Origin: Bradyrhizobium cosmicum | GTDB taxonomy: Bacteria > Pseudomonadota > Alphaproteobacteria > Rhizobiales > Xanthobacteraceae | Direction: 5' to 3' | Assembly (NCBI RefSeq): GCF_007290395.2 | Contig: NZ_CP041656.2 | Coordinates: 4,030,001-4,094,000, forward strand | Length of the DNA stretch: 64,000 bases | Shown here: one piece after another, positions 1 to 64,000 of the stretch | Position numbering within the stretch: position 1 is the first letter of the stretch | Layout: each line of letters begins with the position of its first letter | Translations under genes and position numbers: made by a program | Notes under the pieces: generated by a model | What the model was told of the DNA's origin: nothing | What the model saw: only the letters and a program-made list of their open reading frames with translations | Database searches by the model: none

Positions 1-890
1 CCATCAGCGCGGTATGGCCGACATGGTCGCGGCGCCGCATCGCGATCAGACCTTTTGCGACGAAAGCGCGGTTGAGGCCGATCAGCGGCGCCACGTCGGC
101 AACCGTGCCGAGCGCGACGTGATGCAGCATGCCGAGCAGATCGGGCTCGGGCATCTCAGCATTCCAGAACCCGCGCTGGCGCAATTCGCGATTGACGGCG
201 ACCAGCGTCACCAGCACGAGGCCGACGGCGGCGAGATGGCCGAGACCGGAGAGATCGTCGAGCCGGTTCGGATTGACCAGCGCGTCCACCTCCGGAAGCT
301 CCGTGCCGGTCTGGTGATGGTCGATCACGACGACCGACATGCCGAGGCGCTTCGCCTCGGCCAGCGGCTCGATGCTGGTGGTGCCGCAATCGACGGTGAC
401 GAGCAGCGTGGCGCCCTTTGCCGCCAGCCCGCGAACGGCTTCGACGTTGGGGCCGTAGCCCTCGAAGATGCGGTCGGGGATGTGGATCAGCGGGTCGAGC
501 CCGCAATGGCGCAGATGCCAGGTGAGCAGCGCGGCCGACGTCGCGCCGTCGACGTCGTAGTCGCCGAAGATCGCGACCTTCTCGCCCTTCACCGCGGCAT
601 CCGCAATCCGCTTGGATGCGGCTTCCATCTGCGTCACCGTGAACGGGTCCGGCAGGAGCTTGCGGATGGTCGGATCGAGGAAATCGGGAACCTCGTCGAT
701 ATCGACACCACGGCCCGCCAGCACCCGCGCCAGGAGTTCCGGCAATTGATGGCGCTGCACGATGGCCAGCGCCTTGGCTGCCCCGCGCGCGTCCAGCCGG
801 TCACGCCAGAGCTTGTCGGTCAGCGATCGCGCCACGCCCAGGAAGGCCTGGGGCGCTTCGACGGGCAAGGCGGTGGCGGGCGGTGTCATG
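1..890 (-). CDS. recJ: Single-stranded-DNA-specific exonuclease RecJ, N-terminal part (runs off the window)
   Basis: RecJ degrades single-stranded DNA 5' to 3' in recombination and repair. The first 296 codons are present and the rest lies beyond base 1. Reading the minus strand from the ATG at 890-888 gives a protein with FGDYDVDG near residues 108-115 and VVVIDHH further on. These are the Asp-rich and DHH metal-binding motifs of the DHH phosphoesterase family, in RecJ order. The DHHA1 and OB-fold parts would lie outside the window. In Rhizobiales recJ commonly follows hom and glpX. Here those genes lie some 25 kb away on the same strand, so the intervening block looks inserted. Identity is firm; only completeness is unknown. 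Confidence 0.93.
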
Positions 891-1177
891 ACGAGAGTCG
901 ATCTGTTGGGAAGTCGGGGTCCGGGCGATTACGCAAGGCGCCCGATCAAAGGCTTCAGAGGATTGGCCGGGAAAGCCTTGGGATTTGCAACGGCCGAGGC
1001 GCACAAAGCGGTGGATGGCCGCCCGGCGGGCCGGTGTGACTACCATTTAGGCATTCCGCGGAACAGCAAATTAATCCGGCGTTAGGTGGAATCCTCGAAA
1101 AAGACTTGTATTCGATCTGTATTTGATTGTTCCGGGTTCATTGCAGATCAGGCCTCATTGCCAAGGGAAGTCCCCCG

Positions 1178-2254
1178 ATGTCTGCTGCGCTGGGTCTGAA
1201 AGCCAAGCCGATCGCCCCTGAACCCGCCGACGATGATTCCGACATCTCCGCGCTGATCAATCGTCTGACCGCGGAGGTCAACCAGATCGCGGTCGACAAG
1301 ACCAAGGCGATCCAGCAGATCACTAACCAGATGAAGATGCTGGCGCTGAACGCGCTGATCGAAAGCTCACGCGCCGGCGCGCAAGGCGCGGGCTTCGCGG
1401 TGGTCGCGCAGGAGGTGCGCGGCGTCGGCCAGCAGGTCGAGAGTATCGCGCGCGAACTCGAAACCCAGTTGACCAAGCGAACCGGCGATCTCGTCTCCTC
1501 GATCGACCGCATGAGCCAGCGTTCGCGCGGCGAGCGCATGGTCGACCTGTCGCTCAATGCGGTCGAGCTGATCGACCGCAACCTCTATGAGCGCACCTGC
1601 GACGTGCGCTGGTGGGCGACCGATTCCGCCGTGGTCGATTGTGCGGCCTCGCCAGCTCCCGCGGCCGTCACCTTTGCCTCGCAGCGCCTCGGCGTCATCC
1701 TCGGCGCCTACACCGTCTATCTCGACCTCTGGCTCTGCGACCTCGACGGCAACGTCATCGCCAACGGCCGCGCCGACCGCTTCCGCGTCGTCGGCCAGAA
1801 CGTCGCCCACACCAAATGGTTTCGCGAGGCAAAGAGCTTGCGCTCCGGGGACGACTATGTCGCCGGCGACGTCGAGAACCAGCAGTTGCTCGGCAACGCG
1901 CAAGTCGCGACCTATTGCGCCAGCGTGCGCACCGGCGGCCAGGCCAACGGCGCACCGATCGGCGTGCTCGCCATCCATTTCGATTGGGAGCCGCAGGCCC
2001 GCGCGATCGTGCAAGGCGTCCGCGTCGGCGACAGCGACAAGGCCCGCGTCCTGCTGGTCGACTCGAACTTTCGCGTGATCGCGGCCTCCGATGGCCAGGG
2101 CATTCTCAGCGAGCGCATCTCGCTCTCGCTCAACGGCCAGCGCTCCGGCTTCTATCAGGATCGCTCCGGTACGCTGGTCGCGTTCCATGCCACGCCCGGC
2201 TACGAGACCTATCGCGGGCTCGGCTGGTACGGCGTGATCGTCTGCGGGGCCTGA
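1178..2254 (+). CDS. Soluble methyl-accepting chemotaxis-like protein with C-terminal Cache-like sensor
   Basis: About 358 residues. The N-terminal third carries a short version of the MCP signalling hairpin tip, with MKMLALNALIESSRAG and GFAVVAQEVR near residues 52-86. The C-terminal two thirds (LDLWLCDLDGNVIANG onward, ending in HATPGYETYRGLGWYG) resembles a Cache-type small-molecule sensor. No signal peptide or membrane segment is visible, so it is probably cytoplasmic. The order, signalling module before sensor, is the reverse of a classical receptor. I chose the ATG at 1178 rather than the upstream start at 1127 because AAGGGAA precedes it at about 1163-1169. No che genes are nearby. It may signal to a remote array or act through another output. 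Confidence 0.8.
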   Translation: MSAALGLKAKPIAPEPADDDSDISALINRLTAEVNQIAVDKTKAIQQITNQMKMLALNALIESSRAGAQGAGFAVVAQEVRGVGQQVESIARELETQLTKRTGDLVSSIDRMSQRSRGERMVDLSLNAVELIDRNLYERTCDVRWWATDSAVVDCAASPAPAAVTFASQRLGVILGAYTVYLDLWLCDLDGNVIANGRADRFRVVGQNVAHTKWFREAKSLRSGDDYVAGDVENQQLLGNAQVATYCASVRTGGQANGAPIGVLAIHFDWEPQARAIVQGVRVGDSDKARVLLVDSNFRVIAASDGQGILSERISLSLNGQRSGFYQDRSGTLVAFHATPGYETYRGLGWYGVIVCGA

Positions 2255-2461
2255 GGCAGGAGCCGCCCCATAAATCCTGACGGCGAGCCGTCCGGTGATT
2301 GAACAAGCGCGAAAACAACCCCATGCACAGTAGCCGGTGGGTTGCTTTTGTTGCGTTTTTTTGCCCGGGTCGCTCGTTTGACTCGTTGGGCAAAACACCG
2401 GCATTCTGGCATCGTCGATTGATCAGGCCTGCCCATTGGCAACATGCCGAGGAGATAGACC

Positions 2462-3205
2462 ATGAAGATCGTCGTGATCGGCGGGACCGGATTGATCGGG
2501 TCCAAGCTAGTAACGAAGCTTAGGAGCCACGGCCACGAAGCAGTGCCCGCCTCGCCGAAATCGGGCGTGAATGCCGTGACCGGAGAAGGTCTCGCAGCCG
2601 TGCTGGCGGGCGCGGATGTCGTCGTCGACGTCGCCAACGCGCCGTCCTGGGAGCCCGCCGCCGTGCTCGATTTCTTCCAGCGCTCGAGCACAAATCTCGT
2701 CGCGGCCGAGGCCGCGGCAGCCGTGAAGCATCACGTCGCCCTCTCGATCGTGGGCACCGAACGCTCGCCGGACAATTCCTACTTTCTCGCCAAGCTCGCG
2801 CAGGAGACCATCATCAAATCCTCTGGGGTCCCCTACTCGATCGTGCGCGCCACCCAGTTCTTCGAATTCCTCGGCGCCATTGCCGAGACGAGCGTCATTG
2901 GGGGCAAGATCGTCGTTCCCTCCGCACTGTTTCAGCCGATCGCGGCCGACGACGTCGCCGATCGCCTCGCCGAGGTCGCAATGGGCCAGCCGCTCAACGG
3001 CACGATCGATATCGCAGGGCCCGAGAAAGCGCCCTTCAACGAATTCATCGCACGCCGTCTGAAGGCGTCCGGCGACGCCCGTCCCGTGATGGGAGACCCG
3101 AAGGCTCCGTATTACGGCGCCCCCATCGACGACACCTCGCTGAACCCGCTCGGCGACGCCAGGCTCGGCAAGACGCCGCTCGCCACATGGCTCGCCAACC
3201 TCTGA
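2462..3205 (+). CDS. NAD(P)-binding SDR/NmrA-like oxidoreductase
   Basis: Protein of 247 residues with a glycine-rich dinucleotide loop at the extreme N terminus (VVIGGTGLIGSKL). It belongs to the atypical short-chain dehydrogenase/NmrA group (NAD(P)H-binding, PF13460-like). There is no classical YxxxK catalytic pair in the usual place, so it may be a redox sensor or a quinone or isoflavone-type reductase. The ATG at 2462 is preceded by AGGAG at about 2450-2454. It appears monocistronic, with a short GC hairpin just after the stop at 3236-3251 and an opposing AraC gene beyond. The family is clear; the substrate is unknown. Confidence 0.82.
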   Translation: MKIVVIGGTGLIGSKLVTKLRSHGHEAVPASPKSGVNAVTGEGLAAVLAGADVVVDVANAPSWEPAAVLDFFQRSSTNLVAAEAAAAVKHHVALSIVGTERSPDNSYFLAKLAQETIIKSSGVPYSIVRATQFFEFLGAIAETSVIGGKIVVPSALFQPIAADDVADRLAEVAMGQPLNGTIDIAGPEKAPFNEFIARRLKASGDARPVMGDPKAPYYGAPIDDTSLNPLGDARLGKTPLATWLANL

Positions 3206-3348
3206 AAACCCTGCGATGCAAAGCACAGTCCCGACGCCCGCTGTCGCGGGCTCCTCGGCAGGCAGGCGCCAGGATGGATACTTGATCCGTTTCGTCGAGC
3301 GCTTGGCAACACGCGCACCCTCGTGACGCCCGAGATCGACCTACAGTG

Positions 3349-4335
3349 TCAGACCGTCGCGATGTCGTCCCCGGCCGTCTGCCATTTTGCAAGTCCCAGG
3401 GTTTGCGACGGACGCTCTCCGAACATCGCGAGGTAGTATTGCGAGAACCGTCCGAGCTCGTAGAAGCCATGCTGCATGGCGACGGACGCCACGGTGATCG
3501 AGCCCGGAGCGCTCTCTTTCAGAATGGAATGAACAGCGCATAGACGCTTGTGTCGCAGGAAGCTGACCGGGCCGAGGCCGAACACCTCCTGGAATGCGCG
3601 GTGCAAGGTGCGCCGCGACACGCCCAGGGCCGCGCAGATCTCGGAAACATGCACCGGACGCGTACCGGCTTCGTCGAGATACTCCTCGACCCTGCGGATC
3701 AGCCGTCTCGCGGAAGGCAGCCAGCCATTGTCGTCGGGCGGCAAGGACGACATGACGTTGGCAGCCATGCATTCGACGATCGATCGCTTCCAGAAGTCGG
3801 CGGTCGACGAGGTCAACCCGTATTTGTTGTCACGCAGATGCGACAAGATCCGGACCAGTCGGCGTGAGGCAATCGCGCCGGTGTCGGGGTCCGCCCGAAA
3901 ATGACCGCGGCTGCGCCAGGTGTCGGGATCGCTGAGCCTCGCCTCGCCGCCAAACAAGGACGTGACGTCGCTGAGGTCGAAGCGCATGGCGGCGTAAGCG
4001 GACGCGCCGTGAAAGACGCCATCATGTTCGAGCAACGGAGGGATCACGAGCACATCGTTGAGCTGCATGTCGAACGACCAGTGGGCGACGCGCTCCTCGG
4101 CCGACAGCAACATTCCGATGATCAGCTTGTCGTCGCTGGAGCTGCGCTGGGTGCGCATGCCGACGTTGAATGCGCCGACGCTGAGCGAGAAGTCGCCGAT
4201 GCCGACATGCGACAACGTCCCACGCAGCCGCCCGCGTCCGAGCTGCATCACGTCGACATGCGAGCCGTGAACGGCCTGATGAAGGCCTTCGAAGCCGTCG
4301 AGCTTGCGCGAATCGACCAGAAGAAACTGCCCCAT
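3349..4335 (-). CDS. AraC-family transcriptional regulator
   Basis: Protein of 328 residues. The last 100 or so residues hold the paired helix-turn-helix of AraC/XylS, including VSEICAALGVSRRTLHRAF and a second helix near HGFYELGRFSQYYLAMFG. The N-terminal 200 residues are an effector-binding domain without a recognisable signature. AGGG lies about 7 bases before the ATG at 4335. The downstream SDR gene (2462-3205) is convergent with it, and the divergent neighbour is the formylglycine-generating enzyme about 500 bp away. Control of that enzyme is possible but unproven. Confidence 0.88.
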   Translation of the reverse strand: MGQFLLVDSRKLDGFEGLHQAVHGSHVDVMQLGRGRLRGTLSHVGIGDFSLSVGAFNVGMRTQRSSSDDKLIIGMLLSAEERVAHWSFDMQLNDVLVIPPLLEHDGVFHGASAYAAMRFDLSDVTSLFGGEARLSDPDTWRSRGHFRADPDTGAIASRRLVRILSHLRDNKYGLTSSTADFWKRSIVECMAANVMSSLPPDDNGWLPSARRLIRRVEEYLDEAGTRPVHVSEICAALGVSRRTLHRAFQEVFGLGPVSFLRHKRLCAVHSILKESAPGSITVASVAMQHGFYELGRFSQYYLAMFGERPSQTLGLAKWQTAGDDIATV

Positions 4336-4832
4336 GGCCGACCCTGTTACCGAAGCGCGACAATTCTGCGGCAGTCAAAGGCGGAATACCACTACAACGC
4401 GAGGTGGATGTGACAGGGTGACTTCGCGTTTCGAAGCAACTCATCGCGAATCTGATGTGAGATATCTGTTCGAAATGGCTTTGTATTGGGGGATTTGCGA
4501 CAGATTCGTCAGGTCTCACCAGTTGCCGCAAATGCTGGCACAAACTGCACATCACATCCGTCCAATCTTCGGATACCGTCTTCAACCTTAGCGATATCAA
4601 GCGGATGAGCTCTGCGGATGGCGGAGCGCGTGCGGCAGGGGTTTGCCGCGTACTCGTACACGCGTGCGCCAAAGGGATGGGATGCTGACCTAATGCGCCG
4701 GCTTCATCTCTCCCAAGCGCCAAAGAGGGGATCAGACAATGCGTCCCACGTATCAGGAACTGCGCCGCAGGCGACGTCTGCTGACGTTTGCACCGTAGCG
4801 CCCGGTGGAATTCGCGCATCGGAGTTTCCATC
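4336..4832. other. Divergent intergenic region between AraC gene and FGE gene
   Basis: About 500 bases with no convincing gene longer than 60 codons. It must hold the promoters of the AraC gene and of the formylglycine-generating enzyme. The only item that stands out is a 19-codon reading frame with a good ribosome-binding site at 4739-4798, listed separately. Confidence 0.6.
4739..4798 (+). CDS. Possible Arg-rich leader peptide upstream of the FGE gene
   Basis: A 19-residue frame, MRPTYQELRRRRRLLTFAP, starts at ATG 4739, eight bases after GAGGGG. It ends 34 bases before the FGE start. Five consecutive arginine codons (CGC CGC AGG CGA CGT) mix common and rarer codons. That is the layout of a translational leader or uORF that could pause ribosomes. 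No alternative stem-loop pair was worked out. It could equally be chance in a GC-rich sequence. Confidence 0.25.
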   Translation: MRPTYQELRRRRRLLTFAP

Positions 4833-5846
4833 ATGCTGCGGGCTGATCTGGGTCACTGCGAGTGGCTGCCGGATGATGTGAGGACCGGCGAGATGGTCTT
4901 CATTCCCGGTGGGACCTTCCTTATGGGCTCGGATCATCATTACCCCGAGGAGGCGCCGAGCCATCGGGTCTCCGTCGACGGCTTCTGGATCGACCGCACA
5001 CCGGTCACCAACCGGCAGTTCAAGCAATTCGTGAATGCGACCGGCCATGTCACCGAGGCGCAGATCGTTCCCGATCCCAAGGACTATCCCGGCGCGCCAA
5101 AGGAGATGCTCTATGCCGGCTCGCTGGTGTTCTCACCGTTGCCGCGCATCACCGATCTCACCGACTGGAGCCAGTGGTGGTCGTTCCTGCGCGGCGCCAA
5201 CTGGCGGCATCCCTACGGTCCCGGCAGCACCATCAAGGGCATGGACGACCATCCCGTCGTGCACGTCTCCCACAGCGACGCGGTCGCCTATGCAGGCTGG
5301 GCCGGAAAGGATTTGCCGACGGAAGCAGAATGGGAATTCGCCGCGCGCGGCGGCCTCGACGGCGAAGAGTTCGCCTGGGGCGATGCGCTGATGCCGGGCG
5401 GCAAGCACATGGCCAACATCTGGCAGGGCAACTTTCCTGTCCAGAACCTCGGCGAGGATGGGTTCGAGCGTACCTCGCCGGTCATGGCCTTCCCGCCGAA
5501 CGGCTACGGCCTCTACGACATGATCGGCAATGTCTGGGAGTGGACCTCCGACTGGTGGTCGGCGCGGCACACCGCCGAGGCCGCCAAGCCATGCTGCATC
5601 CCGACAAATCCGCGCGGCGGGCGCGAAGAGGCAAGCTACGACCCTGCCCTGCCCGACATCCGGATTCCCCGCAAGGTGCTGAAGGGCGGCTCGCACCTCT
5701 GCGCCCCGAACTATTGCCGCCGCTATCGCCCAGCCGCGCGGCACGCCGAGCCGATCGACACTTCGACCAGCCATGTCGGCTTCCGTTGCGTGACGCGAAT
5801 GCCGCTCGCGACCGAACGCGGACGAGAAGGACGTGGTGTAACCTAG
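4833..5846 (+). CDS. Formylglycine-generating enzyme (sulfatase-modifying factor family)
   Basis: Protein of 337 residues with the SUMF1/FGE fold along its whole length: FIPGGTFLMGSD near residue 23, LPTEAEWEFAARGG near 161, YGLYDMIGNVWEWTSDWW near 225, and the C-terminal block KGGSHLCAPNYCRRYRPAAR near 284. Cys290 and Cys295 have the spacing of the two cysteines that bind copper and oxidise sulfatase cysteine to formylglycine. Many relatives (EgtB, PvdO, protein-kinase-linked members) lack this pair, so true FGE activity is likely. GGAGTT precedes the ATG at 4833, which I prefer to 4788. No sulfatase is present in the window, so the client must be encoded elsewhere. An MBL-fold gene follows on the same strand. 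Confidence 0.88.
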   Translation: MLRADLGHCEWLPDDVRTGEMVFIPGGTFLMGSDHHYPEEAPSHRVSVDGFWIDRTPVTNRQFKQFVNATGHVTEAQIVPDPKDYPGAPKEMLYAGSLVFSPLPRITDLTDWSQWWSFLRGANWRHPYGPGSTIKGMDDHPVVHVSHSDAVAYAGWAGKDLPTEAEWEFAARGGLDGEEFAWGDALMPGGKHMANIWQGNFPVQNLGEDGFERTSPVMAFPPNGYGLYDMIGNVWEWTSDWWSARHTAEAAKPCCIPTNPRGGREEASYDPALPDIRIPRKVLKGGSHLCAPNYCRRYRPAARHAEPIDTSTSHVGFRCVTRMPLATERGREGRGVT

Positions 5847-6272
5847 GTAGCATCGCATATCCGCAACCCCGCGGTTGTGGAGACGATACAGGCTCGTTAC
5901 AAGCCGTCGCGGCCCGCCGACATTCCGAGGCCTTCAAGGCGCAAAAGCTCAATTCATCGCGCGAGTGGAAACGGCTCTATGCCGACGGTACCGTCGTGAA
6001 ATGGCTGCAGCAGGTCAGTGACTTTTTCATGACGGATGCCGGCGTCACTGGAGCAGTGCGCGCGTCTGATTGTTTCGACACGCAGCTGCATCTTTCGGCG
6101 TTTGGATAGAGCCATTCCGCAGTTCGGAACGCGAGGTCAATTTGGGCGCTCGATCCCACGTCAATTCCACTTGCGAGCTTGTCTGAACCGGCGCAGCATC
6201 CGACGGCTGGCCTCAGGCCGAACATCACGCGCGAAAAATCGAGCGGATCAAAACAGAAACTGGAGGAAACCA
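5847..6272. other. Intergenic region with a hairpin and a coding-like remnant
   Basis: Just after the FGE stop lies a hairpin with 8-base arms (ccgcaacc / ggttgtgg, one G:T pair) at 5861-5880. It has no T tract, so it is at best a weak terminator. From about 5885 to 6109 one plus-strand frame stays open and reads with ordinary residue composition (for example EWKRLYADGTVVKWLQQ). It has no start of its own and no family I recognise, so it may be a gene relic. The MBL-fold gene's ribosome-binding site ends the region. Confidence 0.4.
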
Positions 6273-7244
6273 ATGACACTCAACGTCTCACGCCGGTCCC
6301 TGCTCACCCTCGGGGCTGGCCTTGGCGCCAGCGCGATGCTCGGCGGCAGTGCGCTTGCACGCGCTCCCAAGCTCGGCACCCAGACACCCTACTGGCACCG
6401 CTTCACCCTCGGCGATGCGGAAGTGACCGTCGTGTCCGACGGACCGTTGCCGCTCGGCGATCCCTCCGGCACCTTCACCGGCGTTCCCAAGGAGGAGGTG
6501 AAGAAGATGCTGGCCGACAATTTCCTGTCCCCGGACAATGTCGTGCTCGAGCAGAACTCGCCGATCGTGAACACCGGCGACAAGCTCATCCTGTTCGACA
6601 CCGGCATGGGCTCATCGAAAATGTTCGGCGCCACCACCGGGCGGCAGCAGAAGAGCATGATGGAGGCCGGCATCAAGCCGGAGGACATCGATGCCGTGGT
6701 CTGCTCCCATGCCCATATCGACCATATCGGCGGTATCGTGGACGCCAACGACAAGCCGCTGTTTCCGAACGCCCAGATCTACATCTCCCAGACCGATTTC
6801 GACTTCTGGACAGATGAGGGCAAGCTCGGCAGCCCGGCCAAGGACTTCGTCGTTCATGCCCGCAAGAACCTGCTGCCGGTCCGCGACCGCATCGTGTTCT
6901 TCAAGGACGGCCATGAGTTCCTGCCCGGCGTGCAGGCGATCGCCGCGCCCGGCCATACCGTGGGTCACACCATCTTCACGGTGTCCTCGGCCGGCAAGTC
7001 CTTCGCGTTCCTCGGCGACCTCTCGCACCATTCGGTGCTGCTGCTGGAGCGGCCGCGGATGGAGTTCTCCTACGACACCGACCCGAAGCAGGCGGCGGAT
7101 TCGCGCGTCAAGCTGCTGACCATGCTCGCGGCCAACAAGGTCCCCGTGATGTCCTATCACTTCGCCTGGCCGGGCTACGGCCATGTCGCCAAGGCCGGCG
7201 ACGGCTTCCGCTATTATGCCGAGCCGATGCAGATGACGTTGTAG
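6273..7244 (+). CDS. Tat-exported MBL-fold metallo-hydrolase
   Basis: Protein of 323 residues. It begins with a twin-arginine signal (SRRSLLTLGAGLGASAMLGG, cleavage near ALA-RA), so it should be folded with metal in the cytoplasm and exported. The metallo-beta-lactamase motif SHAHIDHIGG provides the HxHxDH zinc ligands. Later ligands include APGHTVGHT and FLGDLSHH, with a final YHFAWPGYGH. The family includes lactonases and other hydrolases, and the substrate cannot be told from sequence. GGAGGA at 6262-6267 fixes the ATG at 6273; the longer frame from 6036 lacks this support. It follows the FGE gene on the same strand after 426 bases, and a strong hairpin lies beyond the stop. Confidence 0.88.
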   Translation: MTLNVSRRSLLTLGAGLGASAMLGGSALARAPKLGTQTPYWHRFTLGDAEVTVVSDGPLPLGDPSGTFTGVPKEEVKKMLADNFLSPDNVVLEQNSPIVNTGDKLILFDTGMGSSKMFGATTGRQQKSMMEAGIKPEDIDAVVCSHAHIDHIGGIVDANDKPLFPNAQIYISQTDFDFWTDEGKLGSPAKDFVVHARKNLLPVRDRIVFFKDGHEFLPGVQAIAAPGHTVGHTIFTVSSAGKSFAFLGDLSHHSVLLLERPRMEFSYDTDPKQAADSRVKLLTMLAANKVPVMSYHFAWPGYGHVAKAGDGFRYYAEPMQMTL

Positions 7245-7256
7245 GTCGTCGGATCT

Positions 7257-7286
7257 GATCCGGGCGGCGCACGCGCCGTCCGGATC
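7257..7286. terminator. Bidirectional hairpin between convergent genes
   Basis: Arms 7257-7270 and 7273-7286 pair at 12 of 14 positions around a two-base loop. The hairpin lies between the MBL gene (plus) and the acetyltransferase gene (minus). No run of T follows on either strand, so termination efficiency is uncertain. Confidence 0.55.
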
Positions 7287-7332
7287 GATCATCGATGCCG
7301 GCGCCGATCAAGAACGCTGCGCCGGTTCGGCA

Positions 7333-7794
7333 TCATGCCGTCGGCCTCTCCATCAGCGTCAACGGCACGCCGTTGTAGTCGATCCGATCGAACGTGCTCC
7401 AGCCTATCCGGGCGTACAGCGCCTCGCTGCGTGGCGTGAACAGATACAGCCGGTCATGCCCGGGCCGTGCGGCTTCGCTGACGGCGTGCAAACTCAACGC
7501 GGAAGCAACGCCCCTGCCCCTCGACTCCTCGGGAACGTAGACCGAGGATAGCCAGGGTGTCAGATGCTTGTGGGTAATCGTCGTCGCAAGCAGACCGGCC
7601 GACCCCAATAGCGCGCCATCCGCCGAGAGCGCCACGAATGCCATCGGTAGCGCATCTTTCTGGAGTGAACGGCGAAGCCGCTCGGCCCGATCCTCCCGCG
7701 TCATGGCCGGCGTGAGATAGCCGAACTCGGCATGCTGCCACGCCGCGATCGTTTCAAGATGTTCGGGGTGGTCCGCCAAATAGGCAATTTTCAT
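7333..7794 (-). CDS. GNAT-family N-acetyltransferase
   Basis: About 153 residues with the acetyl-CoA binding signature of the GNAT fold: LSSVYVPEESRGRGVASAL (R/Q-x-x-G-x-G/A) near residue 90, then the C-terminal LYLFTPRSEALYARIGW strand. The acceptor is unknown. I use the ATG at 7794; a GTG at 7803 would add three residues, and neither has a strong ribosome-binding site. It is convergent with the MBL gene and has no operon partner. Confidence 0.87.
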   Translation of the reverse strand: MKIAYLADHPEHLETIAAWQHAEFGYLTPAMTREDRAERLRRSLQKDALPMAFVALSADGALLGSAGLLATTITHKHLTPWLSSVYVPEESRGRGVASALSLHAVSEAARPGHDRLYLFTPRSEALYARIGWSTFDRIDYNGVPLTLMERPTA

Positions 7795-7910
7795 GAAGGT
7801 CACCGGGAGGTCAGCGATCCCAGTTTAGGCGCTTTTGGCAAAGAGCGCGAGGCGTCGGACTAGTGTTGCGCCGCTACCTTGCGGTTCAAGGGCGCGTAAT
7901 CCTAAACGTC

Positions 7911-7980
7911 GGCTTACCAGCGCAAAGCGGACGTAAGCCGCCTCGATCATGATCGGCCGCTTTTGACCCACAACAGACAT
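7911..7980. repeat. Diverged intergenic repeat, copy 1
   Basis: Contains ggcttac/gtaagcc arms (7911-7917, 7933-7939), a perfect palindrome cgatcatgatcg (7944-7955), and on the minus strand ATGTCTGTTGTGGGTCAAAA. The last part resembles copy 2 (8375-8430) and copy 3 (near 10403). I infer a dispersed Bradyrhizobium-type repeat. Confidence 0.4.
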
Positions 7981-8004
7981 CCAAAAGGAACGGAGGTAAT
8001 CGCC

Positions 8005-8280
8005 CTATTCTCCGGGTTGAATGCCAACGGTCCACGCCATCCGGTCTTTCAAATTCGAAAAGCACTCATCGCATACCCAATCGTAACCAGCACCAAGTGG
8101 GTAATCCGGCCCTGTGGCGTAGCCCTCTCGCAAGGTATCCGCTACGCTGTCTGAAAACTTGGCCCAGCAAACCGCACAATGGTCATGGTCCCAGCCTGGC
8201 CCGGGGCGCGTCCAAGTTGAACACCACCAAGTCAGTCCCCTAAGAGCATCAAGATAATCAAGCTTCTCGGTCACGCGCAC
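8005..8280 (-). CDS. Small Cys-pair protein of unknown function (possible zinc site)
   Basis: A 91-residue protein if read from the GTG at 8280; another GTG at 8274 is possible. Two CxxC pairs, DHDHCAVCWAKF (Cys35, Cys38) and DWVCDECF (Cys70, Cys73), suggest a zinc-binding fold. The His-rich DHDHC stretch and the GYAT segment resemble a family of small uncharacterised bacterial proteins. The frame is open far upstream, but that upstream part is arginine/serine-rich and overlaps the ABC-F gene, so I leave it out. AGGAGG lies about 25 bases before the GTG, further than ideal, so the start may be wrong or the gene 5'-truncated. Codon use and composition differ from the flanking noise. Confidence 0.5.
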   Translation of the reverse strand: MRVTEKLDYLDALRGLTWWCSTWTRPGPGWDHDHCAVCWAKFSDSVADTLREGYATGPDYPLGAGYDWVCDECFSNLKDRMAWTVGIQPGE

Positions 8281-8374
8281 TCGGAACGCTGTCTCGGTTT
8301 GGGGACCTCCTATATCAGGCCGAGCCCTCGATGTCGCCTGCTGGCCCACATGCGAAGTCGTAGCCGCGTCGAGC

Positions 8375-8430
8375 GATGTCCGAGTTCGGGGGCAAAGCGG
8401 AAGATATCTACTTGACCCAACTCGGACATC
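8375..8430. repeat. Inverted-repeat element, copy 2 of the intergenic repeat
   Basis: Perfect 12-base arms gatgtccgagtt (8375-8386) and aactcggacatc (8419-8430) enclose 32 bases that include a GGGTCAA sequence on the minus strand. It shares that sequence and the ATGTC ends with copy 1. Confidence 0.5.
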
Positions 8431-8628
8431 TGAGCGCGTCGCCCCTCTTGAGTCGATTGCCGGCGTTTCTCGCTGTTTCAGGCCTTTCCGACTTCGGGTT
8501 TGACTTGGCGGAGGCTTCGGCTTGCTCTCCTTTGAAGGGTGCGTTATTTTGACTTCACTCAATCGAGAAAGGGGGGCCGCGCGATGACAACATTTTTCCG
8601 GCACTATCGCCAGCGTGGCCCGGTCAAC

Positions 8629-8652
8629 GCCCTGCAAATGCGTTTGCAGGGC
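8629..8652. terminator. Perfect GC-rich hairpin
   Basis: Arms gccctgcaaa (8629-8638) and tttgcagggc (8643-8652) pair perfectly around a tgcg loop. A CTTTTTAC tract begins about ten bases later on the plus strand. No plus-strand gene ends nearby, so it may be the relic of a lost gene or part of the repeat-rich patch. Confidence 0.4.
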
Positions 8653-8824
8653 TGACCAGAGACTTTTTACAGAACTAGTTCTCGGTCTGCCCTTCGTGGC
8701 TGTGCAGCGTTGCGCGTCCTTGCGCGCGCCTGCACTCTCATTTGTCGCCGCGCTTTGACAATGACATCCGACGATGGCTGCATGCCCCGGATGTCGTGAT
8801 CGCCGGCAAGACCAGAGAACGATC

Positions 8825-10351
8825 ATGACTCTTATCAACCTCCGCAATCTCGGCGTGACGCTGAGCGCACCGCTCTTTTCCCAGCTGAACCTCGTCGTCA
8901 ATGCCGGCGACCGAATTGGGCTTGTCGCGGCCAACGGTCGCGGAAAATCCACTCTGCTGCGCTGCATCGCGGGCGCTATGGAAGCGAGCGAAGGTGAGAT
9001 CACCCGATCCCGAGGGCTGATGGTGGGTTATGTCGAGCAGGATGTGCCGGAAGCTCTGATGGATCGGACCTTCTATGCAGCCGTGCTTGAGATGCTCTCC
9101 GCTGACCAACGGCTTGGCGAACGCTGGCGGGTAGATGTGGCGATGGAGTCGCTTGAGGTGCCCGAGACGCTGCGGCAGAGGCCGCTGAAACACCTGAGCG
9201 GCGGCTGGCAGCGGGTTGCCATGCTTGTCCGTGTGCTGGTGACGGAGGCCGACGTGCTGTTGCTCGACGAGCCGACCAACCATCTCGACCTCGCCCGGAT
9301 CGGCCGGCTTGAAAATTGGCTGAACGCGCTGCCGCACGATATGCCCGTCGTCATATCCAGTCACGATCGCGCCTTTCTCGATGCGACCACGAACCGGACG
9401 CTGTTCCTGCGGCCGGAGCAGTCGCAGGTGTTTTCATTGCCCTATACACGGGCGCGGGCCGCACTTCGCGAGGCTGACGCATCGGACGAGCGGCGCTATC
9501 AACGCGACCTGAAGGCCGCCCAGCAACTTCGCCAGCATGCGGCGAAGCTCAACAACATCGGTATCAATTCCGGAAGCGACCTTTTGCTGTCGAAGACCAA
9601 GCAATTGAAGCAGCGCGCCGAGAAGCTGGAACATGTGGCAAAGCCTGCGCATCTCGAACGATCCGCAGGGACGATTAGGCTTGCCAATCGCGGAACGCAC
9701 GCCAAGGTCCTGGTCACGCTGGATGAAGCCGCGGTCGAGACGCCGGATGGCCGGTTGCTGTTCAGGACCGGCAAGCAATTTATCTGCAAGGGCGATCGGA
9801 TCGCGCTGCTGGGGCCGAACGGGGTAGGCAAGACCCGGTTGGTGGCGATGCTGCGCTCGGCAATCGAAAATCCGGGCGCCACCCATGCCGGCATCAAGGC
9901 CACGCAGTCGCTCGTGCTCGGCTATTGCGATCAGGCTCTCGCCCATCTTGTCGATGCCGAAACGCCGGTGCGCGCGCTCATTCGCCGTTTCGATGTCGGC
10001 GATCAGCGTGCGCGCGCGCTGCTCGCAGGCTCCGGCCTCTCGATCGAGATGCAGGGCCGTCCGATCGGCCGGCTTTCCGGCGGACAGAAGGCGCGTCTCG
10101 GCTTGCTGTTGCTGCGGTTGGCCCAGCCCAACTTCTATCTTCTCGATGAGCCGACCAACCATCTGGATATCGAGGGGCAGGAAGCTCTGGAGGACGAATT
10201 GATGGACCATCAGGCAAGCTGCCTGCTGGTCTCACATGACCGCAACTTCGTGCGAACGGTGGGCAATCGGTTCTGGCTGATCGATAGGAAGAAGCTGTTG
10301 GAACTGGATGGGCCGGAGGGGTTCTTTGCATCGGTCGGTGCAACAGGTTAG
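8825..10351 (+). CDS. ABC-F family ATPase (ribosome-associated type, no membrane domain)
   Basis: Protein of 508 residues with two ABC ATPase domains in tandem and no transmembrane segments. Domain 1 has AANGRGKST, LSGGWQR and LLLDEPTNHLD. Domain 2 has GPNGVGKT, LSGGQKARLG and LLDEPTNHLD. ABC-F proteins act on ribosomes as translation factors or as ribosome-protection antibiotic-resistance factors; which applies here cannot be told. The interdomain linker is lysine- and arginine-rich (TKQLKQRAEKLEHVAK), as expected for a ribosomal P-site-reaching linker. I chose the ATG at 8825, where the conserved N terminus TLINLRNLGVTL begins; the longer frame from 8774 adds no conserved sequence. The next gene cluster is a drug-efflux operon, so a resistance role is plausible. 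Confidence 0.9.
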   Translation: MTLINLRNLGVTLSAPLFSQLNLVVNAGDRIGLVAANGRGKSTLLRCIAGAMEASEGEITRSRGLMVGYVEQDVPEALMDRTFYAAVLEMLSADQRLGERWRVDVAMESLEVPETLRQRPLKHLSGGWQRVAMLVRVLVTEADVLLLDEPTNHLDLARIGRLENWLNALPHDMPVVISSHDRAFLDATTNRTLFLRPEQSQVFSLPYTRARAALREADASDERRYQRDLKAAQQLRQHAAKLNNIGINSGSDLLLSKTKQLKQRAEKLEHVAKPAHLERSAGTIRLANRGTHAKVLVTLDEAAVETPDGRLLFRTGKQFICKGDRIALLGPNGVGKTRLVAMLRSAIENPGATHAGIKATQSLVLGYCDQALAHLVDAETPVRALIRRFDVGDQRARALLAGSGLSIEMQGRPIGRLSGGQKARLGLLLLRLAQPNFYLLDEPTNHLDIEGQEALEDELMDHQASCLLVSHDRNFVRTVGNRFWLIDRKKLLELDGPEGFFASVGATG

Positions 10352-10402
10352 CACCGCGGCCCTCCTGTCGCTCTGCGTGCCGACGGTCAGGCCGGCGCGT
10401 GC

Positions 10403-10460
10403 ATGTCTGTTGTTGGCCCGAAACGGACCCGAGCATTTCGGCCGACCATGTCTGCTCCAG
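10403..10460 (+). repeat. Diverged intergenic repeat, copy 3
   Basis: ATGTCTGTTGTTGGCCCGAA at the start resembles the minus-strand sequence of copy 1 (7911-7980) at about 16 of 20 positions. A second ATGTCTG follows at about 10448. It is inferred to belong to the same dispersed family. Confidence 0.35.
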
Positions 10461-10512
10461 GGGGGGAGACACGACATCCCGCTTCGAGTTCGCCGAGATC
10501 AACGGAGGCGAC

Positions 10513-10534
10513 CTCACGCGCGAGATCGCGTGAG
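10513..10534. terminator. Hairpin after the RND efflux operon
   Basis: Perfect 8-base arms ctcacgcg (10513-10520) and cgcgtgag (10527-10534). It lies 19 bases beyond the stop of the minus-strand RND permease gene. There is no T tract, so it may be a weak terminator or an mRNA-stabilising stem. Confidence 0.4.
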
Positions 10535-10553
10535 ATACCGCTCCATGAGGCGG

Positions 10554-13500
10554 CTATTCCGCGGGCTGTGCGGTTGCGACCGGCGTCGAGCTGGCCGCCT
10601 CATCCCGCTTGCCCGGAAATATCCTCCGGACCAGGACGAACAGCGCGGGCACGAAGAAGATGCCGAGACCCGTCGCGGCAATCATGCCGCCGGCGACCCC
10701 GATGCCGACCGCATTCTGGCTGGCGGAGCCCGCGCCTGTCGCCACCGCCAGCGGCAGAACGCCGAGGATGAAGGCGAACGACGTCATCAGGATCGGGCGA
10801 AGGCGCTGACGCGCCGCGTGCAGGGTCGCATCGACGAGGCTGCGGCCGGCGGCGATCTGCTCCAGCGCGAACTCGACGATCAGGATCGCGTTCTTCGAGG
10901 CGAGGCCGATCGTCGTGAGCAGGCCGACCTGGAAATAGACGTCGTTGGCCTGGCTGAAGAACGTTGCCCCGAGCAACGCGCCGAGCACGCCGATCGGTAC
11001 CGTCAGCATCACCGCGAACGGCACCGACCAGCTCTCGTAGAGCGCGGCGAGGCTGAGGAAGACGATCAGCAGCGAGATCGAATAGAGGTACAGCGTCTGG
11101 CTGCCGGTCAGCCGCTCCTGGAACGACAATCCGGTCCATTCGTGGCCGTAGCCCTTGGGCAGCTTCGCCATCTGCTCTTCCACCGCCTGCATGGCGACGC
11201 CCGAGCTGATGCCCTGCCCCGCCTGCCCCTGGAGCTCGACGGCGGCCACGCCATTGTAGCGCTCGAGCCGCGGCGAGCCGAAGCTCCAGCGATTGGTGGC
11301 GAGCGCCGAGAACGGCACCATGGAGCCCGAGGCGTTGCGGACGTACCAGCGGCCGATGTCGCTGGTGTCCATGCGGAAGGGCGCGTCGCTCTGGACATAG
11401 ACCTGCTTGACGCGGCCGCGGTCGATGAAGTCGTTGACATAGGCGCCGCCCCACGCCGCCGACAGCGTGGTGTTGAGATCGCTGAGGCTCACGCCGAGCG
11501 CCGTGGCCTTGGCCTGGTCGACGTCGAGGTTGAATTGCGGCGTGTCGTCCTGGCCGTTCGGCCGCGTCTGCGCCACGCGCTTGTCGGCCGCAAGTTGGCC
11601 GAGCAATTGGTTGCGCGCCTGGATCAGCGCGTCGTGGCCGCCACCGCCGGTATCCTGGAGATAGACGTCGAAGCCGCCGGCATTGCCGAAGCCAGGGATC
11701 GAGGGCGGCAGCACCGCAAACACCATCGCGTCGCGGATCTTTGCGAATGCACCCATGGCGCGGCCGACCACCGCCTGCGCCGAAGCCGCCGCGTCCTTGC
11801 GTTCGTCGAACGGCTTCAGGCTGACGAAGGCAAGAGCGACGTTCTGGCCCTGGCCCGAGAAACTGTAGCCGCTGACCGCGAACACGCCCTGCACGGCGTC
11901 CTTCTCGTTGTCGAGATACTGTCGCTCGACCTGCTTGATCACATCGAGCGTGCGGGTGGCGGTTGCGCCGACCGGCAGCTGGATCAGGGTGATAATCGTC
12001 CCCTGGTCCTCTTCGGGCAGGAACGAGCTCGGCAGCCGCTGGAACAGGAACACCATGCTGGCGACAATGGCCGCGAAGGCGATGATCACTGCCGTGATCC
12101 GTTTGATCGCGGCGCCCGCGGTGCGCTGATAGCCAACGGCCATGCGGTCGAAGCCGCGGTTGAACAGCCCGAAGAAGCCGCGCTGCGCACCGTGATCCCC
12201 AGGCGGCTTCAGGATCGTGGCGCACAAGGCCGGCGTCAGCACCAGCGCCACCAGCACCGAGAGCAGCATCGCCGTGACGATGGTGAGCGCGAACTGCCGA
12301 TAGATGATCCCGACCGAACCGTTGAAGAACGCCATCGGGATAAACACGGCCGAGAGCACGACGCCGATGCCGACCAGCGCGCCGGTGATCTCGCGCATCG
12401 ATTTCTCGGTCGCCTCGCGCGGACCGAGTTTCTCCTCGGCCATGACGCGCTCGACATTCTCGACCACGACGATGGCATCGTCGACCAGGAGGCCGATCGC
12501 CAGCACCATCGCGAACATCGTCAACGTGTTGATCGAATAGCCGGCGAGCGAGAGCACGCCGAACGTACCCAGCAGCACCACCGGCACTGCGATGGTCGGA
12601 ATGAGGGTGGCCCGCCAGCTTTGCAGGAACACGAACATCACGACGAAGACGAGCGCGATCGCCTCGAACAGCGTGTGGATCACCTTCTCGATCGACAGCT
12701 TGACGAACGGCGTGGTGTCGTAGGGATAGATGACGCGAAGCCCCTCCGGCATGGTCGCCGTGAGCTGGGCGATGCGCGCCTTCACCGCTTCGGAGGTCGA
12801 TACCGCATTGGCGCCGGTGGCAAGGCTGATGCCCATGCCTGCGGCGGGCTTTTCGTTGTAACGCGCCGTGGAATCGTAGGACTTGGAGCCGAGCTCGACA
12901 CGCGCGACATCGCCGATGCGCACCGTCTGGCCGGTCGATGCGGTGCGCAGGATGATATCCTTGAACTGCTCGACCGTTTGCAGGCGGCTCTGAGAGGTGA
13001 TGGTGGCATTGAGCTGCTGGCCGCCGACGGCCGGCAGGCCGCCGAGCTGGCCGGACGTGACCTGGGTATTCTGTGCCTGGATCGCAGTGGTGACGTCGCC
13101 GGGCATCAGATTGTATTTGGCAAGCTTGTCCGGGTCGAGCCAGATCCGCATCGCGTATTCGGCGCCGAACAGCTGAACCTGGCCGACGCCGGCGACGCGG
13201 CTTATGGGGTCGTTGATCGATGATGCCACGTAATCGGCGATGTCGCTGGCGCTGAGCCGGCCGTCCTCGGAGACGAAACCAAGCACCAACAAGAAGCTCG
13301 ACGACGACTTCACGACCTTGATGCCCTGCTGCTGCACCACCTGCGGCAGCAAGGGAGTCGCGAGCTGGAGCTTGTTCTGGACCTGGACCTGGGCGATGTC
13401 GGCGTCGGCCTGGTTGGTGAAGGTCAGCGAAATCGACACGGCCCCGGTCGAGGAGCTCGACGACGACATGTATTGCAGATTGTCGAGACCGGTCATGTTC

Positions 13501-13700
13501 TGCTCGATGACCTTGGTCACCGAGTTCTCGGCGGTCTCGGCGTTGGCGCCGGGATAGGTCGCGCTGATCGAGACGACGGTCGGCGCGATCTGCGGATATT
13601 GCGCGATCGGCAGGCGCATGATCGCCAGCACGCCGCCAAGCATGATCAGGATCGCGATGACCCAGGCGAAGATCGGCCGCTTGATGAAGAAGTGTGACAT
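10554..13700 (-). CDS. RND multidrug efflux permease (HAE1/AcrB family)
   Basis: Protein of 1048 residues, the full length of the AcrB/MexB family. It starts with the typical [20 protein letters not shown] and contains the proton-relay pair in [16 protein letters not shown] in TM4. The large periplasmic loops and C-terminal TMs ([20 protein letters not shown]) are intact. It is an inner-membrane, proton-driven pump that works with a periplasmic adaptor and an outer-membrane channel. The adaptor gene ends 5 bases upstream, so the two are one operon. No outer-membrane factor gene is in the cluster, so a channel must be borrowed. Likely substrates are hydrophobic antimicrobials or plant phenolics, by family analogy only. 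Control is by the divergent TetR gene. Confidence 0.95.
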
Positions 13701-13705
13701 GACGT

Positions 13706-14914
13706 TTATTGCCCGGCTGTGACGGGCGCGGGCCGCGCATCGGCCTGCCGCGTCGGGTTCACCGTGAGACCGCTCGCCGGATCAACCGCGACCTCGACGG
13801 TCTTCACCGCCGCGCCGGGACGCGCCTTCTGCGTGCCATCAACGACCAGGCGATCGCCGGATTTGGCGCCCGACTGCACCAGCCAGTTGCCGTCGACCCC
13901 CTCGCCCAGATCCAGCGTGCGCTGCTCGATCTTGCCGTCCTTGTCGACGAACATCGCGACCGCCTGCCCGAGCGGATTGCGCGAGACAGCTCGCTGCGGC
14001 ACCAGGATCGCGGCCGGATCGACGCCGGCAATCACGCGTGCGCGCACATACATGCCGGGCAGCAGCGCCCGCTCGGGATTGGCGAAGATCGCGCGCGAGG
14101 AGACCGAGCCGGTGTTCTCGTTGACGCTTGCATCGGTGAAACCGTACTTGCCCTTGTGGCCGTAGGTCTTGCCGTTCTCCATCAGCAATTCGACCTGGAC
14201 GCCATCGGCCGGACGCTTCAGCTTTCCGCTCGCGATCTGGCTGCGCAGCCGCTCCATCTCCGAGGTCGACTGGTCGAGATCGACGTAGACAGGGTCGAGC
14301 TGCTGGATCGTGGTCATCGCGGTCGCCTGGCTCGCCGTGACAAGCGCGCCGGGCGTGATGGTCGACTTGCCGATCCGGCCCGAGATCGATGCGGTGACCT
14401 TGGTGCGGTCCAGCGAGATCGCGGCGGTGTCGCGGTTGGCCTGCGCCGCGTGCAGGTCGGCCTCGCCCTGCTTGTAGGCGGCAACCGCATCGTCGACGTC
14501 CTGCTGGCTCGCCGCGTTGGTCTGGAGAAGCTGGGTCTTACGCTGGGCCTTCAGCTTCACGCTGACGAGCGTTGCCTCCGCCTTCTGCACCGCGGCGTCG
14601 GCGCTCGCCAATGCCGCCTTGTACTGGACGGGATCAATCTCATAGAGCTGAGCGCCCTCCTTGACCTCGGTCCCTTCGACGAAATCGCGCTTGAGCAGGA
14701 TGCCGGTGACCTGGGGACGCACCTCCGAGACCTGATAGGCAACGACGCGGCCCGGCAGGACCGTCGAGATCTTGGCCTCCTGCGGCTTCAACGTGACGAC
14801 GCCGACTTCAGGCGCCATCTGTTGCGCGACCGGCGCCTGGCTCTGCTCGCCGCAGGCCGCGAGCGACAGCAAGGCGAACAACGGAACAATGCGGACGACC
14901 GGGGCAAGCATCAT
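13706..14914 (-). CDS. RND efflux periplasmic adaptor lipoprotein (AcrA family)
   Basis: Protein of 402 residues. The N-terminal signal ends in the lipobox SLAAC-GEQ, so it should be lipid-anchored in the periplasm. Conserved adaptor segments follow: [20 protein letters not shown] and [20 protein letters not shown] around the coiled-coil hairpin, then a C-terminal membrane-proximal region. It bridges the RND pump and an outer-membrane channel. Two adjacent ATGs (14914 and 14911) could start it; upstream frame without conserved sequence is excluded. It is the first gene of the efflux operon, immediately behind the tandem operators. Confidence 0.93.
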
Positions 14915-14973
14915 GACTATCCATGGACGATTTGGCCAACACTGCCGATGCGGCGATCTGGCTGGAAACATTA

Positions 14974-15013
14974 GGAAACTATGCAGTTTCATTCTGGAAA
15001 CTTGGTAGTTTCC
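14974..15013. promoter_or_regulatory. Tandem TetR-type operators between efflux operon and its regulator
   Basis: Site 1 is ggaaact-atgc-agtttca (14974-14991) and site 2 is ggaaact-tggt-agtttcc (14996-15013), the latter a perfect palindrome. Their centres are 22 bp apart, two helical turns, so two dimers would bind the same face. A third half-site ggaaac lies at 14964-14969. A minus-strand TTGACT (15022-15027) places site 2 over the efflux promoter spacer and -10 area. The regulator's own start is 83 bases away, so autoregulation is likely. Confidence 0.72.
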
Positions 15014-15096
15014 TTCCTCGAAGTCAAGTGATAGGCTGGCGGCAGAATTCCGGATCAAGCGGTCGTGATGCAGTGGATGTTTAACGGCAGGTTTAC

Positions 15097-15774
15097 ATGA
15101 CGAGCCAATCCAGCAGTCGCAGGCGTACCGGCGGCGGCACGCGTTCGGAGCGGGAGAGACGGGACCTCGACCTCCCTGCCCCGAATGCGCGCATGATGCA
15201 GTTGCTGGCGGCAGCGAAGGCCACTTTCACCAGCAAGGGTTTTGCCGCGACCACGATGGATGACATCGCCGGCGCAGCCGGGATGTCGAAGAAGACGCTC
15301 TACAAATTGTTCGAGAGCAAGACCGAGCTATTCCGGGCCATGCTGCTGCGCAGCCTGCCCGAGGCCCATTTCGCAAACCCTCCCTTGTCAGGATCGCCGA
15401 CCGCGCAGCTACGAACCGCACTCCGCAGAATTGCGGACGTGGTGCTCGCGCCCAGCGAAATCGCACTGCACCGCCTGATCATCGGCGAGCGCCAGGCCTC
15501 ACCGGACCTCGGCCGCATGTTCGCGGAGGTTATCATGGAGAGCGGCCCCGACGACGTGGCAGGCCTGCTCGAAACTGTCAGGCTTGAACCGCGCCTCGAA
15601 GGCGTGCCGCTCCGCGCCGTCGCCGAAATGCTGCTGGGAATGGTGTTCAGCCACGATCATTTCAGGCTGCTCACCGACGACGGATTCCGCCTCAACCGCC
15701 GTCTGCTGGACAAGCGGATCGATCTTGCGATTGCGATGTTCTGTGTGCCGGAAGATCACTCTGCCAAGCCGTAA
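15097..15774 (+). CDS. TetR/AcrR-family repressor of the efflux operon
   Basis: Protein of 225 residues. A disordered basic N-terminal tail of about 30 residues precedes the TetR helix-turn-helix (MDDIAGAAGMSKKTLYKLFE, near residues 50-70). The C-terminal part is a variable ligand-binding domain of the AcrR type. It is divergent from the efflux operon, and two matched palindromes lie between the genes. It most likely represses both transcripts until an inducer binds. The inducer is unknown. Confidence 0.9.
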   Translation: MTSQSSSRRRTGGGTRSERERRDLDLPAPNARMMQLLAAAKATFTSKGFAATTMDDIAGAAGMSKKTLYKLFESKTELFRAMLLRSLPEAHFANPPLSGSPTAQLRTALRRIADVVLAPSEIALHRLIIGERQASPDLGRMFAEVIMESGPDDVAGLLETVRLEPRLEGVPLRAVAEMLLGMVFSHDHFRLLTDDGFRLNRRLLDKRIDLAIAMFCVPEDHSAKP

Positions 15775-15814
15775 GTTCTGCATGGCATACCGGTTCGATC
15801 CCGGGCCTGAGCTG

Positions 15815-18800
15815 TCAGCCGCGCGGGCGCTCCTGGAGGTCGCACATCAGCCTGATGGCATCCGAGCGATCCCCGCCCTCCGGCTGACCGGCGAAGAATT
15901 GCAATTCGTGCTGCAGCAGCGTGCGGGCGCCCTCGGTCTGACCTTTGGTAACGAGCAATCCGGCAAGACCCACCGCGGCGCGCAAGCCGAATCCGCGCTG
16001 GCCACGCCGGTGGGCGAGCGCGTGGGCCTGCTTGAAATTCTGTTCGGCGAGCCCGGTGTCGTTGATTTGCGCATGTGATGCAAATCGCCCTTCGATACGC
16101 AGGCACTCGGCCTCGTACCAGTAATTGCCGCCCCGCCCGAAGACATTGCGCGCCTGATCGAGACAACGTCGGGCGTCCGCCAGCCTGTCGGAGCGGACAT
16201 AGGCTTCCGCGAGCCAGCAAAGGTACCATGGCAGCTGGTAGACGACGTGCGCCATCTGCAGGAAATCGCGCTGCTTCTCGAGCACGTCGATGCCTTCCGC
16301 CAGCCGGCCGCTTTCAATGTCGGCCCAACCGAGGAATGTCCGCGCCACCGAAATCCACAGCGGCAGCTCCCGTCTGATCGCCCCCTCGAGCGTCCGCTGT
16401 GCGAGCGCCCGCACCGTCTGGACGTCCCGCTCCAGCGTGTAGAGCATGCAGACATGCGCGTAGGCGTAGCCGAGGGTATGGGCATGCGCCAATTGCTGCG
16501 CGTGCTTAAGTGCCTCCCGGCCATGCTTGATCGCATCAGTCACCCGGCCCACCAGCCAGCAGCATATGCACAGGTTGGACAGACTGGTGACCTGCACATC
16601 CGTGCCGTACGTCACGGCCGTCGCACGGTCGGCGGCAGCATCGTAGAGCTTGACCGCCCGGTCGAGATGGACGCAGGCCTGCTCAGTCTCCCCGTCGAGC
16701 AACGACGTGCCGAGCAGCCGGTGGCCGACCATCCGATCGGCCCTCGTTCCCTTTTGCTCGGCGAGAGTCAGAAAGTCCTGCGCCAGCGTGCCCGCCTCGC
16801 GAACGTTGCTTGCGACGCGTAAATAGGACCATCTTGCGTACAGCGCCGGAAAGATGCGCGTATCGTTGTCGAGAGCGCGGCACAGATCGATGGCACGACT
16901 GCTCACATCCGCGACCGCATCCGCGCCAAATCCCCGCAATGCGATCGTCGGCCCGATCAGCGCGATCTGGACGTTCAGCTCCAGATTATCCCGCTCAAGT
17001 CCCGCTGGAAGCCTCCGGATCTCCTCGAGCGCCATGTTGAGCTCGGCGATCGCCTCCAGATTTGCCGAACGTTCCGCTGCCTGCTGGGCCGCCTTGAGCC
17101 GCATCTGCGCCGCTCGGGAGGTGCGTCCGGCCTCGGATAAATGCTGCGCGAGATAGCCTGGTTCCGTGATGGCAACTTCGGGCAGATGGAGTTCGATCTC
17201 CGCAGCCACGCGGTCGTGCAGTTCCCGTCTCTGGCGCTTGAGAAGCGAATAATAGGCGACGTCACGGACCAGGGCGTGCTTGAAGGAATAGACCTTTTCG
17301 TCGTCGTCGCGCTCAAGCCCGATCAATCCAGACGCCCGCAGGCGCTCGAGGGCGGGGTCGAGGGCGTCCTGAAGCTCACCCGCAACGGCAGCAAGAAGCC
17401 GATGCGGAAAGCTTCGGCCAATCACCGACGCGAGCTGCGCGACCGCCTTGGCATTTCCGAGCCGCTCGAGACGCAGCATCAAGGAATCGTAGAGCGCCGA
17501 CGGCACCTCCGAAGGCCCGCTGGCGCCGACCGTCCTGACGCCCGGATCGAGCTGGCCGGTCTCGACGGCTGCAGCCGCCAACTCCTCCACGAACAGCGGC
17601 ACACCGTCTGATCGCGCGACGATCTGCTGGATCAACTGGCTTGACAGCTGCTTGTCGCGAACGACCGATCCGGCGAGATCGCGGCATTGCTCGTCGTCAA
17701 GGCGCTGAAGCACGATGCGCAGGATCGTCGGCGAGACGTTGCCGATGATGGACGACCGGCTAGTGACGACCAGGAGAGACCGCGTGCCATCGACCTGGCC
17801 GGCAATGCGCTCGATGATCTCGATCGTCGAGGGATCGGCCCAGTGAAAATCTTCAACCAGGATCAGGCTGGCCTCGCCGCGCGACTGCGAGGTCAACAAC
17901 CGCACGGCCGCATCGCGCGTTTTACGGCGCTGCTCATGCGCGTCGGGAATTGTCGGGCCTGACACCATCGGCACCGGTAAACCGAGCATCCGGCCGATCA
18001 GCGTCAACTGCTCCTCGTCGCCGCCGGACGTCGCGGCCATGAAATCACGCAGACGCGCCGAATTCACCTCGGCGTCCTCGTCCCTGGCAATGCCAATGCG
18101 TTGCTCCAGAGCTCTGATGATCGGGTATAACGGCGTGTTCTGATGCGGAGCGGAAGCCTGGATCGCCAGGATCAGATCATCCGGCAATGCGGCCCTGTCG
18201 ATCAGCTCCAACGCCAGGCGCGACTTGCCGATCCCGGGCTCCCCGGTGATCTCCACCGTACGCCCCTGCCCGGTCGTCGCCAGCTCCCAAGCCTGCAGCA
18301 ACTGGCCGAGTTCAGTCACCCTGTCGATGAGGCGCGAGGCATTGCGGTGGCGGGCGCGATGGCCGGCGCCATCTTTCGGCGTCTCGCCCGCGACGAGAAA
18401 GACCTCGACCTTGCGCGACAATCCCTTGAGCGACCGCATGCCGAGCGGCTGCAAGGCGAATTCGCCGCGCAGGAGACGCCTGGTCTCACCACTGATCACG
18501 AGCGAATTGGGCTCGCCCATTTCCAGCAAGCGGAATGCGATGTTGGGCGTCTCGCCGACGATCTCCGTCGCATCGTGCACATGGCCGGGCCCCGCCTTGC
18601 CGATCACCGCGACACCCGTATGGACCCCGATCCGAACGCGAAGCGGTTCCTGGATCGCCGCCGTGGCGCGTTCGCTCAATTCTTGAAGTTCGCGCAGCAA
18701 CGTCAGGCCAACGCGGACCGCACTCTCCGCTTCGTTCTCCGAAGTAAGCGGATAGCCGAATTCCGCACGAATACCGTCGCCGATGTAGTTGACGACGCTG

Positions 18801-18967
18801 CCACCGGCATTGCTGATGCATCGCGAGCTTATCGCTTGGAATTCCAGCAATAATTCTCGCAAATCCTCGATGTCGCAGCGCTCGGAGAGGCCCGTTGAAT
18901 CAACGACGTCGCAGAACAGGACGGTCAGTTGGCGGCGTTCGGTTACTCTGTCTTGAGACTCGTCCAT
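15815..18967 (-). CDS. Class III nucleotide cyclase fused to AAA ATPase and TPR-like region
   Basis: Protein of 1050 residues in three parts. Residues about 12-185 form a class III adenylate/guanylate cyclase domain with both metal aspartates (LFCDVVDSTG, YIGDG) and the Asn-Arg pair near NIAFRL, so it should be active. Residues about 210-600 form a STAND-like ATPase with Walker A GEPGIGKSR and a Walker B-like LILVEDFHWADPS. The rest is helical repeat sequence of TPR type (QLAHAHTLGYAYAHVCM and similar). No membrane segment is visible. Such proteins are thought to couple ligand or partner sensing on the repeats to cNMP synthesis. GGGA lies 7 bases before the ATG at 18967; a GTG at 18970 is adjacent. 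No output gene is nearby. Confidence 0.9.
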   Translation of the reverse strand: MDESQDRVTERRQLTVLFCDVVDSTGLSERCDIEDLRELLLEFQAISSRCISNAGGSVVNYIGDGIRAEFGYPLTSENEAESAVRVGLTLLRELQELSERATAAIQEPLRVRIGVHTGVAVIGKAGPGHVHDATEIVGETPNIAFRLLEMGEPNSLVISGETRRLLRGEFALQPLGMRSLKGLSRKVEVFLVAGETPKDGAGHRARHRNASRLIDRVTELGQLLQAWELATTGQGRTVEITGEPGIGKSRLALELIDRAALPDDLILAIQASAPHQNTPLYPIIRALEQRIGIARDEDAEVNSARLRDFMAATSGGDEEQLTLIGRMLGLPVPMVSGPTIPDAHEQRRKTRDAAVRLLTSQSRGEASLILVEDFHWADPSTIEIIERIAGQVDGTRSLLVVTSRSSIIGNVSPTILRIVLQRLDDEQCRDLAGSVVRDKQLSSQLIQQIVARSDGVPLFVEELAAAAVETGQLDPGVRTVGASGPSEVPSALYDSLMLRLERLGNAKAVAQLASVIGRSFPHRLLAAVAGELQDALDPALERLRASGLIGLERDDDEKVYSFKHALVRDVAYYSLLKRQRRELHDRVAAEIELHLPEVAITEPGYLAQHLSEAGRTSRAAQMRLKAAQQAAERSANLEAIAELNMALEEIRRLPAGLERDNLELNVQIALIGPTIALRGFGADAVADVSSRAIDLCRALDNDTRIFPALYARWSYLRVASNVREAGTLAQDFLTLAEQKGTRADRMVGHRLLGTSLLDGETEQACVHLDRAVKLYDAAADRATAVTYGTDVQVTSLSNLCICCWLVGRVTDAIKHGREALKHAQQLAHAHTLGYAYAHVCMLYTLERDVQTVRALAQRTLEGAIRRELPLWISVARTFLGWADIESGRLAEGIDVLEKQRDFLQMAHVVYQLPWYLCWLAEAYVRSDRLADARRCLDQARNVFGRGGNYWYEAECLRIEGRFASHAQINDTGLAEQNFKQAHALAHRRGQRGFGLRAAVGLAGLLVTKGQTEGARTLLQHELQFFAGQPEGGDRSDAIRLMCDLQERPRG

Positions 18968-19182
18968 CACTCATCCCGGAATTCTGACAATGTTCCGCGG
19001 TTCGATTTGGCGCCGCTGCCATCTTTCCTGAGCGTCCAGAGATTGCACCCTTCTCCCGAGAGAAGTCCACGCTGCAGTGACCGATATTCGGTCAGCCATA
19101 CTGTCCCGTCACAACGACGACAGTCCCAATCCAGATCAGAAGGCACGCTTCGTCTGACGGCTCTGAGCCAGTCCTGACGGGC

Positions 19183-20541
19183 TCAGAGCAGGTTGGCAAA
19201 GAATGGGTTCAGCATGCGCCCGGACGGATCCTCTTGCTTGACGTGCGCAGAGAACTGCGTCCATCGCTGCCCATACGCCGCCGTGACATGCTGCTTCGTG
19301 ATGAACGGACTTTGATTCAGCAAAGGAATGCCGTTCCTCTTGTACGCAAACTCATTGAACTCCTTCAAAAACCCGTCCCACGCCGGCCTGTCCGTATAAG
19401 CGTGAATGGGGTCGACTGAAAAAATGTCTCCGTCATGCGAATAGGACAGCAACGAATGCTCGTCCTTACGAATGAAATATGAGCCAAGCGCCATGTTGCA
19501 GCGAAAGTCATGGTCCTCGAAATACTTTTCGCTGAAGTCCACGTAGTCGCGCAGAACATTCAGCCATTCGTGGCGCGGAAAGGCCCAGAATGTAAATGCA
19601 TATCGCGCCGACGGCGGCGTTTGGCTGTAGTCGATCGTCTTGTCGGGATTGTACAGGGTGGCTCCGCCGGCCAGGTGCAGGAATGACATCAACAGCCTAT
19701 TGCCGACGAACCACGTGTCGAGCGTCGCATCCCTGAGAGGCTTGGTCGGGACGCTGCTGTCGATGAACCTGCCAACGCGGGCTTCCGCATAATTCCAGAG
19801 CTTCCGGCGGCTGGCGGCGAACAGCGCCCCCAACGGTCCAACCCTGTCGATGGGATGTCGCGTCTGAAAGTGCGCCTTTCGGCCGACCGTCCAGCAGATC
19901 AGGCCTCGCGACGCATCGATGATCCCATCCACTTCCTTCTCGGTCAGTTGTCCGATCGGGCGCGGCAAATATCTGAAGTGGATCGCCTCCAGCGGCTTGA
20001 TGCGAAAGGTGACCTCGTAAATCACGCCGCACAGTCCGTAACTCGAGCGCATCAGGTACATCAGGCCCGGGTTTGTGGCCTCCGACGCTTCCGCCAGATC
20101 GCCGCTGGGCGTCACCCACTTGATCGCTGTAATGTAAGAGCCGACCTGCCCGAACTCGCCGCCATCCAGGCCATCCTTGGTGTGGCAGCAGGCTGCCGCA
20201 CCGAGCGTCATGTTCCCGATCTCGATATTGGTCACGAACTGCAGATTCATCGCCCGCAACACCCGCGACGCGGCAATGAACTGGAGGCCCGCTTCGGCCG
20301 TGAACGTCATGCTGTGGGGATCGATCTTGAGGATGCGGCTCATCCGGGACATGTCGATGATCGTCCCGTCCGAGGATGCGCACGGCGTCAAGGAATGATA
20401 GCTGCCCATCGCCCGAACAGGACTTGGGTAGCCGTCGGCGTCCCTCAGGATCGATTGAATCTCGTCGACGGAGCGCGGCGACACGAGTTGCGCGGGAGAG
20501 CTTGTGATCCCGCCATCGTAATTGCGAACCATATTGCCCAT
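19183..20541 (-). CDS. FAD-linked oxidase (aldonolactone oxidase-like)
   Basis: Protein of about 452 residues. The N-terminal half is a FAD-binding domain of the vanillyl-alcohol oxidase/PCMH type, with VRAMGSYHSLTPC (the His is where covalent FAD often attaches) and IEIGNMTLGAAACC. The C-terminal half resembles the D-arabinono/L-gulono-lactone oxidase domain. It oxidises a sugar lactone or another alcohol using O2 or a carrier; the substrate is unknown. AGGGGG lies 8 bases before the ATG at 20541; a GTG at 20550 is the alternative. It is divergent from the heme peroxidase/P450 pair and could share a promoter region with it. Confidence 0.82.
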   Translation of the reverse strand: MGNMVRNYDGGITSSPAQLVSPRSVDEIQSILRDADGYPSPVRAMGSYHSLTPCASSDGTIIDMSRMSRILKIDPHSMTFTAEAGLQFIAASRVLRAMNLQFVTNIEIGNMTLGAAACCHTKDGLDGGEFGQVGSYITAIKWVTPSGDLAEASEATNPGLMYLMRSSYGLCGVIYEVTFRIKPLEAIHFRYLPRPIGQLTEKEVDGIIDASRGLICWTVGRKAHFQTRHPIDRVGPLGALFAASRRKLWNYAEARVGRFIDSSVPTKPLRDATLDTWFVGNRLLMSFLHLAGGATLYNPDKTIDYSQTPPSARYAFTFWAFPRHEWLNVLRDYVDFSEKYFEDHDFRCNMALGSYFIRKDEHSLLSYSHDGDIFSVDPIHAYTDRPAWDGFLKEFNEFAYKRNGIPLLNQSPFITKQHVTAAYGQRWTQFSAHVKQEDPSGRMLNPFFANLL

Positions 20542-20867
20542 CTGCGTCACCCCCTGGACGGCGAAACACGCAACTCAAGATGGCTTTTCGGTCTTGCCGA
20601 CGCCGGTGTCGGCCTGGTTCTCACGAGGTTGAAGTGCGTTGACGCGCAGCTTTGCCCCCGCTCACGCAAATTCAGCCGGGTCGCCTGTGCACCCCACGGC
20701 TGTATGGCATCCTATCCGAGCGAATATTCAACCAACAGGAAAAATTGAATGCCCGGCGACCGCGGCCTCCAGCAAGTCACGTTGGCAAGCGGGCACTTTG
20801 GTGCTATTGAACCACATTTATTGGTTGCAAGCCCAATTTATTCACGCGTTTGCGTTTGGGAGTGCCA
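20542..20867. promoter_or_regulatory. Divergent promoter region, FAD oxidase / heme peroxidase
   Basis: About 325 bases between two divergent genes. Near the peroxidase it becomes AT-rich, with two TTTATT copies (about 20816-20843) and a GGGAG ribosome-binding site at 20858-20862. I found no clear palindrome or sigma-70 match. Confidence 0.4.
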
Positions 20868-22688
20868 ATGTCCCGAGAGAACGATGGTTTTGTCTTCCAT
20901 CGTGGCCTGCTCCAAGGTGTCCTGGATATTGTGTTTCGGGCCATCAACTTCTTCGCCAGATGGGACCACCTGCCGACCCTGCTCGCGGCCGCAAATCTTT
21001 CGGTCTTCCGCAACCGGCTGCGGGAGCACAATCTCCACCATACCGGCTACGGGACGACATCGCCTGGCTGGAGCACTGGCAACGAGCGCTGGCGGTCCGC
21101 CGACGGCTCATTCAACAGCCTCGATCATCCACGCATGGGCATGGCTGGCGCCCGGTTCGGACGCAATTTTCCGCTGCCGGAATGCGTGCCGGACAGCGGC
21201 AGCGATCTGCTCGACCCCAGCCCGCGCGTGATTTCGCAGGAATTGCTGGCTCGCCACACCTTCATTCCCGCGACCAGCATCAATCTGCTTGCCGCCGCCT
21301 GGATCCAGTTCGAAACGCACAATTGGTTCAGCCATGGGTTGCCGAAGCCGGGCAACGAATTCAAGATTCCACTTCCGCCAGGCGACGACTGGCCTAAAGA
21401 GGAGCTGATCGACGGCTGCATGAAGATCCGTCGCACGGTTTGCGACGCATCAACGCGCGAACCATGGCTCGGCGCCACCCCGACATTTCGCAACCTCAAC
21501 TCGCACTGGTGGGACGCCGGACAGATCTACGGCAGCAGTCGCGAAAGGCAGATGCAGATTCGCTCCGGGGTCGATGGCAAGATCGCGGTCGGCAACGACG
21601 GAATGCTTCCAGCCGATCCAGATCATCAGGGAGCTGATCTCACCGGCTTCAACGACAATTGGTGGGTCGGGCTCGGCCTGCTGCACAATCTCTTCGCACG
21701 CGAGCACAACGTCATCTGCGATGGCTTGAAGACGCGGTATCCGACCTGGGGCGACGAGGAGCTGTTCCAGCGCGCGCGCCTGATCAACGCGGCCCTGATC
21801 GCCAAGATCCATACCGTCGAATGGACGCCGGGCATCCTCGGCCATCCTGCGCTCGACCTCAGCATGCACGCCAACTGGTCGGGGATACCGAACCGGGTGC
21901 TGCGCGCGGTGCTCGGCAAGGACAGCGAAGCCGCCTACGGCATCATCGGCTCTTCGACCGACCAGCATAGCGCGCCCTACGCGATGACCGAGGAATTCAC
22001 CGCCGTCTACCGCCTGCACCCGCTGGTCCCGGACAAGATGGAGGTGCGGAAGCTCGATACCACGGACTCGAAATCCTACGATCTGGTCGATATGCAGGGA
22101 CGAGCCTCCCGCGCGTTCATGCAGACTCACGGCTTCGTCGACCTGCTCTACTCTTTCGGCACGGCTCATCCCGGCGCCATTCGCCTGCACAACTACCCCA
22201 ACTTCCTTCGCAAATTCACAAAGGACGACCAGCCGCTGCTCGACGTCGCCGCGATCGATATCATGCGCGACCGCGAACGCGGCGTGCCGCGCTACAACCG
22301 CTTCCGCGAGTTGGTCGGCAAAAAGCGGGTTACGACATTCGAGGAAATCACCAGCATTCCCGGCGCGGCAAGGAAGATGCGCGCGATCTACAAGGGCGAC
22401 GTCGACCGCGTCGATCTGATGGTCGGGCTGTTGGCCGAGGACCTGCCGGACGGTTTTGGCTTCAGCGATACCGCCTTCCGCATCTTCATCCTGATGGCAT
22501 CGCGGCGTCTCAAGAGCGACCGCTTCTTCACCGACGACTACCGGGCGGAAGTCTATACCGACTTCGGTCTCGACTGGATCCAAAACAACGGAATGAAATC
22601 AGTACTGCTGCGGCACGTGCCGCAACTCGGCCCGGCGCTCGAGGGCGTCAACAACAGCTTTGCCCCCTGGAACGTATCGGGAGGCTGA
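20868..22688 (+). CDS. Heme peroxidase/dioxygenase, plant alpha-dioxygenase-like
   Basis: Protein of 606 residues in the animal heme peroxidase (cyclooxygenase) superfamily, closest in pattern to plant fatty-acid alpha-dioxygenases. AAAWIQFETHNWFSH carries the distal heme His151. NDNWWVGLGLLHNLFAREHN matches the conserved central block. TEEFTAVYRLHPLVPD carries Tyr381, equivalent to the cyclooxygenase/alpha-DOX radical tyrosine, and His384 as proximal heme ligand. All residues needed for fatty-acid dioxygenation are present, so it probably makes fatty-acid hydroperoxides. Length matches plant enzymes (about 640). There is no signal peptide. The ATG at 20868 follows GGGAG. It ends 3 bases before the P450-like gene, so the two are translationally linked. 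Confidence 0.87.
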   Translation: MSRENDGFVFHRGLLQGVLDIVFRAINFFARWDHLPTLLAAANLSVFRNRLREHNLHHTGYGTTSPGWSTGNERWRSADGSFNSLDHPRMGMAGARFGRNFPLPECVPDSGSDLLDPSPRVISQELLARHTFIPATSINLLAAAWIQFETHNWFSHGLPKPGNEFKIPLPPGDDWPKEELIDGCMKIRRTVCDASTREPWLGATPTFRNLNSHWWDAGQIYGSSRERQMQIRSGVDGKIAVGNDGMLPADPDHQGADLTGFNDNWWVGLGLLHNLFAREHNVICDGLKTRYPTWGDEELFQRARLINAALIAKIHTVEWTPGILGHPALDLSMHANWSGIPNRVLRAVLGKDSEAAYGIIGSSTDQHSAPYAMTEEFTAVYRLHPLVPDKMEVRKLDTTDSKSYDLVDMQGRASRAFMQTHGFVDLLYSFGTAHPGAIRLHNYPNFLRKFTKDDQPLLDVAAIDIMRDRERGVPRYNRFRELVGKKRVTTFEEITSIPGAARKMRAIYKGDVDRVDLMVGLLAEDLPDGFGFSDTAFRIFILMASRRLKSDRFFTDDYRAEVYTDFGLDWIQNNGMKSVLLRHVPQLGPALEGVNNSFAPWNVSGG

Positions 22689-22691
22689 GCC

Positions 22692-23591
22692 ATGGCTCTC
22701 GTCATCAGCATTCCGGGCCTTGTCCGCCTCGCGATCGTTCGCGATCCGGACGAGCTGCTCCGCGTCAATGATGCGGGGACGGTCACCCGACCATTGTCCG
22801 GCCGCGGTGGCCTATTCAATCGCTCGGTCGCGGCAAAGCTCGCGGCTTTTCGCACGGCTGATGGCGATATCTGGCCGGCGTTTCGTGACCGGTACGATCC
22901 GTTGCGCGCGGTGCATCAGGCGAAGCTCGAATCCAGGCTTTCGAACGTCGAGCCACTGTTGCAAGACATCGCGCCGGAGATCACCGAGCTCGGAAACTAT
23001 GTCGGCGGCGGGCATGCGCATCGCGGCATGGGCGTCGTCGTTCAGCAAGCAGTGGGCCGGCTCTTCTTCGCCGACTATGTCGCGAGCGAGGAGTCCTATG
23101 AGGCAGCGCGGACGTTGCAGGCCTGGCTGTCGGCCTGGCCGCTGCGCGCGTGCTGGATCAAGCACAGCGGCGCGTTGAAGGCCTCGCTCGATCGGATCGA
23201 GGCGGCCTCGCGCGGCAATATGGCTTGCGCGCATGCAACAGCGCTTGCATTGGAGAATCTCGTTATGTCGATCGAGCTGATGCGCGAGCTGGCACGGCAT
23301 GGCGATAATCTGGCGAAGATCGAACCACAGGAAGCGGCGATCCGCACCCTGCGCGCGCCGGCACGCGTGGTCCGCGAGACGCGCGACGGCGATTTCATAG
23401 GGACGCTCCGGCTGCGATCACGAACATTGATCCTGCTGGCGCTTGAGGATGCCCACCAGCAAGACGCCGCCAAGCTGGGCTTCGCATTCTTCACCGGCAC
23501 CTGGAATCAGTGCCCGGCGCACGGCCTCGTCCCGACCTTGCTCCGCAAGGTCTGGGAGGCGGCCAAGACCAGCGCGGAAAGACGTGCGTGA
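22692..23591 (+). CDS. Miniature cytochrome P450-like protein paired with the dioxygenase
   Basis: Protein of 299 residues. The C terminus reads FAFFTGTWNQCPAHGLV with Cys274 in the position of the P450 heme-thiolate cysteine. Before it, EAAIRTLRAPARVVRET and LRLRSRTLILLALEDAH match the K-helix and beta-sheet region of P450s. It is about 100 residues shorter than a normal P450. The I-helix oxygen-activation motif (A/G-G-x-D/E-T) is not visible, and ExxR is altered to ExxxR. That pattern fits P450s such as plant CYP74 or fungal diol/PPO synthases, which rearrange hydroperoxides instead of activating O2. It probably acts on the product of the preceding gene. An inactive relic is the alternative. 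Confidence 0.68.
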   Translation: MALVISIPGLVRLAIVRDPDELLRVNDAGTVTRPLSGRGGLFNRSVAAKLAAFRTADGDIWPAFRDRYDPLRAVHQAKLESRLSNVEPLLQDIAPEITELGNYVGGGHAHRGMGVVVQQAVGRLFFADYVASEESYEAARTLQAWLSAWPLRACWIKHSGALKASLDRIEAASRGNMACAHATALALENLVMSIELMRELARHGDNLAKIEPQEAAIRTLRAPARVVRETRDGDFIGTLRLRSRTLILLALEDAHQQDAAKLGFAFFTGTWNQCPAHGLVPTLLRKVWEAAKTSAERRA

Positions 23592-23622
23592 ACAACGCCG
23601 CGCAAGATTGCCGCCAAGCGCC

Positions 23623-24351
23623 CTAGCAAGCGAGCCTGTCGGCAATCCCGCCAAAATCCCTGGCGACGATGTCCCAATTGCCGGTGGCCTCGAAGTCCAC
23701 CTTCTGCAACGGACCGTACTCGGTCGGCCGGGCCACGAACGCCGTCTTCAGCCCGTTCTTCTGGGCGGCGCCTAGATCGCCATTGTGGGCAGCGACCATC
23801 ATCACCTCTTCCGGCTTGAGGCACAGCAGACGCGCGGCGCCGAGATAGGTCTCGGGATCGGGCTTGTAGTGCTCGAACAGCTCGGCCGACATGATGAGGT
23901 CCCAGGGAAGGCCCGCAAACTTCGCCATGTTGGTGAGCAGCGCCACGTTGCCGTTCGAGAGCGGTGCGATCACGAACTTCGTCTTCAGCCGGGTCAGGCC
24001 GGCGACGCTGTCGGGCCAGGGATGCAGACGGTGCCAGCCCTTGGTGAGGTGGTCGAGATCGGCGTCCGTGAGGCCCTTGATTGCAAACTTCTCGACCAGC
24101 TTGTCCAGCGAGCGGCGGTGCAGGTCGTCCAGCATAACATAGCCACGCTCGGGGTGCTTGCGCACGTCGTCCATGGAGGCCGTATACATGGCGCGCCAGC
24201 CGTCGACGAGGGCGGTCCAGTCCGCACTGATGCCGCGCCCCTTCGCCCACCACATGAAGTCGGTGATCAGGCTGGTGCGCCAGTCCACGACGGTGCCGAA
24301 CACGTCGAAGACGAGGGCTTTGACGGCGGTGAGATCGGACGTCGTGGTCAT
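23623..24351 (-). CDS. Haloacid dehalogenase type II (L-2-haloacid dehalogenase-like)
   Basis: Protein of 242 residues of the HAD superfamily. Motif I is LVFDVFGTVVDW with the nucleophilic Asp; motif II is APLSNGN; the Lys is in HYKPDPETY; and motif III/IV is MVAAHNGDL. This order and the AAHxxDL form are typical of L-2-haloacid dehalogenases, which hydrolyse haloalkanoic acids to hydroxy acids. Activity on another substrate is possible. GGAG precedes the ATG at 24351. It is convergent with the P450-like gene, 31 bases apart. Confidence 0.88.
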   Translation of the reverse strand: MTTTSDLTAVKALVFDVFGTVVDWRTSLITDFMWWAKGRGISADWTALVDGWRAMYTASMDDVRKHPERGYVMLDDLHRRSLDKLVEKFAIKGLTDADLDHLTKGWHRLHPWPDSVAGLTRLKTKFVIAPLSNGNVALLTNMAKFAGLPWDLIMSAELFEHYKPDPETYLGAARLLCLKPEEVMMVAAHNGDLGAAQKNGLKTAFVARPTEYGPLQKVDFEATGNWDIVARDFGGIADRLAC

Positions 24352-24515
24352 GCTTGGCTCCGCTGATTTTCCTCCGGCCGGCTGGCTCCGGTCGAGATCG
24401 AGGGCTTTAAAGCATGATCCCTTTCATGCAACAATAGCGCTAGTCGGTCACACCAAGCACGTCCAGGACGAGCCCGGTGACCGGTATCAACCAGCCGGAG
24501 TGCAGCACATCTGCC

Positions 24516-25709
24516 ATGACCGTCGCCGTTGCATATATCTTGCTCGAGGATGCCCGCCTCCCCAATGAGAGAGCTTTAATCGAGACGCTGCGCGTTCGTC
24601 ATCCCGGCCTGCGGTGGGACAGCTTCCCAGCCGCAGCAAGCAACGACATCGACGGTCCGATGTTCATCCGCGTCGACGATCATCTCATGACGATCCTGTT
24701 GATGCCCGCACCCATGCCCTACGATCAGCAAATGTGGCAGCGCGCCTCATGGGTATGGCCCGAAGCCTTCCACGCAGCAGGCCGCCACCGAGCGCATCTC
24801 GTCGTCTCGACGATGGGCTCTGCCGAAAACATCGCAGAAACCAAAGCGCTCGGGTTCGCTGAGAATGCGCGCCTCACGACGGCCTTTGTCGGCGCCGTGC
24901 TCGAAGCACTGCCTGGCTGCCTCGGCGTCGTCTGGGGCGGACAGGTTGGACGCTCTCCTGAAGAGTGGCTCGAGCAGTCACCGCGCGCGTTCGATCCCTT
25001 TCCGGATCACCCATACACTCTATGGATGGAGATCGTGCACTTCGTGAGCGGAAAGACGATTGGCGCGTACACGACCGGCCTATCCTCATTCATCGGACGA
25101 GAGATCGAATTTGAGGTGGACGGGCTTGACCAACGCGGCGTCACCGTTCGCGTCGCCAACGCTTCGTCCTATTTGATTGCAAATGGCCTCGACAAAAACT
25201 TCGATAGCTTGAAGGTGTACCAGGACGATGACGAGAACGTCGGTGCCTTTTTAATACTCCACCGCAGCTCGCGATTTGGGATAGGGCCAGTGGTTTCGTT
25301 CTCCTCTCTTCGCGATCGAGCCGGAAGGCTTAAGACCTACCCGATCATCCCCGCCTCTATCGCCCGACATCACCCGCTTCTGGTCATGCTGAGCAAGGTC
25401 GGGCTTTTTGATCCGACCAAGACTGAAAATCAAATCGAACTGCGACCAGATCACTACGTTTCGGAAATCCGTCTCGATAGCCTGGATGACGGACTGTCAG
25501 GCGCGCTGTCGAAAATGCTCGCAACAGACGCCTATGCCGAGGCGGACACGAGAGCGCGACGCGCCCTCGCCAGCGGAGACATCGCTTCCGCGAGGTCTTT
25601 TCTTCTGCCTTGGGCCACGGAAGTCGGCCAGCTTCAATCGGCAGTCCAGCTCGCACTGACCCTGTGCGATGCCTTCATGTTCATGCCGGCGCCGCCTCGC
25701 CACCTCTAG
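24516..25709 (+). CDS. DUF4261-like protein of unknown function
   Basis: Protein of 397 residues. It resembles DUF4261-containing proteins: an N-terminal region (MTVAVAYILLEDARLP), PYTLWMEIVHFVSGKTIGAYTTGLSSFIGREIEF in the middle, then a C-terminal helical part. No catalytic motif or membrane segment is visible. Members of this group often lie near toxin, tetratricopeptide or secretion genes, but none is here. The ATG at 24516 fits; a frame open from 24477 adds nothing recognisable. Function unknown. Confidence 0.6.
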   Translation: MTVAVAYILLEDARLPNERALIETLRVRHPGLRWDSFPAAASNDIDGPMFIRVDDHLMTILLMPAPMPYDQQMWQRASWVWPEAFHAAGRHRAHLVVSTMGSAENIAETKALGFAENARLTTAFVGAVLEALPGCLGVVWGGQVGRSPEEWLEQSPRAFDPFPDHPYTLWMEIVHFVSGKTIGAYTTGLSSFIGREIEFEVDGLDQRGVTVRVANASSYLIANGLDKNFDSLKVYQDDDENVGAFLILHRSSRFGIGPVVSFSSLRDRAGRLKTYPIIPASIARHHPLLVMLSKVGLFDPTKTENQIELRPDHYVSEIRLDSLDDGLSGALSKMLATDAYAEADTRARRALASGDIASARSFLLPWATEVGQLQSAVQLALTLCDAFMFMPAPPRHL

Positions 25710-25807
25710 CAGACGACACGGAATGATTGGATGCCCACTCGCGGTCCATCCGCGGCGACCGTCCGTCTGAGTCAGCCGTACGACCGCGCGCTGGACGATC
25801 GCGGCAC

Positions 25808-26809
25808 TCAATCCAGATGGAACTTCGCCAGCTCGCGGTGCTCGGCCTTGATGTAGCGCACCGTGCCGGTGACGGAGCGCATCACCACCGTCTCGGTCTC
25901 GATCACGCCGTCCTTGCGGAACTTGACACCCGACAGCAGCGAGCCCGTGGTGACGCCGGTGGCGGCGAACAGACAATCGCCGCGCGCCATGTCCTCGATG
26001 CCGTAGATCATCTTGGGATCGTTGACACCCATCTTGGCGGCACGCTCGATCTTCTCGCCGGAATCGAGGATCAGGCGGCACTGCATCTGGCCGCCGATGC
26101 AGCGCAGCGCCACGGCCGCAAGCACGCCTTCCGGTGCACCGCCGGTGCCGAGATACATGTCGACGCCGGTGTTGTCGGGGTCGGCGCAGTGGATCACGCC
26201 GGCGACGTCGCCGTCGGTGATGAGGCGCACGGCGGCACCGGTCGAGCGCACGCTCTCGATGATGCTGGCATGGCGCGGACGGTCGAGCACGAGCACGGTG
26301 ATGCCGTCAGGCTGGACGCCCTTGGCCTTGGCGAGGCGGCGGACGTTTTCGGCCGGCGTGGCGTCGAGCTCGACGACGCCCTTGGCATAGCCGGGGCCGA
26401 TCGCGAGCTTCTGCATGTAGACGTCGGGCGCGTGCAACAGCGTGCCGCCGTCGGCCATCGCCATCGTGGCGATCGAGCCCGGCATGTTCTTGGCGCACAG
26501 CGTGGTGCCTTCGAGCGGGTCGACCGCGATGTCGACCTGCGGGCCGGCGTTCATGCCGACCTTCTCGCCGATGAAGAGCATCGGCGCCTCGTCGCGCTCG
26601 CCCTCGCCGATCACGATGGTGCCTTCGATCGGCAGCTTGTTGAGCTCGCGCCGCATCGCGTCCACCGCGGCCTGGTCGGCCGCCTTCTCATTGCCGTGTC
26701 CGCGCAACCGCGCCGACGACACCGCCGCCCGCTCCGTCACGCGCACGATCTCCAGCGTGAGGATGCGCTCGAGCAACGCTTGCGGCGGGACTGAAATATG
26801 GGTCGACAT
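25808..26809 (-). CDS. glpX: Class II fructose-1,6-bisphosphatase
   Basis: Protein of 333 residues, the usual GlpX length. IVIGEGERDEAPMLFIGE and VDPLEGTTLCA are the metal- and phosphate-binding motifs of the lithium-sensitive phosphatase fold. It removes the 1-phosphate from fructose-1,6-bisphosphate in gluconeogenesis and the Calvin cycle. AAGGAG precedes the ATG at 26809. It follows hom after 86 bases, probably in one operon with hom and the aminotransferase. recJ, its usual downstream neighbour, is displaced to the start of the window. Confidence 0.95.
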   Translation of the reverse strand: MSTHISVPPQALLERILTLEIVRVTERAAVSSARLRGHGNEKAADQAAVDAMRRELNKLPIEGTIVIGEGERDEAPMLFIGEKVGMNAGPQVDIAVDPLEGTTLCAKNMPGSIATMAMADGGTLLHAPDVYMQKLAIGPGYAKGVVELDATPAENVRRLAKAKGVQPDGITVLVLDRPRHASIIESVRSTGAAVRLITDGDVAGVIHCADPDNTGVDMYLGTGGAPEGVLAAVALRCIGGQMQCRLILDSGEKIERAAKMGVNDPKMIYGIEDMARGDCLFAATGVTTGSLLSGVKFRKDGVIETETVVMRSVTGTVRYIKAEHRELAKFHLD

Positions 26810-26870
26810 CGGCTAACTCCTTCGAAACAGTTTTGGACGGAAATCTCCGCCCGCATCAACTCGCAACACC

Positions 26871-26890
26871 TGCGGTTCGTTCGAACCGCA
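26871..26890. terminator. Hairpin between hom and glpX
   Basis: Perfect 9-base arms (26871-26879, 26882-26890) with a two-base loop, 5 bases after the hom stop. No T tract, so it more likely adjusts expression between the two genes than ends the transcript. Confidence 0.4.
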
Positions 26891-26895
26891 TCGGT

Positions 26896-28212
26896 TCAGT
26901 TCTTCTCGATCCGTATCACCTGCGGCCGTCCGCTGATCACCTTGTCCTTCTGCACGGCGGCGAGCGCGCGGCGCACGGCGTCCTCATGCGTGGCATAAGT
27001 GATCAGGATGACGGGCACGGGCACCGCCTTGCCGTCGGCGGGCGCAGCGCCGCCATTGGGATGACGCTGCACGATCGACTCGATCGAAATCTTCTGCTCC
27101 GCAAGCCGGGTCGCGATCGCGGCCGCCGTACCCGGGAAGTCACGCGCCAGCAGGCGAATGTAGTAGCCGCCCTCGTGCCGCTCCATCGGCGCCTTGCTGG
27201 TGTCGCGCAGCTGCGCGATCGGCCGGCCGAACGGATTGGCGCGGATGCCGCGCGCGACATCGGCGATATCGGCGACGACGGCCGATGCGGTCGCGGCGCC
27301 GCCGGCACCGGGCCCGACCAGCGTGATCGGCGGAATGCCCTCGCCATCGATCGTGACCGCATTGGTGACACCCATCACCTGCGCGATCGAGGAGGATTTG
27401 GGAACCATGGTCGGATGCACGCGCTGCTCGATGCCCTTGGCGGTGCGAACGGCAACGCCGAGCAGCTTGAGCCGGTAACCGAGCTCGTCGGCCGCGCGCA
27501 GGTCCTCCGGCGCGATGGATGAGATACCCTCGACATACACCGCGCTTTGAGCAACTTTCGTGCCGAAAGCGAGGCTGGCGAGGATCGCGAGCTTCTGCGC
27601 GGTATCGTGGCCGTCCACGTCGAAGGATGGGTTGGCCTCGGCATAGCCGAGCCGCTGCGCATCCTTGAGACATTCGGCGAAGGACAGGCCCTCCTGCTCC
27701 ATCCGGGTCAGGATGTAATTGCAGGTGCCGTTGAGGATGCCGTAGACGCGGTTGATGCCGGTTCCCGCAAGACCCTCGCGTAACGTTTTGATGACGGGGA
27801 TCGCGGCGCCGACGGCTGCCTCGTAATTCAGCGCACCGCCGTGCTTTTCGGCGGCCTTCGCCATTTTCAGGCCGTGCTTGGCGAGCAACGCCTTGTTGGC
27901 GGTGACGACGGACTTTCCGGCGTTGAGCGCAGCTTCCACCGCAGACAGCGCGGGATCGCCGGCGCCGCCCATCAGTTCGACGAAGCAGTCGATACCGGGA
28001 TGCGTGGCCAGCGCCATCGGATCCTTGACCCATTCGACGCCGCGCAGGTCGACGCTGCGCTTCTTCGCCTTGGAGCGCGCGGTGACGGCAACGACGCGAA
28101 TACCGCGGCCGCTGCGGCCCGCGAGCACGCGCGCCTGCGTTTCAATCAAACGGACAACTTCGGCGCCCACGGTGCCGAGCCCCGCTATGCCCACTTTCAG
28201 GGGTGCAACCAT
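26896..28212 (-). CDS. hom: Homoserine dehydrogenase
   Basis: Protein of 438 residues. The N-terminal Rossmann motif GIAGLGTVGAEV binds NAD(P). The central catalytic region includes KSVVTANKALLAKHG and LNYEAAVGAAIPVIKT, and the last 80 residues form an ACT domain (YIRLLARDFPGTAAAI) that gives threonine feedback inhibition. It reduces aspartate semialdehyde to homoserine in Thr/Met/Ile synthesis. AAGG lies 4 bases before the ATG. It is 29 bases from the upstream aminotransferase, so cotranscription is likely. Confidence 0.96.
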   Translation of the reverse strand: MVAPLKVGIAGLGTVGAEVVRLIETQARVLAGRSGRGIRVVAVTARSKAKKRSVDLRGVEWVKDPMALATHPGIDCFVELMGGAGDPALSAVEAALNAGKSVVTANKALLAKHGLKMAKAAEKHGGALNYEAAVGAAIPVIKTLREGLAGTGINRVYGILNGTCNYILTRMEQEGLSFAECLKDAQRLGYAEANPSFDVDGHDTAQKLAILASLAFGTKVAQSAVYVEGISSIAPEDLRAADELGYRLKLLGVAVRTAKGIEQRVHPTMVPKSSSIAQVMGVTNAVTIDGEGIPPITLVGPGAGGAATASAVVADIADVARGIRANPFGRPIAQLRDTSKAPMERHEGGYYIRLLARDFPGTAAAIATRLAEQKISIESIVQRHPNGGAAPADGKAVPVPVILITYATHEDAVRRALAAVQKDKVISGRPQVIRIEKN

Positions 28213-28241
28213 GATGCCTTGGAAAACCTGTCGAAGAGAAC

Positions 28242-29462
28242 TTAACGCCGATTGGCGAGCGGAACCACGTTGTGCAACGTTTCGATGCCGCTTTCAAGGA
28301 AGCGGCGCACGCCGCGGGCGGCCTGCCTGATCCGTTGCTCGTTTTCCACCATGGCGATGCGGACATATCCTTCACCATGCTCGCCGAAACCGACGCCGGG
28401 CGAGACCGCGACCCCGGATTTCTCGACCAGAAGGGTTGCGAACTGCATGCTGCCGACGCTGCGGAAGGCCTCCGGCAGCGGCACCCAGGCGAACATCGAA
28501 GCCTCCGGCGGCGGAATCTCCCAGCCGGCGCGCCCGAACGATTCTACCAGCGCGTCGCGGCGCTTGCGGTAAGTGTCGCGCATCTCCCTGATGCAATCGT
28601 CGGGGCCGTTCAGCGCGGCGGTCGCGGCAACCTGCACCGGCGTGAAGGCACCGTAGTCGAGATAGGATTTGACGCGGGCAAGAGCTGCGATCACGCGCTC
28701 ATTGCCGACCGCAAAGCCCATGCGCCAGCCGGCCATCGAATAGGTCTTCGACATCGAGGTGAACTCGACGGCGACATCGATCGCGCCCGGCACCTGGAGC
28801 ACCGAGGGCGGCGGGTTGCTCTCGTCGAAATAGACCTCGGCATAAGCGAGATCGGACAGGATCAGGATCTCGTGCTTCTTCGCGAAGGCGACGAGATCCT
28901 TGTAGAAGTCGAGGCTCGCAACATAGGCGGTCGGGTTCGAGGGATAGCAGACGACCAGTGCCAGCGGCTTCGGGATCGAATGCACGATCGCCCGCTCCGC
29001 CGCCTCGAAGAACTGCGGCGTCGGCTCAGAGGGCACCGAGCGGATGACGCCGCCAGCCATCAGGAAGCCGAAGGCATGAATCGGGTAGCTCGGGTTCGGA
29101 CACAGGATGACATCGCCGGGCGCGGTGATCGCCTGCGCCACGTTGGCAAACCCCTCCTTCGAGCCGAGTGTCGCCACCACCTGGGTGTCGGGATTGAGCT
29201 TCACGCCAAAGCGGCGGTCGTAGTATCCGGCTTGCGCCTTGCGCAGGCCGTTGATGCCGCGGGAGGCCGAGTAGCGGTCGGTGCGCGGCTTGCCGAGCGT
29301 CTCCTTGAGCTTCTCCAGCACATGTGGCGGGGCCGGCAGATCCGGATTGCCCATGCCGAGGTCGATGATATCGGCGCCTGCATTCCGCGCGGCCGCCTTG
29401 GCCCGGTTGACCTGCTCGAACACGTAAGGCGGAAGGCGGCGGATGCGGTAAAATTCTTCCAT
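28242..29462 (-). CDS. Class I PLP aminotransferase (alanine or LL-diaminopimelate aminotransferase type)
   Basis: Protein of 406 residues, fold type I. The PLP lysine is in SMSKTYSMAGWRMGF, with YPSNPTAYVAS and LSDLAYAEVYFD as other cofactor contacts. It begins MEEFYRIRRLPPYVFEQVN, typical of the group annotated as LL-diaminopimelate or alanine aminotransferase. Placement before hom suggests a role in the aspartate/lysine/threonine branch, but specificity needs assay. I used the ATG at 29462, where conserved sequence starts; the frame is open to 29552 with no matching residues. Confidence 0.88.
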   Translation of the reverse strand: MEEFYRIRRLPPYVFEQVNRAKAAARNAGADIIDLGMGNPDLPAPPHVLEKLKETLGKPRTDRYSASRGINGLRKAQAGYYDRRFGVKLNPDTQVVATLGSKEGFANVAQAITAPGDVILCPNPSYPIHAFGFLMAGGVIRSVPSEPTPQFFEAAERAIVHSIPKPLALVVCYPSNPTAYVASLDFYKDLVAFAKKHEILILSDLAYAEVYFDESNPPPSVLQVPGAIDVAVEFTSMSKTYSMAGWRMGFAVGNERVIAALARVKSYLDYGAFTPVQVAATAALNGPDDCIREMRDTYRKRRDALVESFGRAGWEIPPPEASMFAWVPLPEAFRSVGSMQFATLLVEKSGVAVSPGVGFGEHGEGYVRIAMVENEQRIRQAARGVRRFLESGIETLHNVVPLANRR

Positions 29463-29677
29463 GGCTCTCTGGGCTCCGGGCAACCGGTCAAGACAGAATC
29501 GACAGGCAATGAGGCGGATCGGAAAGGCTACTGCTCCTCGCGCAAAACTCACTCAAGATCAAATACTTGGAGTGATTTTCGGCGACAAGGGCTGAACACC
29601 TTCGCCCTGACTCTCGGCTGATTTGAAGTCTTTTTAGCACGGCGCGGCGGGGGCGCCAGCGATTACCTTGCGCTGCC

Positions 29678-29953
29678 TCATTTGGCGTCTTTGGCAGCGA
29701 CGGCCTGGCGGTCGCGTGCAGCTGCAAGCTCTGCCTCGATCTTGGCGCGCTGGTCCGGCGGGATGACCGCCTGATCACGATCCGGCGGCAGATCATGGAC
29801 CGGGAGGTAGCTGCTGGGCTCTCGGGGATGGGCTTGCGCATCCGCGGGGGTCATGTCCGCGAGCTGGCTCGAGCAGCCGCCCAGGGCAAACGCCATCAGC
29901 AGCAGCGCGCCGCCAATCGGCAGCTTCCTTTGCAGGTCCCTCAACGCCAACAC
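29678..29953 (-). CDS. Small putative lipoprotein, unknown function
   Basis: 91 residues. The hydrophobic N terminus ends in FALGGC-SSQ, a good lipobox, so the mature protein is about 65 residues. It is Pro/Asp/Ala rich (HLP-DRDQAVIPPDQRAK) with a short C-terminal helix. The GTG start at 29953 has no clear ribosome-binding site. It lies between the aminotransferase and phaC and faces away from phaC. No function is known to me. Confidence 0.7.
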   Translation of the reverse strand: MLALRDLQRKLPIGGALLLMAFALGGCSSQLADMTPADAQAHPREPSSYLPVHDLPPDRDQAVIPPDQRAKIEAELAAARDRQAVAAKDAK

Positions 29954-30095
29954 CTGGGAAATCCCCTACTCGTCCCAATGCAAGGCTGCCGGGAGCTTAA
30001 CCCACCAACCTGCCCAAGCTCAAACCATTGCTGCCCACAAATGGTACGAGCGAGAAAACGTCCAAGGCCCACTGCCGAGAGAAGTGCACCTCGAT

Positions 30096-30123
30096 TGTGA
30101 CAAAAGCATGAGGCTTTGTCGCA
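30096..30123. promoter_or_regulatory. Inverted repeat upstream of phaC
   Basis: Arms tgtgacaaa (30096-30104) and tttgtcgca (30115-30123) pair at 8 of 9 positions with a 10-base spacer. The repeat lies about 85 bases before the phaC start, in the divergent region shared with the lipoprotein gene. It could be an operator or a transcript stem. Confidence 0.35.
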
Positions 30124-30208
30124 GTGCAGCACATCTTGGAGCGTGTTTAACGTCAAACATGCGAGCTTCGCGGTGACGAATACGGAATGAATCGTTACTG
30201 TTCTGCCC

Positions 30209-32017
30209 ATGAGCACCGCCACGACCGACACGCCCAAATCCGAGACGAAGTTCGATGCGGAAGCCTTCGCGATGAATGTCGCGCGGGCGATGGAGAGCGG
30301 CGGCAAGGCGCTTGCCGCTTACCTCAAGCCGCGCGAGAGCGGCGAGGTGCAGGATCGTCCGCCGGCCGAGCTCACCGAGGTCGTGAAGACCTTCACGTCG
30401 GTCGCCGAATACTGGCTGTCGGATACCTCGCGCTCGTCCGATCTGCAGACCAAACTCGCCAAGGACTATCTCGACCTCTGGGGCTCGGCGGCCCGCCGCA
30501 TGGCCGGTCAGGACGCCCCACCCGCGATCGCCCCCTCGCCGCGCGACAAGCGCTTTGCCGACCCGGAATGGAAGTCGAACCAGTTCTTCGATTTCGTGAT
30601 GCAGCTCTATCTGCTCACGACCAAATGGGCGCAGGAACTGGTGCGCGACGCCGATGGGCTCGATCCGCAGACCCGCCGCAAGGCGGAGTTCTACATGCAG
30701 CAGCTCACCAACGCGCTGTCGCCGTCCAACTTCGTGCTGACCAATCCGGAAGTGCTGCGCGAGACCGTGGCGAGCAGCGGCGAGAACCTCGCACGCGGCC
30801 TGAAGATGCTGGCCGAGGATATCGCCGCCGGCAAGGGCATGCTGAAGATCCGCCAGTCCGATCCGGACAATCTGGTCGTCGGCGTCAACATGGCGACGAC
30901 GCCGGGCAAGGTGATCTACCAGAACGAGATGATGCAGCTGATCCAGTACTCTCCGGCCACGGAGACCGTGCTGCGCACGCCGCTGCTGATCGTGCCGCCC
31001 TGGATCAACAAGTTCTACATCCTCGATCTCAAGCCGGAGAAATCCTACATCAAGTGGTGCGTCGACCAGGGCATCACCGTGTTCGTGATCTCATGGGTCA
31101 ATCCCGACAAACGGCTCGGCAACAAGAGCTGGGAAGACTACATGAAGGAGGGCCCGCTCGCGGCGATGGACGTGATCGAGAAGATCACCGGCGAGATGAA
31201 GGTGCACACCGCCGGCTATTGCGTCGGCGGCACCATGCTCGCGACCACGCTGGCCTGGCTCGCCGAGAAGCGTCGCCAGCGCGTGTCGTCCGCGACGTTC
31301 TTTGCAGCCCAGGTCGACTTCACCCATGCCGGCGACCTCCTCGTGTTCGTCGACGAGGAGCAGATCGCGTCCCTCGAGCAGGACATGAAGGCGGCCGGCG
31401 TGCTCGAAGGCTCGAAGATGGCGATGGCCTTCAACATGCTGCGCTCCAACGACCTGATCTGGTCCTACGTCGTCAGCAACTATCTGAAGGGCAAGCAGCC
31501 GAGCGCGTTCGACCTGCTGCACTGGAATTCGGATGCGACGCGCATGACCGCGTCGAACCATTCCTATTACCTGCGCAACTGCTATCTGGAGAACCGGCTG
31601 TCGACCGGCACGATGGTGCTCGACAACACCCTGCTCGATCTCTCCAAGGTCAAGGTTCCCGTCTACAACCTCGCCACCCGCGAGGACCACATCGCGCCGG
31701 CCGAGTCCGTGCTGTACGGTTCACAGTTCTTCGGCGGCCCGGTGAAATATGTGCTGTCGGGTTCGGGCCACATCGCCGGCGTCGTCAACCCGCCGGCCTC
31801 GAACAAATACCAGTACTGGACCAACGACAACATCAAGGACGTCACCGTCGCCGAGTGGATGAAGGGCGCGGTGGAGCACAAGGGATCGTGGTGGCCGGAC
31901 TGGCGGCAATGGCTGGGCGAACTCGATCCCGAGGAAGTTCCGGCGCGCAGCGTCGGCAGCGACGCGCTGCCTCCGATCGAGGACGCACCCGGCAGCTATG
32001 TCAGGGTTCGCGCGTAG
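30209..32017 (+). CDS. phaC: Class I polyhydroxyalkanoate synthase
   Basis: Protein of 602 residues. The lipase-box-like GYCVGGT carries the catalytic Cys338; Asp493 (ATREDHIAP) and His521 (SGSGHIAGVVNPP) complete the triad. VPPWINKFYILDLKPEKSY is the conserved PHA synthase block. It polymerises (R)-3-hydroxybutyryl-CoA and similar short-chain monomers into storage granules. The N-terminal domain of about 200 residues is the usual class I type. phaA, phaB and phaR are not in this window. An inverted repeat lies upstream. The ribosome-binding site is weak. Confidence 0.96.
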   Translation: MSTATTDTPKSETKFDAEAFAMNVARAMESGGKALAAYLKPRESGEVQDRPPAELTEVVKTFTSVAEYWLSDTSRSSDLQTKLAKDYLDLWGSAARRMAGQDAPPAIAPSPRDKRFADPEWKSNQFFDFVMQLYLLTTKWAQELVRDADGLDPQTRRKAEFYMQQLTNALSPSNFVLTNPEVLRETVASSGENLARGLKMLAEDIAAGKGMLKIRQSDPDNLVVGVNMATTPGKVIYQNEMMQLIQYSPATETVLRTPLLIVPPWINKFYILDLKPEKSYIKWCVDQGITVFVISWVNPDKRLGNKSWEDYMKEGPLAAMDVIEKITGEMKVHTAGYCVGGTMLATTLAWLAEKRRQRVSSATFFAAQVDFTHAGDLLVFVDEEQIASLEQDMKAAGVLEGSKMAMAFNMLRSNDLIWSYVVSNYLKGKQPSAFDLLHWNSDATRMTASNHSYYLRNCYLENRLSTGTMVLDNTLLDLSKVKVPVYNLATREDHIAPAESVLYGSQFFGGPVKYVLSGSGHIAGVVNPPASNKYQYWTNDNIKDVTVAEWMKGAVEHKGSWWPDWRQWLGELDPEEVPARSVGSDALPPIEDAPGSYVRVRA

Positions 32018-32102
32018 CGGAAACTTCCTTGCGCATGGCGCAATCTTGCGCGCTTACGTATAAGCTCACTTTCAGCACGGCGACGACAGAGGGGACCGGA
32101 CT

Positions 32103-32501
32103 ATGACGCGTGAATTGTTCTGGCTGACATTGACGGTGATCCTGACTGGAATCCTCTGGATTCCCTACACCATCAACCGCTGCCAGATTCGGGGGCTGAG
32201 TGGCGCGATGGCCAATCCCTCGCGTGGCGACAAGCCGCAGTCGGAGTGGGCCAACCGCCTGATGTTCGCGCACGACAACGCGGTCGAGAACCTCGTGCTG
32301 TTCGCGCCGCTGGTCCTGATCCTGAACGCGATCGACTATTCCACGAAATGGACCGTGCTCGCCTGCGCCGTCTATTTCTGGTCACGCGTGGCGCATCTGA
32401 TCGTCTACGCGCTCGGGATTCCGGTGTTCCGGACGCTGGCTTTCACCGTCGGCTTCCTCGCCCAGGCGGTGCTGGCACTGGCGATCTTCAAGGTGTTCTA
32501 G
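32103..32501 (+). CDS. MAPEG-family small membrane protein
   Basis: 132 residues with four predicted membrane helices: LFWLTLTVILTGILWIPYT, LVLFAPLVLILNAI, TVLACAVYFWSRVAHLIVYALG and TLAFTVGFLAQAVLALAIF. The pattern and the HDNAVENLVLFAPL motif match bacterial MAPEG proteins, some of which have glutathione transferase or peroxidase activity. GAGGGG precedes the ATG at 32103. It is convergent with the methyltransferase gene. Confidence 0.88.
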   Translation: MTRELFWLTLTVILTGILWIPYTINRCQIRGLSGAMANPSRGDKPQSEWANRLMFAHDNAVENLVLFAPLVLILNAIDYSTKWTVLACAVYFWSRVAHLIVYALGIPVFRTLAFTVGFLAQAVLALAIFKVF

Positions 32502-32504
32502 CGA

Positions 32505-33110
32505 TCAGGCTTTGCGAACGACGACATTCAGCATGTTGGCTGGCGTCTGGTCGAAGCTCTGGATCACTGAGGTCTCGGACGACAGCGTGATCCACGGCCC
32601 CGCGCTGGCATAGGTCGCATCTAGCCATTCGGGCGAGACGTAGCTGTAGTAGCGCCCGAGGCTGTCGCGGCCGTCGCTCTCGCCCATCTTGTAGCTCGCA
32701 TAGAACACGCCTGATGGTTTCAGCGCGCGATGAATTCGCCCGAGGATACCGGCGAGTTCGTCGCGCGGCACATGCAGCAGACAGGCGCTTGCCCAGACGC
32801 CGTCGTAGGCCTCGTGCGCCTCAAGCTGGTCGAACCGCATCGCCTCGACCGGATGACCGAGCCGCTGTGACGCGATCTCCGCCATTTCGGGCGAGCCATC
32901 GGTCGCACGCACCGAAAACCCTTCGGCCAGCATCACCGCGGAATGATTGCCGGCCCCGCAGCCGAGTTCGAGGATCGCGCCGCCTGGCGGCAGCAGGGCC
33001 AGAAAGCCACGCAGCCGCGTCGAGGGCGCCTTCGCCCAATCCGCGTAGGACTGGGCGTTGCTCCGATAGAATTGCAGGGTCGCTTCGTCCACCGCAGTAC
33101 CTCGTGTCAT
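32505..33110 (-). CDS. Class I SAM-dependent methyltransferase
   Basis: About 201 residues. Motif I is ILELGCGAGNHSAVML, followed by RATDGSPEMAEIASQRLG and a post-I region DGVWASACLLHVPRDEL, the Methyltransf_11/25 pattern. The substrate is unknown. The ATG at 33110 overlaps the argC stop in an ATGA, so the two are translationally coupled. Coupling to an arginine biosynthesis gene is unusual and may give only shared expression. Confidence 0.86.
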   Translation of the reverse strand: MTRGTAVDEATLQFYRSNAQSYADWAKAPSTRLRGFLALLPPGGAILELGCGAGNHSAVMLAEGFSVRATDGSPEMAEIASQRLGHPVEAMRFDQLEAHEAYDGVWASACLLHVPRDELAGILGRIHRALKPSGVFYASYKMGESDGRDSLGRYYSYVSPEWLDATYASAGPWITLSSETSVIQSFDQTPANMLNVVVRKA

Positions 33111-34153
33111 GGAAACAGCGCGATCTGCTCCAGCCCCGCCGTCTCGGCAAGCCCGAACATCAGGTTCATGTTCTGGATCGCCTGCCCGGCCGAGCCCTTC
33201 ACCAGATTGTCGAGCGTGGAAATCACGATCGCCCGGTTCTTGATACGATCGGCGACGACGCCGATCTGCACATAGTTGGAGCCGCGCACATTCTGGGTCT
33301 GCGGCAGCACGCCCTTGCTGGCGACATGCACGAAGGGCTCGTTGGCATAAGCCTGTTCCAACGCGGTTCGCAGATCGTCCGGCGTCGCGCCGTTGAGCTT
33401 GACGTAGGACGTGCACAGTTCGCCGCGCGCCATCGGAATCAGATGCGGCGTGAAGTTGATCGTCACCGCGGAACCGGCGGCGACGCCGATCTCCTGCTCG
33501 ATCTCGGGCGCGTGCCGGTGGGTGCCGACCGAATAGGGCGACAGCCCCTCGCCCGCCTCGCTGAACAACGTGTTCTGCTTCAGCCCGCGGCCGGCGCCGG
33601 TGACGCCCGATTTCGCGTCGATGATGATGTCGTCGATATCGATCAGTTTGGCCTTCGCGAGCGGCACCAGCGCGAGCAGCGCCGCCGTGGGATAGCAGCC
33701 GGGACAGGCGACCAGCCGCGCCGAAATGATCTTCTCGCGATAGAATTCGGTCAGGCCATAGACCGCTTCGTCCTGCAATTCGAGCGCCCGGTGCTCGTGG
33801 CCATACCATTGGGCGTAGGTGTTCTTGTCCCGCAGCCTGAAATCGGCGGACATGTCGAGGACCTTGATCTTGGGATTTGCCTTGAGGACCGAGGCGATGA
33901 TCTCCTGCGTGGTGCCGTGCGGCAGCCCGCAGAACACCGCATCGAGCTTGCTCCAGTCGACCTTTTCCCATTCCACGAGTTTCGGCAGGTCCAGCATGAA
34001 GAAATGCGGAAACACCTCGCCCATCGACTTGCCGGCGTGGGTGTTGGCGGTGAGTGCGATGATCTCGGCATTCGGGTGCCGCGCCAACAGGCGCACCGCA
34101 TCGGCGCCGGTGTAACCGGAGGCGCCGAGAATGCCGATCTTCTTCGAGCTCAT
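33107..34153 (-). CDS. argC: N-acetyl-gamma-glutamyl-phosphate reductase, type 1 (ArgC)
   Basis: About 348 residues. ILGASGYTGADAVRLL binds NADPH, VACPGCYPTAALL holds the catalytic Cys, and HAPEIEQEIG the catalytic His. The length and order are those of type 1 ArgC, which reduces N-acetylglutamyl phosphate in arginine synthesis. A GTG at 34156 is directly before the ATG at 34153. It is followed by the type 2 homologue 100 bases upstream on the strand and by the methyltransferase with a 4-base overlap downstream. Confidence 0.95.
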   Translation of the reverse strand: MSSKKIGILGASGYTGADAVRLLARHPNAEIIALTANTHAGKSMGEVFPHFFMLDLPKLVEWEKVDWSKLDAVFCGLPHGTTQEIIASVLKANPKIKVLDMSADFRLRDKNTYAQWYGHEHRALELQDEAVYGLTEFYREKIISARLVACPGCYPTAALLALVPLAKAKLIDIDDIIIDAKSGVTGAGRGLKQNTLFSEAGEGLSPYSVGTHRHAPEIEQEIGVAAGSAVTINFTPHLIPMARGELCTSYVKLNGATPDDLRTALEQAYANEPFVHVASKGVLPQTQNVRGSNYVQIGVVADRIKNRAIVISTLDNLVKGSAGQAIQNMNLMFGLAETAGLEQIALFP

Positions 34154-34253
34154 CACGCGTACCTTTCAGGCGTCATTTGATGGTCTTGCCGGGGTCAAAA
34201 GTTGCTGCGTCGCCTCGTCCAACGGATTGGCCGTGCGCGCGACGCTTGATCGG

Positions 34254-35237
34254 CTACTGGTCGGCAAGGCCGAGCATCAGCCGCATGTTCTGCACGGCCG
34301 CGCCCGAGGCGCCCTTGCCGAGATTGTCGAGCCGGGCGACCAGCACGGCCTGGTGGTGCTTGTCGCTGGCGAAAACGTAGAGCTCGAGCTGATTGGTGTC
34401 GTTCAGCGCCTCCGGCTCGATCCGGCCGCCTTTGGTTGCGTCGTTCTGGAGCGGCATCGCCGAGACGTATGTCGAGCCGGCGTAACGCTTGGCCAGCGCG
34501 GCTTGCAGGTCCGCGCCTGTCGGCTTGCCCGGCAGCGTGTCGAGCTGGAGCGGGATCGAGACCAGCATGCCCTGCCGGTAGTTGCCGACCGACGGGACGA
34601 AGATCGGCCGCTGCGTCAGGTTCGAATAGAGCTGCATCTCCGGCAGATGCTTGTGCTCGAAGCCGAGGCCGTAGAGTTCGAAGGACGGCGCGCTGCCGTC
34701 TTCAAAGCTTGCGATCATGGACTTGCCGCCGCCGGAATAGCCGCTCACCGCATTGACGGTGACGGGATAGTCTGATTGCAGCAGGCCGGCATCGACGATC
34801 GGCCGCAGCAATGCGATCGCGCCGGTCGGATAACAGCCGGGATTGGAAACCTTTTTCGCGGCCTTGATCTTGCCGGCCTGGTCCGGGGTCAACTCGGGAA
34901 AGCCGTAAGCCCAGTCGGGCGCGACCCGGTAGGCGGTCGAGGCGTCCAACACCTTCGGGCCGGAGGTGCCCATGCTGTCGATCAGCGCGACCGTTTCCTT
35001 GGCGGCGTCGTCCGGCAGGCAGAGGATGACGAGATCCACCTCCTCCATCAGCGCCTTCTTGGCCGCGGGATCCTTGCGCTTGTCGTCGGGAATCGTCTTC
35101 ACAGCGACGTCACCCTGCAGCTTCAGCCGCTCGTTGATGCCGAGGCCGGTGGTGCCGGAGCCGCCATCGACGAAGACGGTGGCGGGCTTCTTCGCCGTGC
35201 CGGCGGTCGGGGCTTTCGTGGTCTCAGCAACGCTCAT
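34254..35237 (-). CDS. argC: N-acetyl-gamma-glutamyl-phosphate reductase, type 2 (ArgC)
   Basis: 327 residues. VFVDGGSGTTGLGINERL is the NADP loop and VSNPGCYPTGAIALLRP the catalytic Cys site. It is clearly related to but distinct from the type 1 protein next door, with low similarity outside the active site. An N-terminal Thr/Ala-rich extension of about 18 residues precedes the conserved part. It overlaps the upstream PaiB-like gene by 4 bases. Having both enzyme types side by side is uncommon; one may serve arginine and the other a related acyl-phosphate, or one may be redundant. Confidence 0.93.
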   Translation of the reverse strand: MSVAETTKAPTAGTAKKPATVFVDGGSGTTGLGINERLKLQGDVAVKTIPDDKRKDPAAKKALMEEVDLVILCLPDDAAKETVALIDSMGTSGPKVLDASTAYRVAPDWAYGFPELTPDQAGKIKAAKKVSNPGCYPTGAIALLRPIVDAGLLQSDYPVTVNAVSGYSGGGKSMIASFEDGSAPSFELYGLGFEHKHLPEMQLYSNLTQRPIFVPSVGNYRQGMLVSIPLQLDTLPGKPTGADLQAALAKRYAGSTYVSAMPLQNDATKGGRIEPEALNDTNQLELYVFASDKHHQAVLVARLDNLGKGASGAAVQNMRLMLGLADQ

Positions 35238-35902
35238 GGCACGCTCCTTTCGAGCTTGTTGGTCTCGTCCGCGAAGGCCTCCGGCCTCACGTCCTGCATC
35301 AATTGCGCGATCTCTCTGGCGTCGGCGGCAGGCTGCGCACCGAGCGCGTTGGCGATCGCGGTGTAGTCAGCATCAGACTTGTGCTGGTTGAGCTTGAAGC
35401 TGCCTTCGACCTCTTCAACCGTCATCACCAAGCCCACGATCCCCTTCTTCAGCGCCTCGAGACGTCCGGCTGTCATCTTGCCCGACGTCCACGGCTTCTT
35501 CGGCAAGAGCCAGCTCTCGAACTTGTCGCTGAGCGTGTCGATCTGCGTCGCCAGCTCATCGTCCGACAACAGCTTCACCGGCCCGGTCAGATGGACCGAC
35601 TGGTACAGCCAGGTCGGCACCTGATCCGGCGAGACGTACCAGTCGGGCGACACATAGGCATCGGGGCCATTGACCGCGAGCAGCCAGGACGTCGTCCCGT
35701 CCGCAAGCTTTAGCAGCGGATTGTGACGGGCGACATGAAAGGCGGCCTGCGGCGTGCCGTCATCGGCATAGGTCAGGTAGAACGGCAGCGGCGAGGCGAT
35801 GGGCTTGTGGCCGTCAAAGGCGCACATGGTGCCGAAGCCGCGCTCCTCGGCGAATTTCAGGCTCGCGGCGCGGTCCGGCTTGAAAAAGGGTGGCGTGTAC
35901 AT
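35234..35902 (-). CDS. PaiB-like FMN-binding protein
   Basis: 222 residues. The start (MYTPPFFKPDRAASLKFAEE) and SPLPFYLTYADD, AAFHVARHNPLLK, and VTVEEVEGSFKLNQHK-type segments are those of the PaiB/FMN-binding negative regulator family (PF04299). These bind flavin in a split-barrel and, in Bacillus, repress sporulation and degradative genes; in proteobacteria the role is unclear. AGGAG lies 6 bases before the ATG. The stop overlaps the following argC start by 4 bases, so it is coupled to arginine synthesis. Confidence 0.88.
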   Translation of the reverse strand: MYTPPFFKPDRAASLKFAEERGFGTMCAFDGHKPIASPLPFYLTYADDGTPQAAFHVARHNPLLKLADGTTSWLLAVNGPDAYVSPDWYVSPDQVPTWLYQSVHLTGPVKLLSDDELATQIDTLSDKFESWLLPKKPWTSGKMTAGRLEALKKGIVGLVMTVEEVEGSFKLNQHKSDADYTAIANALGAQPAADAREIAQLMQDVRPEAFADETNKLERSVP

Positions 35903-36127
35903 CGTGGTCTCCTGCTGGGCTCCTTGGGGGGCCGCCGGATCAGATCGCGCTGACAGGAGAGAGAATGCCGCGGATCGGGTCCAGCGGCAAAGACGATGAT
36001 CTCAAACGCGATCGACCGCCCAAACCGCTAAAGAGCGGCGGCGGCGACGGGCGAACAGAATGGTCGCGGCGTTGATCATGGCGCGCGGCTATACGGCCAG
36101 TCTCGGTTCCCGTCAAGGTTCAAGGCG

Positions 36128-36658
36128 TCAGATCACCCGCCAGATCCATTCCATGACCTTCGCGATGACGTCGCCGAACAGCAGCAGCGCCGCCGACCAG
36201 ATCAGGGCCGAGATGAAATTGGCCGCCTGGAAGCTCCAATAGGGCATCTCGAAAATGCCGGCCGCCAGCGGCACCGAGGCGCGCAACGGGCCGAAGAATC
36301 GGCCGATGAAGATACTGGGCACGCCCCAGCTGCGCACGAAGGCCTCGCCCCTCGGCAGGATTTCCGGATAGCGCGAGAGCGGCCACATCTGCGCAACCTT
36401 CTCCTTGTAGCGATAGCCGAACCAGTAGGAGACCCAGTCGCCCAGCGCGGCGCCAAGCCCGCCGGCAATCCAGACGGGGTAGAAGCTGATGCCGCTGGCG
36501 CCGATCAGCGCGCCGATGGCGACCAGAGCCCCCCAGGCCGGGATCAGCAGCGAGATGAACGCCAGTGACTCCCCGAACGCCAGCAGGAACACGACCGGAG
36601 CCGCCCAAGCCTGGTGAGCACGCACGAAGTCGGCCAGCGCGTGCGCAAACTGCTCCAT
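36128..36658 (-). CDS. DedA-family membrane protein
   Basis: 176 residues with the DedA/SNARE-associated pattern: FGESLAFISLLIPAWG near the N terminus, then GAALGDWVSYWFGYRY, VPSIFIGRFFGPLRASVPLAAG and a C-terminal helix. DedA proteins are inner-membrane lipid transporters or scramblases linked to undecaprenyl-phosphate recycling and envelope stability. I chose ATG 36658, where the conserved helix begins, over 36685. It is divergent from parE and has no operon partner. Confidence 0.9.
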   Translation of the reverse strand: MEQFAHALADFVRAHQAWAAPVVFLLAFGESLAFISLLIPAWGALVAIGALIGASGISFYPVWIAGGLGAALGDWVSYWFGYRYKEKVAQMWPLSRYPEILPRGEAFVRSWGVPSIFIGRFFGPLRASVPLAAGIFEMPYWSFQAANFISALIWSAALLLFGDVIAKVMEWIWRVI

Positions 36659-36724
36659 TCCAGATCGCCTTCCCCGCCCCGTCACAGTCCCGTCAGATAA
36701 AAAGACTGGTAAGCCAAGGGCTTG

Positions 36725-36741
36725 TGTGACATCAAGTCACA
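36725..36741. promoter_or_regulatory. TGTGAC-N5-GTCACA palindrome between dedA-like gene and parE
   Basis: A 17-base palindrome (arms 36725-36730 and 36736-36741) in the divergent region. It resembles a CRP/FNR-superfamily site but with 7 instead of 6 bases between the TGTGA/TCACA halves. The regulator is not identified. Confidence 0.35.
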
Positions 36742-36929
36742 AAGACCGGCCCGGACCGGCCCGAGGTGTCAAATTGCCGGGAAGTGCTGGGCCTCCGGCG
36801 TAAAATCGCCGGCATTGCTCCCCAACCAGACCCGCCCGGCCGAGCTGCGGTGACCTTTCCGGGCCAGCCGTGCCATAGTCGGCCGAACCGATTCGCCGCC
36901 TGCGCGGCCTTCAAAGCACATCAGAATAC

Positions 36930-38975
36930 ATGTCCAAGCAATTGAAGCCTAAAGCAAAAGACGATTTCTTCGGCGGCGACGAGCCGAAGGCCAAGGCGCC
37001 CGCCAGGGGCGCTTCACGCGCGAGCGGCGCGGAAGCCGACTACACAGCGGCCGACATCGAGGTGCTCGAAGGCCTGGAACCGGTGCGGCGCCGGCCCGGC
37101 ATGTATATCGGCGGCACCGACGAGAAGGCGCTGCATCACCTCTTCGCCGAAGTGATCGACAACTCGATGGACGAGGCGCTGGCGGGGCATGCGACCTTCA
37201 TCGGCGTCGAGCTGAGCGCTGACGGATTCCTGACCGTGACCGACAACGGCCGCGGTATCCCGATCGATCCTCATCCGAAATTCCCCAAGAAGTCGGCGCT
37301 CGAAGTCATCATGTGCACGCTGCATTCGGGCGGCAAGTTCGACAGCAAGGTCTACGAGACCTCCGGCGGCCTGCACGGCGTCGGCATCTCCGTGGTGAAC
37401 GCCCTCTCCTCGTTGCTCGAGGTCGAGGTCGCGCGTAGCCAGAAGCTCTACCGCATGACGTTCGAACGCGGCCACCCCAAGGGCAAACTCGAGGATCTCG
37501 GCAAGGTCAACAACCGCCGCGGCACGCGCGTGCGCTTCAAGCCTGACACCGAGATCTTTGGCGCCAAGGCCGCGTTCAAGCCGCAGCGCCTGTTCAAGAT
37601 GACGCGCTCGAAGGCTTACCTGTTTGGCGGCGTCGAGATTCGCTGGAACTGTGCGCCCGAGCTGCTCAAGGGCGTCGAGGACGTTCCGGCGGAAGCCACG
37701 TTCCACTTCCCCGGCGGCCTCAAGGATTATCTCGCCGCCGCCATCCACGCCGACACCTTGGTTCATCCGGATATCTTCTCCGGCAAATCGGGTCGCAACG
37801 GCGCACATGGCGCCTGCGAATGGGCTGTGGCCTGGACCGCGGATGCCGACGGGTTTCTATCCTCCTACACCAACACCGTGCCGACGCCCGATGGCGGCAC
37901 GCATGAATCGGGCCTGCGCAGCGCGCTGTTGCGCGGCCTGAAGGATCACGCCGAGCGCGTCGGCCAGGGCAAGCGCGCCTCGTCCATCACGTCCGAAGAC
38001 GTGATGGTCGGTGCCGCCGTGATGCTCTCGGTGTTTGTGCGCGAGCCTGAATTCCAGGGCCAGACCAAGGATCGTCTCGCCACTGCCGAAGCGCAGCGCA
38101 TCGTCGAACAGGCGATGAAGGATCCGTTCGACCATTGGCTGTCGGGCAATCCGAACATGGCCAACAGGCTGCTCGACTTCGTGATCGACCGCGCCGAGGA
38201 CCGGCTGCGCCGCCGCCAGGAAAAGGAGACCGCGCGCAAGACCGCCGGCAAGAAGCTGCGGTTGCCTGGCAAGCTCGCCGACTGCACCGATGCCGGCACC
38301 GACGGGTCCGAGCTCTTCATCGTCGAGGGTGACTCGGCAGGCGGCAGCGCCAAGCAAGCCCGTGATCGCAAGACGCAAGCCGTGCTGCCGCTGCGCGGCA
38401 AGATCCTCAACGTCGCCTCCGCCGGCAAGGACAAGCTGACGGCGAACGCCCAGCTGTCCGACCTCGTGCAGGCCATCGGCTGCGGCCAGCTCGCGCAGTA
38501 TCGCGAAGAGGATCTGCGCTACCAGCGCATCATCATCATGACCGACGCCGACGTCGACGGCGCCCACATCGCCTCGCTGCTGATCACCTTCTTCTACCGG
38601 CAGATGCCGCGACTGATCGACGAGGGCCACCTCTTCCTCGCGGTGCCGCCGCTCTACAAGCTCACGCACGGCACCAAGTCGGTCTACGCCCGCGACGACA
38701 AGCACAAGGAAGAGCTGATCAAGAGCGCGTTCAACGCCAACGCCAAGGTCGAGGTGAACCGGTTCAAAGGCCTCGGCGAGATGATGCCGGCGCAATTGAA
38801 GGAAACCACCATGGATCCGGCCAAGCGGACCATGCTGAAGGTGGTCCTGCTCGCCGACGACCGCGACACCACCGCGGATTCAGTGGAGCGCCTGATGGGC
38901 ACCAAGGCCGAGGCCCGCTTCGCCTTCATCACGGACAAGGCCGAATTCGCCAATGATGACCTGCTTGACGTCTGA
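36930..38975 (+). CDS. parE: DNA topoisomerase IV subunit B
   Basis: 681 residues. The GHKL ATPase domain has EVIDNSMDEALAG, VTDNGRGIPIDPHP and ETSGGLHGVGISVVNALS. The TOPRIM domain has FIVEGDSAGGSAKQ and the metal-binding MTDADVDGAHI. The final domain ends DDLLDV. Type (ParE rather than GyrB) follows from the length and the absence of the GyrB insert. With ParC it decatenates daughter chromosomes. ParC is not in the window. A strong terminator follows. The ribosome-binding site is weak. Confidence 0.95.
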   Translation: MSKQLKPKAKDDFFGGDEPKAKAPARGASRASGAEADYTAADIEVLEGLEPVRRRPGMYIGGTDEKALHHLFAEVIDNSMDEALAGHATFIGVELSADGFLTVTDNGRGIPIDPHPKFPKKSALEVIMCTLHSGGKFDSKVYETSGGLHGVGISVVNALSSLLEVEVARSQKLYRMTFERGHPKGKLEDLGKVNNRRGTRVRFKPDTEIFGAKAAFKPQRLFKMTRSKAYLFGGVEIRWNCAPELLKGVEDVPAEATFHFPGGLKDYLAAAIHADTLVHPDIFSGKSGRNGAHGACEWAVAWTADADGFLSSYTNTVPTPDGGTHESGLRSALLRGLKDHAERVGQGKRASSITSEDVMVGAAVMLSVFVREPEFQGQTKDRLATAEAQRIVEQAMKDPFDHWLSGNPNMANRLLDFVIDRAEDRLRRRQEKETARKTAGKKLRLPGKLADCTDAGTDGSELFIVEGDSAGGSAKQARDRKTQAVLPLRGKILNVASAGKDKLTANAQLSDLVQAIGCGQLAQYREEDLRYQRIIIMTDADVDGAHIASLLITFFYRQMPRLIDEGHLFLAVPPLYKLTHGTKSVYARDDKHKEELIKSAFNANAKVEVNRFKGLGEMMPAQLKETTMDPAKRTMLKVVLLADDRDTTADSVERLMGTKAEARFAFITDKAEFANDDLLDV

Positions 38976-38996
38976 TGCGGCGATCTGCCGACGCGT

Positions 38997-39030
38997 AAAA
39001 GGCCCCGGTATTCGCCGGGGCCTTTTCGTT
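38997..39030 (+). terminator. Rho-independent terminator after parE
   Basis: Stem ggccccgg/ccggggcc (39001-39008, 39015-39022), extended by aaaa/tttt, then TTTTCGTTTT. It is 21 bases after the parE stop. Confidence 0.92.
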
Positions 39031-39384
39031 TTCCCGTGCGCTACGGACGCGGCCGGCCGGGCCATCAGCATGCTCGATTCGCGACTCGGCCAACGACTCA
39101 GGCCGTCAAGGCCGAAGCAAAATTACCTCCACTTTGGACAAAGGCGACTTTCCTAACGAAATCTTACCGAAGCCGACACCTTAGATGCCGTCGTAACGTG
39201 TTATAATAACTCACTTTTCTTAAAATCAGGCGATGAGCCCCAAAGACCGTACCGGCTGGCGTTTTCAGCCAAGTGTGCCTGACCTGCAACAGCATTTCGG
39301 CGAGAACCGTCTATAGTTGGGGCATCAGATGACACGAACTTCAGTGCGCTCGCGCCTGCTACAGACCAAGGTTGGGGATTTATC
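39031..39384. promoter_or_regulatory. Leader and promoter region of the first beta-barrel gene
   Basis: About 350 bases without a gene. A clear -10-like TATAAT lies at 39202-39207 in an AT-rich stretch; the -35 is poor. If used, the 5' leader would be about 175 bases, long enough for sRNA or thermosensor control, which is common for outer-membrane protein genes. Confidence 0.4.
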
Positions 39385-40167
39385 ATGAAGAAGATTTTGC
39401 TGGCTCTGACCGCGGTTGCGGCAATGACTGGTTCGGCCTCGGCCGCTGACCTTGCTGCTCGCCCCTACGTGAAGGCCCCGATGGCAGCTCCGGTTGCCAA
39501 CTGGACCGGCTTCTACATCTTCGGTGGCGCCGGCGGTGGCCTTTCGAATGCCGACCAGCACGTTCGTGACACCCTCACCGGCACCCCGCTGACGATCGAT
39601 CAGCGCCAGGGCGGTTCGGGCTGGTTCGGCACCGTTGGTCTCGGCTACGATTGGCAGTTCAGCGGCACCTGGGTCGCCGGCGTGTTCGCCGACGGTCAGT
39701 TCGGCAGCATTCGCGCCACGATCCAGGATCCGATCTTCGGCATCACTGGCTCGCAGAAGCTGGAAGACTCCTGGGCCGCTGGTGTCCGCCTCGGCTGGCT
39801 GGTTGCTCCGAACGTCCTCTCCTACGTCAACGGCGGTTACTCCGGCGCTCACTTCGGCCAGACCAACTTCCAGACGCTGGCCGGCGCTCCCGCTGGTGCC
39901 CACCTCAACAGCTACAACCGCAACGGCTGGTTCATCGGCGGTGGCGTCGAGAACAACCTGAACATCTTCGGCATCCAGTCGCCCGGCTGGTTCATGAAGA
40001 CCGAGTATCGTTCGGCCTTCTACAACGCCAAGACGCAGGATGAACTGATCGACGGCACCAACCTGCCGACCGGCAACAGCATCCGCGCCAACAGCTGGAA
40101 CCAGACCATCTCGACCTCGCTGGTCTACCGCTTCAACTGGACCGGTCCGGTCGTCGCCAAGTACTGA
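39385..40167 (+). CDS. Omp25-type outer membrane beta-barrel protein (paralogue 1)
   Basis: 260 residues. The signal peptide cleaves near ASA-ADLAA. Mature sequence has the family hallmark NWTGFYIFGGAGGG, alternating beta strands with aromatic girdles, and ends in FNWTGPVVAKY with the C-terminal aromatic residue for Bam assembly. These 8-stranded barrels are abundant surface proteins in Rhizobiales, some linked to heme binding or envelope stability. Codon use is strongly biased toward preferred codons, suggesting high expression. A strong terminator follows. Confidence 0.9.
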   Translation: MKKILLALTAVAAMTGSASAADLAARPYVKAPMAAPVANWTGFYIFGGAGGGLSNADQHVRDTLTGTPLTIDQRQGGSGWFGTVGLGYDWQFSGTWVAGVFADGQFGSIRATIQDPIFGITGSQKLEDSWAAGVRLGWLVAPNVLSYVNGGYSGAHFGQTNFQTLAGAPAGAHLNSYNRNGWFIGGGVENNLNIFGIQSPGWFMKTEYRSAFYNAKTQDELIDGTNLPTGNSIRANSWNQTISTSLVYRFNWTGPVVAKY

Positions 40168-40483
40168 TTTTCAAGTACTGAGCTGACCAAGACTGATCAG
40201 AACACAAGTTCAGACGTCAAAGCCCCGGCATCGTCCGGGGCTTTTTCGTTGTGAGCCGTCGTCGCCTGACGGACGCCCTCACCCTGCTGCACGCGCCCCA
40301 CGCTGAGCGCCACCGCGCGATTGATCATGGCAGCGCTTCTCGCAACAGCAGACGCATTGTGCCGGCGGCGCCATTGTATCCCAACCGAAGCTACGGCTAC
40401 TGTGCCCTCCAAGTGATCGCAGGCCCCATGGCGATCGTTCATGCCGTGGGCCGCGACAGAACCAGACCAGTGGGGAGGATCGC
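40168..40483. other. Intergenic region after paralogue 1
   Basis: Starts with the terminator at 40219-40244. The rest shows no gene; it contains the GGGGAGG ribosome-binding site for the small membrane gene at 40471-40477. Confidence 0.5.
40219..40244 (+). terminator. Rho-independent terminator after beta-barrel gene 1
   Basis: Stem agccccgg/ccggggct, extended by aa/tt, with a catcgt loop, then TTTTTCGTT. Confidence 0.92.
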
Positions 40484-40669
40484 ATGCGCAAATTTCTGCT
40501 TGTAGCAGGCTTGTTTGCCCTCGCCGTCGGGCTGCTCTGGATCGGACAGGGCACGGGCACCATCGCCTGGCCGCGATCGAGCTTCATGGTCAACGAGCTG
40601 CAGTGGGCCGGCTATGGCGCAGCCATGGCGGGTTTTGGGCTGGTCCTGATCTGGCAAAGCAACCAATAG
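40484..40669 (+). CDS. Small two-helix membrane protein, unknown function
   Basis: 61 residues with two hydrophobic helices: LLVAGLFALAVGLLWIG and WAGYGAAMAGFGLVLIW. The intervening QGTGTIAWPRSSFMVNE looks conserved in style. GGGGAGG lies 6 bases before the ATG, so translation is likely real. It is 21 bases ahead of the SDR gene and may be cotranscribed with it. Function unknown. Confidence 0.75.
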   Translation: MRKFLLVAGLFALAVGLLWIGQGTGTIAWPRSSFMVNELQWAGYGAAMAGFGLVLIWQSNQ

Positions 40670-40690
40670 AAGAAACCAGGAAATAAAAAC

Positions 40691-41461
40691 ATGACATCCA
40701 ACCGGTTCGATCTCCGCGGCAAAGTCGCAATCGTCACAGGGGGAAATGGCGGCATCGGGCTTGGCCTGGCGCACGGGCTCGCCGACGCAGGCGCCGATAT
40801 CGCCGTGGTCGGACGCAATGAAGCCAAGTCGGCCGCCGCGGTTGCCGACCTCAAGCAGCGCGGCGTGAAGGCGATTGCCGTCACCACCGACGTCACCGAC
40901 AAGGCGGCCATCGCTGCAATGGTCGAGCGTGTCGTCAGGGATCTCGGCCGCATCGACATCCTCATCAACAATGCCGGCATGAGCATCCGTAAGCCGCCGC
41001 ACGAGCTCGAGCTCGACGAATGGAACACGGTGATCAACACCAACCTCACCAGCGCATTCCTGTGCTCGAAGCTGGCCTATCCGGCGCTGAAGGCGTCGGG
41101 CAACGGCAAGGTCATCAACATCGGCTCGATGATGTCGATCTTCGGTGCGAGCTTCGCCACCGCCTATGCGGCCAGCAAGGGCGGCATCGTGCAGTACACG
41201 CGCGCCTGCGCTAATGCCTGGGCGCCCGACAACATCCAGGTCAATGCCATCCTGCCGGGCTGGATCGACACCGACCTCACCCGCGGCGCGCGCAAGCAGG
41301 TCTCGGGCCTGCACGAGCGCGTGCTGGCGCGCACGCCCGCCGGGCGCTGGGGCGACATCGACGACTTCGCGGGCATCGCCGTCTTCCTCGCCTCGCCCGC
41401 CTCGAACTTCGTCACGGGCACCGCGATTCCCGTCGACGGCGGGTTCTCGGTGATGGCGTAG
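40691..41461 (+). CDS. Short-chain dehydrogenase/reductase
   Basis: 256 residues, a classical SDR. The cofactor motif is VTGGNGGIGLG, NNAG is in ILINNAGMSI, and the catalytic Ser-Tyr-Lys is in GSMMSIF and AYAASKGG. C-terminal VDGGFSVMA closes the fold. Resemblance is to gluconate 5-dehydrogenase/KduD-type enzymes, but specificity is unproven. AGGAA precedes the ATG. A bidirectional terminator follows. Confidence 0.9.
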   Translation: MTSNRFDLRGKVAIVTGGNGGIGLGLAHGLADAGADIAVVGRNEAKSAAAVADLKQRGVKAIAVTTDVTDKAAIAAMVERVVRDLGRIDILINNAGMSIRKPPHELELDEWNTVINTNLTSAFLCSKLAYPALKASGNGKVINIGSMMSIFGASFATAYAASKGGIVQYTRACANAWAPDNIQVNAILPGWIDTDLTRGARKQVSGLHERVLARTPAGRWGDIDDFAGIAVFLASPASNFVTGTAIPVDGGFSVMA

Positions 41462-41482
41462 GAAGCATCCCACGAACAACCA

Positions 41483-41509
41483 AAAGCCCCGGCTGCACGC
41501 CGGGGCTTT
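41483..41509. terminator. Bidirectional terminator
   Basis: Stem aaagccccgg/ccggggcttt (41483-41492, 41500-41509) between the convergent SDR and beta-barrel genes, with short A and T runs on both sides. Confidence 0.85.
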
Positions 41510-41531
41510 CATGGATTATGCGCGGGAAGAA

Positions 41532-42353
41532 TCAGTATTTCGCGACGACGGATGTTGGACCGAAGCGATAATTAACGCCGACACGGACGGCGTCCGTCAC
41601 GTGGCTGAAGCCATAGGTCGCGACCACGCCGGGGAGAGCCGCCGGATCGGCCATGGTGACGTTCGACCGACCTAGATCGAGGTGCAGATACTCGCCACGC
41701 AACGTCCAACTGGGGGCAAAGCCCCATTCGACGCCGGCGCCTGCCGCCCATCCCACCCGCGTGCTGCTGTCGTTGCCAGCGAAGTTGCCCGTTGCCGGCG
41801 CATAGGAATTGGTGACCGTGGTTCTGACACCGCCGTAGGCGAGACCGCCTGTCGCGTACAACAGCGCCGGGCCGACTGGCAATCCAACGCGTCCGCGTAG
41901 CGTGCCGAACCAGGCGATGTAATCGCGCGCGGTGGAGACACTCGGGGCAATACCAGCCGTAGTGCCCGGGAAAGCGAGTGTCGAAGTACGGCCGATATCC
42001 GCGCCCTGGATATCGGCTTCGACGCCGACCAGCCAATTGGCCATTTGCCAGTTGTAGCCGACCTGCCCGCCACCAAAGCCGCCTTCATGTTTGACACCAA
42101 AGAACGTGGGGGTGCCCCCTACGGCCAGCACGGCGTTGAACAGCGGATCGGCCGACACCAGACGTCCTGTCGCGTTGCCTTCGAATGCCCAGCCGCCATT
42201 CACGCCGGCATACCAGCCGGTCCAGTTGTAGACCGCCGCCGGCGGCATGATCGCAGACGCCTTCACGGCCATGTCCGCGGCGGAAGCCGCTCCGCCTGTG
42301 GCAACGGAGAGCAGCAAAGCAACGGCAAGCGTCCGCGCAACTTGTCTTTTCAT
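41532..42353 (-). CDS. Omp25-type outer membrane beta-barrel protein (paralogue 2)
   Basis: 273 residues from ATG 42353, which follows GGAA by 6 bases. The signal peptide ends near ASA-ADMAV. Mature sequence has YNWTGWYAGVNGGW and ends in GVNYRFGPTSVVAKY. It shares the fold and C-terminal VVAKY with paralogue 1 but differs elsewhere. It is next to a third copy on the same strand, separated by a terminator. Confidence 0.88.
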   Translation of the reverse strand: MKRQVARTLAVALLLSVATGGAASAADMAVKASAIMPPAAVYNWTGWYAGVNGGWAFEGNATGRLVSADPLFNAVLAVGGTPTFFGVKHEGGFGGGQVGYNWQMANWLVGVEADIQGADIGRTSTLAFPGTTAGIAPSVSTARDYIAWFGTLRGRVGLPVGPALLYATGGLAYGGVRTTVTNSYAPATGNFAGNDSSTRVGWAAGAGVEWGFAPSWTLRGEYLHLDLGRSNVTMADPAALPGVVATYGFSHVTDAVRVGVNYRFGPTSVVAKY

Positions 42354-42466
42354 CACCAATTCCAAATTATCGCGCAACATTGAGGACGTTGCGCGAGATT
42401 CGCAGGAACAGGTTATGCTGCGTCATAGACGCGAGCGTCCTTCGATCGGATGACAACGCAAAAAAG

Positions 42467-42490
42467 AAGCCCCGGGCGAAGCCGGGGCTT
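42467..42490 (-). terminator. Rho-independent terminator after beta-barrel gene 3
   Basis: Stem aagccccgg/ccggggctt (42467-42475, 42482-42490) around gcgaag. On the minus strand it is followed by CTTTTTT, so it ends the transcript of the gene at 42546-43319. Confidence 0.9.
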
Positions 42491-42545
42491 TTAAATTTGG
42501 GTCGTGATCGTTTCTTGTCGCTTGCTTGGTCGTTTCTTGACGCAC

Positions 42546-43319
42546 TCAGTAACGGCCGATGACCGGTCCATCGAACTTGTAGCTCGCGCGGACGACGGCC
42601 CACTGGATGTCGCGCGGCTTGGCATCGAAGGTGTAGCTGCCGGAGGTGCCGCCGAGCTGATAGGTCTGGCTGCCGAAGGCCGCGTAGTTGTATTCGAGGC
42701 CGACGATCCAGTTGCGGGTGATGCCGTATTCCCAACCGGCGCCGACGGTCCAGCCGTTGGCCCAGTGGGTCTGACCGCCCGAGCCGGTCGACGGATTCGG
42801 AACGTTGTCGACCACCGAAAGACGGTTGTTCACGCCGGCATAGCCGCCCTTGACGTAGAACAGGTTGTTCTGCACGGCAAAGCCGGCACGACCGACGACC
42901 GTCGCAAGCACATTTGCGCGCCAGCTGAACTGATCGTCGAGGCCGGCGCCAAACACGGTGTTCGTGAACGAGCCCTTGTTGTCGAGGCCGGAGATCGTGC
43001 CTTCCATGCCGAACACGTAGTTGTTGGCCTGCCAGTTGTAGCCGATCTGGGCGCCGCCCATGACGCCCGACTTGCGTTGACGGAAGCCCTCGCCCGGAGC
43101 GAGATCGCCGAAGCCCGTCGTGTTTCCGCTGTTGATGAACTGCTCGTTGGTCCAGGCGCCACCGATGTGGCCGCCGACATAGAACCCGGTCCAGTTGAAC
43201 AGCGGCTCGACATAAGCCGGCGCCTTCGTGTAGCGCGCACCAAGATCGGCGGCGGAGGCAGCACCGGCCGAAACCAGAGCGGTCGTGCAGGCGAAGGCGG
43301 CAATCAATTTGTTACGCAT
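42546..43319 (-). CDS. Omp25-type outer membrane beta-barrel protein (paralogue 3)
   Basis: 257 residues. ATG 43319 begins a signal peptide MRNKLIAAFACTTALVSAGA, cleaved near ASA-ADLGA. The family motif is FNWTGFYVGGHIGGAW, and it ends in YKFDGPVIGRY. Three related barrels within 4 kb, each with its own terminator, suggest tandem duplication with separate control. Confidence 0.88.
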   Translation of the reverse strand: MRNKLIAAFACTTALVSAGAASAADLGARYTKAPAYVEPLFNWTGFYVGGHIGGAWTNEQFINSGNTTGFGDLAPGEGFRQRKSGVMGGAQIGYNWQANNYVFGMEGTISGLDNKGSFTNTVFGAGLDDQFSWRANVLATVVGRAGFAVQNNLFYVKGGYAGVNNRLSVVDNVPNPSTGSGGQTHWANGWTVGAGWEYGITRNWIVGLEYNYAAFGSQTYQLGGTSGSYTFDAKPRDIQWAVVRASYKFDGPVIGRY

Positions 43320-43498
43320 GGTACACCCCGTGTCCTTTGATGGGCGCACGGTCACACGCAGGTCTTACTCAAATTTGAATCAAGAAAGTTAAGACGCCGG
43401 ATTGACCTCGGGCCGACCTTGAATCCGTTTGCGCTGTTGCATGCGCGCAACGCATTGCGCGCAATTTAACGCGACATTATCCCTACCGAATTCGTGCG

Positions 43499-44755
43499 CT
43501 ATGGTGACGACATTGCCTTCGACTGCACATGCTCGGGCCGCACGCCAAGCGCAAGCAGCCGCGCCGGAATGCCCTGAAGCCATGGCAGCGCAGTGACGAG
43601 GCGCACGACCAGCGGCACCTTCAGAGGCCGGTCGCCGCCCTGCAGGGCGCCGCGGATGATATTGTTCTGCACGACCACCTGCATGGCTTGCGTCATCTTC
43701 ACCGGGAATTCACGCCGGCGGCGCACGGCGTCGAGCTCGTTCTCGGACGGGCAGCCGTGCTGAAGCTTGTCGGCGAGCAGGTTGGCGGTCGCGACCGCAT
43801 CCTGCACGGCGAGATTGACCCCGACACCGCCGACCGGAGACATCGCATGCGCGGCATCGCCGATGCAGAGCAGACCCGGCCGCGTCCAGCTCGCCAGGCG
43901 GTTGATCGCCACGGTGAGCAGCTTGACGTCGTCGAAGCCCTTCACATCGGCAATGCCGCACTCGAGCACCGGCGCCATGCGCACGATGTCGTCCAGCAGC
44001 GCCTGCAATCCCCTTGCCTTCACCGCGTCGTATTGTCCCTTGGCAATGACATAGGCGCATTGCCAGTAGTCGCCGCGGTCGAAGGTGATCATCATCCTGC
44101 CGGACTCGACGCGCGCGAACAGGTTCTCGGTCTCGTCCGCCTTGCGGCCGACGCGGAACCACAGCACATCCATCGGCGCGCCGATCTCCTCCACACTGAG
44201 CCCCGCGCGCTCGCGCACGGTCGAATGCCGGCCGTCGCAAGCGATGGTGAGATCGGCTTCGATATCGATCGGCCCCTCCGGCGTCCTCGCACGCACGCCG
44301 GCGATGGCGTCGCCATGGCGGATCAGGTCGACGGCTTCCGCATTCATCATCACCTTGAGCGAAGCAAAGCGCTTGCCGGCCTCGCGCATGAAATTCAGAA
44401 AATCCCATTGCGGCATGAAGGCGATGAACGGGTATTTGGTGTGGAGCCGGCCGAGATCGGCGATGCGCACATGCGTGCCGCCAAACAGGCCGTCCATCTT
44501 CTGCAGGCGCTGGTGCGGCAGCTTCAGGAAGGCGTCGATCAGACCGAGCTCGTCCATGACCTGAAGCGTCGAGGGATGCACGGTGTCGCCACGGAAGTCG
44601 CGGAAGAAATCCGCATGCTTCTCCAGCACCACGACCTCGATGCCGGCGCGCCCCAGGAGATAGCCGAGCATCATGCCCGCAGGCCCGCCGCCGACAATGC
44701 AGCACCGGACCTTCACGGAACGCGCCTGGGGTGGCTGTGACGCAGCTGGTTCCAC
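43499..44755 (-). CDS. FAD-dependent aromatic-type monooxygenase
   Basis: 418 residues from the GTG at 44755, which follows GAGGA by 7 bases. The FAD fingerprint is CCIVGGGPAGMMLGYLLG, the DG motif is ACDGRHSTVRERAG, and the GD motif is CIGDAAHAMSPVGGVGVN. This is the class A flavin monooxygenase family (PHBH/UbiH/TetX type), which hydroxylates phenolic or related substrates with NAD(P)H and O2. The substrate is unknown. The open frame extends to 45202 but that part is not protein-like. It is divergent from a small membrane gene. Confidence 0.87.
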   Translation of the reverse strand: MEPAASQPPQARSVKVRCCIVGGGPAGMMLGYLLGRAGIEVVVLEKHADFFRDFRGDTVHPSTLQVMDELGLIDAFLKLPHQRLQKMDGLFGGTHVRIADLGRLHTKYPFIAFMPQWDFLNFMREAGKRFASLKVMMNAEAVDLIRHGDAIAGVRARTPEGPIDIEADLTIACDGRHSTVRERAGLSVEEIGAPMDVLWFRVGRKADETENLFARVESGRMMITFDRGDYWQCAYVIAKGQYDAVKARGLQALLDDIVRMAPVLECGIADVKGFDDVKLLTVAINRLASWTRPGLLCIGDAAHAMSPVGGVGVNLAVQDAVATANLLADKLQHGCPSENELDAVRRRREFPVKMTQAMQVVVQNNIIRGALQGGDRPLKVPLVVRLVTALPWLQGIPARLLALGVRPEHVQSKAMSSP

Positions 44756-44875
44756 GATCGGGTCCTCGTTTACGACTTTAGTCCTCTTCGCACTGCAGCA
44801 ACATTGAATTGGTTTGCCGCAGCGGTGAATGGCCGTTAGCGTTGCAAAGACGTCGATCGATTTCGGGAAGTTGCA

Positions 44876-45160
44876 GTGCAGACGATTCTCATAGTGCTCG
44901 GCATCTGGCTGCTGATCAACGTGCTTTTCGTCGTGATCATGCTGCCGCCGCGCAAACCGCGGAAGCCGGATCAGCACGGCACAGGCACACTCGCGCCGGT
45001 GCGGATCGACCAGAACGGCTATCCGTTCGAGGAGCAGGAGAAGTTCCTGCTTCGCCACGTCGTCATCTCGATCGCCATGGGGGCGTTCTTCTCGCTGGCA
45101 CCACCCTTGATGGAAGCAATTGACTCCATCAAGCGCGCCATCAGGAAGCGCCGCGGCTGA
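44876..45160 (+). CDS. Small membrane protein, unknown function
   Basis: 94 residues starting at a GTG with GGGAAG 5 bases before. An N-terminal helix (ILIVLGIWLLINVLFVVIM) is followed by a PRKP-rich linker, a polar segment and a weak second helix (VVISIAMGAFFSLAPPL). It ends in a basic KRAIRKRRG tail. No family recognised. It is divergent from the monooxygenase and convergent with the caspase-like gene. Confidence 0.65.
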   Translation: MQTILIVLGIWLLINVLFVVIMLPPRKPRKPDQHGTGTLAPVRIDQNGYPFEEQEKFLLRHVVISIAMGAFFSLAPPLMEAIDSIKRAIRKRRG

Positions 45161-45229
45161 CAGCGTTCCGCGCAGGAACCATTCTCCGCGCCGAGGCGTC
45201 AACAGATCCTCAGACCGTCCCCGGAGTGC

Positions 45230-46744
45230 TTAGTTGTTGCTGCGGTTGGTGGTGCGGAAACTCTTGATCTCCGACACGCTGCCGTCGCGATAGGTCAGCT
45301 CCACCGAGACGGACTGCGTCGCCGGGGCGAGCTTCATGTAGAGCGGCATGCCGGCGCTGATCGCGCTCGGATCGCGCATGTCGCAGTTCGGCATCTTCAG
45401 CACCTGGTTCGGCACGGCGGTGTCGATCCCGATGCGCACCTCGCGGATGGCGCAGCGATACGAAACCAGATGCGTGTAGTAGACCAGCAGCCCGTTGAAC
45501 TCGCGAAACGACAGCCAGCTCGTCGCGGTCATGTCGAGGATCTTGCGCTGGTCGCGGATCAGAGCGGCCTCCGGATCGAACTTGATCGGAAACGGCCCCT
45601 GCATGTCGCCGGACTGGTCGACATAGCGAACCTCGATGGTGCCGGCCTGCGCGTCGGGCGGCAATTCGATCGACGGGTTCGGCATTCGCTTGCGCGTGCG
45701 CGGATCGAGCGTGTCGATGAAGCCGGTTTCGCGAAAATCGGCATTGCCGGCCATGCGCCAGGAAATGCCGAGCGTGGGGTCGGCGAAAGAGAACACCACG
45801 CTCCAGCCGCCATTGTGCCGCGAGAAGCTCGCGATCGGCGCATTGGAGGTTTCCTCCTTCGGCAGGCGCGGCACCGACACCGGCGGCAGCGCCGCGACCT
45901 TCTGCGGCGGAGGATCGGCGGGACGCGCGGTAGCATCCTTGGCGATACCGCTGAGGAAGACGTCGTCGACCATCTGGTCGAAATAAACCGGCACCTGCCT
46001 GTGCTTGACGGTGCCGGCCATCTCGCTGACGAGACGGCGGGTGCGCTGTGCCACCTGCACGAGGTTCTCGCCGGGCTCGAGCAGCGCCCTGGCAAAGGTG
46101 CGCGTGAACACCGAATTCGGATTGGCGTCGTCGTTGGAGAGACGATCAAGAGCGGTCTGGCGGGGACCTGCCGAGAACACCGAGAACACGCCCTCTGGCA
46201 GTTGCGTCATTGGCGCAAGCCCGCCGGAACCTGCGACTGCACGCGTCCCGCTGCGTTCGAACGGATTGTTGCGGCAGGCGTCGAACACCAGGATCGAGGT
46301 CCGTGCCTTCTTGTTCTGCAGGCGCTCGATGATGCGGTCGGCAAGGATCGAGGCGTCGCGCACCAGCTCTTCCTGCCCTTCCGTCGCCGCCGGCACGTCG
46401 GTCGGCAGCAGGTAGTTCTGGCCCGCGATCTCGAATCCGTGGCCGGCATAGAAGAAGAACGCGGTGTCGCCAGGCTCGACCGTCCTGTCGAAGGCGAGCA
46501 ACGTCTCGGAGAATTGCTGCCGGCTCTGGTTCTCGGCGACCATCACCGAGAAGCCGAGCTGCTTCAGCGTATCGCCCATGGTGCGGGCGTCGTTGACGGC
46601 CTTGAGCAGTTTCGGGACGTTCCTGTAGTCGTTGTTGCCGACGACGAGCGCGACGCGCTTCTCGGCATGGGCCGGAAGCGCGATCGCGCTCAGGCACGCC
46701 GCAAGGCCGAGGGCTGCCAGAATTCTGAAAGGCCAACGCGTCAT
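45230..46744 (-). CDS. Secreted caspase-like (peptidase C14) protein
   Basis: 504 residues. A signal peptide ends near AHA-EK. The caspase p20-like domain starts RVALVVGNNDYRNVPKL, with the catalytic His102 in FYAGHGF and Cys157 in VFDACRNNPF. Both dyad residues are intact. The C-terminal 230 residues are a second domain rich in beta structure, with no family I recognise. It should work in the periplasm or be attached to the envelope. Rhizobia carry many such orthocaspases; roles in cell death or proteolytic signalling are proposed but mostly untested. Confidence 0.87.
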   Translation of the reverse strand: MTRWPFRILAALGLAACLSAIALPAHAEKRVALVVGNNDYRNVPKLLKAVNDARTMGDTLKQLGFSVMVAENQSRQQFSETLLAFDRTVEPGDTAFFFYAGHGFEIAGQNYLLPTDVPAATEGQEELVRDASILADRIIERLQNKKARTSILVFDACRNNPFERSGTRAVAGSGGLAPMTQLPEGVFSVFSAGPRQTALDRLSNDDANPNSVFTRTFARALLEPGENLVQVAQRTRRLVSEMAGTVKHRQVPVYFDQMVDDVFLSGIAKDATARPADPPPQKVAALPPVSVPRLPKEETSNAPIASFSRHNGGWSVVFSFADPTLGISWRMAGNADFRETGFIDTLDPRTRKRMPNPSIELPPDAQAGTIEVRYVDQSGDMQGPFPIKFDPEAALIRDQRKILDMTATSWLSFREFNGLLVYYTHLVSYRCAIREVRIGIDTAVPNQVLKMPNCDMRDPSAISAGMPLYMKLAPATQSVSVELTYRDGSVSEIKSFRTTNRSNN

Positions 46745-46959
46745 CGCGAAATTCCCGTTGCAGGACGGCGCTCCGCCGGCTCCTTCGAACAGAGGTTCAT
46801 TGGAGCCGTCCGCCGCTGATGTGATAGTCGGTCCAGCCGTATCGACGGTTCAACAGGCAATTGCCTCCGGTTCCATCAAACCCCTATGGCAGATTCCTCC
46901 GGAATCTGCTTTTTCGTAGACAATCATCTTGGGCAATTGCACTGGAAGCAGGGGCTGCC

Positions 46960-47934
46960 GTGTATCGCTGGTGTACCGACGAAGTCGATCCGCATGACCG
47001 CTTCGACTATTGGCGCGAGGTGCGCTCCAAAGGCCTGTTCGGCGTCACCGCCGAGCTCGAACGCGAACGGCGCGGAGACTTCTACGGCGAATTCTCGCTG
47101 CGCCAGATCGGCTGCGCCGGCCTCGTCGAGCTGAAGGCCTCGCACTATACGGTCGAGCGCAGCGCCGCCGACATCGCCTACGCGCCCGGCGACAGCATCT
47201 GCGTCTACCAGCAGCTTGGTATCGGCGGCTGGTTCGGCGGCATGCGCGCAGGCGATTTCGCGATCGCCAATGGCGGCTTCGCCACCAGCCATACCGACCA
47301 GCCCTATCGCACCGTGCCGCTCGGCGCAGGCGGCTTCCACCTGCGGATCCTGAAGATCCCCGTCAGCGGCCTGTCGACGCAGGACAAGCGCATGCGCGAG
47401 CTTGTGCCCCGGCGGTTCGACGATCCAGGCCTGGCGCCCCTGCTTGATGCCTGCTTCGCCGACGTCGGCGAGGCCGCCGAGGGCGACGACGGCGCCACCG
47501 GTGAAACCGCTCTGGTCCAGGCCTCCCTGGTTCAGGCGCTCGGCCATCTGGCGCTGATCGAGCGCGGCATCGTACGGCCCGGCAGCCGGCTCGGCCAGGC
47601 GGCGCTGCGAACCGCGCGCCACTCGCAAGCACGGCGCCTGATCGCACGCCACCTGCAAGACCCCGGTCTGGCACCGGCGATGGTGGCCGCCCTGCTCGGC
47701 GTGTCCGTGCGTCACCTGCATATGCTGTTCGAATCGGCGGCAAAGAGCTTCTCGCAAACAGTGACCGACGAGCGCCTGAAACAGAGCCGCCGCCTGATGC
47801 GCGAGGCGCCGGACCGGCTGATCGCCGACATCGCGACCTCCTGCGGCTTCGAGAGCCTGGCGACCTACTATCGGGTCTTCAACGCCGCCTACGGGATGGC
47901 CCCAGGCGATTTCCGCGCCCAAGCGGCGCGTTAG
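46960..47934 (+). CDS. AraC-family regulator with AraC-binding-like N-terminal domain
   Basis: 324 residues from the GTG at 46960, 5 bases after GGGG. An upstream TTG frame from 46861 is less likely. The N-terminal 200 residues (VDPHDRFDYWREV onward) resemble the AraC-binding-like domain 2 of OruR/FeaR-type regulators. The C terminus has the double HTH, with MVAALLGVSVRHLHMLFE and IATSCGFESLATYYRVFNAAYG. The target is unknown. It is divergent from the caspase-like gene, 215 bases apart, so regulation of that gene is possible. Confidence 0.85.
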   Translation: MYRWCTDEVDPHDRFDYWREVRSKGLFGVTAELERERRGDFYGEFSLRQIGCAGLVELKASHYTVERSAADIAYAPGDSICVYQQLGIGGWFGGMRAGDFAIANGGFATSHTDQPYRTVPLGAGGFHLRILKIPVSGLSTQDKRMRELVPRRFDDPGLAPLLDACFADVGEAAEGDDGATGETALVQASLVQALGHLALIERGIVRPGSRLGQAALRTARHSQARRLIARHLQDPGLAPAMVAALLGVSVRHLHMLFESAAKSFSQTVTDERLKQSRRLMREAPDRLIADIATSCGFESLATYYRVFNAAYGMAPGDFRAQAAR

Positions 47935-48045
47935 CGTTCTGGCTACCGCTGCAGGCCGGTCGACGGCCGAGGCGGAAAACCCCAGTCAAGCCCGCTATTT
48001 GGGCGAAAAGCTCAGGTTTTTTAGGGTCTTCCCGCGCCCGCTCCA

Positions 48046-48073
48046 TTGACTTTGCCCGATTCCCGCCTATGTT
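48046..48073 (+). promoter_or_regulatory. Sigma-70-like promoter of the RNA helicase
   Basis: TTGACT (48046-48051) and TATGTT (48068-48073) with a 16-base spacer. Transcription from it would give a leader of roughly 155 bases before the helicase ATG at 48234. Confidence 0.5.
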
Positions 48074-48233
48074 CCGAAGCGACGCGGCTCAGATCGAAGA
48101 CCGATTCCTGAGCGTTGCGCTTGGTTCGCGTGAGTCAGCACCCCCAGCTTCTTTGAGAGCGCGCCGTTTCGGGGTGGAACGCGACAGCCTTAATCACCCT
48201 CGATTCCGAACGGCGGTTTCGAGCAGAGGCTCA

Positions 48234-49769
<1,536 letters not shown>

Positions 49770-49935
49770 ACCACAATGCACCGGGAGTCGCGGTTGAGCA
49801 GGCTCGCCGCGACACTTTTTCTGATGCATTGAAGCCCGTATATTTACTGGCCGTTCACGAACACCCGTTAGCCTACGAACATAATTTAAGCATTGTAGCG
49901 ACCGGCCGCGCACCGGCCGCCGTGGGGAATGTTCC

Positions 49936-51003
49936 GTGGTCAAGGTGCTCGACGAACACGAACGCACGATGGCGTTTGCCGAAGTGGCGCTCGGTCAGAT
50001 CCGGTCGCTTCGGCAAACCGCGATCCCTCGCAATTACGAGATCTGGTACGTCTACGCCACGGGCTATAACGCTCCGCTCAACAAGATCATCAACGAGACG
50101 CTGGCGCGCCACGGCAAGCTGACCGAAGGCGATCTCGAGCAGATCTACGAGACCTATCTCTCCCATATCAAGACCACCGACCGTATCGACAAGGTCGGTG
50201 CGCGCGTCATCGGCGAGATCGACGACGTGATGAAGGTCTTGAGCGAAGCGCTCGGGATGACCGGCTCCTACGATGCCAGCCTGTCGGGCGCGACCGAAAG
50301 ACTCTCGTCCGCCCAGAGCCGAGAACAGATCACCTCGATCGTCGAGACGCTGCTGCGTTCGACCACGGAGATGCGCGAGACCAACAAGGCGCTCGAAGAC
50401 CGGCTCTCGCTGTCGAAGAACGAGATCAGCAACCTCCAGCAGAGCCTGGAGGCGATCCGCGCCGAGAGCCTGACCGATCCGCTCACGGGGCTCGGCAACC
50501 GCAAATATTTCGATCGCATGATCGGCATGGCCGTGCAGAGCGCGCTTGCGTCGGGCGAGCCGCTGTCACTGCTGCTGTTCGACATCGACCACTTCAAGTC
50601 GTTCAACGATTCCTACGGCCATCTCACCGGTGACCAGGTGCTGCGGCTCGTCGGCCTGTCGCTGAAGCAGACCATCAAGGGCCAGGACATCACCGCGCGC
50701 TATGGCGGCGAGGAATTCGCGGTGGTGCTTCCCAGCACCTCGCTGCGCCAGGCCCTCACTGTGGCCGACCACATCCGCCGTGCGGTGATGGCGAAGGAAT
50801 TGAAGAAGAAGTCGACCGGCGAGATCCTCGGCCGCGTCACCATCTCCGTCGGCGTATCAATGCTTAAGCAGGGCGACGACACCGAAGCGCTGATCGAGCG
50901 CGCGGACGCCTGCCTCTACGCCGCCAAGCGCAACGGCCGCAACCGCGTGATCTGCGAAGCCGATCCGGAGTTCGTCGTCGAGACCCATAGCCGGGTGGCG
51001 TGA
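49936..51003 (+). CDS. Diguanylate cyclase (GGDEF protein)
   Basis: 355 residues starting at GTG 49936, shortly after GGGGAA. The N-terminal 140 residues are helical with no known sensor; a coiled coil (about 145-175) links to the GGDEF domain. The active-site motif is GGEEF at 257-261, so c-di-GMP synthesis is expected. The inhibitory I-site reads KGQD (248-251) instead of RxxD, so feedback inhibition may be weaker. No membrane segment. Similar to the PleD-type catalytic domain. Confidence 0.93.
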   Translation: MVKVLDEHERTMAFAEVALGQIRSLRQTAIPRNYEIWYVYATGYNAPLNKIINETLARHGKLTEGDLEQIYETYLSHIKTTDRIDKVGARVIGEIDDVMKVLSEALGMTGSYDASLSGATERLSSAQSREQITSIVETLLRSTTEMRETNKALEDRLSLSKNEISNLQQSLEAIRAESLTDPLTGLGNRKYFDRMIGMAVQSALASGEPLSLLLFDIDHFKSFNDSYGHLTGDQVLRLVGLSLKQTIKGQDITARYGGEEFAVVLPSTSLRQALTVADHIRRAVMAKELKKKSTGEILGRVTISVGVSMLKQGDDTEALIERADACLYAAKRNGRNRVICEADPEFVVETHSRVA

Positions 51004-51091
51004 CGCCGAAGCGGCGCGCGCTTGACATTCAAACCTCACGAACGACATCGTCCTCGCCGTCTCACCGCGACCATCCAGAGGACTCGTCGTC

Positions 51092-51622
51092 GTGCCAAAC
51101 CCTCATGATTTTCACACCCCGCAACCGTCCTACACCAGGGACGAGCTGCTGAGATCGAGCGAGGGCGGCTATTTCGGCCCGGGCAATGCGCAACTGCCTG
51201 CACCGCCCATGCTGATGATGGACCGCATCACCGAGATCAGCGTGGACGGCGGCGAATTCGGCAAGGGCCACATCACGGGCGAGCTCGACATCGCACCAGG
51301 CCATTGGTTCTTCGATTGCCACTTTCGCGGTGATCCGATCATGCCGGGAAGCCTCGGCCTCGATGCGATGTGGCAGATGATCGGCTACTGGCTCGGCTGG
51401 TCGGGGTCCCCGGGCAAGGGCCGCGCCATCGGCGTCGGCGAGGTGGAAGCCACGGGATTCATCACGCCGGACACAGCATGCGTGCGCTACGAGGTCGCCA
51501 TGCGCATGGTCCGGCGCGGCAAGCTGGTGCTCGGAATTGCCGACGGCCGCGTGCTTGCGGACGGCGTCTGTGTCTTCACGGCCAAGGATATGAGAGTCGG
51601 TCTGACGAAGTCCGTGGAGTGA
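51092..51622 (+). CDS. fabA: 3-hydroxydecanoyl-ACP dehydratase/isomerase
   Basis: 176 residues, the FabA length. The active-site His is in WFFDCHFRGDPIMPGSLGLD and the Asp in GLDAMWQMIGY. It dehydrates 3-hydroxyacyl-ACP and isomerises the double bond to start unsaturated fatty-acid synthesis. Usually fabB, and often fabI, follow; here the next gene is an unrelated convergent TfoX-like gene. So this may be a second copy or a locus broken by rearrangement. A GTG start at 51092 follows AGAGGA by 9 bases. Confidence 0.93.
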   Translation: MPNPHDFHTPQPSYTRDELLRSSEGGYFGPGNAQLPAPPMLMMDRITEISVDGGEFGKGHITGELDIAPGHWFFDCHFRGDPIMPGSLGLDAMWQMIGYWLGWSGSPGKGRAIGVGEVEATGFITPDTACVRYEVAMRMVRRGKLVLGIADGRVLADGVCVFTAKDMRVGLTKSVE

Positions 51623-51646
51623 AGTCTCGCAGGGTGAGCACGCATC

Positions 51647-52075
51647 CTACCGCACCGCTCTCTTGGTTGCTTTCTTGGCCTGACGCTTCTTGGCAGCGGG
51701 CTTCTTCGCCGCGGCCTTTTTCGCAGGCTTGCTCGCTGCTTTCTTCTTCGGCCGCTTCACCTTGGCGCGCTGGGCGGCGGCGAGTGCAGCCCTCGCCCAT
51801 CTGACGAGATCCTCGGAATCGTCGAACAGGCGCGCCGGCAGCTCCCAGTAGGAATTGACCGTCACGGTCTTGGCACGGGTCGAATACTGGAACGGCCTTG
51901 AGCCTTCGGCCTCATAGTCCGGGATTGTCGCCGCGTCGGCGCGGAAGAACAGGCCGGCGCGCAAGGCGAGCGCGAAGTTGATGCCATCGGCGGAGATGCC
52001 GTAGCCGGAGAACATCTTGCGGATGGTAACGGGGCCGAAATCGGCGAACAGGTCGATCAGGAATTCACGGTCCAT
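51647..52075 (-). CDS. TfoX/Sxy N-terminal domain protein with histone-like tail
   Basis: 142 residues. The first 95 match the TfoX N-terminal domain (LFADFGPVTIRKMFSGYGIS, ALRAGLFFRAD). The last 45 are almost all Lys, Ala and Pro (KKAASKPAKKAAAKK), like bacterial histone H1-like tails, and probably bind nucleic acid. TfoX family proteins regulate competence genes in some gammaproteobacteria; the role here is unknown. GGGAGAG precedes the ATG. Confidence 0.85.
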   Translation of the reverse strand: MDREFLIDLFADFGPVTIRKMFSGYGISADGINFALALRAGLFFRADAATIPDYEAEGSRPFQYSTRAKTVTVNSYWELPARLFDDSEDLVRWARAALAAAQRAKVKRPKKKAASKPAKKAAAKKPAAKKRQAKKATKRAVR

Positions 52076-52102
52076 CGCCCAACTCTCCCCCCTCGGCGTC
52101 TT

Positions 52103-52218
52103 CCCCGCGAAAGCGGGGACCCATAACCACAGGAAGAAGTTTAACGAAGACTGTTGGTCGTTCCAGCGTGGTATTGATACGCCAGATCACGCGGTATGGG
52201 TCCCGGCGTTCGCCGGGA
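52103..52218. repeat. REP-like palindromic element beside sufA
   Basis: Two GC hairpins at its ends: ccccgc-gaaa-gcgggg (52103-52118) and tcccggcg-tt-cgccggga (52201-52218). Between them the inner flanks GACCCATA and TATGGGTC are mirror images. This is a common bradyrhizobial intergenic element. It lies between the TfoX-like and sufA genes. Confidence 0.75.
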
Positions 52219-52248
52219 CGACGACGGAGCACTTGGCGCGGACGAGGC

Positions 52249-52659
52249 TTAGCCGTCGATCTTGGCCGGCCGCAGCTCGACCGATTCGCCGCAGCCGCAG
52301 GCGGAGACCTGGTTGGGGTTGTTGAAGACGAACTGGGCCTGCATCTTGTCGGCCTTGTAGTCCATCTCGGTGCCGAGCAGGAACAGCACGGCCTTGGGGT
52401 CGACCAGGATCTTGACACCCTTGTCCTCGACGACCTCGTCGGTCGGGCGGACATCATGGGCATATTCGACCGTGTAAGACTGGCCGGCACAGCCGCCGTT
52501 CTTCACGCCGACGCGGAGGCCGACGATCTCGGAGTCCGCGCGGCTCGTCAGTTCGCTGATGCGCTGGGCGGCAGCGTCGGTCAGCCGCATCACCTGCGGG
52601 CGTGGCCGCCGCGGCTTGGGAGTGGATGCTGGTGTCGAGCCTGACGATATCTGGGTCAT
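52249..52659 (-). CDS. sufA: A-type iron-sulfur carrier protein SufA
   Basis: 136 residues. The conserved cysteines are in KNGGCAGQSY and SACGCGES, the three ligands of the IscA/SufA family. An N-terminal Pro/Lys/Arg-rich extension of about 20 residues precedes the domain. It receives clusters from SufBCD and hands them to target proteins. It is the last gene of the suf operon, 63 bases after the DUF59 gene. The ribosome-binding site is weak. Confidence 0.93.
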   Translation of the reverse strand: MTQISSGSTPASTPKPRRPRPQVMRLTDAAAQRISELTSRADSEIVGLRVGVKNGGCAGQSYTVEYAHDVRPTDEVVEDKGVKILVDPKAVLFLLGTEMDYKADKMQAQFVFNNPNQVSACGCGESVELRPAKIDG

Positions 52660-52722
52660 GTCAATGATGTGGTCCGTTGCGGCGCGAATTCAATGCCGAA
52701 GATTCAAAGCAGGCGTTACGCG

Positions 52723-53094
52723 TCACCACATGTTGAGCACGAGGCGGGCCTCGTCGCTCATGCGTTCGGGGGTCCAGGCCGGCTCCCAGACGACTTTGAC
52801 GTCGACCACGCCGACGCCGGGAACGCTGGCGACCGCGTTTTCGACCATGGTCGGCAGTTCGCCGGCGGCCGGACAGTTCGGCGTCGTCAGAGTCATCTGG
52901 ACGTCGACCGAGCGGTCGTCCTTGATCTCGACTTTGTAGATCAGGCCGAGCTCGTAAATGTCGGCCGGAATTTCCGGATCGAACACGGTCTTGAGGCCGG
53001 CGATGATCTCGGTGGTGAGACGCTCGGTTTCCTCCGGCGGCAGCGCCGAATGGGTCTCCATCGGATTGGCTTTGATTTCGGCCGTGTCACTCAT
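52723..53094 (-). CDS. SUF-associated DUF59/MIP18-family Fe-S assembly protein
   Basis: 123 residues. The MIP18/DUF59 pattern is VFDPEIPADIYELGLIYKVEI, followed by DVQMTLTTPNCPAAGEL. The Cys in TPNCPA is conserved in SufT-like proteins, which help cluster delivery. An N-terminal tail of about 20 residues is variable. The ATG at 53094 overlaps the sufS stop by 4 bases, so translation is coupled. Confidence 0.9.
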   Translation of the reverse strand: MSDTAEIKANPMETHSALPPEETERLTTEIIAGLKTVFDPEIPADIYELGLIYKVEIKDDRSVDVQMTLTTPNCPAAGELPTMVENAVASVPGVGVVDVKVVWEPAWTPERMSDEARLVLNMW

Positions 53095-54338
53095 GCGAAC
53101 AAATCCCGCGCTTTCAAAAGCGCCTGTGCCAGATGATCGACTTCTTCCCGTGTATTATACATGCCGAACGAGGCTCGGCATGTGGCCGTAACGTTGAACC
53201 GCTCTAAAAGCGGCATCACGCAATGGGTGCCGGCGCGCACCGCGATGCCCTGGCGGTCGATCACGGTGGCAACGTCGTGGGCGTGGGCGCCCTTGAGCTC
53301 GAAGGAGATCACCGGGCCCTTGCCCCGCGCCGTGCCGATCAGCCGCAGCGAGTTGATCTCGCGCAGCTTCTCCTGGGCGTAGGTGACCAGATCGTGCTCG
53401 TGCGCGGCGATGCGCTCCTTGCCGATCGAGTTGACGTAGTCGATGGCCGCGCCAAGGCCGACGGCCTCGACGATCGCGGGCGTGCCGGCCTCGAATTTGT
53501 GCGGGGGATCGCCATAGGTGACGATGTCGCGCGAGACCTCGCGAATCATCTCGCCGCCGCCGTTGAAGGGGCGCATCGCGACGAGGTGGTCGTACTTGGC
53601 CCAGAGCACGCCGATGCCGGTCGGACCGTAGACCTTGTGGCCGGTGAAGACGTAGAAATCGCAGCCGATGTCCTGGACGTCCACGGGCAGATGCACCGCG
53701 CCTTGGCTGCCGTCGACCAGCACGGGAATGCCGCGTGCGTGGGCGATCTTCACGACGTCCTTGACCGGCACGATGGTGCCGAGAGCGTTCGACATCTGCG
53801 TGATCGCGACCAGCTTGGTCTTCGACGTCAGCAGCTTCTCGAACTCGTCGATTAGGAAATTGCCCTCGTCGTCGACCGGCGCCCATTTGATCACCGCGCC
53901 CTGGCGTTCCCTGAGGAAATGCCACGGCACGATGTTGGAATGGTGCTCCATGATCGAGATGACGATCTCGTCGCCCTCTTTGATGTTCGGCCCGCCCCAG
54001 GACGATGCGACCAGATTGATCGCCTCCGTCGCATTGCGGGTGAAGATCACTTCCTCGGTCCGCGGCGCATTGATGAACTGCGCGACCTTGGTGCGGCCGC
54101 CTTCATAGGCTTCCGTCGCGGCGTTGGCGAGGTAATGCAGGCCGCGATGCACGTTGGCGTATTCGCTGGTATAGGCCTGCGTCATGCGGTCGAGCACGGC
54201 GCTCGGCTTCTGGGCGGAGGCGGCGTTGTCGAGATAGACCAGCGGCTTGCCGTAGACCTGCATGGCGAGCGCCGGGAAGTCCTGGCGCACGCGCGCGACG
54301 TCGTAGGCGCCGTTCTTGACTGCGGGATGCGTGCTCAT
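53091..54338 (-). CDS. sufS: Cysteine desulfurase SufS
   Basis: 415 residues from ATG 54338. It is a group II desulfurase: the PLP lysine in VFTGHKVYGPTGIG, substrate residues in EHHSNIVPWHFL, and the persulfide Cys in RAGTHCVMPLLERF, with the group II TGRAGHHC-like context. It supplies sulfur to SufBCD. No SufE or SufU is visible nearby, so the acceptor protein lies elsewhere or is dispensable. The start overlaps the sufD stop by 4 bases. A second, group I-like desulfurase opens the same operon. Confidence 0.95.
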   Translation of the reverse strand: MSTHPAVKNGAYDVARVRQDFPALAMQVYGKPLVYLDNAASAQKPSAVLDRMTQAYTSEYANVHRGLHYLANAATEAYEGGRTKVAQFINAPRTEEVIFTRNATEAINLVASSWGGPNIKEGDEIVISIMEHHSNIVPWHFLRERQGAVIKWAPVDDEGNFLIDEFEKLLTSKTKLVAITQMSNALGTIVPVKDVVKIAHARGIPVLVDGSQGAVHLPVDVQDIGCDFYVFTGHKVYGPTGIGVLWAKYDHLVAMRPFNGGGEMIREVSRDIVTYGDPPHKFEAGTPAIVEAVGLGAAIDYVNSIGKERIAAHEHDLVTYAQEKLREINSLRLIGTARGKGPVISFELKGAHAHDVATVIDRQGIAVRAGTHCVMPLLERFNVTATCRASFGMYNTREEVDHLAQALLKARDLFA

Positions 54339-55639
54339 TGGCGCCGCTCCAGCCAGCACTCGGCAATGCCGATCACGTGCTCGCGCAAGCCGTCGTCGGC
54401 AATCTGCTCGATGGCTTCGCCGACGAAGGCCTGGATCAGCAGCGCCTGGGCCTGCTTCTCGGGCAGGCCGCGCGCCTTCAGGTAGAACAGCAGGTTGTCG
54501 TCGAGCGCGCCGGCGGTGGCACCGTGGCCGCAGGAGACGTCGTCGGCAAAGATTTCCAGCTCAGGCTTGTTGTCGGCTTCGGCTTCGTCCGAGAGCAGCA
54601 GCGCGCGGATCATCATCTTGCCGTCGGTCTTCTGCGCGTCGGGACGGACGATGATGCGGCCCTGGAACACCGAATGGGCACGATCGTCCAGCACGGCGCG
54701 GAAGATTTCGCGGCTGACGCAGTTCGGTACGGCGTGGTCGACCACCAGCGTGGTGTCACCATGCTCGGTCTTCTGCAACAGGTTCGCGCCGTTGACCAGG
54801 AGCTCACTGCCCTCGCCCGCCAGGGTGATGAAGCCCTGCAGGCGGCTGACGGCAGCACCGGTGGTCATGTTGAAGAAGTTCAGCTTCGAGTTCGCACCGA
54901 CGGTGACGAACTGCGAGGTGATGTTCACGGCGTCAGGCGCATCGTCCATCAAGCGAATATGCGCGACGTCAGCGTTGTCGCCGACCGTGACAATGACGGC
55001 GTCGCTGACCTGGTAGGCTTTTGCACCAGCGGCGACGAAGGTCTCGATGATGGTAGCGCGGGCGCCGTTCCCGACCTTTACCTGCGAACGGGTGAAGGTC
55101 GACACCGAAGCGGCGGTCGCGACGTGGATGATCTGGATCGGCGCTGACAGCTGTGCGCCGTCCGCGATCGACAAGACGACGCCGTCGGTCGCCAACGCGG
55201 CATTCAGCGCGATCACGGCATCCGTGGCTGCGGTCTTCAGAAGATCAGAACTCTTGTCCAGAGTCTCCCGCAACGTCGCAAAGCCCGCCTCGGCAGCCAG
55301 CGCCTTGGCGTCGGAGAGATCGGCCGCGAACACCCCGTCGACCAGCACCAGCTTGCGGGCGCCATTGATCGCATGCGCCTTCACGGCATCCGCGGCAAGT
55401 TTCAGCGCAGCCGCATCGGGCGCGGCCGCAAGCGGCAGCACCTCGCCGACAAGCGCGCGCAGATCGGTGTATTTCCATTCCTCGATCCGGCGATGCGGCA
55501 GGCCGAGACGCTCATAGGTCTCAAACGCCTCGCGGCGGGCCGCGATCACGGAAGGCGAACCCGGCAACCGGCCTTCGGCGCTGGCGAAGAGATCGCTCAC
55601 CGCGCGGCCGTTTCCGGTCTTTGCCACAGCAACGTTCAT
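54335..55639 (-). CDS. sufD: Fe-S cluster scaffold protein SufD
   Basis: 434 residues from ATG 55639, which follows AAGGAA. The SufBD core begins near EEWKYTDLRALVG and includes SVFQGRIIVRPDAQKTDGKM and VSCGHGATAGALDD, the hallmark beta-helix. It pairs with SufB and the ATPase SufC to build 4Fe-4S clusters. The open frame extends to 55900 but that part overlaps sufC and is not conserved. It is 11 bases from sufC. Confidence 0.95.
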   Translation of the reverse strand: MNVAVAKTGNGRAVSDLFASAEGRLPGSPSVIAARREAFETYERLGLPHRRIEEWKYTDLRALVGEVLPLAAAPDAAALKLAADAVKAHAINGARKLVLVDGVFAADLSDAKALAAEAGFATLRETLDKSSDLLKTAATDAVIALNAALATDGVVLSIADGAQLSAPIQIIHVATAASVSTFTRSQVKVGNGARATIIETFVAAGAKAYQVSDAVIVTVGDNADVAHIRLMDDAPDAVNITSQFVTVGANSKLNFFNMTTGAAVSRLQGFITLAGEGSELLVNGANLLQKTEHGDTTLVVDHAVPNCVSREIFRAVLDDRAHSVFQGRIIVRPDAQKTDGKMMIRALLLSDEAEADNKPELEIFADDVSCGHGATAGALDDNLLFYLKARGLPEKQAQALLIQAFVGEAIEQIADDGLREHVIGIAECWLERRQ

Positions 55640-55650
55640 CGCAAAATTCC

Positions 55651-56403
55651 TTACGCGGCGTCCTCGAACTGGGCGTAGCCGGACGCCTCCAGCTCGAGCG
55701 CCAGTTCCTTGCCGCCGCTCTTCACGACACGGCCCCTCGACATCACGTGCACGATGTCCGGCACGATGTAGTTCAGGAGCCGCTGATAGTGGGTGATGAC
55801 GACCATCGCGCGCTTGGGCGAGTGCAGCGCATTGACGCCGTCGGCCGCGATGCGCAGCGCGTCGATGTCGAGGCCCGAATCCATCTCGTCGAGGATGCAA
55901 AGGCTCGGTTCGAACAGCGCCATCTGCAACACCTCGTTGCGCTTCTTCTCGCCGCCGGAGAAGCCGACATTGACGCCGCGCTTGAGCATGTCCTGCGGGA
56001 TGTTCAGCGACTTCGAGACCTCGCGGACTTTCTTCAGGAAGTCCGGCGTCGAATATTCGCTCTCGCCGCGCGCCTTGCGCTGCGCGTTCAGTGCGGTGCG
56101 CAGGAACGTCATGGTGGCAACGCCGGGAATCTCGACCGGATACTGGAACGCCAGGAACACGCCCTTGGCGGCGCGCTCTTCCGGTTTCATCTCCAGCAGG
56201 TCTTCTCCCTTGAACAGGATCTGGCCGCCGGTGACCTCATAGCCCGGCTTACCGGCGATGACGTGGGAGAGCGTCGACTTGCCGGAGCCGTTCGGCCCCA
56301 TGATGGCGTGGATCTCGCCCTCGTTCACGGTCAGCGTCAGGCCGTGGAGGATCTCACGCTCCTCGACACGAACCTGCAGGTCTTTCACTTCAAGCAAAGC
56401 CAT
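55651..56403 (-). CDS. sufC: SufC ATPase
   Basis: 250 residues, an ABC-type ATPase. Walker A is IMGPNGSGKST, signature FSGGEKKRNEVL, and Walker B LCILDEMDSGLDID, with the H-loop VITHYQRLL. It drives conformational changes in the SufB-SufD scaffold. GGA and an A-rich stretch precede the ATG. A 130-base palindromic repeat separates it from sufB. Confidence 0.96.
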   Translation of the reverse strand: MALLEVKDLQVRVEEREILHGLTLTVNEGEIHAIMGPNGSGKSTLSHVIAGKPGYEVTGGQILFKGEDLLEMKPEERAAKGVFLAFQYPVEIPGVATMTFLRTALNAQRKARGESEYSTPDFLKKVREVSKSLNIPQDMLKRGVNVGFSGGEKKRNEVLQMALFEPSLCILDEMDSGLDIDALRIAADGVNALHSPKRAMVVITHYQRLLNYIVPDIVHVMSRGRVVKSGGKELALELEASGYAQFEDAA

Positions 56404-56422
56404 AATTTTTTTCCATCTATCC

Positions 56423-56527
56423 CCTCATCCTGAGGAGCGCCGAAGGCGCGTCTCGAAGGAATGAGGCCAACAATCTTTCCGTAGCCATCCTTCGAGACGG
56501 CCGCATTCCGCGGCCTCCTCAGGATGA
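56423..56527. repeat. Palindromic REP-like element inside the suf operon
   Basis: Left part 56423-56466 starts CCTCATCCTGAGGAGCG; right part 56486-56527 ends CCTCCTCAGGATGA, its inverted copy. Both halves also contain the CTTCGAGACG/CGTCTCGAAG core. This is a frequent bradyrhizobial intergenic repeat. It lies between sufB and sufC and would fold in the transcript. Confidence 0.8.
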
Positions 56528-56535
56528 AGCCTGGG

Positions 56536-58032
56536 CTAGCCGACACTGCCTTCGAGCGAGATCGAGATCAGCTTCTGCGCTTCCACCGCGAACTCCATCG
56601 GCAGTTGCTGCAGCACGTCCTTGACGAAGCCGTTGACGACGAGGCCGACCGCCTCTTCCTGCGAAAGGCCGCGCTGGATGCAGTAGAACAGCACGTCCTC
56701 GGAGATCTTCGAGGTCGTGGCCTCGTGCTCGAACGTCGCCGAGGAGTTCTTCGCCTCGATATACGGCACGGTGTGCGCGCCGCATTTGTCGCCGATCAGC
56801 AGGGAATCGCAGGCCGTGAAGTTGCGCGCGCCGGTCGCCTTGCGATGGGCGGTGACGAGGCCGCGATAGGTGTTCTGCGACTTGCCGGCTGCGATGCCCT
56901 TGGAGATGATCCGGCTCGACGTGTTCTTGCCGAGATGGATCATCTTGGTGCCGGAGTCGACCTGCTGATAGCCGTTCGAGATCGCGATCGAGTAGAACTC
57001 GCCGCGCGAGTTGTCGCCGCGGAGAATGCAGCTCGGGTACTTCCAGGTGATCGCCGACCCGGTCTCGACCTGGGTCCAGGAGATCTTGGAGTTGTTGCCA
57101 CGGCAGTCGCCACGCTTGGTGACGAAATTGTAGATGCCGCCCTTGCCTTCCGAATTGCCGGGATACCAGTTCTGCACCGTCGAATATTTGATCTCGGCGT
57201 CGTCATGGGCGACGAGCTCGACCACGGCGGCGTGCAGCTGGTTCTCGTCGCGCTGCGGTGCGGTGCAGCCTTCGAGATAGCTGACGTAAGAGCCCTTGTC
57301 GGCGATGATCAGCGTGCGCTCGAACTGGCCGGTGTTGCGCTCGTTGATGCGGAAATAGGTCGACAGCTCCATCGGGCAGCGCACCCCCGGCGGCACGTAG
57401 ACGAACGAGCCGTCGGAGAACACCGCCGAGTTCAGCGTCGCGTAGAAATTGTCAGAAGTCGGAACCACCGAGCCCAGATATTTCTGGACCAGTTCGGGAT
57501 GCTCGCGGATCGCCTCCGAGATCGGCATGAAGATCACGCCGGCCTTCTTCAACTCGGCCTTGAAGGTGGTCGCGACCGAGACCGAATCGAACACCGCGTC
57601 GACCGCGATCTTGCGCCTGTTGGGGTCCTGCTCGCCGGGCTTGGGCTCGACGCCTTCGAGCATGGCGACTTCCCGCAAGGGGATGCCGAGCTTCTCGTAG
57701 GTCTTCAGGATCTCCGGATCGATCTCGTCGAGCGAGGTGATCGTCTTCTTCGGCTTCGGCGCCGAATAGTAATAGAGGTCCTGGAAGTCGATCTTGGGAT
57801 AGTCGACGCGGGCCCAGGTCGGCTCGGTCATGGTCAGCCAGCGCCGATAGGCCTCGAGCCGCCACTGGAGCATCCAGGCGGGTTCGTTCTTCTTCTCGGA
57901 GATGAACTTGACGGTCTCTTCCGACAGCCCCTTGGGGGCCTTGTCGGACTCGATCAGGGTCTCAAACCCATAACGATACTGATCGACGTCGATGCGCTTC
58001 ACGCGATCGACCGTCTCTTGCACGGCTGGCAT
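56536..58032 (-). CDS. sufB: Fe-S cluster scaffold protein SufB
   Basis: 498 residues. Conserved SufB segments include [40 protein letters not shown] and [19 protein letters not shown]. It forms the SufBC2D scaffold for cluster synthesis. GGAGGA sits 4 bases before ATG 58032; an upstream start at 58056 adds 8 residues not seen in the family. The palindromic repeat follows the stop at once. Confidence 0.96.
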
Positions 58033-58145
58033 TCTATCCTCCGCTCGCGGTTTCAAGGACCGCGGTGGATCAAACTCTGACGAGTACTACGATGTCTTTT
58101 GGCAGAAAGCACGTGCTTAGAACCGTTCAAGCCGTGTTTCATCGC

Positions 58146-59285
58146 CTAGGCTCTAAGTAGGGTATTACCGAGCTTTCGCCAAGCCTCTAACGCCCTATTG
58201 ATATCATCGGGTTCCGTGGACCAGCCCAGACTGAGACGCACCGCTCCCTGGGCCACGGCGGCATCATAACCCATCGCCGACAGCACGTGGGATGGCTGGA
58301 CCTTGCCCGAGGAGCAAGCCGAGCCCGAGGACACCGCCACACCTTCGAGGTCGAAGCCGATCACGGCGGTCTCGGCCTTCAGGCCAGGCGCGGTAAACAG
58401 GACGGTATTTGGCAACCGCTGAACGTTCTCGGCGAAGACCATCCCGCCGGCAATCGCGCGAATGCCGTTTTCCAAGCGATCCCTGAGGGTTGCTATCCGC
58501 TCCGCATCCTCCGGCAGAGCCTGAAGCGCGACTTTCACCGCCGCCCCGAAGCAGGCGATGCCTGCGACATTCTCGGTTCCCGCACGGCGGCTCTGCTCCT
58601 GCCCGCCGCCCCGCAGCACAGGTTCAAGCCCGGCAAGTCCCTCCGCCACGACCAGCGCGCCCACACCCTTGGGGCCACCGATCTTGTGCGCAGAGAAAGT
58701 CGCAAGGTCGGCCCCCACTGCATTGATATCGAACGGAATTTTCCCCAACGCCTGGATCGCATCGACATGCAGCAGGCCGCCGGCCTCGTGAACGATCCGG
58801 GCGGCCTCCGCGACCGGCTGGATTGCCCCCGTCTCGTTGTTGGCCGCCATGATCGAAACCAGTGCCGGCGGCCCGTCTCCGAGCAGCGCCTTGAGATGGC
58901 CGAGGTCGATCACGCCGGAGCCTGAGACCTTGATCTGGCCGATCTTGTCCGCAGGGAACCGGCCGCCTGCCAGCACCGAGGCATGCTCGATCGCCGAGAC
59001 CAGCAGCCGCTCGACCGGGCGGCCAGACGGCCCCCGCAAGCCGGGCGACAGCGCCAGCGCATTGGCCTCGGTTCCGGCGGAGGTGAAGACGACGTTGCGC
59101 GGCAACGCCCCCACCGCCGCGGCAAGCGTGGCGCGGGCGTCCTCGACCAGCCGCCGCGCCTCGCGTCCCTCGGCATGTACCGAGGATGGATTGCCGATCA
59201 GGTCGTAGGCGGCAAACATTGCGTCCCGTGCCTCGACGCGAAGCGGCGTGGTCGCATTCCAGTCGAGATAAACGCGCTTTGGCAT
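58146..59285 (-). CDS. Cysteine desulfurase, NifS/IscS-like, first gene of the suf operon
   Basis: 379 residues. It is a group I desulfurase: the PLP lysine in TFSAHKIGGPKGVG and the mobile Cys loop in VSSGSACSSGKVQPS. It begins MPKRVYLDWNATTPLR. Alphaproteobacterial suf operons often start with such a gene besides sufS. Unusually, no ribosome-binding site is seen at the normal distance, and a perfect palindrome occupies that place, so the transcript may be leaderless or the gene tightly repressed. Confidence 0.92.
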   Translation of the reverse strand: MPKRVYLDWNATTPLRVEARDAMFAAYDLIGNPSSVHAEGREARRLVEDARATLAAAVGALPRNVVFTSAGTEANALALSPGLRGPSGRPVERLLVSAIEHASVLAGGRFPADKIGQIKVSGSGVIDLGHLKALLGDGPPALVSIMAANNETGAIQPVAEAARIVHEAGGLLHVDAIQALGKIPFDINAVGADLATFSAHKIGGPKGVGALVVAEGLAGLEPVLRGGGQEQSRRAGTENVAGIACFGAAVKVALQALPEDAERIATLRDRLENGIRAIAGGMVFAENVQRLPNTVLFTAPGLKAETAVIGFDLEGVAVSSGSACSSGKVQPSHVLSAMGYDAAVAQGAVRLSLGWSTEPDDINRALEAWRKLGNTLLRA

Positions 59286-59305
59286 GAAAGTAATATATTA
59301 CCTCA
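59285..59305. promoter_or_regulatory. Palindrome at the start of the suf operon
   Basis: The core gtaatatattac (59290-59301) is a perfect 12-base palindrome, framed by TGA at 59285-59287 and TCA at 59303-59305. It begins 4 bases upstream of the first suf gene start. It could be the operator for an iron or Fe-S regulator (IscR/RirA/Irr class) and overlaps a possible -10 element. The regulator cannot be assigned from sequence alone. Confidence 0.5.
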
Positions 59306-59630
59306 ACGGCAAGAGCTGCTTCACCCGTTTCGATGCCCGACATGGGCTGCTGCCAGCCGCTTGGCAACCATGATTCCGGTCCGCGCCGGGCCATGACATG
59401 CCGGTGACACGCTAACACCTTGACCCCATTGCGGGATGTTCAAGATGCTTGCTTTTTGACCCACGCCTCATGTTAGAACGCGCGCGTCAGTTCACCGCGC
59501 GCCGCTCGCGCATCATCCGAGGGCGCCGCTCCACCCTTCCATTCGCGGCTTGGTCGGCACAGCAGCCGATGAAGTCCGTGCCATCGGTTGGTTGTTGAGG
59601 ACCGCCTTCAAGGGATCAAGAGATCATCCA
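59306..59630. other. Divergent region, suf operon / alpha-beta hydrolase
   Basis: Some 325 bases with no gene. Two TTGACC sequences lie on the plus strand (about 59434 and 59456) but neither has a convincing -10 partner. A weak AGGG lies before the hydrolase ATG. Confidence 0.45.
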
Positions 59631-60278
59631 ATGCCTGAAGTTATTTTCACTGGCCCCGCTGGCCGCCTCGAAGGCCGCTATCATCCGGCCAAGCAGAAGA
59701 ACGCGCCGATCGCGATGGTCCTGCATCCGCATCCGCAGTTTCACGGCACGATGAATCATCAGATCATCTACCAGTGCTACTACGCGTTCGCGCATCGCGG
59801 CTTCTCGGTGTTGCGCTTCAACTTCCGCGGCGTCGGCCGCAGCCAGGGCTCGTTCGACCACGGCACCGGCGAATTGTCGGATGCGGCGGCCGCGCTCGAC
59901 TGGGCGCAGACCATCAATCCCGAAGCGCGCGCCTGCTGGGTCGCCGGCTTCTCCTTCGGCGCCTGGATCGGCATGCAACTCCTGATGCGTCGCCCCGAGG
60001 TCGAAGGCTTCATCTCGATCGCGCCGCCGGCCAATCTCTATGACTTCTCGTTCCTCGCGCCCTGCCCGTCCTCGGGCCTGATCGTGCATGGCGAGAAGGA
60101 TGCGGTGGTGCCGCCCAAGGACGTCAACACGCTGGTCGAGAAGCTGAAGACGCAGAAGGGCATCGTGATCGACCAGCAGATCATCCCCGGCGCCAACCAC
60201 TTCTTCGATGCCAAGCTCGAGCCGCTGATGGAAACCATCACGGCGTATCTCGACATGCGTCTGGCCAACGTGCGCTGA
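59631..60278 (+). CDS. Alpha/beta hydrolase
   Basis: 215 residues from ATG 59631; the frame is open to 59550 without conserved residues. VLHPHPQFHGTMNH forms the oxyanion region, GFSFGAWIGM carries the nucleophilic Ser, GEKDAVVPP the Asp and GANHFF the His. This is the dienelactone-hydrolase-like small alpha/beta hydrolase group common next to suf and tyrS in Rhizobiales. Substrate unknown. A palindromic hairpin follows. Confidence 0.88.
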   Translation: MPEVIFTGPAGRLEGRYHPAKQKNAPIAMVLHPHPQFHGTMNHQIIYQCYYAFAHRGFSVLRFNFRGVGRSQGSFDHGTGELSDAAAALDWAQTINPEARACWVAGFSFGAWIGMQLLMRRPEVEGFISIAPPANLYDFSFLAPCPSSGLIVHGEKDAVVPPKDVNTLVEKLKTQKGIVIDQQIIPGANHFFDAKLEPLMETITAYLDMRLANVR

Positions 60279-60285
60279 GACACTT

Positions 60286-60319
60286 GTAGCCCGGATGGTG
60301 TCCGCTCCATCCGGGCTAC
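60286..60319. terminator. Palindromic hairpin between convergent genes
   Basis: Perfect 13-base arms gtagcccggatgg (60286-60298) and ccatccgggctac (60307-60319) around an 8-base loop. It lies between the hydrolase and GST stops and can end both transcripts. The arm sequence also matches a common rhizobial dispersed repeat. Confidence 0.75.
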
Positions 60320-60322
60320 GGC

Positions 60323-61000
60323 TCAAGCCGCGAGCTTGAGCAGATGCGCGTCGTGGCGCACGAGAAACGCGCGGAGCAACTCAGGATAATTCGAGTCGAC
60401 CGCTGAGCGCACGCTCGGGCGTTTCGCAAGCGCGGCACGCCACGCCTGCACCTTCGGCAGATCCTTGAAGATGCCGTGCTCGGTCAACTCATCGAACAGA
60501 TCGAAATAGCGGAACACCGGCGCGAACACGGCATCGACCAGGCTGAACGCCTCGCCCGCAAAGTACGGTCCCTCGCCAAGCGCAGCTTCGACACGCGCGA
60601 ATTTCGCCGCGAGCGCCTGCCGCTTGCTCTCGAATGTCGCCGGATCCGTCGTGGTCTCCAGGCCCCAGAGGTCGCCGAGGATCGCCGAGCCGAACTCCAT
60701 CCAGGCGCGGTGCTCCGCACGCTTGAGCGCATCGGCCGGGTGCAGCTTCGCACCGCCTTGCGTCTCCTCGATGTACTCGCAGATCACGTTGCTCTCGAAC
60801 AGCGCGACCTCGCCCTTGTCGGTCGTCACCACCAGCACCGGCACCTTGCCGAGCGGCGAGAGCTTCAGGAACCAGTCGGGCTTGTTGGCGAGATCGATGT
60901 CGACCCGCTCGAACGGCACGCCCTTCTCTTTCAGCGCGATCACGGCGCGCTGCACATAGGGGCAAAGCTTGTGGCTGATCAGTTTCAGTGAAGCGGTCAT
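60323..61000 (-). CDS. Glutathione S-transferase
   Basis: 225 residues from ATG 61000. The thioredoxin-fold N-terminal domain has KLISHKLCPYVQRAVIAL, with a CPYxQR active-site Cys of the omega/lambda-like type, and KVPVLVVTTDKGEVALFESNVI with the cis-Pro and glutathione contact (ES). The all-helical C-terminal domain follows. It conjugates or reduces electrophiles. Tandem operator-like palindromes lie 43-82 bases upstream, so it is probably induced by a small molecule or oxidant. Confidence 0.92.
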   Translation of the reverse strand: MTASLKLISHKLCPYVQRAVIALKEKGVPFERVDIDLANKPDWFLKLSPLGKVPVLVVTTDKGEVALFESNVICEYIEETQGGAKLHPADALKRAEHRAWMEFGSAILGDLWGLETTTDPATFESKRQALAAKFARVEAALGEGPYFAGEAFSLVDAVFAPVFRYFDLFDELTEHGIFKDLPKVQAWRAALAKRPSVRSAVDSNYPELLRAFLVRHDAHLLKLAA

Positions 61001-61042
61001 GGCAATGATCCCGGCGGTTTGATGCAACTACGCCCAAGATAG

Positions 61043-61082
61043 ATGCACTTGCATATATCCGTCAAGATCAATGCATTTGCAT
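61043..61082. promoter_or_regulatory. Tandem palindromes upstream of the GST gene
   Basis: ATGCA-ct-TGCAT (61043-61054) and ATGCA-tt-TGCAT (61071-61082), centres 28 bp apart, in the GST promoter region. The form resembles MarR-family or similar dimeric sites. No matching regulator gene is adjacent. Confidence 0.55.
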
Positions 61083-61096
61083 TTACTTGCCGCGCC

Positions 61097-62200
61097 TCAC
61101 GGCCGTGCGATCACCCCGCCGGTCATCGGCATCGGCACGCCCGTGGTGGCGGGATAGGACAACGGCAGGCCTTTCAGGCCGCGTGCGGCGAGGAAGCCGA
61201 AGGCCTGGGCCTCGATCGCGTCGGAGGCCCAGCCGAGCGTCTCGGCCGCCTCCACCGTGGCTGAACCGACCCGCTCCCGCAGCATCCGCAGCATGGTAAG
61301 GTTGCGGGCGCCGCCGCCGCAGACGATCCAGCTCCGCGGCCGCCGCGGCAGCAGCGGAATGACGCGGGCAATTGCTGCCGCGGTGAAGGCGGTCAGCGTC
61401 GCGGCACCGTCGGCCGGCGGCACATCGCCGAGCTTCAAGGCGGCAAAGTCGTTGCGGTCGAGCGATTTCGGTGGCGGAGCTGCGAAGAATGGTAATTGCA
61501 GCGCCCCCGCAATCCAGGCCTCGTCTGCCTTGCCGAGCGCTGCAAACTTTCCTTCCGCGTCGAACGCCTGGTTCATGGTGCGGTACATGAAATCGTCGAG
61601 GAGCGCGTTGCCGGGCCCAGTGTCACAGGCGATCAGCGTGTCGTTGCCGTCGATATAGGTGATGTTGGAGACGCCGCCGATATTGACCACGACGATCGGT
61701 CCCTCGCGCGCAAGCGAGTTGGCGAGTGCGCGGTGGTAGACCGGCACGAACGGCGCGCCCTGCCCGCCGGCCTCGACGTCGGCGGCGCGGAAGTCGTGCA
61801 TCACTGGGATATGGATCGCTTTCGCCAGCATGGCGGCATCACCGATCTGCACCGTCAGCCGCCGCTCGGGACGGTGCAGCACGGTCTGGCCGTGAAAGCC
61901 GACGATGTCGATGTCCTCCGGCCTCATCCGGTTCTGGGCCACGAATGCCGAGACCGCCTCGGCATGTGCCTGCGTCACCGCGCGCTCCGCCTCGGCCAGA
62001 ATGCCCGGCCGGGCATCGCGTTGCGGCAGGTGCACGGCCTCGCTCAGCGCCTGGCGCAGCAGGTTGCGCTCCGCAGGACTATACGGCCGGTAGCCGGATG
62101 GTCCAAACGCCTTCACCTGTTTTCCGTCGGTTTCGATCAGCGCAACGTCCACCCCGTCCAGCGAGGTGCCGCTCATCAAACCGAGTGCCGTCAACATCAT
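61097..62200 (-). CDS. anmK: Anhydro-N-acetylmuramic acid kinase
   Basis: 367 residues. LGLMSGTSLDGVDVALIETD is the AnmK signature, and FHGQTVLHRP, NIGGVSNITYIDG and CDTGPGNALLDDF follow. It phosphorylates and opens 1,6-anhydroMurNAc in cell-wall recycling. Two ATGs (62200, 62197) are possible. It is divergent from tyrS, the usual arrangement in many alphaproteobacteria. Confidence 0.94.
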   Translation of the reverse strand: MMLTALGLMSGTSLDGVDVALIETDGKQVKAFGPSGYRPYSPAERNLLRQALSEAVHLPQRDARPGILAEAERAVTQAHAEAVSAFVAQNRMRPEDIDIVGFHGQTVLHRPERRLTVQIGDAAMLAKAIHIPVMHDFRAADVEAGGQGAPFVPVYHRALANSLAREGPIVVVNIGGVSNITYIDGNDTLIACDTGPGNALLDDFMYRTMNQAFDAEGKFAALGKADEAWIAGALQLPFFAAPPPKSLDRNDFAALKLGDVPPADGAATLTAFTAAAIARVIPLLPRRPRSWIVCGGGARNLTMLRMLRERVGSATVEAAETLGWASDAIEAQAFGFLAARGLKGLPLSYPATTGVPMPMTGGVIARP

Positions 62201-62360
62201 CTTAAGCGAGCCTCGAAGCCCCCTGCCCGGACGCCCGACTTGTATCAAACAAGCACATCTTATAATGCCACAGCGCGCATTTTTGCGGCAGCCCGGCTCG
62301 TGCCGGTTCCGCAACTTGCGGCAATGATCGTAAAATAAGAATGATCAGGTCCGCCGACAG

Positions 62361-63614
62361 ATGACTGCATTTAAATCGGATTTCCTCAATACCCTCAGGG
62401 AACGTGGATTCATCCACCAGTGCTCCGATTTCGAGGGGCTGGACGCACTCGCCGCCAAGGGCGAGGCGATCGCCTATGTCGGCTACGATTGCACCGCCCG
62501 CTCGCTGCACATCGGCAACTACCTGACCATGATGATGCTGCACTGGCTGCAGCAATCCGGCAACAAGCCGATCACGCTGATGGGCGGCGGCACCACCATG
62601 GTCGGCGATCCCTCAGGCAAGGACGAGACGCGCGCGATGCGTACCGTCGCCGAGATCGAGGCCAACAAGGCCTCGATCCGCGGCGTGTTCGCCAAGGTAC
62701 TGAACTACGGCGATGGCAAGAACGACGCCATCATGCTCGACAATGCCGAGTGGCTGACCAAGCTGAACTGGATCGAGATGCTGCGCGACGTCGGCCGGCA
62801 CTTCTCGGTCAACCGCATGCTGACCATGGACTCCGTGCGGCTGCGCCTCGAGCGCGAGCAGGAGATGAGCTTCATCGAGTTCAACTACATGGTTTGCCAG
62901 GCCTACGATTTCGTCGAACTCGCCAAGCGCACCGGCTGCCATTTGCAGATGGGCGGCTCGGACCAGTGGGGCAACATCATCATGGGCGTCGATCTCGGCC
63001 GCCGCATGGGTACCCACCAGCTGTTCGCGCTGACGACGCCGCTGCTGACCACGGCATCCGGTGCCAAGATGGGCAAGACCGCGCAGGGCGCGGTGTGGCT
63101 CAACGCCGACCAGTTCTCGCCGTATGATTTCTGGCAGTACTGGCGCAACACCGAGGATGCCGACGTCGGCAAGTTCCTGAAGCTGTTCACGACGCTGCCG
63201 ATGAGCGAGATCAAGAAGCTCGAAGCGCTCGGCGGCTCGGAGATCAACGAGGCCAAGAAAGTGCTCGCGACCGAAGCGACCGCATTGCTGCACGGCCGCG
63301 ACGCCGCCAACGAGGCGGCCGAAACCGCGCGGCGCACCTTCGAGGAAGGCGCGCTCGCCGAGAGCCTGCCGACGGTGGAAATTCCGCGCGGCGAGCTCGA
63401 CGCCGGCCTCGGCGTGCTCAATGCCTTCGTCAAGGCCGGCCTCGTCGCCTCCAACGGCGAGGCGCGGCGCCAGATCAAGGGCGGCGGCCTGCGCGTCAAC
63501 GACGTATCAGTCACCGACGAGAAGATGGCGCTGTCTGCGGACAGCCTGACGCCGGAAGGCGTGATCAAGCTGTCGTTCGGCAAGAAGAAGCACGTCCTCA
63601 TCCGGCCTGCATAG
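62361..63614 (+). CDS. tyrS: Tyrosyl-tRNA synthetase
   Basis: 417 residues. HIGN replaces HIGH ([13 protein letters not shown]), and the KMSKS loop reads KMGKT in [13 protein letters not shown]. Tyr-binding residues are in [24 protein letters not shown]. The C-terminal S4 RNA-binding domain is intact ([19 protein letters not shown]). It charges tRNA-Tyr. It is divergent from anmK. Confidence 0.97.
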
Positions 63615-63718
63615 GCGTATGAGGTTTTGATGCTTGTCAGGGCGCGCCGAAGCGCGCTCCCTGACGGGCAATGGACCAGAACACGCCCAGGGAAACGACC
63701 AGGGACAACGGAGTTGCG

Positions 63719-64000
63719 ATGCAGCAGGGCGCGGTGCGCACAGCGCTCGTCGTGCTTGCGCTGTGCTTCACACTGGCGGTGCTCGGCCGGGGCCTCAGCG
63801 AAAGCTTCACCGTCTTCCTCAAGCCGATCTCGGAAAGCTTCGGCTGGGACCGTGCGCAGGTCGTCTCGATCTACTCGCTGACCTGGCTCATCAGCGGACT
63901 GACCGCGCCGCTGGTCGGACGCCTGTTCGATCATTCCGGACCACGCATCGTCTACGCGCTCGGACTGTTCCTGCTCGGTTCGGCCTTTCTGATCGCGGCG
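63719..64000 (+). CDS. MFS transporter, N-terminal part (runs off the window)
   Basis: The first 94 residues are visible. Two helices are clear (TALVVLALCFTLAVLGRG and VVSIYSLTWLISGLTAPLVG), followed by the conserved GRLFDHSGPR loop of the major facilitator superfamily. Substrate unknown. An in-frame ATG at 63671 would add 16 polar residues; I prefer 63719 because CGGAG precedes it. Confidence 0.82.
   Translation, partial: MQQGAVRTALVVLALCFTLAVLGRGLSESFTVFLKPISESFGWDRAQVVSIYSLTWLISGLTAPLVGRLFDHSGPRIVYALGLFLLGSAFLIAA

Follow-up and report, generated by a model that had tools for sequence, protein, structure and literature searches.

The window analysed here is a stretch of 64,000 nucleotides of Bradyrhizobium cosmicum (G000:C1:4030001-4094000) from a single-contig genome of 7.27 Mb. 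Two of its genes, on the same (+) strand and designated as gene 1 and gene 2, encode an alpha-dioxygenase (alpha-DOX)-like haem peroxidase and a short protein with a predicted cytochrome P450 fold, referred to as the "mini-P450". Gene 1 extends from an ATG at 20868 to a TGA at 22686-22688 and gene 2 from an ATG at 22692 to a TGA at 23589-23591, with a spacer of three bases (GCC). A preliminary description of this DNA had given the coordinates, order and spacing of the two genes correctly. The closest named relatives of both proteins are from Bradyrhizobium. The features of the locus are as follows.

19183..20550, - strand: divergent FAD-linked oxidase, 455 aa (FAD_binding_4, PF01565)
20858..20862, + strand: GGGAG, purine-rich, ribosome-binding-like string of gene 1, read by eye
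20868..22688, + strand: gene 1, alpha-dioxygenase-like haem peroxidase, 606 aa (PF03098; plant alpha-DOX matches; residue map)
22008..22010, + strand: codon of Tyr381 of gene 1, equivalent of the radical Tyr (residue map on rice alpha-DOX)
22679..22684, + strand: GGGAGG, purine-rich, ribosome-binding-like string of gene 2 within the end of gene 1, read by eye
22692..23591, + strand: gene 2, mini-P450, 299 aa, predicted P450 fold without ExxR (AF2 model; Foldseek and VIA matches)
23232..23234, + strand: codon of His181 of the mini-P450, I helix, invariant in 67/67 (alignment and AF2 model)
23373..23375, + strand: codon of Arg228 of the mini-P450, invariant in 67/67 (alignment)
23511..23513, + strand: codon of Cys274 of the mini-P450, predicted haem thiolate ligand, invariant in 67/67 (alignment and structural matches)
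23623-24351, - strand: HAD-type hydrolase, downstream of the pair (family scan)

The FAD-linked oxidase scored below the NCBIfam cut-offs, and its closest solved relatives are distant enzymes of the aldonolactone dehydrogenase and xylitol oxidase types. It adjoins an adenylate/guanylate cyclase with AAA and TPR regions (15815-18970, - strand), which is also found beside the oxidase in all ten GTDB loci described below. At 13706-15774, a TetR regulator with an AefR-like C-terminal domain is divergent from an HlyD/CusB-type efflux adaptor.

Active site of the gene 1 protein

The gene 1 protein matched Pfam family PF03098 with 373 bits (E 2.7e-111). The best PDB chains were the plant alpha-DOXs 4kvj (E 6e-106) and 4hhr (E 7.6e-106), from rice and Arabidopsis, whose similarity extends over the full length (E ~1e-106), followed by lactoperoxidase (E 2e-27) and prostaglandin synthases (E about 1e-20). 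Among these PDB chains, a set that holds no fungal dioxygenases (DOXs), gene 1 is thus nearer to alpha-DOXs than to cyclooxygenases and peroxidases. When gene 1 was mapped on rice alpha-DOX, 15 of the 16 positions were identical. Specifically, the distal His151, the radical-site Tyr381 and the proximal His384 correspond to His157, Tyr379 and His382 of the rice enzyme, and the site for the carboxylate and the alpha carbon is kept as His315, Thr320 and Arg547 (rice H311, T316 and R559). According to sections of PMC8720084, H311 and R559 bind the carboxylate and T316 places the alpha carbon. The other identical positions are L53, R57, W315, A331, F375, F549, F552, I553 and A556 in rice numbering, and the sole mismatch is M325, which is Leu329 in gene 1. 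Gene 1 shares its catalytic and carboxylate-site residues with the plant enzymes, and the plant and cyanobacterial fatty-acid alpha-DOXs (OsaDOX, AthDOX, CalDOX and LepDOX) are its nearest known counterparts. In 36 DOX reads from the loci, which include that of the window and cover some genomes twice, ten key positions are unchanged apart from H311Q in L034 and R57Q in L093; L064 and L065, both truncated by their contigs, miss two of the ten columns. Sections of PMC8720084 report alpha-DOX sequences from five bacterial phyla. On these sequence comparisons gene 1 very probably encodes an alpha-DOX, and the preliminary description was right both in naming an alpha-dioxygenase-like haem peroxidase and in finding the distal His, the radical Tyr381 and the proximal His384 kept. 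Elsewhere in the genome, the haem peroxidase family has two more partial matches, at G000:C1:5411642-5412196 (- strand, E 5.5e-18) and 6094496-6094843 (+ strand, E 1.1e-12).

The same description had gone further and equated the pair with exactly the two activities of fungal linoleate diol synthases (LDS) and PPO proteins. A split LDS or PPO would carry out mid-chain (8-, 9- or 10-) oxygenation and then form a diol or an allene oxide. The gene order, a COX-superfamily dioxygenase and then a P450-fold partner, is indeed that of the fungal fusions as given in sections of PMC13049297. However, gene 1 keeps the alpha-DOX carboxylate site, and its tyrosine motif is Y-R-L-H in place of the Y-x-W or Y-x-F of the six fungal enzymes in a table of PMC13049297, the comparison being with the motifs tabulated there. 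Gene 1 is therefore assigned to the alpha-DOX type and not to the 8/9/10-DOX type; on this sequence evidence the fungal pair of activities and linoleate diol chemistry are not supported, and a split LDS is highly improbable.

Predicted fold and haem site of the gene 2 protein

Gene 2 is a real gene, because it has relatives (203 at E <= 1, and 470 at E <= 10 when a profile built from two subfamilies was used) and because its dN/dS values (Nei-Gojobori) are 0.20-0.51 in 11/11 pairs. The values for the DOX in the 11 pairs are 0.15-0.23, and the ratio of gene 2 is the higher one in ten of them. Both genes are under purifying constraint.

The AF2 model of the mini-P450 has a pLDDT of 91.7 and a pTM of 0.89, and all 50 matches listed by Foldseek and all 50 listed by VIA were P450s. 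The nearest solved folds are CYP175A1 and the Staphylococcus CYP134A1 orthologue, with identities of 10-14%. As modelled, the protein almost certainly has a P450 fold. At the sequence level, proof of the kinship failed in each of three attempts: Pfam gave no P450 family for the mini-P450 of the window or for five relatives scanned; hhalign against nine P450s from the same genome was not significant (E 0.064, probability 0.9%), with the match spanning the expected region (gene 2 199-257 with P450 285-351); and a profile search of PDB sequences had no P450 among the matches listed. A Pfam match to Herpes_IE2_3 in one relative (E 0.017, below the cut-off) was judged to be noise. The mini-P450 thus represents a P450-fold family unrecognised by the libraries searched, and the earlier label "P450-like" stands for the fold predicted by AF2, Foldseek and VIA and fails for the sequence as seen by Pfam, hhalign and the PDB profile search.

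The chain is about 100 residues shorter than that of an ordinary P450. Only nine residues (203-211) lie between helix I and the next long helix, and the chain ends with helix L; the model therefore seems to lack helices J/J' and the C-terminal sheet. The ExxR motif of helix K is also absent from the mini-P450 of the window. In an alignment of 67 sequences picked from match lists and loci, five have an ExxR string in the region 203-232, three residues off what we take to be the usual spacing to the following Pro. P450s without ExxR exist (CYP157).

The alignment has 14 invariant columns (67/67): P8, R33, G39, F125, A138, G160, H181, P223, R228, F266, W271, C274, P275 and A276. C-P-A occupies the thiolate position in all 67 sequences, the CxG signature of P450s is absent, and the context of the cysteine in the window is W-x-x-C-P-A. 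Four structural alignment rows (1n97_A, 7y0t_B, 2f9q_A and 4nky_D) end inside helix L, at residues 296, 298, 297 and 298 of the model paired with CYP175A1 358, BM3 424, CYP2D6 466 and CYP17A1 466, respectively. With helix L read ungapped, Cys274 lies opposite the thiolate cysteine in all four rows, these cysteines presumably being Cys336, Cys400, Cys443 and Cys442. The rows of 4xry_A, 5tfu_B and 6oyu_B end past helix L and hence give no register. The model and this register suggest that gene 2 is likely to bind haem through a Cys thiolate. The preliminary description was correct in expecting such a cysteine in a P450-like protein; yet this is no ordinary P450, as it lacks ExxR and about 100 residues and has no family match. 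Relative to the superfamily it differs in its low identity, in C-P-A for C-x-G, in the loss of ExxR and in its shortness.

His181 sits in a broken I helix (177-184 and 187-202 in the AF2 model), and Thr183 nearby is kept in 62/67 sequences. The I helix of P450s carries an acid-alcohol pair near this position. Any role of His181 is a guess from its position, and Arg228 is a possible haem-propionate Arg. A C-helix W-x-x-x-R was considered as a P450 feature and dropped because it is confined to the subfamily of the window (Trp61 in 26/67 and Arg65 in 29/67).

A degenerate, non-catalytic P450 fold, serving for example as a haem carrier or as a membrane-anchored accessory of the DOX, would account for the loss of ExxR, for the shortened chain and for the fusion of the mini-P450 to a small membrane protein in G401 and in two 440-aa proteins. 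Against such a role, Cys274, His181 and Arg228 are among the invariant columns and gene 2 is under purifying selection, and we regard it as very unlikely.

Distribution of the pair and its neighbours

Gene 2 was found in two of 60 related genomes besides its own (three counting its own) and in 11 of 391 genomes of the family. The order survey (397 genomes) gave eight strong matches among 15 and the phylum survey (398 genomes) four among seven, the remaining seven and three being weak partial profile matches (E 6e-5 to 8e-3); these four surveys overlap. Within the genus, the DOX is present in 20 of 265 genomes. Eighteen same-genus DOXs are at least 78% identical to gene 1: twelve have gene 2 downstream and the FAD oxidase upstream, and six have neither, the oxidase having been looked for within 1.5 kb, and over 18 kb in the L068 genome. 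Gene 2 was also absent from the rest of these six genomes in a genome-wide search, which covered two more genomes and gave one chance-level match (E 1.1). The joint absence of mini-P450 and FAD oxidase was considered as independent evidence of linkage; it is weakened, because the six loci need one change on the DOX tree (support 73/78; 78% of 200 bootstrap trees) and are possibly one event. Two peptide patterns run against GTDB contigs matched ten loci, all Bradyrhizobium, and 10/10 have both genes and the FAD oxidase.

Distant gene 2 sequences (25-35% identical) were found in twelve genomes outside the genus, and in 11 of these a DOX (44-48%) lies directly upstream on the same strand. Together with the twelve same-genus loci, in all of which the FAD oxidase is beside the pair, 23 of 24 genomes have an alpha-DOX just upstream of gene 2, with gaps of -16 to 51 bases (13 in L063). 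The two-gene module is therefore supported, and the proposal of separate, conserved bacterial genes in the order of the fungal fusions has held up. The exception, G343, has the mini-P450, the old-yellow-enzyme and the dihaem cytochromes together (L062:8995-12811) with no adjacent DOX; a DOX-like gene (959 aa, 31%) is far off at L067:4669-7548, and the first enzyme was possibly swapped. A class-survey match, G629 (33% over part), was set aside as a peroxidase that lacks the pair.

These counts bear on whether the two enzymes are coupled. The products of alpha-DOXs are 2-hydroperoxy acids, which decay spontaneously by decarboxylation to Cn-1 aldehydes, so that a partner is not strictly needed. 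Alpha-DOX alone might yield the aldehydes, and the mini-P450 would then be a later monooxygenase or peroxygenase acting on the aldehyde or another substrate with outside electrons or H2O2. Alpha-DOXs without mini-P450 do exist, in six of the 18 close same-genus loci, which means that the DOX can do without it, and in L035 and L036; moreover, the genome has 12 PF00067 matches, whose redox partners might serve the mini-P450. This uncoupled role is rather unlikely in view of the 23/24 adjacency and the lack of any ferredoxin or reductase family among eight window proteins scanned. The loss of ExxR and the replacement of the I-helix acid by His would also be unusual for a reductase-dependent P450.

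The pair is part of a larger, variable gene set. In the genomes outside the genus, gene 2 has beside it an old-yellow-enzyme-like gene (11/12), a RoxA-like dihaem cytochrome gene (10/12) and a small membrane protein gene (9/12). In G401, gene 2 is fused to the small membrane protein and the old-yellow-enzyme and dihaem genes are absent, and in G443 the contig ends. Pfam assigned PF00724 in the representative locus L063 and PF21419 in both of its dihaem proteins. One dihaem protein had RoxA (4b2n) as its sole PDB match (E 2.2e-7), and the five dihaem proteins read all contain PYLHNGSV, a string given in sections of PMC4496055 for the 10S-DOX and diol synthase of P. aeruginosa (PA2077/PA2078). 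The likeness to this oleate-diol synthase pair and to RoxA concerns the RoxA-like domain and, for PA2077/PA2078, the string; it applies to the operons of other families, as no dihaem gene adjoins the pair in the window. The rest of the genome contains just one short, distant dihaem cytochrome match (E 2.6e-8) and five old-yellow-enzyme relatives (31-36%).

RoxA cleaves polyisoprene, according to sections of PMC4496055, and the RoxA-like proteins of the wider operon could be taken to mean that the substrate is not an ordinary fatty acid but a different hydrophobic acid (an isoprenoid acid, for example) and that the gene set is catabolic and not used for signalling. Since the residues of the rice fatty-acid enzyme are kept at 15/16 mapped positions, the closest tested enzymes are fatty-acid alpha-DOXs and the window pair has no dihaem gene, such a substrate is unlikely.

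Other arrangements were observed at related loci. The small membrane protein is fused to the C-terminus of the mini-P450 in 440-aa chains (L064:6860-8182; P0263 and P0334), and tblastn found a similar sequence in the N-terminal part of the second dihaem cytochrome; the same domain therefore moves between partners. Within the genus, L069:7115-9955 (the gene in L036) encodes an alpha-DOX (42%; PF03098) whose chain carries a fused catalase-family domain at its N-terminus (PF00199, E 5.5e-11), another haem partner for alpha-DOX. L035:865-3429, also of the genus, encodes an alpha-DOX (47%) with a long, membrane-like N-terminal extension and is followed by an ORF at 3389-4807, of which a 456-aa part scanned had no Pfam match. 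In L068, a same-genus locus without gene 2, a metallo-beta-lactamase-fold gene upstream of the alpha-DOX on the same strand replaces the FAD oxidase (alpha-DOX/metallo-beta-lactamase-fold locus, 8899-10731 and 10911-11882).

Proposed chemistry and its precedents

Peroxide formation followed by conversion is probably the best reading of the pair. The case for coupling consists of the adjacency and the constraint on both genes, and neighbours tied to lipid oxidation are found in other families (the dihaem proteins with PF21419 and PYLHNGSV). In the first step, the alpha-DOX, strongly supported by sequence as to its identity, would generate a radical on Tyr381 at its haem; the radical would take the alpha-carbon hydrogen of a fatty acid, or of a comparable hydrophobic acid, bound by His315, Thr320 and Arg547, and addition of O2 would give a 2-hydroperoxy acid. 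In the second step, the mini-P450, confidently predicted as to its fold, would bind haem via Cys274 and cleave the O-O bond of the hydroperoxide without a redox partner, aided by the invariant distal His181, so that the product would be rearranged, dehydrated or cleaved in place of spontaneous decarboxylation. In a third step, suggested by the neighbours, a flavin enzyme may finish the product; in other families this would be a reductase of the old-yellow-enzyme type, accompanied by dihaem cytochromes, and here the FAD-linked oxidase. We consider the chances about even that the pair is a two-enzyme module which makes and then converts peroxides, and equally balanced that gene 2 acts on the DOX peroxide without a redox partner.

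As precedents, sections of PMC13049297 describe DOXs whose haem partners are self-sufficient. Fungal LDS and allene oxide synthases (AOS) and the thromboxane and prostacyclin synthases have P450 folds that convert peroxides with no redox partner, and the cleavage is influenced by polar residues above the iron (sections of PMC13049297). The fungal DOX-CYP fusions (linoleate diol, allene oxide and epoxy alcohol synthases, and PPO) resemble the present pair in placing a P450-fold partner after a COX-superfamily dioxygenase and in the proposed mode of action. However, they form one chain, whereas here a stop codon and three bases separate two ORFs and the dioxygenase is of the alpha-DOX type; their CYP partners keep an HxC Cys pocket (sections of PMC13049297) where the mini-P450 has W-x-x-C-P-A, and unlike them the mini-P450 lacks ExxR and is about 100 residues short. 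Compared with the plant and cyanobacterial alpha-DOXs, a P450-fold gene follows here, and the available sections of PMC8720084 mention no P450. In the literature searched, as far as its text was available, the nearest prokaryotic precedent is the Nostoc punctiforme 10S-DOX, in which a separate haem protein converts the DOX hydroperoxide as proposed here (sections of PMC13049297); its partner is a catalase-related hydroperoxide lyase and not P450-fold, and its DOX is a mid-chain enzyme. Titles and abstract beginnings in the open-licence part of PMC contained neither a bacterial alpha-DOX with a P450-fold neighbour nor such a mini-P450.

Tentatively, and with more doubt than attaches to the two-enzyme module, the proteins of about 299 aa may form an unrecognised branch of the P450 fold, with ExxR and several helices lost, that is dedicated to the self-sufficient conversion of alpha-DOX 2-hydroperoxides. 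If true, they would constitute, with the old-yellow-enzyme and the fatty-acid-oxygenase-like dihaem cytochromes, a bacterial route to alpha-oxylipins that is the formal counterpart of the plant sequence of dioxygenation, CYP74 and OPR. Signalling by prostanoids, jasmonate and fungal oxylipins depends on dioxygenases that have a haem partner. The host is a soil bacterium of a genus rich in plant symbionts, and the two small-to-medium proteins, encoded in one transcript-like unit, make the proposal directly testable. Both the P450 fold and the biochemistry of lipid mediators would gain a branch from a bacterial system that combines an alpha-DOX with a miniature P450 devoid of the near-universal ExxR motif.
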